36,062 nt of DNA, taken from positions 1 through 36,062 of the forward strand of contig CALLFZ010000013.1 of NCBI GenBank assembly GCA_938010045.1, read 5' to 3'. The notes below the pieces were generated by a model. It saw nothing but the letters and a program-made list of their open reading frames with translations. It ran no database searches and was not told the DNA's origin. Below, in pieces: positions 1 to 36,062 of the stretch; position 1 is the first letter of the stretch, and each line of letters opens with the position of its first letter. The translations under genes and the position numbers were made by a program. This DNA comes from an uncultured bacterium (lineage in GTDB: Bacteria > Verrucomicrobiota > Kiritimatiellia > PWTM01).

Positions 1-164
1 CGCGCCCCCGCCGTCGGATCCTCCAAACTCACCTCATCCATCCATCTCATCAGCGCCAAATCCTCCGCCCTCGGCCCCTGCCGCGAACGGTACACACGCC
101 CCCGATCCGCCCCCAACAATTCGCATTGCCGACGGACGCTCAGATGGGGATGCCCTGTTTCCAT
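1..164 (-). CDS. IS3-family transposase OrfB, N-terminal fragment cut by window edge
   Basis: Reading the minus strand from an ATG at 164 gives an uninterrupted frame that runs off the left edge. It contains HPHLSVRRQCELLGA followed by DLALMRWMDEVSLEDP. This is the start pattern of IS3-type OrfB transposases: an SVRRQCELLG helix, then an LMR-x-IDE-x-hydrophobic segment before the P-x-x-GxRR motif, here PTAGAR. The DDE catalytic domain would lie outside the window. No orfA-like helix-turn-helix frame is visible upstream, because the amidohydrolase gene ends only 60 bases away at 225. The copy may therefore be a remnant, or an OrfB that depends on a frame change not evident here. In-frame sequence continues upstream of the ATG for about 20 codons before a stop. 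Recognition is by pattern only. Confidence 0.6.
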   Translation of the reverse strand, partial: METGHPHLSVRRQCELLGADRGRVYRSRQGPRAEDLALMRWMDEVSLEDPTAGA

Positions 165-224
165 TATCGCGGTTCGTCCAGCCGTTCCAGAGGGACGGAG
201 GTTCAGCGATGGGGGTGGGGCTGG

Positions 225-1388
225 TCAGGGGGCGGCGCCACTGGTGGGCTGAGTCGTTGGGGCTGGCGAAGTGGGGCACGAGTGGGAGGAGGTGCGAGCA
301 GAGACGGCGAGCATTTCGCGAATGGTGGCGGCTACGGAGTCACCGAGGGCACGAAGGTTGTATCCCCCCTCCAAGACGAAGACCACTCGTCCGTCGCACA
401 GTTCACCGGCCAAGTCCAGCACAAAACGCGAGATGCGGCCGAAGTCGTCTGTCGTCAGCGCCAATCCCCCCAGAGGATCATCCCGGTGAGCATCATATCC
501 CGCAGATACAACCACGAAATCCGGCCGGAATTCGCGCGCTGCAGGCGCCAGTTTCTCCGTCAATAGCTTGATGACTTCTTGTCCTCCACTCCCCCGAGGC
601 AAAGGATAATTCATCACGCGCCCCGTCGCCGCCCCGCCTCCCCGCTCGCTCTCAAGACCGCTGCCCGGGTAGATGCCACGCTGGTGAATGTGAAACTGCA
701 AGACAGCCGCGTCCTCCCAGAATGCCTCTTGCGTTCCGTTCCCGTGGTGCACATCCCAGTCCAGAATCAAAACCCGCTGGATTTCCGAGCGACATAGCGC
801 GTGGCGTACACCGATTGCAACATTGTTGAAGACGCAAAAACCCATTCCCCCTGACGGGCGCGCATGGTGCCCCGGCGGCCGGACCGCACAAAACGCGTTT
901 TGCAGAACCCCGTCCATTACAGCGTCGATGGCATCGCAGACAGCACCGGCCGCAAAGACCGCAGCGTCCCAGGTGTCCAGACTGACGGCCGTATCGCCGG
1001 TACTGAGCTCCCGAGATCCAGCCAAGATCTCACGACGAGCTTTTTCAATGTAGTCCGCCATATGCACCAGCCTCAGCGTCTGCAGGGTGGCGGGTTTCGG
1101 CTCAACATGGCGCAATCGTGGCCAGAGGCCCTCCCTCTTGAGCGCAGCCTCGATGGCCAGCAAACGTTCAGCGCGTTCGGGATGCCCCGGGCCTGTATCG
1201 TGTCGAAGGAAGGCGGGATGGCAGAAATAGCCACTCCGCGGCGCGTCCACGGCGGCCGTCTTACTTTCGACCGGCTGGCCCGACGGTTCGGCAGGGAGTA
1301 CCGTCTCCGCCGCCAACACCGCTGTCGTCATGCTTGCCACTCCCCATGTGCGCCGCACGTTCGGGGCTCTGTTCATTTTTCGCCACAC
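225..1388 (-). CDS. Histone deacetylase-like amidohydrolase, probably exported
   Basis: A zinc amidohydrolase of the HDAC/AcuC/acetylpolyamine deacetylase superfamily, expected to remove acetyl groups from amines. The family signatures are intact: HPERAERL (69-76), RPPGHHA with the catalytic His pair at 174-175, DWDVHHGNGT with zinc ligands Asp212 and His214, GYDAH with Asp299, and LEGGYN with the catalytic Tyr at 343. Full length is 387 residues, slightly more than usual, because of an N-terminal extension of about 50 residues. That extension has basic residues, then a hydrophobic Ala-rich stretch ending near VLAAETVLPA, like a Sec signal peptide. The true start could be residue 1 or Met5. 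The C-terminus is a low-complexity Ser/Thr/Pro tail. It is the last gene before the transposase fragment. The substrate cannot be told from sequence; periplasmic location is inferred. Confidence 0.9.
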   Translation of the reverse strand: MWRKMNRAPNVRRTWGVASMTTAVLAAETVLPAEPSGQPVESKTAAVDAPRSGYFCHPAFLRHDTGPGHPERAERLLAIEAALKREGLWPRLRHVEPKPATLQTLRLVHMADYIEKARREILAGSRELSTGDTAVSLDTWDAAVFAAGAVCDAIDAVMDGVLQNAFCAVRPPGHHARPSGGMGFCVFNNVAIGVRHALCRSEIQRVLILDWDVHHGNGTQEAFWEDAAVLQFHIHQRGIYPGSGLESERGGGAATGRVMNYPLPRGSGGQEVIKLLTEKLAPAAREFRPDFVVVSAGYDAHRDDPLGGLALTTDDFGRISRFVLDLAGELCDGRVVFVLEGGYNLRALGDSVAATIREMLAVSARTSSHSCPTSPAPTTQPTSGAAP

Positions 1389-1873
1389 CCGCCTGACCGG
1401 ACCGATCGTGTTTCTGGTGCCCGAGGGATCAGTCCGCCCAATGGAGTCTTCCCCAACCTCACCAAGCTCTCAAGTTGCTCTGAAATGACTGCGTGACCTC
1501 CACGTCGCATTGATCCGCGACGAACCGGATGCGATCGAACATGATGATGGGTTACCGTCACGTCGTTGCCCGATGCGAGAATACTCCCGGCACGTCTGCC
1601 TCACAGGCCGAAAATGGACAGTCTGGGTCGCCGAACAAGAGAGTAGACCGGCTCCGGACAAGGAACCGGAATAAAAGGGACGGAGGTTGCGGTGGCAGCA
1701 GCCGGACGAGCACAGAACGTGGGAAGGGACCGGGGTTGACCAGGAAGTGGCCGCGGCGAAAACGGGAACGGTGCGAGATTGGCGATGATGGCGAACTTTC
1801 GCGCAGCCCCCCGTGGGACGAGATGAAGATCGTTGCGACCGTCGGGTGTCGGGAAGGCGGTGGAGAAGGCGCG
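1389..1873. other. Intergenic stretch, no gene recognised
   Basis: About 485 bases between two minus-strand genes. Open frames exist on both strands but are rich in Arg, Ser and Pro and show no family motif, as expected of chance frames in GC-rich DNA. It presumably carries the promoter of the downstream amidohydrolase; I see no clear -35/-10 pair. Confidence 0.5.
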
Positions 1874-2632
1874 CTATTGCGGAATGGGGGCGGCCGGCAC
1901 GACTGCACCCGGCTGAGGCGCGATGATGATCTGAGCGCCCCCTTGCTGGATCACAACCGGCTCTTGGGGAGGTAGAACACCCTCCTGCACGAGCTGGCGG
2001 TCCATCTCCGGTGTCAGTGGGATCGGCAGTGGCGGCAGACCTTTGCGGATAACTTCCATTTGATACTGCTGGAGGTGCTTTTGAAGCTCCTCTCCTTGCA
2101 ATCGAGGTGGCGCGGGTGGCGGTGCCACCGGAGGTGGAGTTGAGGGCGTGGCCGTCGGCAGGTTGCCGATCGTCATGGTTCGGGTCAGTGTTGGCCGTGT
2201 CAGTGACCCGCCGCTCGTGGTCACCCGCCGCTCGAGGGGGCTTGCTTCCTTAAGCTTCAGAATCGCCATCTCGGTGCCACGTTGGATGACAATCTGCTCT
2301 TCGTTCATGTCCACCGAAACCAGCCGGATCCCGTCGATCGTCTCGCCGGGCGCCAGCATGTAGCTCTTTCCGCCCTTGACCTCGACGAGTCCCGCCCGCG
2401 CCCCCTCTCCCTCAATCATCACAAGGCTGGAGGCGCGCAGGCCCAGTGCCTCACCCCCGGGCGAAGCCACCACAGCCGGCGCCGCCGATGTTTCGGAAGA
2501 GGAAATCGCCAGCGCCGCGCCAAACGGCTGACGATCCAAGATCACCTGGTACCGTTCGAACGGGATGTCTTTCGTGACCGCCATCGCGGTGCACGTCAGG
2601 TAGAACCACCCGCCGATGATGCCTTGTTTCAT
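1874..2632 (-). CDS. GspC/PilP-like periplasmic protein (type II secretion or pilus type)
   Basis: A 252-residue protein with a short hydrophobic N-terminus (residues 4-19) that could be a signal or anchor. The segment YQVILDRQPFG (28-38) resembles the Y-x-x-I-x-x-R-N-x-F-G pattern that starts the periplasmic part of GspC and PilP proteins. Residues 80-127 form a short beta-rich module: a VEVKGGKSYML strand, a GETIDGIRLVSV turn and strand, then EEQIVIQRGTEMAILKL. This matches the homology-region fold of GspC/PilP in strand pattern. After residue 150 the protein turns proline-rich, with a QQYQMEVIRKGLPPLPIP segment and a glutamine/proline tail. No other secretion gene is adjacent, so the assignment to a secretion system is inference. 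It could be an uncharacterised protein with a similar small beta-domain. The next gene downstream on the same strand starts 485 bases away. Confidence 0.5.
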   Translation of the reverse strand: MKQGIIGGWFYLTCTAMAVTKDIPFERYQVILDRQPFGAALAISSSETSAAPAVVASPGGEALGLRASSLVMIEGEGARAGLVEVKGGKSYMLAPGETIDGIRLVSVDMNEEQIVIQRGTEMAILKLKEASPLERRVTTSGGSLTRPTLTRTMTIGNLPTATPSTPPPVAPPPAPPRLQGEELQKHLQQYQMEVIRKGLPPLPIPLTPEMDRQLVQEGVLPPQEPVVIQQGGAQIIIAPQPGAVVPAAPIPQ

Positions 2633-2962
2633 CCCACGGCTAGCCTACCATCGTTCCAGCCCCTCCTCAACGCAAACTCCCGGCTGGTCGCGCACGTCAT
2701 AGCGAGCCGCGATTCCACTCCCGAATCTCGTGCGGTCCTCTCACGGTGTCCCCATCGAGCCAAGTGCGGCCTCCGATCTCGGCGGGCTTGTGATGTTTTC
2801 TTCGCCGCCCGTGCCCGCCGAACTCACATGCCTCACGCTGCCCGGCCGCCAGTGCCAGCGATCCATCTCTCCGCCCTTCTTGGCCGTGTGTGGTTCCCTA
2901 GGCGCTTGACGGCTGCTACACCGGCGAGGGGGATCCGGTTGCAACCCTGCACGGCATCCAGT
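2633..2962. other. Divergent intergenic region before the efflux operon
   Basis: About 330 bases (469 up to the chosen start of the outer-membrane gene at 3102) separate the minus-strand GspC-like gene from the plus-strand efflux operon. Promoters for both must lie here. Apart from the dyad at 2963-2981, I see no convincing site and no gene. Confidence 0.5.
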
Positions 2963-2981
2963 ATCACATCACGGATGTGAT
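2963..2981. promoter_or_regulatory. Perfect 8-3-8 dyad, candidate operator of the efflux operon
   Basis: ATCACATC, then ACG, then GATGTGAT: two perfectly complementary 8-base arms around 3 bases. It lies about 120 bases upstream of the chosen start of the outer-membrane lipoprotein. The symmetry and position suit the binding site of a dimeric repressor, as is common for drug-efflux operons, but no regulator gene is adjacent. It has no T-run and does not look like a terminator. Confidence 0.35.
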
Positions 2982-3101
2982 CCGTTGACGACCGAGCCGC
3001 ACCTTGCCAACTTCGGTCTCATCGACCAAGGGGGTGGACATGGTGGTGAGAGGTGCCGGCCCAAGGGCCGAACGGGCTCGTGCCGTTTGTTGTCAGCGGC
3101 C

Positions 3102-4814
3102 ATGAACGTCGTGAACCGTGCCTGCCACGCCGATCGTCGCCTTGGCACCGCCGCCCTGATTCTGGCGGCAGGGTTGTCCCTGGCCGGTTGCCGTTCGCCC
3201 GACACGCACCGGCGCGAAGCCGACCGCGCTGCCGCCCAATGGATTTCCCGCGCCCAGGCCGATTTCACCAACCTGCCGCCGTTCCGGGTCGAACGCCCAT
3301 CCGAACGATTCCGCCGCAAGCTGCTCGAACTACAGTCGTTGCCACAGGCGTTCCGAGACACGCTCGCGGCCCCGCCCACGCAGGCCGCGCCGACCAACAT
3401 GATTCGGCTCACACTCGCAGAGTGTCTCTGCATCGCGATGGAGAATTCACGAGAATACCAATCCGCTCGAGAAGACGTGTTCCTCGCCGCGCTGGATCTC
3501 GACCTCGAAAGCGACGCCTTTCGCAACTCCTTTGTCGGCCTGCTCAGCGCGAACTATGCCGATCGCCGCGAGGCCGAAACCCCGCAGCGAGGCGTCAGTG
3601 GCAGCGCCGAGGCTGGAGTCACTCGCCGTATTCAGGCCGGCGCCAAACTGAGCGCCAAGCTCGCGTTTGATCTGGCGCGCATGCTGACCGGCGACCGTGA
3701 GGTCACCCGCGCTCTGCTCGCGGACCTCGCGCTCACGGTGCCGCTCGGCCGTGGCTCGGGCCGGGCGGTCGTCACCGAACCTCTCACGCAGGCGGAGCGC
3801 AATCTGCTCTACGCGATCTGGAAGCTCGAACGCTTCAAGCGCGCGCTCGCGGTGGATGTGGTGCGGTCGTACTTCGCCGTGCTCGAACTCGAACAACGCG
3901 TGCGCAACCAGCGCGAAAACCTCGCCGGCATCTCGATGGCGACCCGTCGCGCAGAGGAACTCGGGCGCGCGGGCCGCATTTCAGAAATCCAGGTGAATCT
4001 GTCGCGCCAAACCGAGCTCAGCGCTCGGGATCGCCTGGCCGTCGCCATCGAGTCGGCCACCGCGCGCCTTGACCAGTTCAAAGTCCAGCTCGGTCTGCCA
4101 GCCGACGCCCGCATCGAACTCGACGCCGCCGATCTCGACGCGTTGACGACCCCGCCGCCCGGCGAAACCGCGATGAGCGAGGAGGACGCGGTGCGGGAGG
4201 CGCTGGCGCGGCGTCTGGACCTGCGGATTGTACGTGACCAAGTCGAGGACGCCCGCCGGAAGGTGCGGCTGGCGGAGGACGCGTTGCGCGCGGGGATTGA
4301 GTTCAGCACATCCGCCCGCGCCGGCGACCGACGCGCTGCGGGCTCGTCCGCCTCCGGCAACGCGGAGCTCCGTTTCGACCGCGGCAGCTACGGCGCCGGT
4401 CTCGCGGTGGACCTACCTTGGAAACGCACGGCGGAACGTACCGCGTATCGCAAAAGCCTTATTGCGCTCGACGCCGCCGAACGCGACCTTGAGGCCGCGG
4501 AGGACCAGGTCAAAAGCGAGGTCCGGAATGTCTACCGAACGCTCCGCCAGGCCCGGACCGTTTGCCAGATCCAGGAGCAGGCGCTGGCGCTGGCGCGCCG
4601 GCGTGTCGAAAGCACGACGATGATGCTCGAGGCTGGACGCGCCGAGATGCGCGACCTGGTTGAGGCACGGGACTCACTGCTCCAGGCGCAGAACGGCCTC
4701 ACCGCCGCGCGCATCAGCTACCGGCTAGCCGAGCTCGATTTCTTCCGCGTCCTGGAACGGCTTGCCGTCTCCGACCACGGCACAATGGAGGATCTTCATG
4801 TCACGCAGCAGTGA
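3102..4814 (+). CDS. TolC-family outer-membrane efflux lipoprotein
   Basis: Outer-membrane channel of a tripartite export system. From the ATG at 3102 (MNVVNRACHADRR) the protein is 570 residues. It starts with a basic n-region and a hydrophobic stretch ending in LSLAGC, a lipobox with the acylated Cys at residue 30. A more upstream in-frame ATG at 2985 would add 39 residues ahead of this signal and is less likely. The remainder shows the two-fold repeat of long amphipathic helices typical of the outer membrane efflux protein family. One example is LTLAECLCIAMENSREYQSA near the start of the first repeat, a segment often seen in this family. The C-terminal repeat has helices rich in Ala, Arg and Glu. 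The stop overlaps the start of the membrane fusion gene by 17 bases, so the two are translationally linked. It is the first gene of a four-gene operon. Its substrate is unknown. Confidence 0.85.
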   Translation: MNVVNRACHADRRLGTAALILAAGLSLAGCRSPDTHRREADRAAAQWISRAQADFTNLPPFRVERPSERFRRKLLELQSLPQAFRDTLAAPPTQAAPTNMIRLTLAECLCIAMENSREYQSAREDVFLAALDLDLESDAFRNSFVGLLSANYADRREAETPQRGVSGSAEAGVTRRIQAGAKLSAKLAFDLARMLTGDREVTRALLADLALTVPLGRGSGRAVVTEPLTQAERNLLYAIWKLERFKRALAVDVVRSYFAVLELEQRVRNQRENLAGISMATRRAEELGRAGRISEIQVNLSRQTELSARDRLAVAIESATARLDQFKVQLGLPADARIELDAADLDALTTPPPGETAMSEEDAVREALARRLDLRIVRDQVEDARRKVRLAEDALRAGIEFSTSARAGDRRAAGSSASGNAELRFDRGSYGAGLAVDLPWKRTAERTAYRKSLIALDAAERDLEAAEDQVKSEVRNVYRTLRQARTVCQIQEQALALARRRVESTTMMLEAGRAEMRDLVEARDSLLQAQNGLTAARISYRLAELDFFRVLERLAVSDHGTMEDLHVTQQ

Positions 4815-6503
4815 GCCCGACCGCCCTCGGCGGCGTGTGCGATGGTGGGTCGCGATCGGCCTGGCCGCGTTCGCGGGCGCCGCCGGCCTCTGGCTGCGGA
4901 GCAGATCCCCGACCCCCACCGTCGAGGAACCGTACTTCGTCGCGCAGCGCGGTCCCCTGCGAATCAGCATCAATGAGTCCGGCAGCATTCAGAGCCGCGA
5001 ACGCGTCGTCATCCGCAGCGAGGTCGAGGGCCGGCGCACCATCCTCTCGCTCGTGGACGAGGGCAAATATGTTCACCGCGGGGATCTGCTCGTGGAACTC
5101 GATTCCAGCGGTCTGGAAGAAAACCGCATGGAACAGCAGATCCGGGTCGAGAACATGGAGGCCCAGTGGATCCAGGCGCGCGAAAACCTGCTCATCGTGA
5201 GCAATGCCGCTCAGGCCTCGATTGAAGACGCGGAGCTCGCGCTGCGGTTTGCGAAACTCGAGAAAGAAAAATTTGAAAAAGCGGAGTACGCGCAGCAATT
5301 CCAGCAGGTGCAGGGCGACATCTCGATCGCGTTGGAGGAACTTCAGCGCGCGCGCGACAAGCTCGACTGGTCACGGCGTCTCATGGACCAGGGCTATTTG
5401 ACCCGCACCGAGTTTCAGGCCGACGACCTCGCCGCGAAGCGAGCGCAGCTCAACCTTGAGCTTGCGCAGGGGAAGCTACATATCCTCACAAACTACACCT
5501 ATTCCCAGACGATCGAACGGCTCAACCGCGAGATTACGAAGGCCGAGATGGCGCTCGCGCGGGCCAAGCTGCGCGCCGCCGCGGACATCACTCAGGCGCT
5601 CGCGGCCGCCCGCGCCGCGGAATCGGAATACCAGCGCCAGCGCGACAAGCTCGATCGCACGCTGGAACTGATTCGGAAGTGCCGAATCGTCGCCCCCTCC
5701 GACGGCATGGTCGTGTACGCCACGACCGTCTCGGAACGGCGGTGGATGCAGGAGCCGCTGCGGCCGGGCGTCGACGTGGTGGAGCGGCAGGAACTGATCT
5801 ATCTGCCCGCGACGAAAGAGATGATGGCCGTCGTTCAACTGCCCGAGTCCAGTTTGTCCAAGCTCCGCGAGGGACTGCCCGCCCACATCACTCTCAGCGC
5901 TCTGCCCGGCCGCACCTTCCGTGGTCACGTGGAGCGCATCGCCATCCTGCCGAATTCGAGTCAAAGCTGGCTCAATCCCGACATTAAGGTGTACGACTGC
6001 AACGTCTGGATCGATGAAGACACCGAGGGGCTGCGCCCGGGCATGACCTGCCGCGTCGAGATCGTGATCGAAGAATACGAAGACGTGGTGTACGTCCCCG
6101 TTCAGTGCGTGTTGCGGGTCGCGGGGCGGCCCACCGTATATGTGTTGAGCGGCGGCCGGGCCGTGCCGCGGACTGTTGAGACCGGCTTAGACAACAACCG
6201 GATGATCTGCATCATCCGTGGTCTTGAGGCCGGCGAGCGGGTTCTCCTGGCCCCGCCGATTCCTCCTTCCGAGGCAGAGGTCGGGTCTACAGGGGCGCCA
6301 CCCGTGACCGCGGCGGGTGAGGCCATGACGAACCGGCCGCCGTCCTGGCCCGGCAACCACGATATGGAGCGCTCCGAGGGCACTCCGCGCGGCGATCGTC
6401 CCTCGCGGCGCGATGGTCCTGCCCGCGAACGAAGCGGGCGTCTGCCGCACGCCCAGGACGGCAGTGGCCCGCGCCGCCCGTCTGCGCTGGCCCCCGGCCC
6501 GCC

Positions 6504-6507
<4 letters not shown>
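4798..6507 (+). CDS. HlyD/MacA-type periplasmic membrane fusion protein
   Basis: Adapter linking the MacB-type inner-membrane transporter to the TolC-type channel. The start at 4798 is chosen because GGAGG lies 6 bases upstream; an in-frame ATG at 4762 lacks this. The 569-residue product has an Arg-rich N-terminus and one membrane helix (VRWWVAIGLAAFAGAAGLWL). Next comes the first half of a lipoyl/barrel-sandwich domain (SGSIQSRERVVIRSEVEG). A very long coiled-coil hairpin of about 200 residues, rich in Glu, Ala, Gln and Arg, follows. The second lipoyl half is marked by RIVAPSDGMVVY, followed by beta-barrel and membrane-proximal domains. The last 65 or so residues are a hydrophilic Pro/Arg/Gly-rich tail with no family equivalent that I know. 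The gene overlaps both neighbours. The length of the coiled coil suggests it spans a wide periplasmic gap. Confidence 0.88.
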
Positions 6508-7222
<715 letters not shown>

Positions 7223-7226
<4 letters not shown>

Positions 7227-8488
7227 TCCTGATTGGCCTGGCTCGGAACCTGCGGCTTGGGATCAAGGACATTCTTCTGCACAAAACCCGCTCCCTGCTG
7301 ACCACGCTGGGCATCGTGTTCGGCGTCGGCAGTGTCATTGCGATGCTGGCCGTGGGCGAGGGTGCCAGCCAAGAGGCGCTGAACGAAATCCGAAAGGTCG
7401 GGAGCCGCAACATCATCATCCAATCCCAAAAGGACGTGGACGAGGAGGCCTCCTCGCGCCGCTACATCCGGATGAGCGTGTATGGCCTCAAATATGACGA
7501 CGCCGAGCGCATCCGCGAGCTGGGCCGCGCGATCCGCCGCATCGTGCCCGTCCGGCTGATGCGGCGTGACGGCATGCTCGGAACCCGGCGCATGGAGCTT
7601 CGCGTGGTGGCCACGCACCCCGCCTGGTTCGAGCTGGTGCCCCGCCGGATCGTCGCCGGCCGGGTGCTGCGCGAAAACGACGCCCGCCAGTTTGCGCGGG
7701 TCTGCGTGCTCACCGAAACCGGTGCCCGCCGGCTGCTCGCCGGCGAACACGTGATCGGCGAGAAGATCCAAATCGGCAACCAGTTTTTCGAGGTGATCGG
7801 CATCGTCGAGAGCGGCGTGAGCGGCCGCAACATCGCCGTGCCCGACGAAGAGGTCGACGCCTACGTCCCCATGAACGTCCAGCTCCAATTGTTTGGTGAA
7901 ATCAACGCGCGCATCACCTCCGGAAGTCGCGATATGGAGAAGGTTGAGCTGCATCAAATTCTGGTCGAGATCGAACGGGACGAGATGGTTGAGCCGATGG
8001 CTCGCGCGATCGAGGCCATGCTGCGCGCCTTTCATCCTCGGAAGGACTACAAAATGAGCGTGCCACTGGCGCTACTGCGGCAGGCGGAACGCACAAAGCG
8101 CACCTTCAACATCGTGCTTGGATCGATTGCGGGCATCAGCCTGCTGGTGGGCGGCATCGGCATCATGAACATCATGCTGGCCTCGGTGACCGAGCGGACC
8201 CGTGAAATCGGTGTGCGCCGCGCGATCGGGGCGCGTCGCAGCCAGATCATCCAGCAGTTTCTCATCGAGACGATGGTGCTCTCCGGCGTCGGCGGCATCA
8301 TTGGCATCGCGGTCGGCATTCTGATCCCTCTGCTCATCACGCGGTTCAGCGGCATGCCGACCGTCGTGCCGCTGTACAGCTTGGCGCTCTCGTTGGGCAT
8401 CAGCGTGACGATCGGTCTGATCTTCGGTCTCTACCCGGCGGTGCGCGCCGCACGGCTCGATCCGATTGTTGCCCTCCGCCACGAGTGA
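7223..8488 (+). CDS. MacB/FtsX-type ABC transporter permease
   Basis: Inner-membrane partner of the preceding ATPase, with the start overlapping its stop by 4 bases. The 421-residue product has the MacB layout: one N-terminal membrane helix (TLGIVFGVGSVIAMLAVGEG), a periplasmic MacB_PCD domain of about 230 residues, and three C-terminal helices. The region before and within the first C-terminal helix carries the family segment LVGGIGIMNIMLASVTERTR. EIGVRRAIGARRSQI follows, and the last helix ends in GLYPAVRAARLDPIVALRHE. All are hallmarks of MacB permeases. Unlike E. coli MacB, the ATPase and permease are separate proteins here. The operon ends with this gene. The cargo could be a macrolide, a lipopeptide or an own secondary metabolite; the sequence does not decide. 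Confidence 0.92.
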
Positions 8489-8788
8489 GCGAGCGCCACA
8501 TGGCCCCGCGCTCCCGCACGGCCGCCCAATCAAGGGCACCCTCAATCCCGATGATGCCTCCTCGCGTTGGACAAGCATCGCGCCGCAACGTCCAACGCTT
8601 GGACGACAACACCGGCCGATGCTCTGCCGGCGTTCGGCGCTGCCTCGCCGCCATCAGAGACCGCGCCAACGAACGCGTCAGAGCGATGCGACGGGCTGAT
8701 CCGGCTTGCGACGCTGGCGGCTCGCCTCCACAATGCGCGCCCGCACGGCGTTTCGTGCTCGTCGCCGTCGTGCGAGGTTGCCCCGTTA
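8489..8788. other. Intergenic stretch before lysA
   Basis: 300 bases without a recognisable gene. The frame of lysA stays open upstream to an ATG at 8567, but the translated stretch is Ala/Thr/Pro/Arg-rich and does not match the family, so it is treated as untranslated. I see no clear terminator for the efflux operon. Confidence 0.5.
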
Positions 8789-10063
8789 ATGTCGGATTCC
8801 ATCGTCTGGCGGAATGGCGAGTTGTGGATTGAGGACGTTCCAGCGGCCCGTCTGGCGGCCGAACATGGGACACCCCTGTATGTCTACAGCCGCCGACACA
8901 TTGAGCAGCAGTTCCGCCGTCTTCAATCCGCGCTGTCCGAGTTGCAGCCGACCATTCACTTCGCGTTGAAGGCGAACGGGAACCTGGCGATCACGCGCCT
9001 GCTGGCCCGTCTGGGCGCCGGGGCGGACATCGTCTCGGGCGGAGAGCTCGATATCGCTCTACGCGCCGGCGTGGCCCCGGACCGGCTCGTTTTCGCCGGA
9101 GTCGGAAAAACGCGGGCCGAAATCGAGGCGGCGCTCCGCGCCGGCATTGGGATCTTCATCGTGGAATCGGAGCCCGAGCTCGCCCGCATCTCGGCCTGCG
9201 CCGTCGCGCTCGGCCGCACCGCCCGAGTGGCGATTCGTGTGAACCCGGACGTGGATCCCAAGACCCACGTCTACACCACGACGGGACGCCGCGAAACGAA
9301 ATTCGGGGTAGACCTGGAGCGGGCCGCCCGCGTCTTTGAACTGGCCGCATCGCTGCCGGCCCTCGAAATCGCAGGGCTTCACATGCATCTGGGCTCGCCC
9401 CTCGCCGACGAACAACCATACGCCGAGGCCCTCGACAAGGTCGCGCCGCTGTGTCGCCGACTTTCGGAACGGCACCCGACATTTCGCGTGCTCGATCTGG
9501 GTGGCGGTTTTGGCATTCCCTACCGGCCCCGCCAGCCCGAGTTCCCTCTCGATGCCTTCGCCGCTGCGATCATTCCGCGCGTGCGGGCCCTCGGGTTGCG
9601 GCTCGCGATTGAGCCGGGCCGATTCCTCCTCGGCAATGCGTGCGTGCTCCTCGCGACGGTGCAGTACATCAAAGACAATCCTTTTCGCCAGTTTGTGATT
9701 CTCGATGCTGGCATGAACGATCTGATCCGCCCGCCGCTCTATGGAGCGTGGCACGACATCCGCCCAGTTCGTCCGCGCGCCGGCGAACGCATCCATGTCG
9801 ACGTGGTCGGGCCGATCTGCGAGTCCGGCGACTTTCTCGGCAAGGACCGGCGGCTGCCGCCGCTCGAGGAGGGCGACCTGCTCGCGATCTTCGGCACCGG
9901 CGCGTATGGAATGGCGATGGCCTCCAACTATAACGGCCGCGGCCGCGCCGCCGAGATTCTGGTGGATGGCGCACGCGCGGGCGTCATCCGCGCACGCGAG
10001 GGAGTCGAAGACCTTGTCCGCCCGATGCGGATCCCGGAGTGGCTGGACGCGCCGCCGTCGTGA
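8789..10063 (+). CDS. lysA: Diaminopimelate decarboxylase
   Basis: PLP-dependent enzyme that decarboxylates meso-diaminopimelate to L-lysine, the last step of lysine synthesis, in the cytoplasm. From the ATG at 8789 (MSDSIVWRNG) the protein is 424 residues, typical of the family. The alanine-racemase-type barrel carries the PLP Lys at residue 61 (HFALKANGN), HMHLGS, the phosphate-binding Gly-rich LGGGFGIPY, and EPGR. The C-terminal beta domain has the active-site CESGDFLG. An in-frame ATG 74 codons upstream exists, but the added residues are low complexity and lack family similarity. It stands alone between the efflux operon and a convergent gene, so it is probably transcribed from its own promoter. 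No dapF or dapA neighbour is seen. Confidence 0.93.
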   Translation: MSDSIVWRNGELWIEDVPAARLAAEHGTPLYVYSRRHIEQQFRRLQSALSELQPTIHFALKANGNLAITRLLARLGAGADIVSGGELDIALRAGVAPDRLVFAGVGKTRAEIEAALRAGIGIFIVESEPELARISACAVALGRTARVAIRVNPDVDPKTHVYTTTGRRETKFGVDLERAARVFELAASLPALEIAGLHMHLGSPLADEQPYAEALDKVAPLCRRLSERHPTFRVLDLGGGFGIPYRPRQPEFPLDAFAAAIIPRVRALGLRLAIEPGRFLLGNACVLLATVQYIKDNPFRQFVILDAGMNDLIRPPLYGAWHDIRPVRPRAGERIHVDVVGPICESGDFLGKDRRLPPLEEGDLLAIFGTGAYGMAMASNYNGRGRAAEILVDGARAGVIRAREGVEDLVRPMRIPEWLDAPPS

Positions 10064-10259
10064 GCGGGCCGCAAGCCCAACGGGGCCGGCGCCGATGTGC
10101 GATACCGAGCCGCTCGACGGATCTGAAGCGCCGATGCGCACCGCGCGATCCAGACGCGATCTCCAACAGTCTCGACCCGGCGGCGCAACGATACCTCGAA
10201 GCCGATCCGCGCAAACCGCCCGCCGCTGGCCGATGGCGCCGTAGAGACCGCTGCCGTCG
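10064..10259. other. Spacer downstream of lysA
   Basis: Gene-free GC-rich sequence between lysA and the small uncertain reading frame at 10260. No T-tract terminator is visible; GGGC near 10067 and GCCC just after it could form only a short stem. Confidence 0.4.
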
Positions 10260-10479
10260 GTGAGTGGGGTAGCCGCCAGATTTCGCGAATCCGCGGCATT
10301 TCGCGCGCACGTTGATGGATACAAGCGGCCCGCGAGCTGATGCGGCGAACGACCGTCGAGATCTCGAACCCGGACGGCACGATTGAGGTCTGGATGTTTG
10401 GATGTCGCACGCGTCCCCCCGGCGCACAGCCGAGTCCTCGGCGTGACGGGGACGGCGCCCCGTCTCCGCCGACACCTTA
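10260..10479 (+). CDS. Possible small protein (about 72 residues), uncertain
   Basis: A plus-strand frame with a GTG at 10260 or an ATG at 10341, ending at TAG 10477-10479. It reads RFRESAAFRAHVDGLQAARE, then RRTTVEISNPDGTIEVWMFG, then a Pro/Arg-rich tail. The first 45 residues look protein-like: a plausible helix followed by a beta hairpin with NPDG at its turn. Its end overlaps the last 3 bases of the convergent minus-strand gene. There is no good ribosome-binding site and I recognise no family. It could be a chance frame or the remnant of a larger gene. Confidence 0.2.
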
Positions 10480-12024
10480 GGGCAAATCCACGGTTTCGAG
10501 CGGAAGTCCCCGGATGATCGCCACGGCGGTTCGCGCGCGCTGCGCGAGCTCGGGAAAATCATCGCGATAAGTGTCGGCAAACTGATCCAGCACATAGACC
10601 GCTTCCTCGTCGCGGCCTTGCTGGTGGAGCGTGAGGCCGAGGTTGTAGAGCGCGTGCAGGGCGCTGACCTCCTCGCGCAACGCCACGCGGTAGAACCGCT
10701 CCGCCTCCTCGTATTGGTCCGCCCGGTACAGGGCGTTGGCGAGCAATACGCACACGACGCCATTCGTGGAGCGCGATCGCGCGAGAAACTCCCGATAGAG
10801 GCTGATGGCCTGTTCATGATCGCCCGCGTTGTACCGCTCGCGCGCGAGATTGAGGATTGCCTCCCCTGTGGCACCGGGCAGTGAAGGACGCCGCATCAAG
10901 TAGATGCCGGTTGCCAGAAGAAACAGAAACCCGACCGCCGAGGCGGCGGCAATTGCCCAGACCCGACGGCGGGTTGTCGCCACAGCCGACGCGGGCGCCC
11001 GACCGCACGCCACGCTCGCGATGATGGCCGCCAGCGCACCCGAGACACCGGACTGCGCCCACGGGGCCGCCGCGACCGCCGCGGCCCGTTCACGCCATTC
11101 TGGAGTTTCCCCCCCACCCCGCTCGGCGAGCGCGGCCCACACCATCGCCTGTTGCCGCGGCACCACTGGCGGCGGCGTAGGGTCATCCGGCCAGCGTTCC
11201 CATGCCGGAAACGAACACGAGGCCGGCTCCCACCACCGGCCCAGCGCATCCAGCACGTGGCGACGTCGGCTCGGGTCGAGGGAAGAGCACAGTAACGGCG
11301 CAAACACTGAGAGTGTTCGGCGTGCAATCGGCCGACCGTCCGCGGCCCGGTCGCGGTATTCGCCCGAGGCCGCATCGAAGTATTCACGATCAAGGAGCCG
11401 GGCCAGCTCCGCCGCGCGGGCGCCGAAACGCAGCCGTGCCGCCCCACCAGCATCGCACCGCTCCGCGAGCTGCAGACAAGCTTCGATCTCCGCCAGCAGC
11501 ATCGCGGTCGCATCGACAGAACGCACCGAAGGATCCCACGCCTCGGGCACCCAGGCGTCTCGCTCGGTCGGCCAGCGTGGCGAACCGGCCGCCGCATTCA
11601 GGTGCTGCCACGCCCACTCGACGTGTCGCTCCACCGCCGGTAGAACCACGCCGGCATAGTCCGCGGGGGGGAATTCGCCCGCCGCCGCGTTTGCGGCGCA
11701 CGCAAAGAGCAGCCAGCCGGGGGTCGGATCGCGCGAGTCGCCGCTCTCGTCCACACGCCGAGGGAACGAACCGTCGGGATGCTGAAGGGCCACCGCCGAG
11801 AGGACAAACTCGCGCGCGATCTGAAGCGATCGGCTACGCCACGCCACGCACAGCGGGAAGAGGTCGCGCAAATCGTACGCCGGCCCCTCTGCCGGGCCGG
11901 CATCGGTGGACGCGCACCATCGAGCGGGGAACACGCCGCATGGCTGCCGGACGGCAGCTTCCAAGCGTGTCCACGCCGCGGTCAATGCGTCACCGCTGGT
12001 CGTGTCGGTCTCTCTCATCCGCAC
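10477..12024 (-). CDS. Membrane protein: toroid-like N-terminal domain, one helix, C-terminal TPRs
   Basis: A 515-residue protein in two halves. Residues 1-340 are rich in paired helices with conserved-looking aromatic and Asp patterns: YDLRDLFPLCVAW, HPDGSFPRRVDESGDSRDPTPGW, PEAWDPSVRSVDATAMLL and DREYFDAASGEYRDR. They resemble the (alpha/alpha)6 toroid of GH15/GH37/GH63-like glycosidases or terpene-cyclase-like folds. Residues 355-377 form a clear membrane helix, flanked by TTRRR and MRRP. Residues 388-487 form about three TPRs (ARERYNAGDHEQAISLYREF; LANALYRADQYEEAERFYR; LYNLGLTLHQQGRDEEAVYV). Without a signal peptide, the toroid half is probably cytoplasmic and the TPRs either outside or looped back; topology is uncertain. 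No neighbour on its strand suggests a role. I do not recognise the exact family. Confidence 0.65.
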   Translation of the reverse strand: MRMRETDTTSGDALTAAWTRLEAAVRQPCGVFPARWCASTDAGPAEGPAYDLRDLFPLCVAWRSRSLQIAREFVLSAVALQHPDGSFPRRVDESGDSRDPTPGWLLFACAANAAAGEFPPADYAGVVLPAVERHVEWAWQHLNAAAGSPRWPTERDAWVPEAWDPSVRSVDATAMLLAEIEACLQLAERCDAGGAARLRFGARAAELARLLDREYFDAASGEYRDRAADGRPIARRTLSVFAPLLCSSLDPSRRRHVLDALGRWWEPASCSFPAWERWPDDPTPPPVVPRQQAMVWAALAERGGGETPEWRERAAAVAAAPWAQSGVSGALAAIIASVACGRAPASAVATTRRRVWAIAAASAVGFLFLLATGIYLMRRPSLPGATGEAILNLARERYNAGDHEQAISLYREFLARSRSTNGVVCVLLANALYRADQYEEAERFYRVALREEVSALHALYNLGLTLHQQGRDEEAVYVLDQFADTYRDDFPELAQRARTAVAIIRGLPLETVDLP

Positions 12025-12517
12025 GCCACCCCTTCGCCGAAGTATCCATCACCCGCTCACCGCCTGACAAGATAACATTGACAAGGACTCATCTCGATAC
12101 GACGCCATCCGGCATGCGATGGTCCCGGCCCGTGTTTTCTTCGCTTCTGTCCCCACGTGCCCCTCTTCCCCGAATGGATATCTTGCCCCGTTGCCGCCTA
12201 TGCCTGCGTCTTCGCCGCCGCCCGCATTCCCCTGCGCAGCCTCGAACAACCTCCGTCCCTATGGACCTATGGACGACCTACGCCCAACCTCCGTCCCCGG
12301 CCACGGTTGCCTGTCCACGACGCGAGGACTCGCGTCCCCACCCCACCGCCACCCTCTCCCTGAAGTGACCGCTCCATGAGAAACGTGACGCGGTCGCATG
12401 AAACGGATATCGTTGCTGAAGTATGTGAACAAGATGGCAAATTGTTGTTACTGTCGTTGCATAATATGGTCGCGGATCGCAGATCTTCACGAGCGCAAAC
12501 TTGATTTGTGTTTACGA
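12025..12517. other. Upstream region of the hydrogenase operon and of the TPR gene
   Basis: A divergent intergenic region of about 580 bases in all, up to 12608. The left part is GC-rich and featureless. From about 12400 the composition changes abruptly to AT-rich (many runs such as AATTGTTGTTACTG), unlike almost all the rest of the window, as expected of a regulatory region. No gene is recognised in it. Confidence 0.5.
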
Positions 12518-12547
12518 TTGACGCTAGGCGCCCGACATCAATACAAT
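12518..12547 (+). promoter_or_regulatory. Candidate sigma70-type promoter of the hox operon
   Basis: TTGACG (12518-12523) and TACAAT (12542-12547) are separated by 18 bases, each matching the consensus hexamers at five of six positions. The start codon of hoxF is about 60 bases further on, with AAGGAAG at 12594-12600 as its ribosome-binding site. This is the best promoter-like sequence I can see in the window. Confidence 0.5.
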
Positions 12548-12608
12548 GTAGAGTATGGCACGTTGCGCGGCCGTTGGGTGTGATGCGTAACGGAAGGAAG
12601 ACACGACG

Positions 12609-14423
12609 ATGACGGATATCGGACATGCGGTTCGGCAGATTTGTGCGGTGTACCACAACGATGCGTCGCGGTTGATGGACATCATCGAAGCGGTGCAGAG
12701 TCGCTACGGATGCGTCTCGAGCGAGGCCATGAATTTGATTGCTCAGGCGCTGGGCATCCCCAGAGTGGAAGTGCACAGCACCGTTTCGTTCTACTCCTTC
12801 CTCTCCAACCGACCCAAGGGGCGCGTGATCATCCGCCTGTGCAGTGATCCGATCGATGAGATGTTCGGCATGCTGCCGGTGGCAAACACGTTCGAAGAGA
12901 CGCTCGGCGTCCACGTGGGCGAGACGACCGCCGACGGCGCGATCACTCTCGAATGGACACCGTGCATTGGCATGTCGGACCAGGCGCCGGCGGCGCTCAT
13001 CAACGACGTGGTCGTGACGTACTTGTCCACGGACAAGGCGCGCGAGATCGTCGCGGAGCTTCGCCGCAGCGGCGATCCGCGCAAGCTGGTGCACCGGCTC
13101 GGCGACGGTCACAACGCCCATCCGCTCGTGCGCGCGATGGTGCACAACAATATCCGCCGAAAGGGGCCCGTGGTGCTGGCCGACCTGCCGCCGGGCGCCG
13201 CGTTGCGAAAGGCCCTCGCGATGAGCCCCATCGAGGTCATCCGCGACATCAAGACCTCGCGTCTGCGCGGCCGTGGCGGAGCTGGATTCCCCACCGGCAT
13301 GAAGTGGGAGTTCACACGTCAGGCCGAGGGCGCGCGGAAGTTCGTCATCTGTAATGCCGACGAGGGCGAACCCGGGACGTTTAAGGACCGAGTGATTCTC
13401 ACTGAGTACGCCGATCTGATGTTCGAAGGCATGACGATTGCCGGCTACGCGATCGGCGCGAAGGAAGGCATCCTCTACCTGCGTGGCGAATACGCCTATC
13501 TCCGGCCGCTGCTTGAACACATCCTGCAGGTGCGTCGCGATGCGGGACTGCTCGGCCGCGACATCTGCGGCAAACGAGGGTTCGAATTCGACATTCGCAT
13601 TCAGTTGGGCGCGGGCGCCTATGTATGTGGCGAAGAGACCTCACTGCTCAGCTCTTGCGAGGGACGGCGAGGCGACCCCAAGAACCGGCCGCCCTTCCCC
13701 GCTCAGAAGGGCTACCTTGGCTGCCCCACCTCGGTGAACAACGTCGAGACGTTCTGCTGCGTCGCACGAATTCTTGATCGCGGGCCAGGCTGGTTCGCGG
13801 AGATCGGATCGAAGGGCAGCCCGGGTACCAAGCTCTTTAGCGTCAGCGGTGACTGCGCCGCGCCCGGCGTGTACGAATATCCGTTCGGCATCACGCTGGC
13901 CGAACTGCTGCGCGATGTCGGCGCCGAGGACGTCCAGGCCGTGCAGGTCGGGGGCCCCTCCGGCCAGCTCGTCGGGCCCGACAGTTTCGGGCGCCGCCTC
14001 GAATACGACGATCTGGCCACTGGCGGCTCGATCATGATTTTCAATTCTTCGCGAGACCTGGTCCACATCGTCCGCAAGTTCTTGGAGTTTTTCGCCGATG
14101 AGAGCTGCGGCTACTGCACGCCCTGCCGTGTTGGCAACGTGTTGCTTCTGCGGAAGATCGAAGAGATTCTGCACGACCGTGGCAGCCCCGATGACCTCCA
14201 CTATCTCGAGGAGCTGTCCGCCACCGTGAAATTCGCCAGCCGCTGCGGCTTAGGCCAAACCTCACCCAACACTGTGCTCTCGCTGTTGCGCAATTTCCCC
14301 GAGGTGCTGAAGCGCCGCCTCAAACCGCCGGCGGGGGAGTTCCTCGCGACCTTCGATATCCGCGCGGCTCTCGCCGACACCGAGCGGCTCGTCGGCCGCT
14401 CGTCGGTCATGTACGCGCCCTGA
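12609..14423 (+). CDS. hoxF: NAD-reducing [NiFe]-hydrogenase diaphorase subunit HoxF (NuoE-NuoF fusion)
   Basis: Flavin and iron-sulfur subunit that transfers electrons to and from NAD(H). At 604 residues it matches the size of the fused HoxF of Ralstonia-type soluble hydrogenases. Residues 1-150 are a NuoE-like thioredoxin-fold domain. Residues 180-560 are NuoF-like, with the NAD/FMN motifs RGRGGAGFPTG (220-230), CNADEGEPGTFKDR (248-261) and GAGAYVCGEETSLL (334-347), and the [4Fe-4S] ligands Cys500, Cys503, Cys506 and Cys546. In the NuoE-like part only two of the four canonical [2Fe-2S] cysteines remain: Cys78 and Cys119. The expected partners are Asp83 and Ser123. A good ribosome-binding site precedes the ATG. 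It is the first gene of the hox operon, with 15 bases to hoxU. Confidence 0.95.
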   Translation: MTDIGHAVRQICAVYHNDASRLMDIIEAVQSRYGCVSSEAMNLIAQALGIPRVEVHSTVSFYSFLSNRPKGRVIIRLCSDPIDEMFGMLPVANTFEETLGVHVGETTADGAITLEWTPCIGMSDQAPAALINDVVVTYLSTDKAREIVAELRRSGDPRKLVHRLGDGHNAHPLVRAMVHNNIRRKGPVVLADLPPGAALRKALAMSPIEVIRDIKTSRLRGRGGAGFPTGMKWEFTRQAEGARKFVICNADEGEPGTFKDRVILTEYADLMFEGMTIAGYAIGAKEGILYLRGEYAYLRPLLEHILQVRRDAGLLGRDICGKRGFEFDIRIQLGAGAYVCGEETSLLSSCEGRRGDPKNRPPFPAQKGYLGCPTSVNNVETFCCVARILDRGPGWFAEIGSKGSPGTKLFSVSGDCAAPGVYEYPFGITLAELLRDVGAEDVQAVQVGGPSGQLVGPDSFGRRLEYDDLATGGSIMIFNSSRDLVHIVRKFLEFFADESCGYCTPCRVGNVLLLRKIEEILHDRGSPDDLHYLEELSATVKFASRCGLGQTSPNTVLSLLRNFPEVLKRRLKPPAGEFLATFDIRAALADTERLVGRSSVMYAP

Positions 14424-14438
14424 AGAAAGGAACCGCCC

Positions 14439-15158
14439 ATGAGCGAAACGATCGGGTTCACAATTGACGGACGGCCCGTACGGGCCCGACCCGGGCAAAC
14501 GATTCTCGAAGCTGCCGACGCGGCGGGCATCTACATCCCGCGGCTCTGCGCGCACCGCGAGCTGCACCCCTTCGGCGCGTGCCGGGTCTGCACCGTGAAG
14601 GTCAATGGCCGCCCACAAGCTGCCTGTACGATGCCCGCCGCCGAAGGTATGGTCGTCGAAAGCAACACGCCGGAGCTCACCGAGCACCGCCGTCGTCTGA
14701 TCGAGATGCTGTTCGTCGAGGGCAACCATTACTGCATGTTCTGTGAGAAGAGCGGCAACTGTGAACTGCAAGCTCTGGCTTACCGATTCGGCATCACCGC
14801 ACCGCGCTATCCCTATCTCTTCCCGAACCGCGATGTGGACGCTTCGCACCCCGATGTGCTGCTCGACCGCAACCGTTGTGTGCTCTGCGCCCGCTGTGTG
14901 CGGGCCTCGCAGCAGCTCGACGGCAAGAACGTCTTCCAGTTCGTCGGCCGCGGCGCGAACAAAACACTCTGGGTGAACGCCGAACGCGAGCTGGCCGACA
15001 CCAACCTCGACGTCCGCGACCGGGCCGTCGATGTCTGCCCCGTCGGCTGCATTCTGCGCAAGCGCCAGGGCTACACGATCCCGATCGGCCGACGCCGCTA
15101 CGATCACGAGCCCATTGGCTCCGACATCGAACGCGCCGGCGCCGCTAGGGGCGCCTGA
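14439..15158 (+). CDS. hoxU: [NiFe]-hydrogenase diaphorase subunit HoxU
   Basis: Electron-wiring subunit between HoxF and HoxY, homologous to the N-terminal part of NuoG. The 239-residue protein has a [2Fe-2S] plant-ferredoxin-like domain with Cys37, Cys48, Cys51 and Cys63. A His-ligated cluster motif follows, with His97, Cys99, Cys102 and Cys108 (NHYCMFCEKSGNC, written from residue 96). A [4Fe-4S] site has Cys147, Cys150 and Cys153 (RCVLCARC), with later ligand candidates Cys200 and Cys204 (DVCPVGC). The length and cluster set agree with HoxU of group 3d hydrogenases. AAGGAA sits about 9 bases ahead of the start. The C-terminal end (ERAGAARGA) is short and variable. The gene lies between hoxF and hoxY in the standard order F-U-Y-H. 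Confidence 0.95.
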   Translation: MSETIGFTIDGRPVRARPGQTILEAADAAGIYIPRLCAHRELHPFGACRVCTVKVNGRPQAACTMPAAEGMVVESNTPELTEHRRRLIEMLFVEGNHYCMFCEKSGNCELQALAYRFGITAPRYPYLFPNRDVDASHPDVLLDRNRCVLCARCVRASQQLDGKNVFQFVGRGANKTLWVNAERELADTNLDVRDRAVDVCPVGCILRKRQGYTIPIGRRRYDHEPIGSDIERAGAARGA

Positions 15159-15176
15159 TCGGAAAGGAGATCCGCG

Positions 15177-15725
15177 ATGTCCTCGAAACCCCGCATCGCC
15201 ACCTGTTCACTCGCCGGCTGCTTCGGCTGCCACATGTCGATCCTCGACATCGACGAGCGCATCCTGCAGCTCATCGAGCTCGTGGACTTCGACAAGTCGC
15301 CAATTGACGACCTCAAGCACTTCACGGGCCGCTGCGCGATCGGCCTCGTCGAGGGCGGCTGCTGCAATGAGGAGAACGTGCACGTCCTCCAGGAATTCCG
15401 CCGGCATTGCGACATCCTCGTCTCTGTCGGCGAGTGCGCGATCTGCGGCGGCATTCCCGCGATGCGCAACAACATCCCCTTGAAGGAGTGCATGGACGAG
15501 GCGTACCGCAACGGGCCCACCGTCTACAACCCCTCGGGCGTGCTGCCGAACGATACCGCGCTGCCGCTGGTGCTGGACCGTGTCTACCCATGCCACGAGG
15601 TCGTCAAGATCGACTACCACATCCAGGGCTGCCCGCCGCCGGCCGATGCGATTTGGCAGACGCTCGTGGCGCTGCTGAACAACCGGCCGGTCGAGCTTCC
15701 CTACGAGGTACTGAAGTACGACTGA
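15177..15725 (+). CDS. hoxY: [NiFe]-hydrogenase small subunit HoxY
   Basis: Small subunit that carries the [4Fe-4S] cluster next to the NiFe site. The 182-residue protein is short, as expected for HoxY of bidirectional hydrogenases, and lacks a Tat signal, so it stays in the cytoplasm. Cluster ligand candidates are Cys15 and Cys18 in LAGCFGCHMS, Cys87 or Cys90 in GECAICGGIP, and Cys152 in IQGCPPPAD; these motifs match the family. An additional Cys-rich segment, GGCCNEEN (60-67), is also typical. AAAGGAG precedes the ATG. There are 18 bases after hoxU and 15 before hoxH, so the subunits are made in step. Confidence 0.95.
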   Translation: MSSKPRIATCSLAGCFGCHMSILDIDERILQLIELVDFDKSPIDDLKHFTGRCAIGLVEGGCCNEENVHVLQEFRRHCDILVSVGECAICGGIPAMRNNIPLKECMDEAYRNGPTVYNPSGVLPNDTALPLVLDRVYPCHEVVKIDYHIQGCPPPADAIWQTLVALLNNRPVELPYEVLKYD

Positions 15726-15740
15726 CTTCGGAGATCCGCG

Positions 15741-17186
15741 ATGAGCACATCCATCCGCACCCAAACGATCGTCATCGAGCCGGTCACACGCGTCGAGGGA
15801 CACGGCAAGGTCACCATCCAGGTCGACGAGCAACGCCGTGTCCGCCAGGCCCGGCTGCACATCGTCGAGTTCCGGGGGTTTGAGCGTTTCATCCAGGGCC
15901 GTCCCTTCTGGGAGGTTCCGGTGCTCGTGCAGCGGTTGTGCGGCATCTGCCCCGTTAGCCATCACCTCGCGGCGGCGAAGGCGATGGATCTCATCGTCGG
16001 CGCGCCCCACCTCACGCCCACCGCCGAGAAAATGCGACGACTGATGCACTATGGCCAGATGCTGCAATCACACGCGCTGCACTTTTTCCACCTCTGTTCG
16101 CCCGATTTCCTCTTCGGGTTCGATGCCGACCCGGCCGTGCGCAACATCATCGGCGTCGCCAAACGGTTCCCGGAGCTCGCCGTGCAGGGCGTGATGCTGC
16201 GCAAATACGGCCAGGAAGTCATCAAGGCGACCGCCGGCAAGAAGATTCACGGCACTGGCGCGATCCCCGGCGGCGTGAACAAGAACCTCTCGATCGCGGA
16301 ACGCGATGCGCTGCTGAAAGACCTCGATCAAATTATGACGTGGTCGGAGGGGGCGCTGGCGCTGGCGCGCGACATCACCCTGAAGCACCTCGATGAGCTC
16401 GCCGGCTTCGGTTCGTTCGAGTCGAACCACCTGTCGCTGGTGCGCGGCGACGGCGCGATGGATTTCTATCACGGCAACCTCTGCGCCATCGACGCGAAGG
16501 GCCGGCCGATCTTCGACCAAGTGGACTACCAGCGCTACCTCGACTACATCGCCGAGGAGGTGCGGCCTTGGTCCTACATGAAGTTCCCCTTCATCCGCTC
16601 GCTCGGGCCCGAGACCGGCTGGTACCGCGTCGGACCGCTCGCGCGCGTGAACCTTTGCCGCTTCATCCCCACGCCGAACGCCGAGACCGCGAGGAAGGAA
16701 TTCTTCGAGGCGACCGGCGGCCGTCCGAACAACATGACGATGGCCTACCACTGGGCCCGCATGATCGAGCTGCTGCACGCAGCCGAGGTGATCCGCGACC
16801 TGCTGCATGACCCGGACCTGCAGGGCACGGACCTTGTCGTGCGCGGCGAGCGCCGCGCCGAGGCGGTCGGTCTCATCGAGGCGCCACGCGGCACGCTCGT
16901 CCACCACTACGTCGTGAACGAGCGCGACCAGGTGGTTCGCTGCAACCTCATCGTCTCGACCACCAACAACAACACGCCGATGAACCGCGCGGTCGAGCGC
17001 GTCGCCGAGCAGTACCTGAACGGCGTCGAGATCACCGAGGGGCTATTGAACCGCATCGAGGTCGCGATCCGCGCGTACGATCCGTGCCTCTCCTGCGCGA
17101 CGCACGCGCTCGGCCAAATGCCGCTGATCGTCGAGATCGTTGGGCCCGACGGCGCGGTGCTCGCCCGCCGCACGCGCGACGCTTAA
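15741..17186 (+). CDS. hoxH: [NiFe]-hydrogenase large subunit HoxH
   Basis: Catalytic subunit that splits or forms H2 at a NiFe(CN)2CO site. The nickel ligands are Cys67 and Cys70 in the L1 motif RLCGICPVSHH, and Cys449 and Cys452 in the L2 motif DPCLSCATHALGQMPL. The family start RVEGHGKVTI is present at 17-26. The length of 481 residues fits HoxH of group 3d. The roughly 25 residues after THA at the C-terminus form the peptide removed by the maturation protease encoded next. The context (F-U-Y-H plus HoxW) and the motifs indicate the bidirectional NAD-linked type rather than F420- or ferredoxin-linked relatives. Genes for NiFe cofactor assembly (hypABCDEF) are not in this window and must be elsewhere. 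Confidence 0.96.
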   Translation: MSTSIRTQTIVIEPVTRVEGHGKVTIQVDEQRRVRQARLHIVEFRGFERFIQGRPFWEVPVLVQRLCGICPVSHHLAAAKAMDLIVGAPHLTPTAEKMRRLMHYGQMLQSHALHFFHLCSPDFLFGFDADPAVRNIIGVAKRFPELAVQGVMLRKYGQEVIKATAGKKIHGTGAIPGGVNKNLSIAERDALLKDLDQIMTWSEGALALARDITLKHLDELAGFGSFESNHLSLVRGDGAMDFYHGNLCAIDAKGRPIFDQVDYQRYLDYIAEEVRPWSYMKFPFIRSLGPETGWYRVGPLARVNLCRFIPTPNAETARKEFFEATGGRPNNMTMAYHWARMIELLHAAEVIRDLLHDPDLQGTDLVVRGERRAEAVGLIEAPRGTLVHHYVVNERDQVVRCNLIVSTTNNNTPMNRAVERVAEQYLNGVEITEGLLNRIEVAIRAYDPCLSCATHALGQMPLIVEIVGPDGAVLARRTRDA

Positions 17187-17201
17187 CCGGGGCGGTCCTC
17201 C

Positions 17202-17705
17202 ATGACGCGCCGCGTACTCGTGATCGGCTACGGCAATCCCGGCCGCCTCGATGACGGGCTGGGGCCAGCTTGCGCCGACGCCCTCCGTGAGCGCGAGATC
17301 CCAGGCGTAACCGTCGACAGCGACTACCAGCTGACCGTCGAGGATTCCGCGGCCGCGGCCGCGCACGATACGGTGGTGTTCGTGGACGCCGCGCTCGACG
17401 GCCCCGAACCGTTCGCCTGGAGCCCCACGCCGGCGGCCAGCGTGGCGGGCATCGGGACGCACACGCTCGACCCGGGAGCCGTGATCGAGCTGGCTCACAG
17501 CGCCTTTGGCGCGCATCCGGAGGGCTGGATGCTCGCCATTCGCGGGTACGAGTTCGACGAGTTCGGCGAGCGCCTCTCGCCCGCCGCCCAGAAAAATCTT
17601 GACGCGGCCCTTGAGTTCCTCGACTCTTGGCTGCGCGCGGAGGTCGCACGAGCACCCGGCGCGACGCCTCCGGAAGGCGGGAAGGACAGGAAGGAGACGC
17701 GATGA
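17202..17705 (+). CDS. hoxW: HoxH C-terminal maturation protease (HoxW/HyaD family)
   Basis: Hydrogenase-specific endopeptidase that trims the C-terminus of HoxH after nickel insertion. The family motif GYGNPGRLDDGLGP (9-22) contains the metal-binding acidic pair Asp17/Asp18. Asp62 (VFVDAALDG) and His87 (THTLDP) correspond to the other nickel ligands in this fold. The protein is 167 residues, typical for the family, with a hydrophilic Gly/Lys/Arg-rich C-terminal tail beyond the domain. The gene starts 15 bases after hoxH, and its stop overlaps the start of the receiver gene by 4 bases. Assignment to HoxH rather than to another hydrogenase follows from position. Confidence 0.92.
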   Translation: MTRRVLVIGYGNPGRLDDGLGPACADALREREIPGVTVDSDYQLTVEDSAAAAAHDTVVFVDAALDGPEPFAWSPTPAASVAGIGTHTLDPGAVIELAHSAFGAHPEGWMLAIRGYEFDEFGERLSPAAQKNLDAALEFLDSWLRAEVARAPGATPPEGGKDRKETR

Positions 17706-18088
17706 AAGACGGCAAGTTCGTGATCCTTTACGTGGACGACGATCAGGATTATCTCGACACAGTCCGCGCAATCCTCGAATCCGCCGGCTATCTCATGGTC
17801 GAGGCGCACTCCGCCGAGGAGGGACTCAAGGTCTACAAGGCTCACCAGCCTGACCTGATTCTGCTCGACCTTATGATGGAGGAGGTCGACTCCGGCACGG
17901 GCATGATCAAGGAGCTGCGGCTGCTCAACAACAGCGCGCCGATCTACCTGCTCAGTTCTGCGGGCGACCAACTCAACATGGTCACTAGCTACGCAGACCT
18001 CGGCCTCGCCGGCATCTTCCAGAAGCCCGTGGACCCCAAAGTCCTCCTCCACACCATCGGGGAGCGTCTCGGGAAGCACACCGGCTGA
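17702..18088 (+). CDS. Stand-alone CheY-like response-regulator receiver, hox operon
   Basis: A 128-residue single-domain receiver with all phosphotransfer residues: the acidic pocket Asp12-Asp14 (YVDDDQD), phospho-acceptor Asp56 (LLDLMM), Ser85/Ser86 on strand 4 and Lys108 (FQKPVD). The loop after the acceptor (EEVDSGTG) is longer than in CheY. No output domain is attached. The ATG at 17702 has an AAGGAG site 7 bases before it and overlaps the hoxW stop (ATGA), so it is translated with the hydrogenase genes. A longer frame with an upstream ATG at 17627 only overlaps hoxW and is not needed. No histidine kinase is in the window. It may act by protein-protein contact; a link to hydrogenase function or localisation is inference from the operon. 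Confidence 0.88.
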   Translation: MKDGKFVILYVDDDQDYLDTVRAILESAGYLMVEAHSAEEGLKVYKAHQPDLILLDLMMEEVDSGTGMIKELRLLNNSAPIYLLSSAGDQLNMVTSYADLGLAGIFQKPVDPKVLLHTIGERLGKHTG

Positions 18089-18093
18089 CTGCC

Positions 18094-19134
18094 ATGCGCG
18101 GCGGCAACATCGGTCGACCGCGGATCCTCACGGCCGCCCTCCTGGCAGGGGCGGCGGCGATCTTGACCGCACGCTCGGGTGATCCCGCCGATTCGCGCGA
18201 ACCGCTGCGCCGACAGTTCCTCTCGTGGCGGTTCGGCATGTTCCTCCACTTCAACATCGCCACCTTCAACGAGCGCGAGTGGGCGAACGGCCACGAGGAC
18301 CCTGCGAGTTTCGCGCCGACCGACCTGGACTGCGCTCAGTGGGCCGAGGCAGCCGCCGTCGCGGGCATGCGCTATGCTGTCCTCACTGTCAAGCACACCG
18401 GCGGCTGGTGCCTGTGGCCCACCGAACTCACACGCAGCCACAACGTCCGTGCCTTTCGCAACTTCCGCGAAGGTCGCGGCGATCTCGTGCGCGAGTTCGT
18501 GGAGGCCTTCCGCGCGCGCGGCATCCGCATCGGCTTCTATTACTGCTTCCCTGGCGACTACACCGGCCGCAACGGCAACCCTCCGCTTGCCGACGGACAA
18601 ACCGACTTGCACGGGTTGCCACCCGAGGCAGCCGGCGATTTCGTCGGCTTCATCCGCCGCCAACTGACGGAACTGCTCACATGGTACGGCCCGGTGGACC
18701 TCCTATGGATCGACCAGTTTTCGAATCGGTATACCGGCCGTCAGTGGCTCGAGATTCTCGCCCACATCCGCGCGCTGCAATCGAACTGCATCGTGGTCGC
18801 GAATAATTCGCGCAACCTCCGCGAAACTGATGTGCACAGTTACGAATACCCTTGGCTGGCCGTCCGCAAGCCCGAGCAGGCATTGCCCCCGGCGACAAAC
18901 ACGGTTGCCGCGGAAGTATCCGACAAACTGGGCCCCGGCTGGTTTTGGAATTCTCGTGAGACGGCCGCGACGATCAAAACGCCTGAGCAGATCGTCTCGA
19001 TGGTGCGGCTCTGCAACTCAAGGAATGCGAACTACCTCTTGAATGTGGCGCCGGACCGCACGGGACGTATTCCCGATTACTCCGTTCGTTGCCTGCGTCG
19101 CGTTGGCGAGCTTCTTCGCGAGCCCCCTCCTTGA
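18094..19134 (+). CDS. Secreted GH29 alpha-L-fucosidase
   Basis: Glycoside hydrolase expected to release L-fucose from fucosylated glycans. The N-terminus has a basic segment and a hydrophobic stretch (ILTAALLAGAAAIL), so it is probably exported. The barrel shows GH29 motifs: RFGMFLHFNIATF (46-58), AVLTVKHTGGWCLWPT (95-110), GIRIGFYYC (143-151), and the putative nucleophile Asp207 in VDLLWIDQF. The C-terminal part has NYLLNVAPDRTGRIPD, a segment conserved in the family. At 346 residues it is compact and lacks the C-terminal beta-sandwich of many GH29 enzymes. It starts 5 bases after the receiver gene and has no strong ribosome-binding site, so it may be co-translated with the operon. A functional tie to the hydrogenase is not obvious. 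Confidence 0.85.
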   Translation: MRGGNIGRPRILTAALLAGAAAILTARSGDPADSREPLRRQFLSWRFGMFLHFNIATFNEREWANGHEDPASFAPTDLDCAQWAEAAAVAGMRYAVLTVKHTGGWCLWPTELTRSHNVRAFRNFREGRGDLVREFVEAFRARGIRIGFYYCFPGDYTGRNGNPPLADGQTDLHGLPPEAAGDFVGFIRRQLTELLTWYGPVDLLWIDQFSNRYTGRQWLEILAHIRALQSNCIVVANNSRNLRETDVHSYEYPWLAVRKPEQALPPATNTVAAEVSDKLGPGWFWNSRETAATIKTPEQIVSMVRLCNSRNANYLLNVAPDRTGRIPDYSVRCLRRVGELLREPPP

Positions 19135-19310
19135 CGCGCCACCCGCGAGGCCGGGAGGGAGCCCTTTTGCATAACCCACGCCTCACCCGTTGAAGTCGCC
19201 GGCACACACGGATGGGCGGCGTTCGAGCAACCATCGCTTACGATCCGATTGCGCTGTGGATCGTTTTGAGAGATGAGATCAAACGCTGGTTACGGGCAAG
19301 GCGTGCACGT

Positions 19311-20142
19311 GTGCCTGTTCCCAAGAGAGCATCCGCCATCCTTCCACGCCGCAAACGCCGACCTCGCTGCTCGCGGCCACCGGCACGGAGTCGTTCGACA
19401 CCAATCTTGGCCCCCAATAGACCAGTAGTCACAGTACATTGAAAGCGAACATGTTGCTTCGTCTGCGCTTATGCCTGCCCCCCCGGGGGGCCGTGGCATC
19501 GGGCTGGGGACAGGACTGGGGACAGGCACCTGGCACCCCTGGCACCCTCCGGCAACCCCCTTTGGTTTCCTGCGCCCAATGCGCCCAGAGTGGTGCCGGT
19601 CCCTACGACAGTCCCTACGACAGACTCCAAGGCGCCTGACGCGAGGCGACGATCGCCGAGTGCCCGGTCGAGAGCACGTGTCTGTCCCCCCTCAGCCACG
19701 TCCTCATCCGCCCCCATCAGCCGTCCCGATCAGCCATTGCGCAATGGCCTGCCCCCACTCAGAGATCGGGGACAGGCACGGGTTCGAAAGCAGCTCCCCG
19801 ACCGCCTCGCTCGGCTCGATACCTGTCGGCCGCCGTATCTGGCGTGGCGAAAACGGCGGCGGGAATGCGAGCCGATTGCGCTGTCGGGGATGAACGGTAC
19901 ATCAAAGCGTCGGCAAAGAGTGGGCTTCCCATCCTCTGTCCCCAGATTCCGCTCCCCACCTCGCGCGTGTGCCCGCCCCCATCCTCTGTCCGCAGCGTTG
20001 CAGCTGGCGCGGCGCTGTGCTGTAGCTCCGACGCTCTGCTGTAGCTCCGGCGCTCCGCCGCCGGAGCTTTCTCGCCCCAGATCTTCCGCCGGGGGACCGG
20101 CGGAACTACAGCAGCCGTTAGATCCCGCGTGTGCCTGTCCCC
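19311..20142. repeat. Scattered copies of a GTGCCTGTCCCC / GGGGACAGGCAC motif
   Basis: Exact or one-to-two-mismatch copies occur at 19311-19322 (GTGCCTGTTCCC), 19506-19514, 19518-19530, 19678-19689 (GTGTCTGTCCCC), 19768-19779, 19935-19942 (partial) and 20131-20142. They face both ways. The same motif recurs about eight times at 35595-35980. Such short palindrome-flanking repeats are typical of REP sequences, which are spread by RAYT-type transposases; no such transposase gene is visible in the window. Confidence 0.75.
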
Positions 20143-20258
20143 ATCCTCGCTGGCGCGGCGCTGTGCTGTAGCTCCGACGCTCTGCTGTAGCTCCGGCGCT
20201 CTGTCGCCGGAGCTTTCTCGCCCCAGATCTTCCGCCGGGGGACCGGCGGAACTACAGC
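20004..20258. repeat. Tandem duplication of a 146-base palindromic repeat unit
   Basis: The 109-base segment 20004-20112 recurs at 20150-20258 with two mismatches, an offset of 146 bases. Each copy has CTGTAGCTCCG-type arms, two hairpins and a closing CTACAG. The spacer between copies contains a GTGCCTGTCCCC motif. A third partial copy of the right hairpin with ACTACAGCG follows at about 20262-20289. Confidence 0.85.
20036..20114. repeat. REP-like double hairpin bounded by CTGCTGTAG / CTACAGCAG
   Basis: The outer arms CTGCTGTAG (20036-20044) and CTACAGCAG (20106-20114) are exact inverted repeats. Between them is hairpin 1, GCTCCGGCG / CGCCGGAGC (20044-20052 and 20059-20067, loop of 6). Hairpin 2 is TTCCGCCGG / CCGGCGGAA (20084-20092 and 20097-20105, loop GGGA). 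The whole resembles a BIME: two palindromes with a short linker. Confidence 0.8.
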
Positions 20259-20268
20259 GCTGCCGCCG

Positions 20269-20316
20269 GGGGACCGGCGGAACTACAGCGGCCGTTAGAG
20301 GGCCGGGTTCCACCCC
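20269..20316 (+). repeat. Conserved repeat flank, inverted copy at 36013-36062
   Basis: The segment contains GGACCGGCGGAACTACAG, then GGCCGTTAGAGGG and GGGTTCCACCCC. The reverse complement of the last 50 bases of the window matches it with only a few mismatches. The match extends beyond the hairpin, so the two loci share a longer ancestral unit. Confidence 0.75.
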
Positions 20317-20576
20317 CACCCCACGGCTCGACGATCACAGGCCACGCGAGCTCTCAGCCGGTACGGCGCAGGCCGGGACTCAAAGCAAAACGCTCCGAGG
20401 AAGGAAGCGGGCGATCTCAAAGCAGCTTTCCGAAGACGGTAGCAACGGTTGAGGACGCGGAAGCCGAGGTTGTTCGGTTCGATCACGAAGATGTTCGCCC
20501 TTCGCGCAGTCCGTCTTCTTGTCTTCGCCATCAAAACCATCCCGAGCGCAATCGGCGGCGAGAATCACGCCACCGA

Positions 20577-20605
20577 TTGACAAGCGGTCGGCGCTCTGGT
20601 TCATT
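20577..20605 (+). promoter_or_regulatory. Possible promoter of tRNA-Ala
   Basis: TTGACA (20577-20582), a perfect -35 hexamer, is followed after 17 bases by TTCATT (20600-20605), which matches only three positions of the -10 consensus. The tRNA begins 57 bases later. Weak evidence, given for its position. Confidence 0.3.
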
Positions 20606-20662
20606 GTTCCAGCTGTCCGTGGTTTCGTGCATTCGCCGGTGAGGCCACGGAGGTCCCGACGT

Positions 20663-20738
<76 letters not shown>

Positions 20739-20795
20739 CCGGGCCGGGATGTGCCGCGTTGTGAATGCATCCCTGAACATCACAAGGAGGTTGGC

Positions 20796-21671
20796 ATGTC
20801 ATTTTCAAACAAGGTCGGATTCTCTTTCTGCACCCTCGTTGTCGGGTTGACGGTGCGGGCAGCGGAACCGGTCGTGGTGCCGTTGTGGCCGGACTTGCCG
20901 CCGGGCGTGACCGGTGCACCGCCCGTCGAGACAGAACAACCGGCGAAAGGGGACGGCATCCGCCGCATCACGAACATCCACCCGCCGCGCCTTGAGATCC
21001 ATTGCGCACCGCAGTCCACCGGGGCGGCGATCCTTGTCTGTCCCGGTGGCGGCTATAACATTCTCGCGATCTCCCACGAGGGCACTGAGGTGTGTGAGTG
21101 GTTGAACCGACTCGGTATCACCGCCGCCTTGCTCTACTACCGTGTGCCCGGTCAGCGGGATGGAGCCTTTCAAGACGCCCAGCGTGCGCTGGGCCTTCTG
21201 CGCGCCCGCGCTCGCGACTGGGGTCTCGACGCGCATCGGATCGGAGTGCTGGGGTTCTCGGCGGGCGGTCACCTCGCTGCCCGTCTCGCCAGCCACACCG
21301 GTCCCCGAACGTATCCGCCCCAAGATGCGAGCGACGAGGTCTTGGCACGACCGGACCTGGCCGTGCTCGTCTACCCGGCCTACCTGCTCGCTACCAATAC
21401 GACCGGCGCGGCGGATCTCACTCTGCCGGCCGGCGCCCACTGCCCGCCGACTTTCCTCGTCCATGCGGCCGACGACCACATCTCAGCCGAGAACAGCGTT
21501 GCCTGGTTTCTCGCGCTGCGCCGCGCCGGGGTGCCGGCCGAACTGCACATCTATGCAAAGGGCGGCCATGGTTTCGGCATGAAGCGCGTCTTGTCCTCCG
21601 CTGTCCGCACCTGGACCGACCGCTGCGCTGACTGGCTCCGAGAGCAGGGGTGGGCCCGCGAGACTGAATGA
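20796..21671 (+). CDS. Secreted alpha/beta hydrolase, acetyl-xylan-esterase-like (BD-FAE type)
   Basis: A 291-residue esterase of the alpha/beta hydrolase fold, probably removing acetyl or feruloyl groups from plant or algal polysaccharides. The ATG at 20796 is chosen because AAGGAGG lies just before it. An in-frame ATG at 20694 sits inside the tRNA and is excluded. The N-terminus is a signal peptide (FSFCTLVVGLTVRAAE, cleavage near residue 23). The oxyanion-hole segment CPGGGY is at 82-87, the nucleophile Ser155 lies in GFSAGGH, the acid is Asp226 or Asp227 in HAADDH, and the catalytic His258 lies in GGHGF. This is a common pattern in polysaccharide-degrading bacteria of the PVC group. Substrate is not determined. 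The next gene, the URO-D-like one, follows after 51 bases on the same strand. Confidence 0.87.
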   Translation: MSFSNKVGFSFCTLVVGLTVRAAEPVVVPLWPDLPPGVTGAPPVETEQPAKGDGIRRITNIHPPRLEIHCAPQSTGAAILVCPGGGYNILAISHEGTEVCEWLNRLGITAALLYYRVPGQRDGAFQDAQRALGLLRARARDWGLDAHRIGVLGFSAGGHLAARLASHTGPRTYPPQDASDEVLARPDLAVLVYPAYLLATNTTGAADLTLPAGAHCPPTFLVHAADDHISAENSVAWFLALRRAGVPAELHIYAKGGHGFGMKRVLSSAVRTWTDRCADWLREQGWARETE

Positions 21672-21722
21672 CGATTCCTTCGGCTGTGTCCGCACAGGCC
21701 GGGGAAGCATACACCCGCGATC

Positions 21723-22874
21723 ATGAGCGTCATGTCACCCCGCGAGCGCCTTTTGTGCACCCTCCGAGGCGAACGGCCCGACCGCGTGCCGACCTCGCCG
21801 TTCGTGCAAGAGGAGTACCTCTCCTTCTATTATCCCGAGCGCGCCACGGTCGATCGCGTCGTGGATGCGACCGAGCTCGCGCACGAGCTCGATTTCGATC
21901 TCATCGCAAAGCCGCGTACTCTCGAACCCCCACATTTTCTGCGGCGAAGCCGGACGGACTGGGAGCTGCACCGCACCGAATCGAACGAGGGCGGCTTGCA
22001 GGTGCGTCGCCTCGAAATCCGCGCGCGAGGCCGCACACTTCTCCGCGAAGACTCGCGCCCAATCTCCGGTGCGGCGACCGCCGGTTTGAGTTGGACGGTG
22101 CAGCGCCCCCTGCTCGCTGAAGCCGACGACATCGCATGGTTCGTGGACCATCTCCCGCCGCTCGACGACGGCGACCGCCGCGAGATGGTCGACACCCTCT
22201 CCGGCTGGCGGCGCGTGCTCGGCGACCGCGGCGTGCTCGCGCCCTGGGGGTTTGCGGGCGTGTTCAACGTCGCCGCCGAGCTGATCGGCATGGACCGCCT
22301 GTACGTGCTGCCCTACGAGGACGAACCGCTCTATCGCGCCTTCATGGAGGCGCTGACCGCGGCCGAGTGCGACTATAATGCGGCGCTCGCCGAGGCCGGC
22401 GCGGACTGCATCGGCATCCAGGGTCACATGGCCGGCGGAGCGGCGGTGGGGCCGGACTTTTTCCGCGAGTTCGTGCAACCATATGAGCGTCGCCTCATCC
22501 AAACGATCCATGCGGCCGGTGCGTTCACGGTCTATCACAACTGCGGATTCGCGCGGTCGCTGTACGAGAACTACCGCGAGCTGGCGATGACCGTCTGGGA
22601 GACCGTCGCCGAGCCGCCTCGCGGCGACAATTCGCTGGCGGAGGCGAAGGCGCGGCTCGGCGATCGCATGGTTCTGCTCGGCAACCTGGATCAGGTGGAC
22701 TTTCTGAAACGCGCCACGCCGACCGAAGTCGAGGCGCGCACCCGCCAGATCGTGAGGGTCGGCAAGCCCGGCGGCCGTTACATCTTCTCGACCTCGGACT
22801 TCCTCGAGCGCGGCACCCCGCGGGAGAACGTGATCGCGATGATCCAAGCCGCGAAGGACGAAGGGCGATACTGA
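21723..22874 (+). CDS. Uroporphyrinogen decarboxylase-like (URO-D/MtaA-family) protein
   Basis: A 383-residue (alpha/beta)8-barrel protein of the URO-D superfamily. That superfamily includes heme-pathway HemE and the cobamide-dependent methyltransferases MtaA/MtbA. The N-terminal segment SPRERLLCTLRGERPDRVPTSPF is the diagnostic opening of the methyltransferase-like members. YHNCGF near residue 274 supplies the His-x-Cys half of the zinc site found in MtbA. The usual third ligand, a Cys in the last part of the barrel, is not evident: the region reads FSTSDFLERG. Start at 21723, or at 21732 (second Met). In PVC genomes many such paralogues sit near sugar-degradation genes, but their reaction is mostly unknown. 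It is not likely to be HemE itself. A hairpin between this gene and the convergent galU-like gene may end both transcripts. Confidence 0.75.
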   Translation: MSVMSPRERLLCTLRGERPDRVPTSPFVQEEYLSFYYPERATVDRVVDATELAHELDFDLIAKPRTLEPPHFLRRSRTDWELHRTESNEGGLQVRRLEIRARGRTLLREDSRPISGAATAGLSWTVQRPLLAEADDIAWFVDHLPPLDDGDRREMVDTLSGWRRVLGDRGVLAPWGFAGVFNVAAELIGMDRLYVLPYEDEPLYRAFMEALTAAECDYNAALAEAGADCIGIQGHMAGGAAVGPDFFREFVQPYERRLIQTIHAAGAFTVYHNCGFARSLYENYRELAMTVWETVAEPPRGDNSLAEAKARLGDRMVLLGNLDQVDFLKRATPTEVEARTRQIVRVGKPGGRYIFSTSDFLERGTPRENVIAMIQAAKDEGRY

Positions 22875-22892
22875 GACCCGCGACGACGTGAA

Positions 22893-22912
22893 CGCGGCGC
22901 AACCGCGCCGCG
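22893..22912. terminator. Hairpin between convergent genes
   Basis: CGCGGCGC, loop AACC, GCGCCGCG: an 8-base perfect GC stem with a 4-base loop, centred between the stop of the URO-D-like gene (22874) and the end of the galU-like gene (22930). No T-run follows on either strand, so intrinsic termination is uncertain. Confidence 0.45.
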
Positions 22913-22929
22913 GCCGCTCTCCGACCCGC

Positions 22930-23853
22930 TCACTCCGGGCGCAGCTCTTCCGCATCCAACGGCGACGGGGGTTCAGCGGGTTGGGGTAGGGTCTCGGCCA
23001 GATTCAGTAGCCACGCGGCAAAATCCTGGCGCAGGTCGGGGCGCCGCAAGGCGAACAGAATGTTCGTGCGGAGAAAGTCGAGGCGGTTTCCGATGTCATA
23101 GCGCACGCCGTTGAACCGCAGCCCGTAGATGGGACGCTCGCGGACCATCCGTCGCAACGCATCGGTGAGTTGAATCTCGTTGTTCTTGCCCGGCGGCGTT
23201 CGGTCCAGATATCCGAACACATCCGGCGTCAACACATAACGGCCCGCGATCGCGAGGTTCGACGGCGCGTGGTCTGGGTCGGGCTTCTCCACGAGGTCGG
23301 TGATCTCAAACCGGCCGGGTTCGACTTCACGCCCAGCGATCACACCATAGCGGTGGACCTTCGCGATCGGCACCTCTTCAAGCGCGACCACCGAGGTTCC
23401 AAACCGTTCGAAGAGTTCGAGCATCTGCGGCAGCACGGGCGGGTCGGCCTCGATCAGCGTGTCGCCCAGGAGCACCGCGAATGGCTCATCCTCGACATGA
23501 TCCCGCGCGTACGTGATCGCATCGCCGAGGCCCTTGAGCTCCCGTTGCCAGACGAAGTGCAGCCGCGCGATGGTCGAAATGCGGCGGATCGCCTCCAGCT
23601 CCGCCTCACGGCCACGCGCCGCCAGCGCGTCTTCGAGCTCGAAGTTTCGGTCGAAGTGCTCTTCGATGGCCCGTTTACCCTTTCCGATGATCATCAGTAC
23701 GTCGCGCAGCCCCGCCGCCGCCGCCTCCTCGACCACGTACTGAATCACGGGTGTGTCCACGATCGGTAACATTTCCTTGGGCTGCGATTTCGACACTGGC
23801 AGAAACCGAGTGCCGAGGCCCGCGGCGGGAATCACGGCTTTTCGGATCTTCAT
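22930..23853 (-). CDS. galU: UTP-glucose-1-phosphate uridylyltransferase (GalU type)
   Basis: Nucleotidyltransferase joining a sugar 1-phosphate and UTP to a UDP-sugar with release of pyrophosphate. The 307-residue protein begins with the family signature [14 protein letters not shown] and [19 protein letters not shown]. Further GalU motifs are [23 protein letters not shown], and [27 protein letters not shown], quoted here only in part. [13 protein letters not shown] near the C-terminal third is also typical. The ATG overlaps the stop of the upstream kinase gene by 4 bases (ATGA), so the two are one operon. By motif it is a glucose-1-phosphate enzyme. The operon partner suggests that glucuronate 1-phosphate, which some uridylyltransferases accept, may be its substrate here. 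Confidence 0.92.
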
Positions 23854-24866
23854 GTGGCAGACTCCGGGGGCTGAACGTAGCGGGGCCGGATCACGCGGCA
23901 GCCGAGGCGCGCTAGCTCATCCTCAAGGCGAAGAAACATCGCGTCGCCCTCGTAGGTGCCGACGATCGCCCCGCCGGAGCCCGTGAACTTGGCGCTCGCA
24001 CCGACGCTGCGCGCGGCCTCGACCATACGAATGTTGCCCCGACTGATCTTGTAAATGGAACGTCGCAGGTCGAAGTTCGCATTCAGCAACGGACCGATTT
24101 CAGCGCCGCGTCCGGCCCGCAACAAATCGCGCACCCGCCGCGCGAGGTCCGCCCAGGTCTGCATCGCGGCGTGCACCTCGGGATCGCCGGCCTCCCACCG
24201 CGCCCGAATGTTGTTGTGGAACACCTCGGTGCCCTCGGCGAGGTCAACGCGGTAGGCGATGTACAGCGGCGGCAGCAGGTTCAAGTCGAGACGCTCATAT
24301 TGGCCATACCCCTGCCGCTCCATCAGCTCGCGGTTGAAATCCATGTACACGAGTCCGTCGTAGACTTGCGCGACACGGTCCTGCAAACCGGCCGGGATGC
24401 CCAATTCGGCGGTCTCGACCGACAGCACGAGGCTCGCGAGCAGGGGCGGCGGAATCGTAACGCCGTAGAACGCGCCGAGCGCCCGCATGCAGGCGGTGAT
24501 GATCGCGCTCGATCCGGCCAGTCCCACCTGCTGCGGAATGTCGGATTGATACTCGACCGTGAAATTCCGCGGCGGCAACTCGATCTGCCGGGCCGTACAG
24601 TAATCGTAAAAGCGCTTGATCGCAGCTTTCAGCAGCCGCACGCCGCCATAATAGCCATGACGACGGACGTCCATGGCGAGAGCCGAGATCGAATCGAACA
24701 CCGATAGGTCCCGGTCGGCCGGCAAAATCTGCAGACGCGGCGACTCGTAGAGGGTGACCGTGGCGCGGAAATTCGAAAACGTGAATGAAATCGTACGGCC
24801 GAAATAGCCGTCGGAAGGGTTTCCGATCAACCCGGCGCGCGGATATGCGTGAGCTTGAATCAACAT
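23850..24866 (-). CDS. GHMP kinase resembling plant glucuronokinase
   Basis: A 338-residue GHMP-family sugar kinase. It has the substrate segment [15 protein letters not shown]-like opening ([15 protein letters not shown], 9-23), the ATP-binding loop [12 protein letters not shown] (111-122), and the C-terminal [17 protein letters not shown]. Several stretches recall plant glucuronokinase (EC 2.7.1.43): [13 protein letters not shown] (70-82), [20 protein letters not shown] (153-172), [11 protein letters not shown] (172-182), [10 protein letters not shown] (197-206) and [13 protein letters not shown]. Such enzymes make glucuronate 1-phosphate from free glucuronate and ATP. The overlap with a GalU-type gene completes a possible salvage path to UDP-glucuronate. 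A galactokinase or heptose kinase is an alternative, but the NPSDGYFG and AGLQDR context fits glucuronokinase better. The identification is from memory of the family, without alignment. Confidence 0.7.
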
Positions 24867-25159
24867 GGAACAAGTTCAAAACCCTGCACCGAACAGGGCG
24901 CAGCGTGATGCTAGCACTCGACCGAACAGCAAGCGAACGCCGGGGAGACAGGCGCGCGAACCTCCCTCGCCCACAGCGGCTACGGGCGCCTTACGGTCCG
25001 CCGGATCACCAGCGCGGACTCGCCGACCGTGCAAGGTCCTCCCACCGGCGGTTCGCTCCCACGATCCGCCTTGATCTGCTCCGGGCGCCGCCGCATACTG
25101 ATGAACCGTTCAGCGCGGCCCCACCGGCGAACGCGCGGTCCAAACGGAGAGCAGGCTTC

Positions 25160-25729
25160 ATGTATACGGCGTCCGATTTGCGCAAGGGTCTCAAAATCGA
25201 ACTCGACGGCGTGCCGTACGAGGTCGTGGAGTTCAACTTCGTCAAGCCCGGCAAGGGCCAGGCAATGTACAAGTGCCGCATCAAAAATCTCATCACGCAG
25301 ACGACCCAGGACCGCACCTTCCGCGAGGTGGATCAGATCGGTAAACCGGATCTCGAAGAGCGCGTGGTGCAGTATTCCTACGAGGACGGCCATCACTACG
25401 TGTTCACCGATCCTCATACCTTCGAAGAATTTCATCTCACCGAGGAGACGCTGGGCGATGCTCGTTATTTCCTGAGCGACAACGTCGAGGTCAGCCTCCT
25501 GATCCACAACGGTCGGGTGATCGGTGTCGAGTTTGTGAAGCCGTTCGTCGAGAAGCAGATCGTCGAAACCGAGCCCGGCGTGCGCGGCGACACTGCGACG
25601 AACGTTACGAAACCCGCGAAGATTGACACGGGGTACGAGCTGCGCGTGCCGCTGTTCATTGACGTCGGCGACGTGGTGCGAATCGATACGCGCACCGGCG
25701 AGTACGTGGAGCGCGTGGGACGGCGCTGA
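25160..25729 (+). CDS. efp: Translation elongation factor P
   Basis: EF-P relieves ribosome stalling at consecutive prolines. The ATG at 25160 (MYTASDLRKG) gives 189 residues, the normal length, whereas the frame is open further upstream to 24785 with unrelated sequence. The three OB-like domains are recognisable: KOW-type N-domain (SDLRKGLKIELDGVPYEV), middle domain (RVVQYSYEDG to FVKPFVEKQIV), and C-domain (TGYELRVPLFIDVGDVVRIDTRTGEYVERV). The loop tip that reaches the P-site tRNA is KPGKGQAM, with the modifiable Lys at residue 32. That Lys fits lysylation by EpmA, whose gene lies two genes downstream. About 290 bases separate it from the divergent kinase gene; no promoter is obvious there. 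Confidence 0.96.
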   Translation: MYTASDLRKGLKIELDGVPYEVVEFNFVKPGKGQAMYKCRIKNLITQTTQDRTFREVDQIGKPDLEERVVQYSYEDGHHYVFTDPHTFEEFHLTEETLGDARYFLSDNVEVSLLIHNGRVIGVEFVKPFVEKQIVETEPGVRGDTATNVTKPAKIDTGYELRVPLFIDVGDVVRIDTRTGEYVERVGRR

Positions 25730-25744
25730 CGCGGCCGCTCCCAC

Positions 25745-26347
25745 ATGACGGATCCCGTCCACCGTTTCTGGTTGTGCTTCGTGCCGCTCTTCGCGGCGCT
25801 GAACCCGATCTCCGTGGTGCCGTTGTTCGCGGGGCTGGTGGATGGCCTATCACTGGAGCGGCGCCGCCGAATCGTGGTGCAGTCGCTAGCGACCGCATCG
25901 GCGGTATCGCTCGCGTTTTTGATCGGTGGCCAGGCGCTCTTCCGGATGCTCGGCGTGACGGTCGCCGACTTCATGGTTGCGGGCGGCCTGCTACTGTTTC
26001 TGATTTCGCTGCGCGATCTGACGCAGGGGGAGACGCATCACCGCGCCCGAAGCGACGACGCGCTCGGCGCGGTGCCGATCGGTGTGCCGCTGATTGTCGG
26101 CCCAGCGACGCTGACCACCCTGCTGCTGCTGAACGACCAGCATGGAACCGGGGTCACGATCGCGGCGCTCCTTGTCAATCTTGTTCTCGTAGGGTTCATT
26201 TTGCACTTTGCGGCCGGCATCCAGCGCTGGCTTGGGAAGGCCGGCACGCGAGCGCTCGCGAAAGTCTCCGCGCTGCTGCTGGCCGCGATTGCGGTGAAAA
26301 TCGCGCGCCGCGGCCTTGAGCAGTTGATCGCCGCGCCCCGGGCCTGA
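25745..26347 (+). CDS. MarC-family inner-membrane protein
   Basis: A 200-residue membrane protein with six predicted helices of the MarC/UPF0056 family, which has no proven function. Family features include FAALNPISVVPLFAGL near the start (the NP-centred motif of helix 1), FMVAGGLLLFLISLRDL in the middle, and PIGVPLIVGPATLTTLLLL (the GPA/T motif in helix 4). The start is 15 bases after efp and the stop is 4 bases before epmA, so the three are likely one transcript. Why a MarC protein should lie between EF-P and its modifying enzyme is unclear; it may simply be co-transcribed. Confidence 0.87.
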   Translation: MTDPVHRFWLCFVPLFAALNPISVVPLFAGLVDGLSLERRRRIVVQSLATASAVSLAFLIGGQALFRMLGVTVADFMVAGGLLLFLISLRDLTQGETHHRARSDDALGAVPIGVPLIVGPATLTTLLLLNDQHGTGVTIAALLVNLVLVGFILHFAAGIQRWLGKAGTRALAKVSALLLAAIAVKIARRGLEQLIAAPRA

Positions 26348-26351
26348 GCGC

Positions 26352-27299
26352 ATGACTGCCGCGGCGCCGTCCGATCATCCCCTCGCAGTTCGCCACCGTG
26401 TGGTGCGCGCGCTGCGGGCCTTTTTCGACCAGCGCGGCTTCCTGGAGGTCCAAACGCCCGTCCGCGTCGCCGCCCCCGCTCTCGAGTTGAATATTCACGC
26501 CATACCCGCCGGGGGCGCGTGGCTGCGCACCTCGCCGGAGTTCCATATGAAGCGGCTGCTGGCCGCGGGGTGGCCGGCGGTGTACCAGATCGGACCCTGC
26601 TTTCGCGCGGGCGAACGCGGCGCGCGGCATCATCCCGAGTTCACGATGCTGGAATGGTACCGTGCGGGCGCGCGGGCCAACGACATTCTCGATGATCTGC
26701 AGGCGCTGCTGCCGACGCTCGGGGAGCTTGCGACGGCGACCGCGATCGCGCGGCGGCCAGCGGCCATCGCGGGTCTGAAGGCCTCAATTCGCGTGATCAC
26801 GGTGTCGGAAGCCTTTCGCGCGGCCGCCGGCTGGGACCCTTGGCGCGAGGAGAACCCCGACCGATTTGACCACGACCTCGGCGAGCGCGTCGAGCCCTGG
26901 CTGCCGCGCGACACGCCGGTGGTGCTCTGGGGTTATCCGCCGTTCGCCGCTGCGTTTGCGAAGGTGGACGCCGGCCCACCGCCCATCGCTGAGCGGTGGG
27001 AGCTGTATGTCGACGGTGTGGAGCTCGTCAACGCCTGCACTGAACTGACCGATCCGGCGGAGTATCGGCGGCGACAGGCGGAATGGGCCGTGCTGCGCGC
27101 CGCGCGCGGCCAACCCGTGTACCCCTTTGACCCAGCGTTCTACGAAGCACTGCCATCGCTGCCGCCCTGCGCGGGCGCGGCGCTCGGTGTGGACCGGCTC
27201 GTGATGCTGCTGGCCGGCTGTGAGTCCGTGATCGATACCCTTGCGACCCCCGAGGACGTTCCGCTCCAAGCCGACGCACGCCCACCGGCGGTGGAGTGA
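26352..27299 (+). CDS. epmA: EF-P lysine lysyltransferase (PoxA/GenX/YjeA)
   Basis: A truncated class II lysyl-tRNA synthetase paralogue that attaches (R)-beta-lysine to EF-P. At 315 residues it lacks the anticodon-binding domain, as EpmA does. Motifs follow EpmA: FFDQRGFLEVQTP, LRTSPEFHMKRLLAAGWP, the class II motif-2 region CFRAGERGARHHPEFTMLEWYR (quoted in two parts: CFRAGERGARHH and PEFTMLEWYR), and motif 3 ALGVDRLVMLLAG. The segment LVNACTELTDP stands where related enzymes have a Gly-containing NG-x-x-EL, a mild deviation. The gene is the third of efp-marC-epmA. The partner lysine 2,3-aminomutase EpmB is not in this window. Its stop overlaps a possible GTG start of the next gene. Confidence 0.93.
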   Translation: MTAAAPSDHPLAVRHRVVRALRAFFDQRGFLEVQTPVRVAAPALELNIHAIPAGGAWLRTSPEFHMKRLLAAGWPAVYQIGPCFRAGERGARHHPEFTMLEWYRAGARANDILDDLQALLPTLGELATATAIARRPAAIAGLKASIRVITVSEAFRAAAGWDPWREENPDRFDHDLGERVEPWLPRDTPVVLWGYPPFAAAFAKVDAGPPPIAERWELYVDGVELVNACTELTDPAEYRRRQAEWAVLRAARGQPVYPFDPAFYEALPSLPPCAGAALGVDRLVMLLAGCESVIDTLATPEDVPLQADARPPAVE

Positions 27300-28057
27300 C
27301 GATGGCGGATGTCCCTCCTTGCGGGCTCCGGCTTGGAAACCGGCAGAGACGGCAGTACAGTGAGTTCGTGAAGACATTGTGCGGCCCACCTCCCCGCTGG
27401 CGCGGTTTTACGCTCGTCGAGCTGCTCGTCGTGAGCAGCATCATCGTGATCCTCGCGGCGTTGACGGTGCCGCTGGTGGGTCGTGGATTGTCCAACGCCC
27501 ACCGGATGCGCTGCGCTTCCAATCTGAGCCAGCTCGTGCGCGGCGTGTTCCTGTACGCGGACCACAATCCGCGCAACCCGCGGCAATACTTGCCCCCATT
27601 CCCGACCCTCGCGCAGGACGGCGACTGGGTGCGCGCGGTGACGAACTTCGTCGCGGATGTGAACATGCGCGAGGTGTTGACGTGTCCGGCACGGAAGCTC
27701 AACCGTGTGTCACTCTGCTATTCAGGCCATCCCCGCTTGCTGGGTACCACCAAGGGCTACCGGGCCAGCGACGTACCGCGCACCTCCGGCGTGCTGCTGA
27801 TCGGCGAAGGTCCACAGTCAAGCGGCGGCGGCGATGCCCAAAAGCTGTACACCGCCTTCGATGCGGCGGCGGGCTCCGCAGAATCTCAGGCCCAAACTCC
27901 TCTCCCCGCCCCCGGCGCCGATGGCGTGGGCGGGACGGTCGCCTGGCGCCATCGCGCGGAGGGACAGGCCGCGGCCAACTTCGCGTTTGTGGACACCCAC
28001 GTCGAGACAATCCCGACCAATACGTTGCTCTATCAACACGTCGCGATCGGTTATTGA
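27296..28057 (+). CDS. Type II pseudopilin-like protein with prepilin methylation site
   Basis: A 253-residue (or shorter) protein with the prepilin N-terminal motif RG|FTLVELLVVSSIIVILAAL: Gly-Phe cleavage site, Glu at +5, then a hydrophobic helix. Candidate starts are GTG 27296 (overlapping the epmA stop), ATG 27302 and GTG 27368. The last gives a 13-residue leader with Lys2, the usual form of a prepilin, and is the most attractive biologically. The globular part ends in VAWRHRAEGQAAANFAFVDTHVETIPT, here noted as R-H at the start and ANFAFVDTHV. This is the pattern of the H-X9-DG class of secreted PVC-group pseudopilins (DUF1559-like). Its own assembly genes are not nearby. It would be a surface or envelope protein. 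Confidence 0.8.
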   Translation: MTMADVPPCGLRLGNRQRRQYSEFVKTLCGPPPRWRGFTLVELLVVSSIIVILAALTVPLVGRGLSNAHRMRCASNLSQLVRGVFLYADHNPRNPRQYLPPFPTLAQDGDWVRAVTNFVADVNMREVLTCPARKLNRVSLCYSGHPRLLGTTKGYRASDVPRTSGVLLIGEGPQSSGGGDAQKLYTAFDAAAGSAESQAQTPLPAPGADGVGGTVAWRHRAEGQAAANFAFVDTHVETIPTNTLLYQHVAIGY

Positions 28058-28126
28058 GCGGCGCCGGTTCCTCCCTCGCTCATCGCATCCGCCGAGTGGT
28101 GTTCCGCACGCGGCCGGCATGAGGCG

Positions 28127-31100
28127 TCAATCGCCTGCCATAGCCCGGACACCACCGAACAGGCGGCGACGGAGATCTTCGATCACGAGGGTCAGGCAGG
28201 GCAGCACCAGCAACGACACGCCTGTCGAAAACAAAATCCCGAAGCCGAGCGAGAGCGCCATCGGAATCATGAATCGCGCCTGCAGCGACCGCTCGACGAT
28301 CAGCGGGGCCAAACCGAAAAACGTCGTCAACGATGTCAGGAGGACCGGCCGCAGCCGGCGAACCGGCGCCAGCACCATCGCCTCGGCCAGCGTGGCGCCT
28401 TCGGAAACGAAACGGTTGGCGGCGTCGGACAGCAGAATCCCGTCGTTAATCACCACGCCGGACAGCGCCATCATGCCCATGACGCTGACGAAGCTGAGCT
28501 GGTAGCCCATCAGCAGGTGCCCGACGATCGCCCCCAGCAGACCGAAGGGGATCGAACACATGATGACGATCGCCTGGCGGTAGCTTCGGAACGGCACCGC
28601 CAGCATGCCGAAGAGCACGAGCAAAACAATCGCGAACCCCGGCAGCGCGGCACCGAACGCCTCTCGCTGCTCGCGCTGCTCACCCTCGAAGGAGTAGAGC
28701 AACGTCGGATGCTCCCGCTGCAGCTCGGCCAGCACCCCGTCCCTCAACTCCCGGAGCACCGTCTCCGCGTCGGTGACATCGGTGAGCAGGTCGGCGGTGA
28801 CATGCATCACACGGCGTCCGTCGAGCCGTAGGATTCGCTCATAGGCGCGCGAGCGGCTCACCGTCGCCGCTTCGGTCAGTGGGATCTCGGCGCCGGATGG
28901 CGTGCGGAGCATCAGTGTTTCGATCGAGTGTTCGCGGCGGCGCTCCGTGAGCGGCAGCCGAACGTACACACGCAGCTCATCACGTCCGCGGGGCTGTCGT
29001 CGGGCTTCTGCGCCGAAGAACGCGTGTCTCACCTGCCGCGCCAACTCTGCGGCGGTCAGTCCCGCCGCGCGGCCGGCGGCGGTCAGGCGCAGGTCGAGCT
29101 GGGGCTTGCCCCGCTCGATGCCATCGTCCACTTCCACCACGCCTCGCAGGCCGGAGAGAGTCTCCGCAACTCGACGGCAAGCGTCCTCGATCACCTCGGT
29201 CTCGGAGTGGCTGATCGCGACGTCAATCGGACGGCTCTGGGCCGGCCCAAGGGTGAAGCGAAAGGTGAGGGACTCGACGCCCGGCACGTCGCCGACCCGC
29301 TGGCGCCATCCCTCGGTGAATACCTGCGCGCCGAACGGGCGTTCGTCACCCGGCACCAGCGCGACGGTCACCGACGCTTCGTGCCCCACAGACCCACGCT
29401 GTGCCGGAATCGCACCGCCACGGCTCTCACCGCCGCCTCCGATGGCCGTCAGAATTCCCCGTAGATAGCGGGGGCCGCCTCGTGCCTCGATCTCTTCGCG
29501 GGCGGCCTGAAGCATCCGGTCCGCAATTTCGCGGGTCGCCTCGACCGGCGTGCCGTACGGCAAGACCACCCGAGCAGTAACGATGTCGCCCTCGACCTTC
29601 GGGAAGAAAATGAACGGCATTCGCCCGCCACCGATCCAGCCGATGCCCAGCAGCAACCCCGAGAGACTCACCGCCACCACCAGATACCGATGCCGCAGGC
29701 ACCCCGCCACCAGCGCTCGAAAGCCGTTGTTCGCAAACCGTTCAAGGCTGCGTCCCACCCGCTCCTGGGGCCACTCGAGCCAGCGCCAGAGGACCCCTCG
29801 GCCGCCCGGCCGACTGTGCGCCAGATGGGCGGGTAGGATGAACAGGGACTCGATAAGGGAAACCAGAAACACCGTTGTGACAATGACGGGGATGTTCCTC
29901 CACAACTGTCCGAGGTAGCCCGGAATCATCCAGAGCGGCAGAAACGCAATGATGTTCGTTAGCACCGAGAAGACGACGGGGCCGGCCACCAACCGCGCTC
30001 CTTCCACGGCCGCCTCCAACGGCGAGCGGCCGCGCGAACGCTCGTAGTACACCGATTCGCCAATCACCGTTGCGTCGTCCACGACGATGCCGAGCGTCAT
30101 GATGAACGCGAAGAGCGAAATCATGTTGATCGAGATGTCGGTGGCCGGCAGCAGAAGGAGACATCCCAAAAGAGAGGTCGGAATGCCGAGCATCACCCAG
30201 AACGCAAGGCGAACTTCCAGAAACAAGCCGAGGGTGATCATCACGAGCACCAGACCCTGCAGCCCGTTGCGCAAGAGTAGCCGCGTCCGATCCCGATAGA
30301 GTTCCGAGCGATCGTTCCAGATCGCCACACCGATGGTCGGCGGAAGACGTTCCCGCAGGCCCGCCACAAACTTCTGAACAGTCGTGGCCAACTCAGTGGG
30401 GCTCTCGCGCCCGACGCTATACACCGTCAACCGCGCCGCGGGATGTCCGTTGAACAGGAAGGATTCATCAGTTTCGGCGAAACCGTCGCGCACTTCGGCG
30501 ATGTCCCCGAGCCGCACCACCGAGCCATCGGGACGGCTGATGATGGGAACATCCAGCAGTTCACGTCCCCAATCGCGGCGCTCGTTCGTGCGCAACAGAA
30601 TCTCACCGCCCGGGGTTTTCACGCCTCCGCCGCCCATCTCGACAATGGCGCGGCTGATCTCATCCGCGACGCGGCCGGGCGTCAGCCCGTAAGCTCGAAG
30701 GCGAGCCTCGGGCACCTCGACGCTGATCTCCGCGGGCCGGATGCCGCTCAGGGTCACCAGCGTGATGCCAGGTGTCGCCTCAAGCTCCTCCTGCACCCGG
30801 CGCGACACGTCGCGCAACACCGCCTCATCCACATCCCCATACAGCAGGATCGAAATCACCTCCCGTCGGTTGATCAGCAGGCTGACGACCGGCCGCTCGG
30901 CATCCTGAGGAAAGGTCACGATTCGATCCACGGCGCTCTTGATATCCGCCAGCACCCGGTCGGGATTCGCGCCCAGCAGCAGCTCCGCATCCACCGTCCC
31001 GATCCCCTCAGCGGCCGTCGAGGTCACCCGGCGGATGCCGTCGAGCCCCCGGATGGCCTGCTCGACCGATAGCACAATCCCCTGCTCGACCTCCGCCGGC

Positions 31101-31294
31101 GAAGCCCCTGGATACACGACCGTCACGCGGATCGTGTCGAGCTCGATGAGCGGGAACACTTCCTTGCGGATCCGGGGGAACATCAGCAGCCCGCCGATCA
31201 TGAACAGCAGCATCAAGAGATTCGCGGCGACCGAGTTGCGGGCCATCCACGCGATCGCGCCGCGCGGCGCAGACTGGGACACCCGATCGTTCAT
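28127..31294 (-). CDS. RND (AcrB/HAE-type) efflux transporter
   Basis: Inner-membrane proton-driven exporter of 1055 residues, the normal size. The start at 31294 (MNDRVSQSAPRG) has a G-rich stretch before it; an ATG 21 codons further up is less likely. The N-terminal helix (AANLLMLLFMIGGLLMF) is followed by porter domain motifs FPLIELDTIRVTVVYPGASPAEVE (first part) and VEQGIVLSVEQAI. Helix 4 carries the proton-relay Asp pair in LGIVVDDATVIGE. The second half repeats the first, with LLIVGHLLMGYQLSFVSVMG-like helices and GVVINDGILLSD. VVDD rather than a substrate-specific pattern suggests HAE1/AcrB type. No membrane fusion or TolC gene lies beside it, so it would need partners encoded elsewhere, possibly the fusion and TolC-type genes of the efflux operon above. 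Confidence 0.93.
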   Translation of the reverse strand: MNDRVSQSAPRGAIAWMARNSVAANLLMLLFMIGGLLMFPRIRKEVFPLIELDTIRVTVVYPGASPAEVEQGIVLSVEQAIRGLDGIRRVTSTAAEGIGTVDAELLLGANPDRVLADIKSAVDRIVTFPQDAERPVVSLLINRREVISILLYGDVDEAVLRDVSRRVQEELEATPGITLVTLSGIRPAEISVEVPEARLRAYGLTPGRVADEISRAIVEMGGGGVKTPGGEILLRTNERRDWGRELLDVPIISRPDGSVVRLGDIAEVRDGFAETDESFLFNGHPAARLTVYSVGRESPTELATTVQKFVAGLRERLPPTIGVAIWNDRSELYRDRTRLLLRNGLQGLVLVMITLGLFLEVRLAFWVMLGIPTSLLGCLLLLPATDISINMISLFAFIMTLGIVVDDATVIGESVYYERSRGRSPLEAAVEGARLVAGPVVFSVLTNIIAFLPLWMIPGYLGQLWRNIPVIVTTVFLVSLIESLFILPAHLAHSRPGGRGVLWRWLEWPQERVGRSLERFANNGFRALVAGCLRHRYLVVAVSLSGLLLGIGWIGGGRMPFIFFPKVEGDIVTARVVLPYGTPVEATREIADRMLQAAREEIEARGGPRYLRGILTAIGGGGESRGGAIPAQRGSVGHEASVTVALVPGDERPFGAQVFTEGWRQRVGDVPGVESLTFRFTLGPAQSRPIDVAISHSETEVIEDACRRVAETLSGLRGVVEVDDGIERGKPQLDLRLTAAGRAAGLTAAELARQVRHAFFGAEARRQPRGRDELRVYVRLPLTERRREHSIETLMLRTPSGAEIPLTEAATVSRSRAYERILRLDGRRVMHVTADLLTDVTDAETVLRELRDGVLAELQREHPTLLYSFEGEQREQREAFGAALPGFAIVLLVLFGMLAVPFRSYRQAIVIMCSIPFGLLGAIVGHLLMGYQLSFVSVMGMMALSGVVINDGILLSDAANRFVSEGATLAEAMVLAPVRRLRPVLLTSLTTFFGLAPLIVERSLQARFMIPMALSLGFGILFSTGVSLLVLPCLTLVIEDLRRRLFGGVRAMAGD

Positions 31295-31379
31295 GACCCC
31301 CCCCGCCCGGCGGCGGACGTTAGCGGAAGCGATGCGATCACGTGGGTGACATGCCACCGGCCGCCACCGCGTTGGGCGG

Positions 31380-31455
31380 TGGAGCCAACGGTCGGATTCG
31401 AACCGACGACCGGCGCATTACGAATGCGCTGCTCTGCCAGCTGAGCTACGTTGGC
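31380..31455 (-). tRNA. tRNA-Thr, anticodon CGT
   Basis: On the minus strand a full 76-base cloverleaf: acceptor GCCAACG/CGTTGGC perfectly paired, D arm GCTCAGCTGGCAGAGC, anticodon stem GCGCA/TGCGC with loop TTCGTAA (anticodon CGT, reading ACG), T arm GTCGGTTCGAATCCGAC, discriminator T and encoded CCA (TCCA). It lies 85 bases upstream of the RND gene start on the same strand. Confidence 0.97.
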
Positions 31456-31917
31456 GGCCGCGAGCCTCACATGCTAGGACACACTCGCCCGAAGTCAAGG
31501 AGCGAGCTGCGTCAGCGAGCCGAGTGCGTGCCGTACAAACGCATGCCCGATCACATCGGTCAGCAGGGGCGTGGCAACGTTTCTGCCGAAAGTACGATTC
31601 AACCGGTGAATCAATCTTCGCGGTTTCGCAGAGACACGGAGAGAGCAAACTGAGCGATGCCCCCTCGCATAGACTGCCGGCGTTGCAGCTCGACGGACAA
31701 CCGCGTGGTTCCGTCGCTCTCCCTCCCACGGCGATGCCGGGGCCTTTCATGGAGCACCCCATCCACTTCTCCGTTGTCCGAAAAGGACTTCCACCGTGTT
31801 CCCCGCCAGCCGTTTCCAAGAGTTGGAACTGCAGACCCGGGAGAGATTCGACGCATGGACGGAACGGTCATGCCCACCTGCTTCGCCTCACGCCGCAAGA
31901 TGTGCGGCTTCGGATGC
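31456..31917. other. Gene-free stretch between tRNA-Thr and the beta-helix gene
   Basis: About 460 bases with only low-quality frames. It contains a TTCGCAGAGACACGGAGAG stretch near 31629-31650, of a sort seen as dispersed repeats in other bacteria, and a short inverted repeat TTCCAA / TTGGAA at 31814-31828. It would hold the promoter of tRNA-Thr and the terminator of the beta-helix gene; neither is clear. Confidence 0.5.
31814..31828. repeat. Short inverted repeat TTCCAA-GAG-TTGGAA
   Basis: Perfect 6-base arms with a 3-base centre, about 90 bases downstream of the beta-helix gene stop. It could be a short hairpin or an operator. Without a T-run it is not a normal terminator. Confidence 0.35.
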
Positions 31918-34900
31918 TCACTCGGACACGGCCCCGGTCGGCCAGCGGCCCAGGGCAATGTCATCCAAACGAAGGGTTCCTGTGATCGGTCCGCCCTCGC
32001 CGACCTCGAGGCGCAGCCGGCGGATCCGACCCTGCCAGCGAGCCGAGGTGTTCATCGGCACGAAGTATCGCATCGGTAGATCATCGGTCGCCCCGACCGT
32101 GAACTTGATGGCGCGATCGTCGTCGAACTGCGGCGCGTCATCGGTCGTCCAGCGCACTCGGATGCGCGTCGCGCCGGTGCGGTTCAGGAGCTTGATTGTG
32201 AGCATGGGGGCGCGGTCCGCCTCGATGGCGAGATTGTCGGGCGAGAGCAACTGCGCGTTGCGCGCCGAATCGAATGCCACGATCCAATGTCCACCGCCGA
32301 CATACTCCACTGGCAGCGAGCGGCAGTTCGTCCACTGTTGCGTCGTCGTGCCGGTGTGATGCGCAGTCCACCCCTCGCGATGGAGCGGCTCCGAGAAGTC
32401 CCAGACGCGCTCGACGGTGGTCCCGGCCGGCAGCACGTGCACCTCCACCAGCGACGACCGCCATAGTTCGCCATCGTCCGCCATCAGCCGCAGCATATAA
32501 TCCCCGGGCGACGCGAACCGTGCCGTGGTCGTCAGCGCTGTCGCGTCCTCAAACGTCACCGCGGCCGGACCGTGCAGCACCTCCCACCGCACTGCGAGCC
32601 GGCTTCCCGGACGGCCATCGTCCCGCACGTGGCCGGCCAGTTGGATCTTCCGCGCGTCGGTCCATAGATTCGTTCCGGCCGAAACCTCCGGTGGATCGTT
32701 CCACGGCATCGCCTCGCGCAGCTCCTTCTCGGTCCGGTACTCCGTGTTCCGTTCGAGCGTCCAGAGGGCGCGACTCGGCTGCTCGTTCACAAACCACTCG
32801 ACTCCGGGCCATCGGACATAGCCGTTGTCGCGGAGTGCGCCGCGACTGCAAACAATGTCGCGGCTTGGGCTGCGCCCCCAGATGAAGATCTCCGCGGGGC
32901 CAAGCTTCCGGGCCCAATTATTGTGGATAAACCGAGAGCGTGCGATTTCAACTTCACGGATCTGGGGATGCCGTAGCCCCAGGACTTCGATCGCCGCCCC
33001 GGCGTTGTTCCGAAACGTGCACCGGTCCACGAGACACCCACGCCCCCCCGCCTCGAAATCAATTCCGCCCTGGTCGGGGGAGCCCGAGTCCGGCTGGTTC
33101 AAGAAGTGGCAATTTTCGATCACCAGGCCGTGACAATCGACAATCATGATCCCCATCGTGCCGGCGTAGGCGTGATAGCCGGCCGCATCAAACACGCTGT
33201 TCCGCAGCCAAACCCGCCGGGAGCGGATGACGGCGGGATGTGGAGAAGTGTTGAACACGTAGTTGGCGTGGCATACCAGACGGTTAAGCCACAGGCCGTC
33301 TCCCTTGACCACGAATCCCCACGAACACTGAAACATCTCACAGTCACGGATCACAACGTCCCGCGGTTCACCGAGCACCGCGATCCCTGCCGAGACGTTC
33401 GGGTCGTCGCCCGGTGCTCCGTGCTCGTTGAGCCATTCGGGAATGCCGTGGCTATTGAAGCGGTATATGCCCTCGATGTGGTGTGCGATGCAGTCCTCGA
33501 TCACGAGTCCGCGCGCATCCGGACGGTCATACGTGACCACCAGTCCCTTACCGGCCCACGCGAACGTGAGGCTCCGGATTCTCAAATACGACGGGTTTTG
33601 GATCAGGGCGCACCGGTCATTGATGTGCCAGCGGCCGCGGAGCACTGGCCGTGCGCCTTCCCCCCACGCGCCGATTTCGGCCCAGGCGTCCGGCCGGCCG
33701 TGCGCCGAGATGCGTAACTCCTGGTTGAGCACGCTGCCCCGGCGGATAAGCAGCCGCTCGCCCGGCCCGAGCGTGCGGCCATTGATAGGGGTGAAATCGC
33801 GCCAGGCGGTCGTCGGCGATGTGCCATCGCGCGCATTGTCGCCCGCCACCGGGTCCACATAGTACGTACGCGCCGCCTCCAGCGGCGGCAAAGTAGCTTC
33901 CCCCAGCCACCCCGTATCGGGGTCGCGTTCGGGCAGAATTGCCAACTGGTGGGTTTGCTCCTCGGGTATGTTTTCGCCGTGAAACCGCAACCGAACCGTG
34001 GCCGTCATCGTCGTGCAAGCTACCACCGTCCAGCTCGCGGTCACCGTCGAACTGCCCTCGAGCGCGCCGAGATCCAGCCGTGCGGGTCCGCCGCTGATTG
34101 TCAGTCCCTCGGAACCCGCCAACTCGACGGCGACGGGCCCCGATGCGCTCCCCGCGTTCCCGATCACCGCCGAGACCCGTAAGGGCCGCCCAGCACGGAG
34201 AATCCACGGCTCGTGGATCCAGTCGTGCACATAGAGTGCGGGACCGCCGGGATTCTCCACCCAGAGATTCGCCATGCGCCCTTTGAAGTCGCCCACTTGC
34301 AGCGGCGCGCCACCCCGCGAGGGTAAACCCGTGCGCGGCGCCTCGACCACCCGGCCGTCCACGGCCAGCCACATGGTGGATCCGTTCCAGCCCGCGGTCA
34401 CCCGGTACCAGCGGCCGGTCTCAATCCGCTCCGGATGACGCAAGCGCGGCTCCCACTCCTCTTCAAGCCGCACATAAAAGGCTAGCTCCGCTCCACCATC
34501 CTCTGTGGAATCCAACCGCACCATGTACTCGCCGTCCTTGCGCAGCACGATCGCATACGGGGACCTTGGCAGAGAATCAAAGCGCACATCGAATCCCACA
34601 CCCAAACCCGCCGCTAATTGGAAAGCGGCATCCGCGGAAACCGATACGGGTCCCTCGCCCACACACCACGCCGGGCCATCGGGGGGTGCCGCAAATTGTA
34701 GGCGCTGGGACGGGATCGCTCGGCCGCGCCCCGACTCATCCCGCCCGTCGCAATCGAGTGGCCAGAACCCTTCCAGTCGACCATGCGCATTCGTGCTCCG
34801 GACAATTCTCAATTCGTCCAGCCCTATCCCTCTGGCGAAGCGCACCGGCTCGTGTGTGGTTAGCGGCGTACCGACTCGCCGAACCTGCGCGGTGGTCCCT

Positions 34901-35406
34901 TCCACAATCAACGTCGCCCACTGGCCATCCCACGACGCGCTCACGTGATACCACCGGCCCGTCTCAATTCGAACGGGCGACCTGACTCGCGGCTCCCATC
35001 CGCCCAAGTTCACAAAAAACTCGAGTTGTGCGCCCTCCGGCCGTCGGTCCAACCGCAGCAGATACTCACCCCGCCTCTCATTTCCTTTGGCCAGCAGTGT
35101 CGCCCAGGTGTCCGGCTCTGGCAGCCGTTCCACCAGCAGCCGGCAGTCCAGCCGAAAGCCGGGGGCGAGTCGCCAATGGGGCCAGTCCGGAATGAACGCA
35201 GACTCGGCCAGACGCAGCGCTTGACCCCGTGGCGAAGGAACCAACGTCCCTCCGGCGGCCACCACCCGCTCGTACGGGCGCCCCACGGCAGCGGTGTCAC
35301 CATCGAACGTCCACGTGGCCGTGAGGCCTCCGGCCATTGTCGTGTGGGCCACCCATCGCCCCAGCCACCCCATACCCCGCACCAAGCGCACGCCATCCAT
35401 TTGCAT
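31918..35406 (-). CDS. Large secreted LamG / right-handed beta-helix protein
   Basis: From the ATG at 35406 (GGGAG 11 bases before it) the protein is 1162 residues. The open frame extends upstream to 35646, but that part only translates the neighbouring repeats. Two LamG/concanavalin-like modules come first, each with a near-identical pair of phrases: EYLLRLD or EYMVRLD, then RIETGRWYHVSASW or RIETGRWYRVTAGW. A CARDB/Ig-like domain follows (LRVSAVIGNAGSASGPVAVEL). Then comes a beta-helix of about 300 residues, introduced by TYYVDPVAGDNARDGTSPTTAW (shown here in part) and with many VIEDC, VIRDC, VIENC rungs. Next is a PKD-like domain (VRWEVLHGPAAVTFEDA to YMLRLMADDGE), then a C-terminal jelly-roll ending in LRLDDIALGRW. 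It probably binds or cleaves polysaccharide outside the cell. The N-terminal signal is weak. No catalytic residues can be named. Confidence 0.82.
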   Translation of the reverse strand: MQMDGVRLVRGMGWLGRWVAHTTMAGGLTATWTFDGDTAAVGRPYERVVAAGGTLVPSPRGQALRLAESAFIPDWPHWRLAPGFRLDCRLLVERLPEPDTWATLLAKGNERRGEYLLRLDRRPEGAQLEFFVNLGGWEPRVRSPVRIETGRWYHVSASWDGQWATLIVEGTTAQVRRVGTPLTTHEPVRFARGIGLDELRIVRSTNAHGRLEGFWPLDCDGRDESGRGRAIPSQRLQFAAPPDGPAWCVGEGPVSVSADAAFQLAAGLGVGFDVRFDSLPRSPYAIVLRKDGEYMVRLDSTEDGGAELAFYVRLEEEWEPRLRHPERIETGRWYRVTAGWNGSTMWLAVDGRVVEAPRTGLPSRGGAPLQVGDFKGRMANLWVENPGGPALYVHDWIHEPWILRAGRPLRVSAVIGNAGSASGPVAVELAGSEGLTISGGPARLDLGALEGSSTVTASWTVVACTTMTATVRLRFHGENIPEEQTHQLAILPERDPDTGWLGEATLPPLEAARTYYVDPVAGDNARDGTSPTTAWRDFTPINGRTLGPGERLLIRRGSVLNQELRISAHGRPDAWAEIGAWGEGARPVLRGRWHINDRCALIQNPSYLRIRSLTFAWAGKGLVVTYDRPDARGLVIEDCIAHHIEGIYRFNSHGIPEWLNEHGAPGDDPNVSAGIAVLGEPRDVVIRDCEMFQCSWGFVVKGDGLWLNRLVCHANYVFNTSPHPAVIRSRRVWLRNSVFDAAGYHAYAGTMGIMIVDCHGLVIENCHFLNQPDSGSPDQGGIDFEAGGRGCLVDRCTFRNNAGAAIEVLGLRHPQIREVEIARSRFIHNNWARKLGPAEIFIWGRSPSRDIVCSRGALRDNGYVRWPGVEWFVNEQPSRALWTLERNTEYRTEKELREAMPWNDPPEVSAGTNLWTDARKIQLAGHVRDDGRPGSRLAVRWEVLHGPAAVTFEDATALTTTARFASPGDYMLRLMADDGELWRSSLVEVHVLPAGTTVERVWDFSEPLHREGWTAHHTGTTTQQWTNCRSLPVEYVGGGHWIVAFDSARNAQLLSPDNLAIEADRAPMLTIKLLNRTGATRIRVRWTTDDAPQFDDDRAIKFTVGATDDLPMRYFVPMNTSARWQGRIRRLRLEVGEGGPITGTLRLDDIALGRWPTGAVSE

Positions 35407-35629
35407 CAGGTCCGATCTCCCAAAACCGGTCGGCCGATCCGGCCGGCACAAGGCCACCATCTGATTATATTCGCAGATTGTGTGCACGCGCTGAACCGGA
35501 TTTTTGTATCGCAGAGCCGATGGCACTGTTGGGGAATAAGAAGCCCATACAGGCGTCGGCGAAGGGAGTGCCTCCCCGCGGGCTACCTTCCCCCGGGGAC
35601 AGGCGCGTCGTGGGAGAACAATGGGGACA

Positions 35630-35653
35630 GGCACCTCTCTAGGCACCTCTCTA
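35630..35653. repeat. 12-base perfect tandem duplication after a GGGGACAGG motif
   Basis: GGCACCTCTCTA occurs twice in direct contact (35630-35641 and 35642-35653), beginning with the GGCACC end of the repeat motif at 35623. Confidence 0.9.
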
Positions 35654-35745
35654 GGTTCACCGCGCCATTCGCCGTCACCTCCTTAGGGGACAGGCACCAC
35701 CAGGAACCGCCGCTGGCGTCCACATCCGTTGGCGTCATGGGGACA

Positions 35746-35769
35746 GGCACCTTCCTAGGCACCTTCCTA
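35746..35769. repeat. 12-base perfect tandem duplication after a second GGGGACAGG motif
   Basis: GGCACCTTCCTA occurs twice in contact (35746-35757 and 35758-35769), in the same position relative to the motif at 35739 as the previous pair. Confidence 0.9.
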
Positions 35770-35772
35770 GGC

Positions 35773-35814
35773 CAGTGCTTGTCCCAACTCTGGCAGTGCT
35801 TGTCCCAACTCTGG
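35773..35814. repeat. 21-base perfect tandem duplication
   Basis: A 21-base unit starting CAGTGCTTGTCCC and ending AACTCTGG is present twice without a gap (35773-35793, 35794-35814). TGCTTGTCCC is a degenerate form of the GTGCCTGTCCCC motif. Confidence 0.9.
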
Positions 35815-35938
35815 AGCCCCGCGTGCAATTGGGAACAGGCGCATGTGGGCCGCCGCTGTAGCTCCGGCGCTCCGCCGCCGGAGCACCGCGCAAGTGCCTG
35901 TCCCCAGCGCCGCGCAAGTGTCTGTCCCTAGCGCGCAA

Positions 35939-35980
35939 GTGCCTGTCCCCAGCGATCATGGGATCATGGGGACAGGCACC
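35939..35980. repeat. Inverted pair of the repeat motif with 13-base arms
   Basis: GTGCCTGTCCCCA (35939-35951) and TGGGGACAGGCAC (35967-35979) are exact complements, separated by 15 bases with a GATCATGGGATCATG core. It would form a strong hairpin. Confidence 0.88.
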
Positions 35981-36012
35981 TCGCTGGACCTGCGATCGCT
36001 GCGCCGTAGGCT

Positions 36013-36062
36013 CGGGGTGGAACCCGACCCTCCAACGGCCACTGTAGCTCCGCCGGTCCTCC
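36013..36062 (-). repeat. Inverted copy of the repeat flank of 20269-20316, truncated by the window edge
   Basis: On the minus strand it reads GGACCGGCGGAGCTACAG, then GGCCGTTGGAGGG and GGGTTCCACCCC, matching the copy at 20269 with a few changes. The hairpin belonging to it continues outside the window. Confidence 0.75.

Follow-up and report, generated by a model that had tools for sequence, protein, structure and literature searches.

A conserved stand-alone receiver at the end of NAD-linked [NiFe]-hydrogenase operons and its candidate histidine kinases

Background

Whether a cell produces H2 or uses it up is decided by NAD-linked hydrogenases of the class studied here. To our knowledge, apart from transcription, little is understood of how such enzymes perceive the moment to switch. 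Two-component control of hydrogenase is known from the hydrogen-sensing HoxJ-HoxA (HupT-HupR) systems, where HoxA binds DNA through its output domain and acts together with a regulatory hydrogenase. Single-domain response regulators, among them CheY, Spo0F and DivK, are stand-alone receivers with all the phosphotransfer residues, and such receivers often relay phosphate, as Spo0F does. In Cupriavidus necator the hoxI gene presumably follows hoxW; HoxI belongs to another protein family than the receivers, and its likeness to the receiver reported here is a functional and positional analogy only. A passage of PMC3702609 describes HoxI of the C. necator soluble hydrogenase as a small accessory subunit that is bound to the diaphorase and acts as the site of activation by NADPH.

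The receiver analysed in this work is likewise stand-alone, with all the phosphotransfer residues, and its structural matches include DivK, Spo0F and CheY, but unlike these it is encoded within a hydrogenase operon and overlaps one of its genes. Two-component control is what it would have in common with HoxJ-HoxA, whereas here the receiver lacks an output domain and the sensors of the kinases are of other kinds.

Results

The operon and its terminal gene

The window, that is the whole stretch of 36,062 nucleotides analysed from genome G000, carries a group 3d-type operon in the order fused HoxE-HoxF, HoxU, HoxY, HoxH, HoxW and receiver. Its features are as follows.

12609..14423, + strand: hoxFE, fused 2Fe-2S thioredoxin-like (HoxE) and FMN/NADH (HoxF) subunit (PF01257, PF01512 and PF10589)
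14439..15158, + strand: hoxU, diaphorase Fe-S subunit (top NCBIfam match the HoxU model, 207 bits, under the cut-off of 333)
15177..15725, + strand: hoxY, small subunit (PF01058)
15741..17186, + strand: hoxH, [NiFe] large subunit (closest solved structure 5xf9, NAD-reducing hydrogenase, E=2e-174)
17202..17705, + strand: hoxW, hydrogenase maturation protease (TIGR00072, 63.9 bits against a cut-off of 47.45)
17702..17705, + strand: ATGA shared by the hoxW stop and the receiver start (genes overlapping in 28 of 75 related loci)
17702..18088, + strand: receiver, 128 aa, terminal gene of the hox operon (Pfam, alignment, AlphaFold2 model)
17735..17740, + strand: codons D12-D13, acidic metal pocket (alignment of 81 sequences)
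17867..17896, + strand: codons D56 (phospho-acceptor) to G65, signature D-L-M-M-E-E-V-D-S-G
18023..18025, + strand: codon K108, invariant, inside Q-K-P (alignment of 81 sequences)

The assignment to the group 3d NAD-linked [NiFe]-hydrogenases follows from the matches of HoxH (5xf9 at 584 bits, above 7t2r at 517 and Mvh at 396) and from the diaphorase genes, with no formal classifier behind it. The receiver gene runs from the ATG at 17702 to the stop codon at 18086-18088, and the overlap of four bases given in the preliminary description of this DNA is exact, hoxW ending in the ATGA at which the receiver starts; this overlap suggests translational coupling of the two genes.

Five bases past the receiver starts an alpha-L-fucosidase-like gene (18094-19134; PF01120, GH29-like), which recurs beside the receiver in G001 and not in the corresponding regions of G002, G006, G007 and G038. 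Further downstream, positions 20003-20299 contain two 110-nt direct repeats that are 98% alike, with a spacing of 146 and G+C-rich inverted repeats, as well as three copies of a shorter, 45-nt element.

The receiver protein and its signature

Residues 8-119 match Response_reg (PF00072, E=1.1e-20), no second domain being found above the Pfam cut-off, and the residues expected of a receiver (D12/D13, D56, S85 and K108) are all there. AlphaFold2 predicts a single receiver fold (mean pLDDT 84.6, pTM 0.83), weakest at residues 91-100 (mean pLDDT 58), for which the best Foldseek match is the PhoP receiver 1mvo. A DNA-binding output of the HoxA type was found neither by Pfam nor in this model, and the protein is thus a single-domain response regulator; the 80 relatives described below are 123-132 aa long. 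A complete set of phosphotransfer residues without an output domain had been proposed from the sequence, and Pfam, the alignment and the AlphaFold2 model agree with this.

When the window receiver was aligned with the best 80 of 301 relatives, D13, D56 and K108 were invariant in all 81 sequences, position 12 being D in 78 and E in 3 and position 85 being S in 79 and T in 2. Also fixed in 81 of 81 were P50, the rest of D56-L-M-M-E60, D63, G65, P80, G88, G104 and the remainder of Q107-K-P109, together with M1 and A35. The loop EEVDSGTG, noted earlier as unusual, does differ from that of the other stand-alone receiver of G000 (one extra residue, and E in place of P), but D-L-M-M-E...D.G is present in 81 of 81 proteins, and the loop called odd therefore defines the receiver family as its signature.

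Conservation of the receiver beside hox

Contigs were scanned with a profile of eight receivers (six of them hox-linked), and the best 80 of the 301 relatives obtained were kept, hox linkage not being a criterion of selection. This set overlaps the related genomes discussed below (L088-L092 are G002, G006, G007, G008 and G005, L093 is G212 and L126 is G134). In 75 of these best 80 loci the receiver directly follows hoxW and shares its strand, and as far as the contig extends hoxH, hoxY, hoxU and hoxFE lie upstream of hoxW. Of these 75 gene pairs 28 overlap, 15 of them by exactly 4 bases, and the median spacing is 10 bases. Conservation of this gene order reaches well past the genus: by the record titles, some of which may err for MAGs, the linked loci come from Lentisphaerae, Kiritimatiellae, Planctomycetota, Acidobacteria, Bacteroidetes, Ignavibacteria, Deltaproteobacteria, Myxococcota, Omnitrophota, Spirochaetes, Krumholzibacteriota and Poribacteria. 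The preliminary description had staked its reading beforehand on the same receiver standing beside hox in related genomes, and on this point it is borne out.

The five exceptions are L091 (G008), L092 (G005), L101, L153 and L167. HoxH was not found in the genome of L101, and that of L153 has a 73% identical HoxH elsewhere. In L167 a NuoE-F fusion and a formate-dehydrogenase-like gene run divergently from a 56% identical receiver, and the best HoxH match of the genome is 42%. This cluster (5210-9375), in which the formate-dehydrogenase-like frame ends at 365 aa, had been considered an [FeFe]-hydrogenase cluster, a reading rejected on re-examination.

In a set of 97 genomes that includes G000, a close receiver (E<1e-30) was present in eight, each of which belongs to the 15 genomes that hold a close HoxH (E<1e-180), and in none of the other 82; at 1e-12 receiver matches extended to 34 of the 97 genomes, those beyond the eight being weaker and mostly in longer frames. 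The receiver stands behind hoxW in G000, G001, G002, G006, G007 and G038, and on a contig apart from hox in G005 and G008, which counts against the reading favoured below. At the threshold used, seven of the 15 close-HoxH genomes have no receiver, their HoxH being 76-78% (G091, G047, G056) or 66-68% (G051, G040, G077, G013) identical.

Within the window's phylum 10 of 288 genomes contain the receiver, and no relatives were found in viral contigs. Among 294 Planctomycetota genomes, the centre genome G326 included, 10 contain a group-3d-like HoxH and 9 the receiver, and in 7 cases the two are neighbours; at the other three HoxH loci the receiver is cut by the contig end (G615), the contig ends inside hoxW (G486), or the receiver is truly missing (G579). 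A short contig of G372 holds receiver, hoxW and a partial hoxH, and G488 has a 43% identical receiver with no hox nearby (L271:1999-6429). As the seven close-HoxH genomes and G579 have no adjacent receiver, the protein is not essential to hox.

For the 60 loci with all six proteins, the receiver distances correlate with those of HoxFE (r=0.693), HoxH (0.630), HoxU (0.578), HoxW (0.570) and HoxY (0.542), and with the pooled Hox core at r=0.723, a value reached by 0 of 2000 permutations. Among themselves the Hox subunits F, U, Y and H give r of 0.62-0.76, and HoxW, a maturation protease, gives similar values against them (0.56-0.67). These values show co-inheritance of the receiver with Hox and not binding.

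Kinases near the receiver

No kinase is encoded on the window's contig, and in this local sense the receiver is partnerless, as had been noted; yet in 15 of 66 loci a HATPase kinase lies within 400 bases behind it, and in 5 of 52 one lies within 900 bases before hoxFE. Counted over all loci the figure is 16 of 71 (truncated L159 included), which for an assumed background of 1% corresponds to 2e-17. At least five sensor architectures occur among the receiver-adjacent kinases. Ten are one homologous family, in which the N-terminal part is membrane-like and a GG-x-x-SPF-like motif occurs that may resemble the quinone site of RegB; two of the ten have a sub-threshold likeness to a PilS-like six-helix domain. 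The others include GAF kinases (L094, L096), sCache_3_3-HAMP kinases (L093, L110), a GAF kinase with an extra N-terminal part (L137) and a flavoprotein fusion (L100).

A midpoint-rooted tree was made of 60 kinase domains, those not of G000 all being sampled from hydrogenase loci; five G000 ATPase matches whose domains were short or weak were left out, as was truncated L159. In this tree 17 of the 18 kinases within 1.2 kb sit in one 32-row clade (95/90), which holds just 2 of the 21 distinct G000 kinases. The same clade contains the kinases before hoxFE in L093, L113, L125 and L145 and a GAF kinase and an sCache kinase of NADH-dependent [FeFe]-hydrogenase clusters (L084, L087). Outside it are L145_9697, 325 bases behind the receiver and retained in the counts, and the kinase before hoxFE in L127. 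At L082, a hox locus with no receiver, the adjacent kinase has its own receiver and its ten best matches lie outside the clade. A hydrogenase-linked kinase family seems to drive the receiver. The preliminary description had suggested looking for a hybrid kinase lacking a receiver; from these gene neighbourhoods the likely partners are instead ordinary HisKA-HATPase kinases with varied sensors, represented in G000 by the flavoprotein-rhodanese fusion described below.

That the receiver is an ordinary passenger, a generic protein travelling with the operon and having no hydrogenase function, would fit the hox operons that have none and the two relatives in which it is unlinked. The linkage at 75 of 80 loci, the fixed signature and the one-clade kinases alongside make this very improbable.

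Among 114 open frames that begin no more than 1.5 kb behind the receiver (66 loci, at most two long frames per locus), Pfam identified the kinase ATPase HATPase_c in 16, HypF in 10 and a Rex-type DNA-binding domain in 2, the last being the sole DNA-binding family with at least two matches. Rex-like repressor genes occur in 6 of the 80 loci, five of them near hox (L099, L110, L118, L123, L165), and therefore transcriptional redox control exists beside the receiver in some loci. Their positions are behind the receiver in L110, L118 and L165 and before hoxFE in L099, L110 and L123. These genes, and the fact that relaying is common among known single-domain receivers, speak for a receiver that passes phosphate in the manner of Spo0F or binds a distant DNA-binding regulator, controlling hydrogenase synthesis and not activity. 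Such a transcriptional relay is nevertheless rather unlikely: the frames behind the receiver show no recurrent DNA-binding family save the Rex type, the receiver stays coupled to the enzyme genes across many lineages, and in G005 the gene behind the kinases encodes two receiver domains with no DNA-binding domain above threshold, for which reason its reading as NtrC-like was rejected. The earlier view that the absence of an attached DNA-binding regulator points to control at the protein level remains the best reading, with the qualification that Rex-type frames do occur behind the receiver.

A flavoprotein-rhodanese fusion kinase

The best candidate kinase of G000 would be a fusion (G000:C26:21159-23591) of HisKA, HATPase_c, Pyr_redox_2 with its dimerisation domain, and rhodanese. 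Residues 255-803 match NoxA-3 (6pfz), 3nta, 3icr and 8a56 over the Pyr_redox and rhodanese parts. With the CoA-disulfide reductase 3icr, the CoA-persulfide reductase 8a56 and 3nta it has these two parts and the redox Cys in common, but it bears in addition an N-terminal HisKA-HATPase, and although it belongs by its domains with the CoA-disulfide reductases plus rhodanese, its NCBIfam equivalog score of 396.7 is below the cut-off of 578.8. In 22 of 22 fusions the kinase boxes (HisKA His, N, G1, G2), which make them histidine kinases, the FAD motif and the redox Cys are intact, and the rhodanese Cys is intact in 21 of 22.

Full-length fusions are present in 9 of the 97 genomes (G000-G003, G005-G008 and G015), and among the 15 close-HoxH genomes in 7 of the 8 with the receiver and in none of the 7 without it. 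In the 288 phylum genomes, searched with three candidates scored per genome, 8 have the full fusion and all 8 carry the receiver, a separate family (G132 and G134) included; the co-occurrence has a hypergeometric probability of 4e-14, or 2e-9 by genus, two families carrying the signal and kinship being ignored. A further 14 matches in these 288 genomes start near residue 250 with no kinase part aligned, and their genomes have no receiver. Elsewhere the full fusion was found in 1 of 294 Planctomycetota genomes, that one with the receiver, and in 13 of 42 genomes searched among those of the 80 loci. The receiver occurs without a full fusion in G038 and G212, the latter having two kinases beside hox, and G003, a genome 68% complete, has the fusion and neither HoxH nor receiver. 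G015 was rejected as a case of fusion without hox, its 4.6 kb contig ending in a 62% identical hoxFE.

Gene calls around several loci were crude longest-frame picks, and the fusion-kinase neighbours used as evidence were rechecked. Hydrogenase genes stand beside the fusion kinase in 8 of the 22 loci examined: hoxFE (L250, L252), hypB/hypA (L251), hypC/hypD (L256), hypE/hypB (L259), a [NiFe] large subunit and protease (L257), HydF/HydE (L241) and the hox receiver itself (L100). In L100 the fusion is the convergent neighbour of the receiver and sister to the G000 fusion (100/96). The L252 fusion, separated from hoxFE by two small frames, has one internal stop and may be broken or mis-sequenced. 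At L257:7694-9095 the large subunit, a further [NiFe] protein, has VhuA as best model, below cut-off. In G134 a single contig holds both receiver and fusion, and the 12 kb that separate them include an [FeFe]-hydrogenase cluster as well as genes for HydG-like, HydE and HydF proteins. The G000 fusion is on another contig than hox, with no hox or hyp gene beside it.

A protein of about 94-108 aa is encoded after the fusion in G000, G001, G002 and G003, and in G006 after a CBS-domain gene; that of G000 (L202:3853-4137, 94 aa, directly behind the fusion) is of the CPF_0552 family and weakly TM1266-like ('iron-only hydrogenase system regulator'). A PAS kinase follows the fusion in G005 and G008, and in G005 the protein with two receiver domains comes next; the output of the fusion may therefore branch.

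The other G000 kinase of the hydrogenase clade is a receiver-kinase on C32, directly preceded by a Fe_hyd_lg_C-FeS-HisKA-HATPase kinase (the pair at L203:4376-8205). Were this sensory [FeFe]-hydrogenase-like kinase, the adjoining receiver-kinase, or both, the partner of the receiver, H2 would be the signal. L126 and L161 contain similar kinase pairs that enclose a small receiver of their own, which is missing in G000, and the 43% identical receiver of G488 stands beside an sCache kinase and a receiver-kinase. In the sampled loci, though, it is the fusion (L100) and not the C32 type that directly adjoins a hox-linked receiver, and we regard the C32 kinases as an unlikely source of the input. 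Phosphotransfer from the C26 fusion kinase to the receiver, as read from the genomic evidence, is reasonably probable.

Receivers in other NADH-linked contexts

Related receivers lie beside NuoE/F-like genes of NADH-dependent [FeFe]-hydrogenases (L084, L085, L087). These clusters resemble the hox loci in their receivers (about 30-34% identical), in their NuoE/NuoF-like genes and in their kinases of the same clade, the hydrogenases being of group A6; they differ in hydrogenase type and in the loop, which is for example MMQAADDG or MMDTNTEG and not MMEEVDSG. Tandem stand-alone receivers with the loop MMxxxxxG are found by the [FeFe]-hydrogenase genes at L085:2629-3495 and L087:6487-7294. A receiver-NuoE fusion suspected in L087 from overlapping matches was rejected, the two being in different frames.

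These contexts bear on whether the receiver could be a maturation or assembly factor that works with HoxW and the Hyp proteins, its phosphorylation perhaps gating nickel insertion or proteolysis. The position directly behind hoxW, the HypF-like frames that are second commonest behind the receiver (10 of 114) and the fusion kinase by hypA, hypB, hypC, hypD or hypE in three genomes would all agree with such a role. It is unlikely all the same, given that 7 of 15 close-HoxH genomes manage without the receiver, that similar receivers accompany NADH-dependent [FeFe]-hydrogenases, which use maturases other than those of [NiFe] enzymes, and that the 56% identical receiver of L167 is beside a formate-dehydrogenase-like cluster, its genome offering no HoxH match better than 42%.

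Discussion

The receiver as the output of a Hox-dedicated two-component system, its phosphorylated form acting on the enzyme and probably on the diaphorase, is a reading to which we give an even chance. A job on the hydrogenase itself is suggested because the output is constant, the kinases are exchangeable and the genes are coupled to those of the enzyme. In such a system a kinase of the hydrogenase-associated clade would phosphorylate D56. Since the fusion of G000 joins a part resembling NAD(P)H-dependent CoA-disulfide/persulfide reductases to a rhodanese, its proposed input is NAD(P)H and the thiol or persulfide redox state. As the receiver has no output domain, we propose that its phosphorylated form acts by binding a protein.

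The binding partner would most likely be the HoxFE-HoxU diaphorase, and the bound phospho-receiver might tune the activity or direction of the enzyme to the redox state. Docking at the diaphorase is proposed because the Hox, [FeFe] and formate-dehydrogenase-like contexts share a NuoE/F/G-like NADH module; that the receiver targets the enzyme at this site is a hypothesis we hold at slightly less than even probability. HoxI illustrates that an accessory subunit on the diaphorase can set activity, and we extend this to the receiver by way of hypothesis. The fullest version, which we offer tentatively, is that the receiver is a regulatory subunit docked on HoxFE-HoxU which, depending on whether it is phosphorylated, controls the passage of electrons between H2 and NAD(H) under lineage-specific kinases of one clade. 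These exchangeable kinases would be membrane, Cache or GAF proteins, or the flavoprotein-rhodanese fusion reading NAD(P)H and persulfide state.

Conclusions

No published report of a hox-linked receiver or of the kinase fusion was found in the open-licence literature, judged by titles and the beginnings of abstracts. The protein is of a known kind, a single-domain response regulator, and what is new is probably its kind of client. If the proposed action on the enzyme is true, the [FeFe] and formate-dehydrogenase-like contexts would point to a common control of enzymes with a NuoE/F/G-type NADH module. Moreover, a phospho-switch encoded with the enzyme, together with a kinase that can be named and whose sensor is an NAD(P)H/persulfide-type enzyme of its own, would connect H2 metabolism to the redox state of the cell in many uncultured lineages, in a way open to testing.
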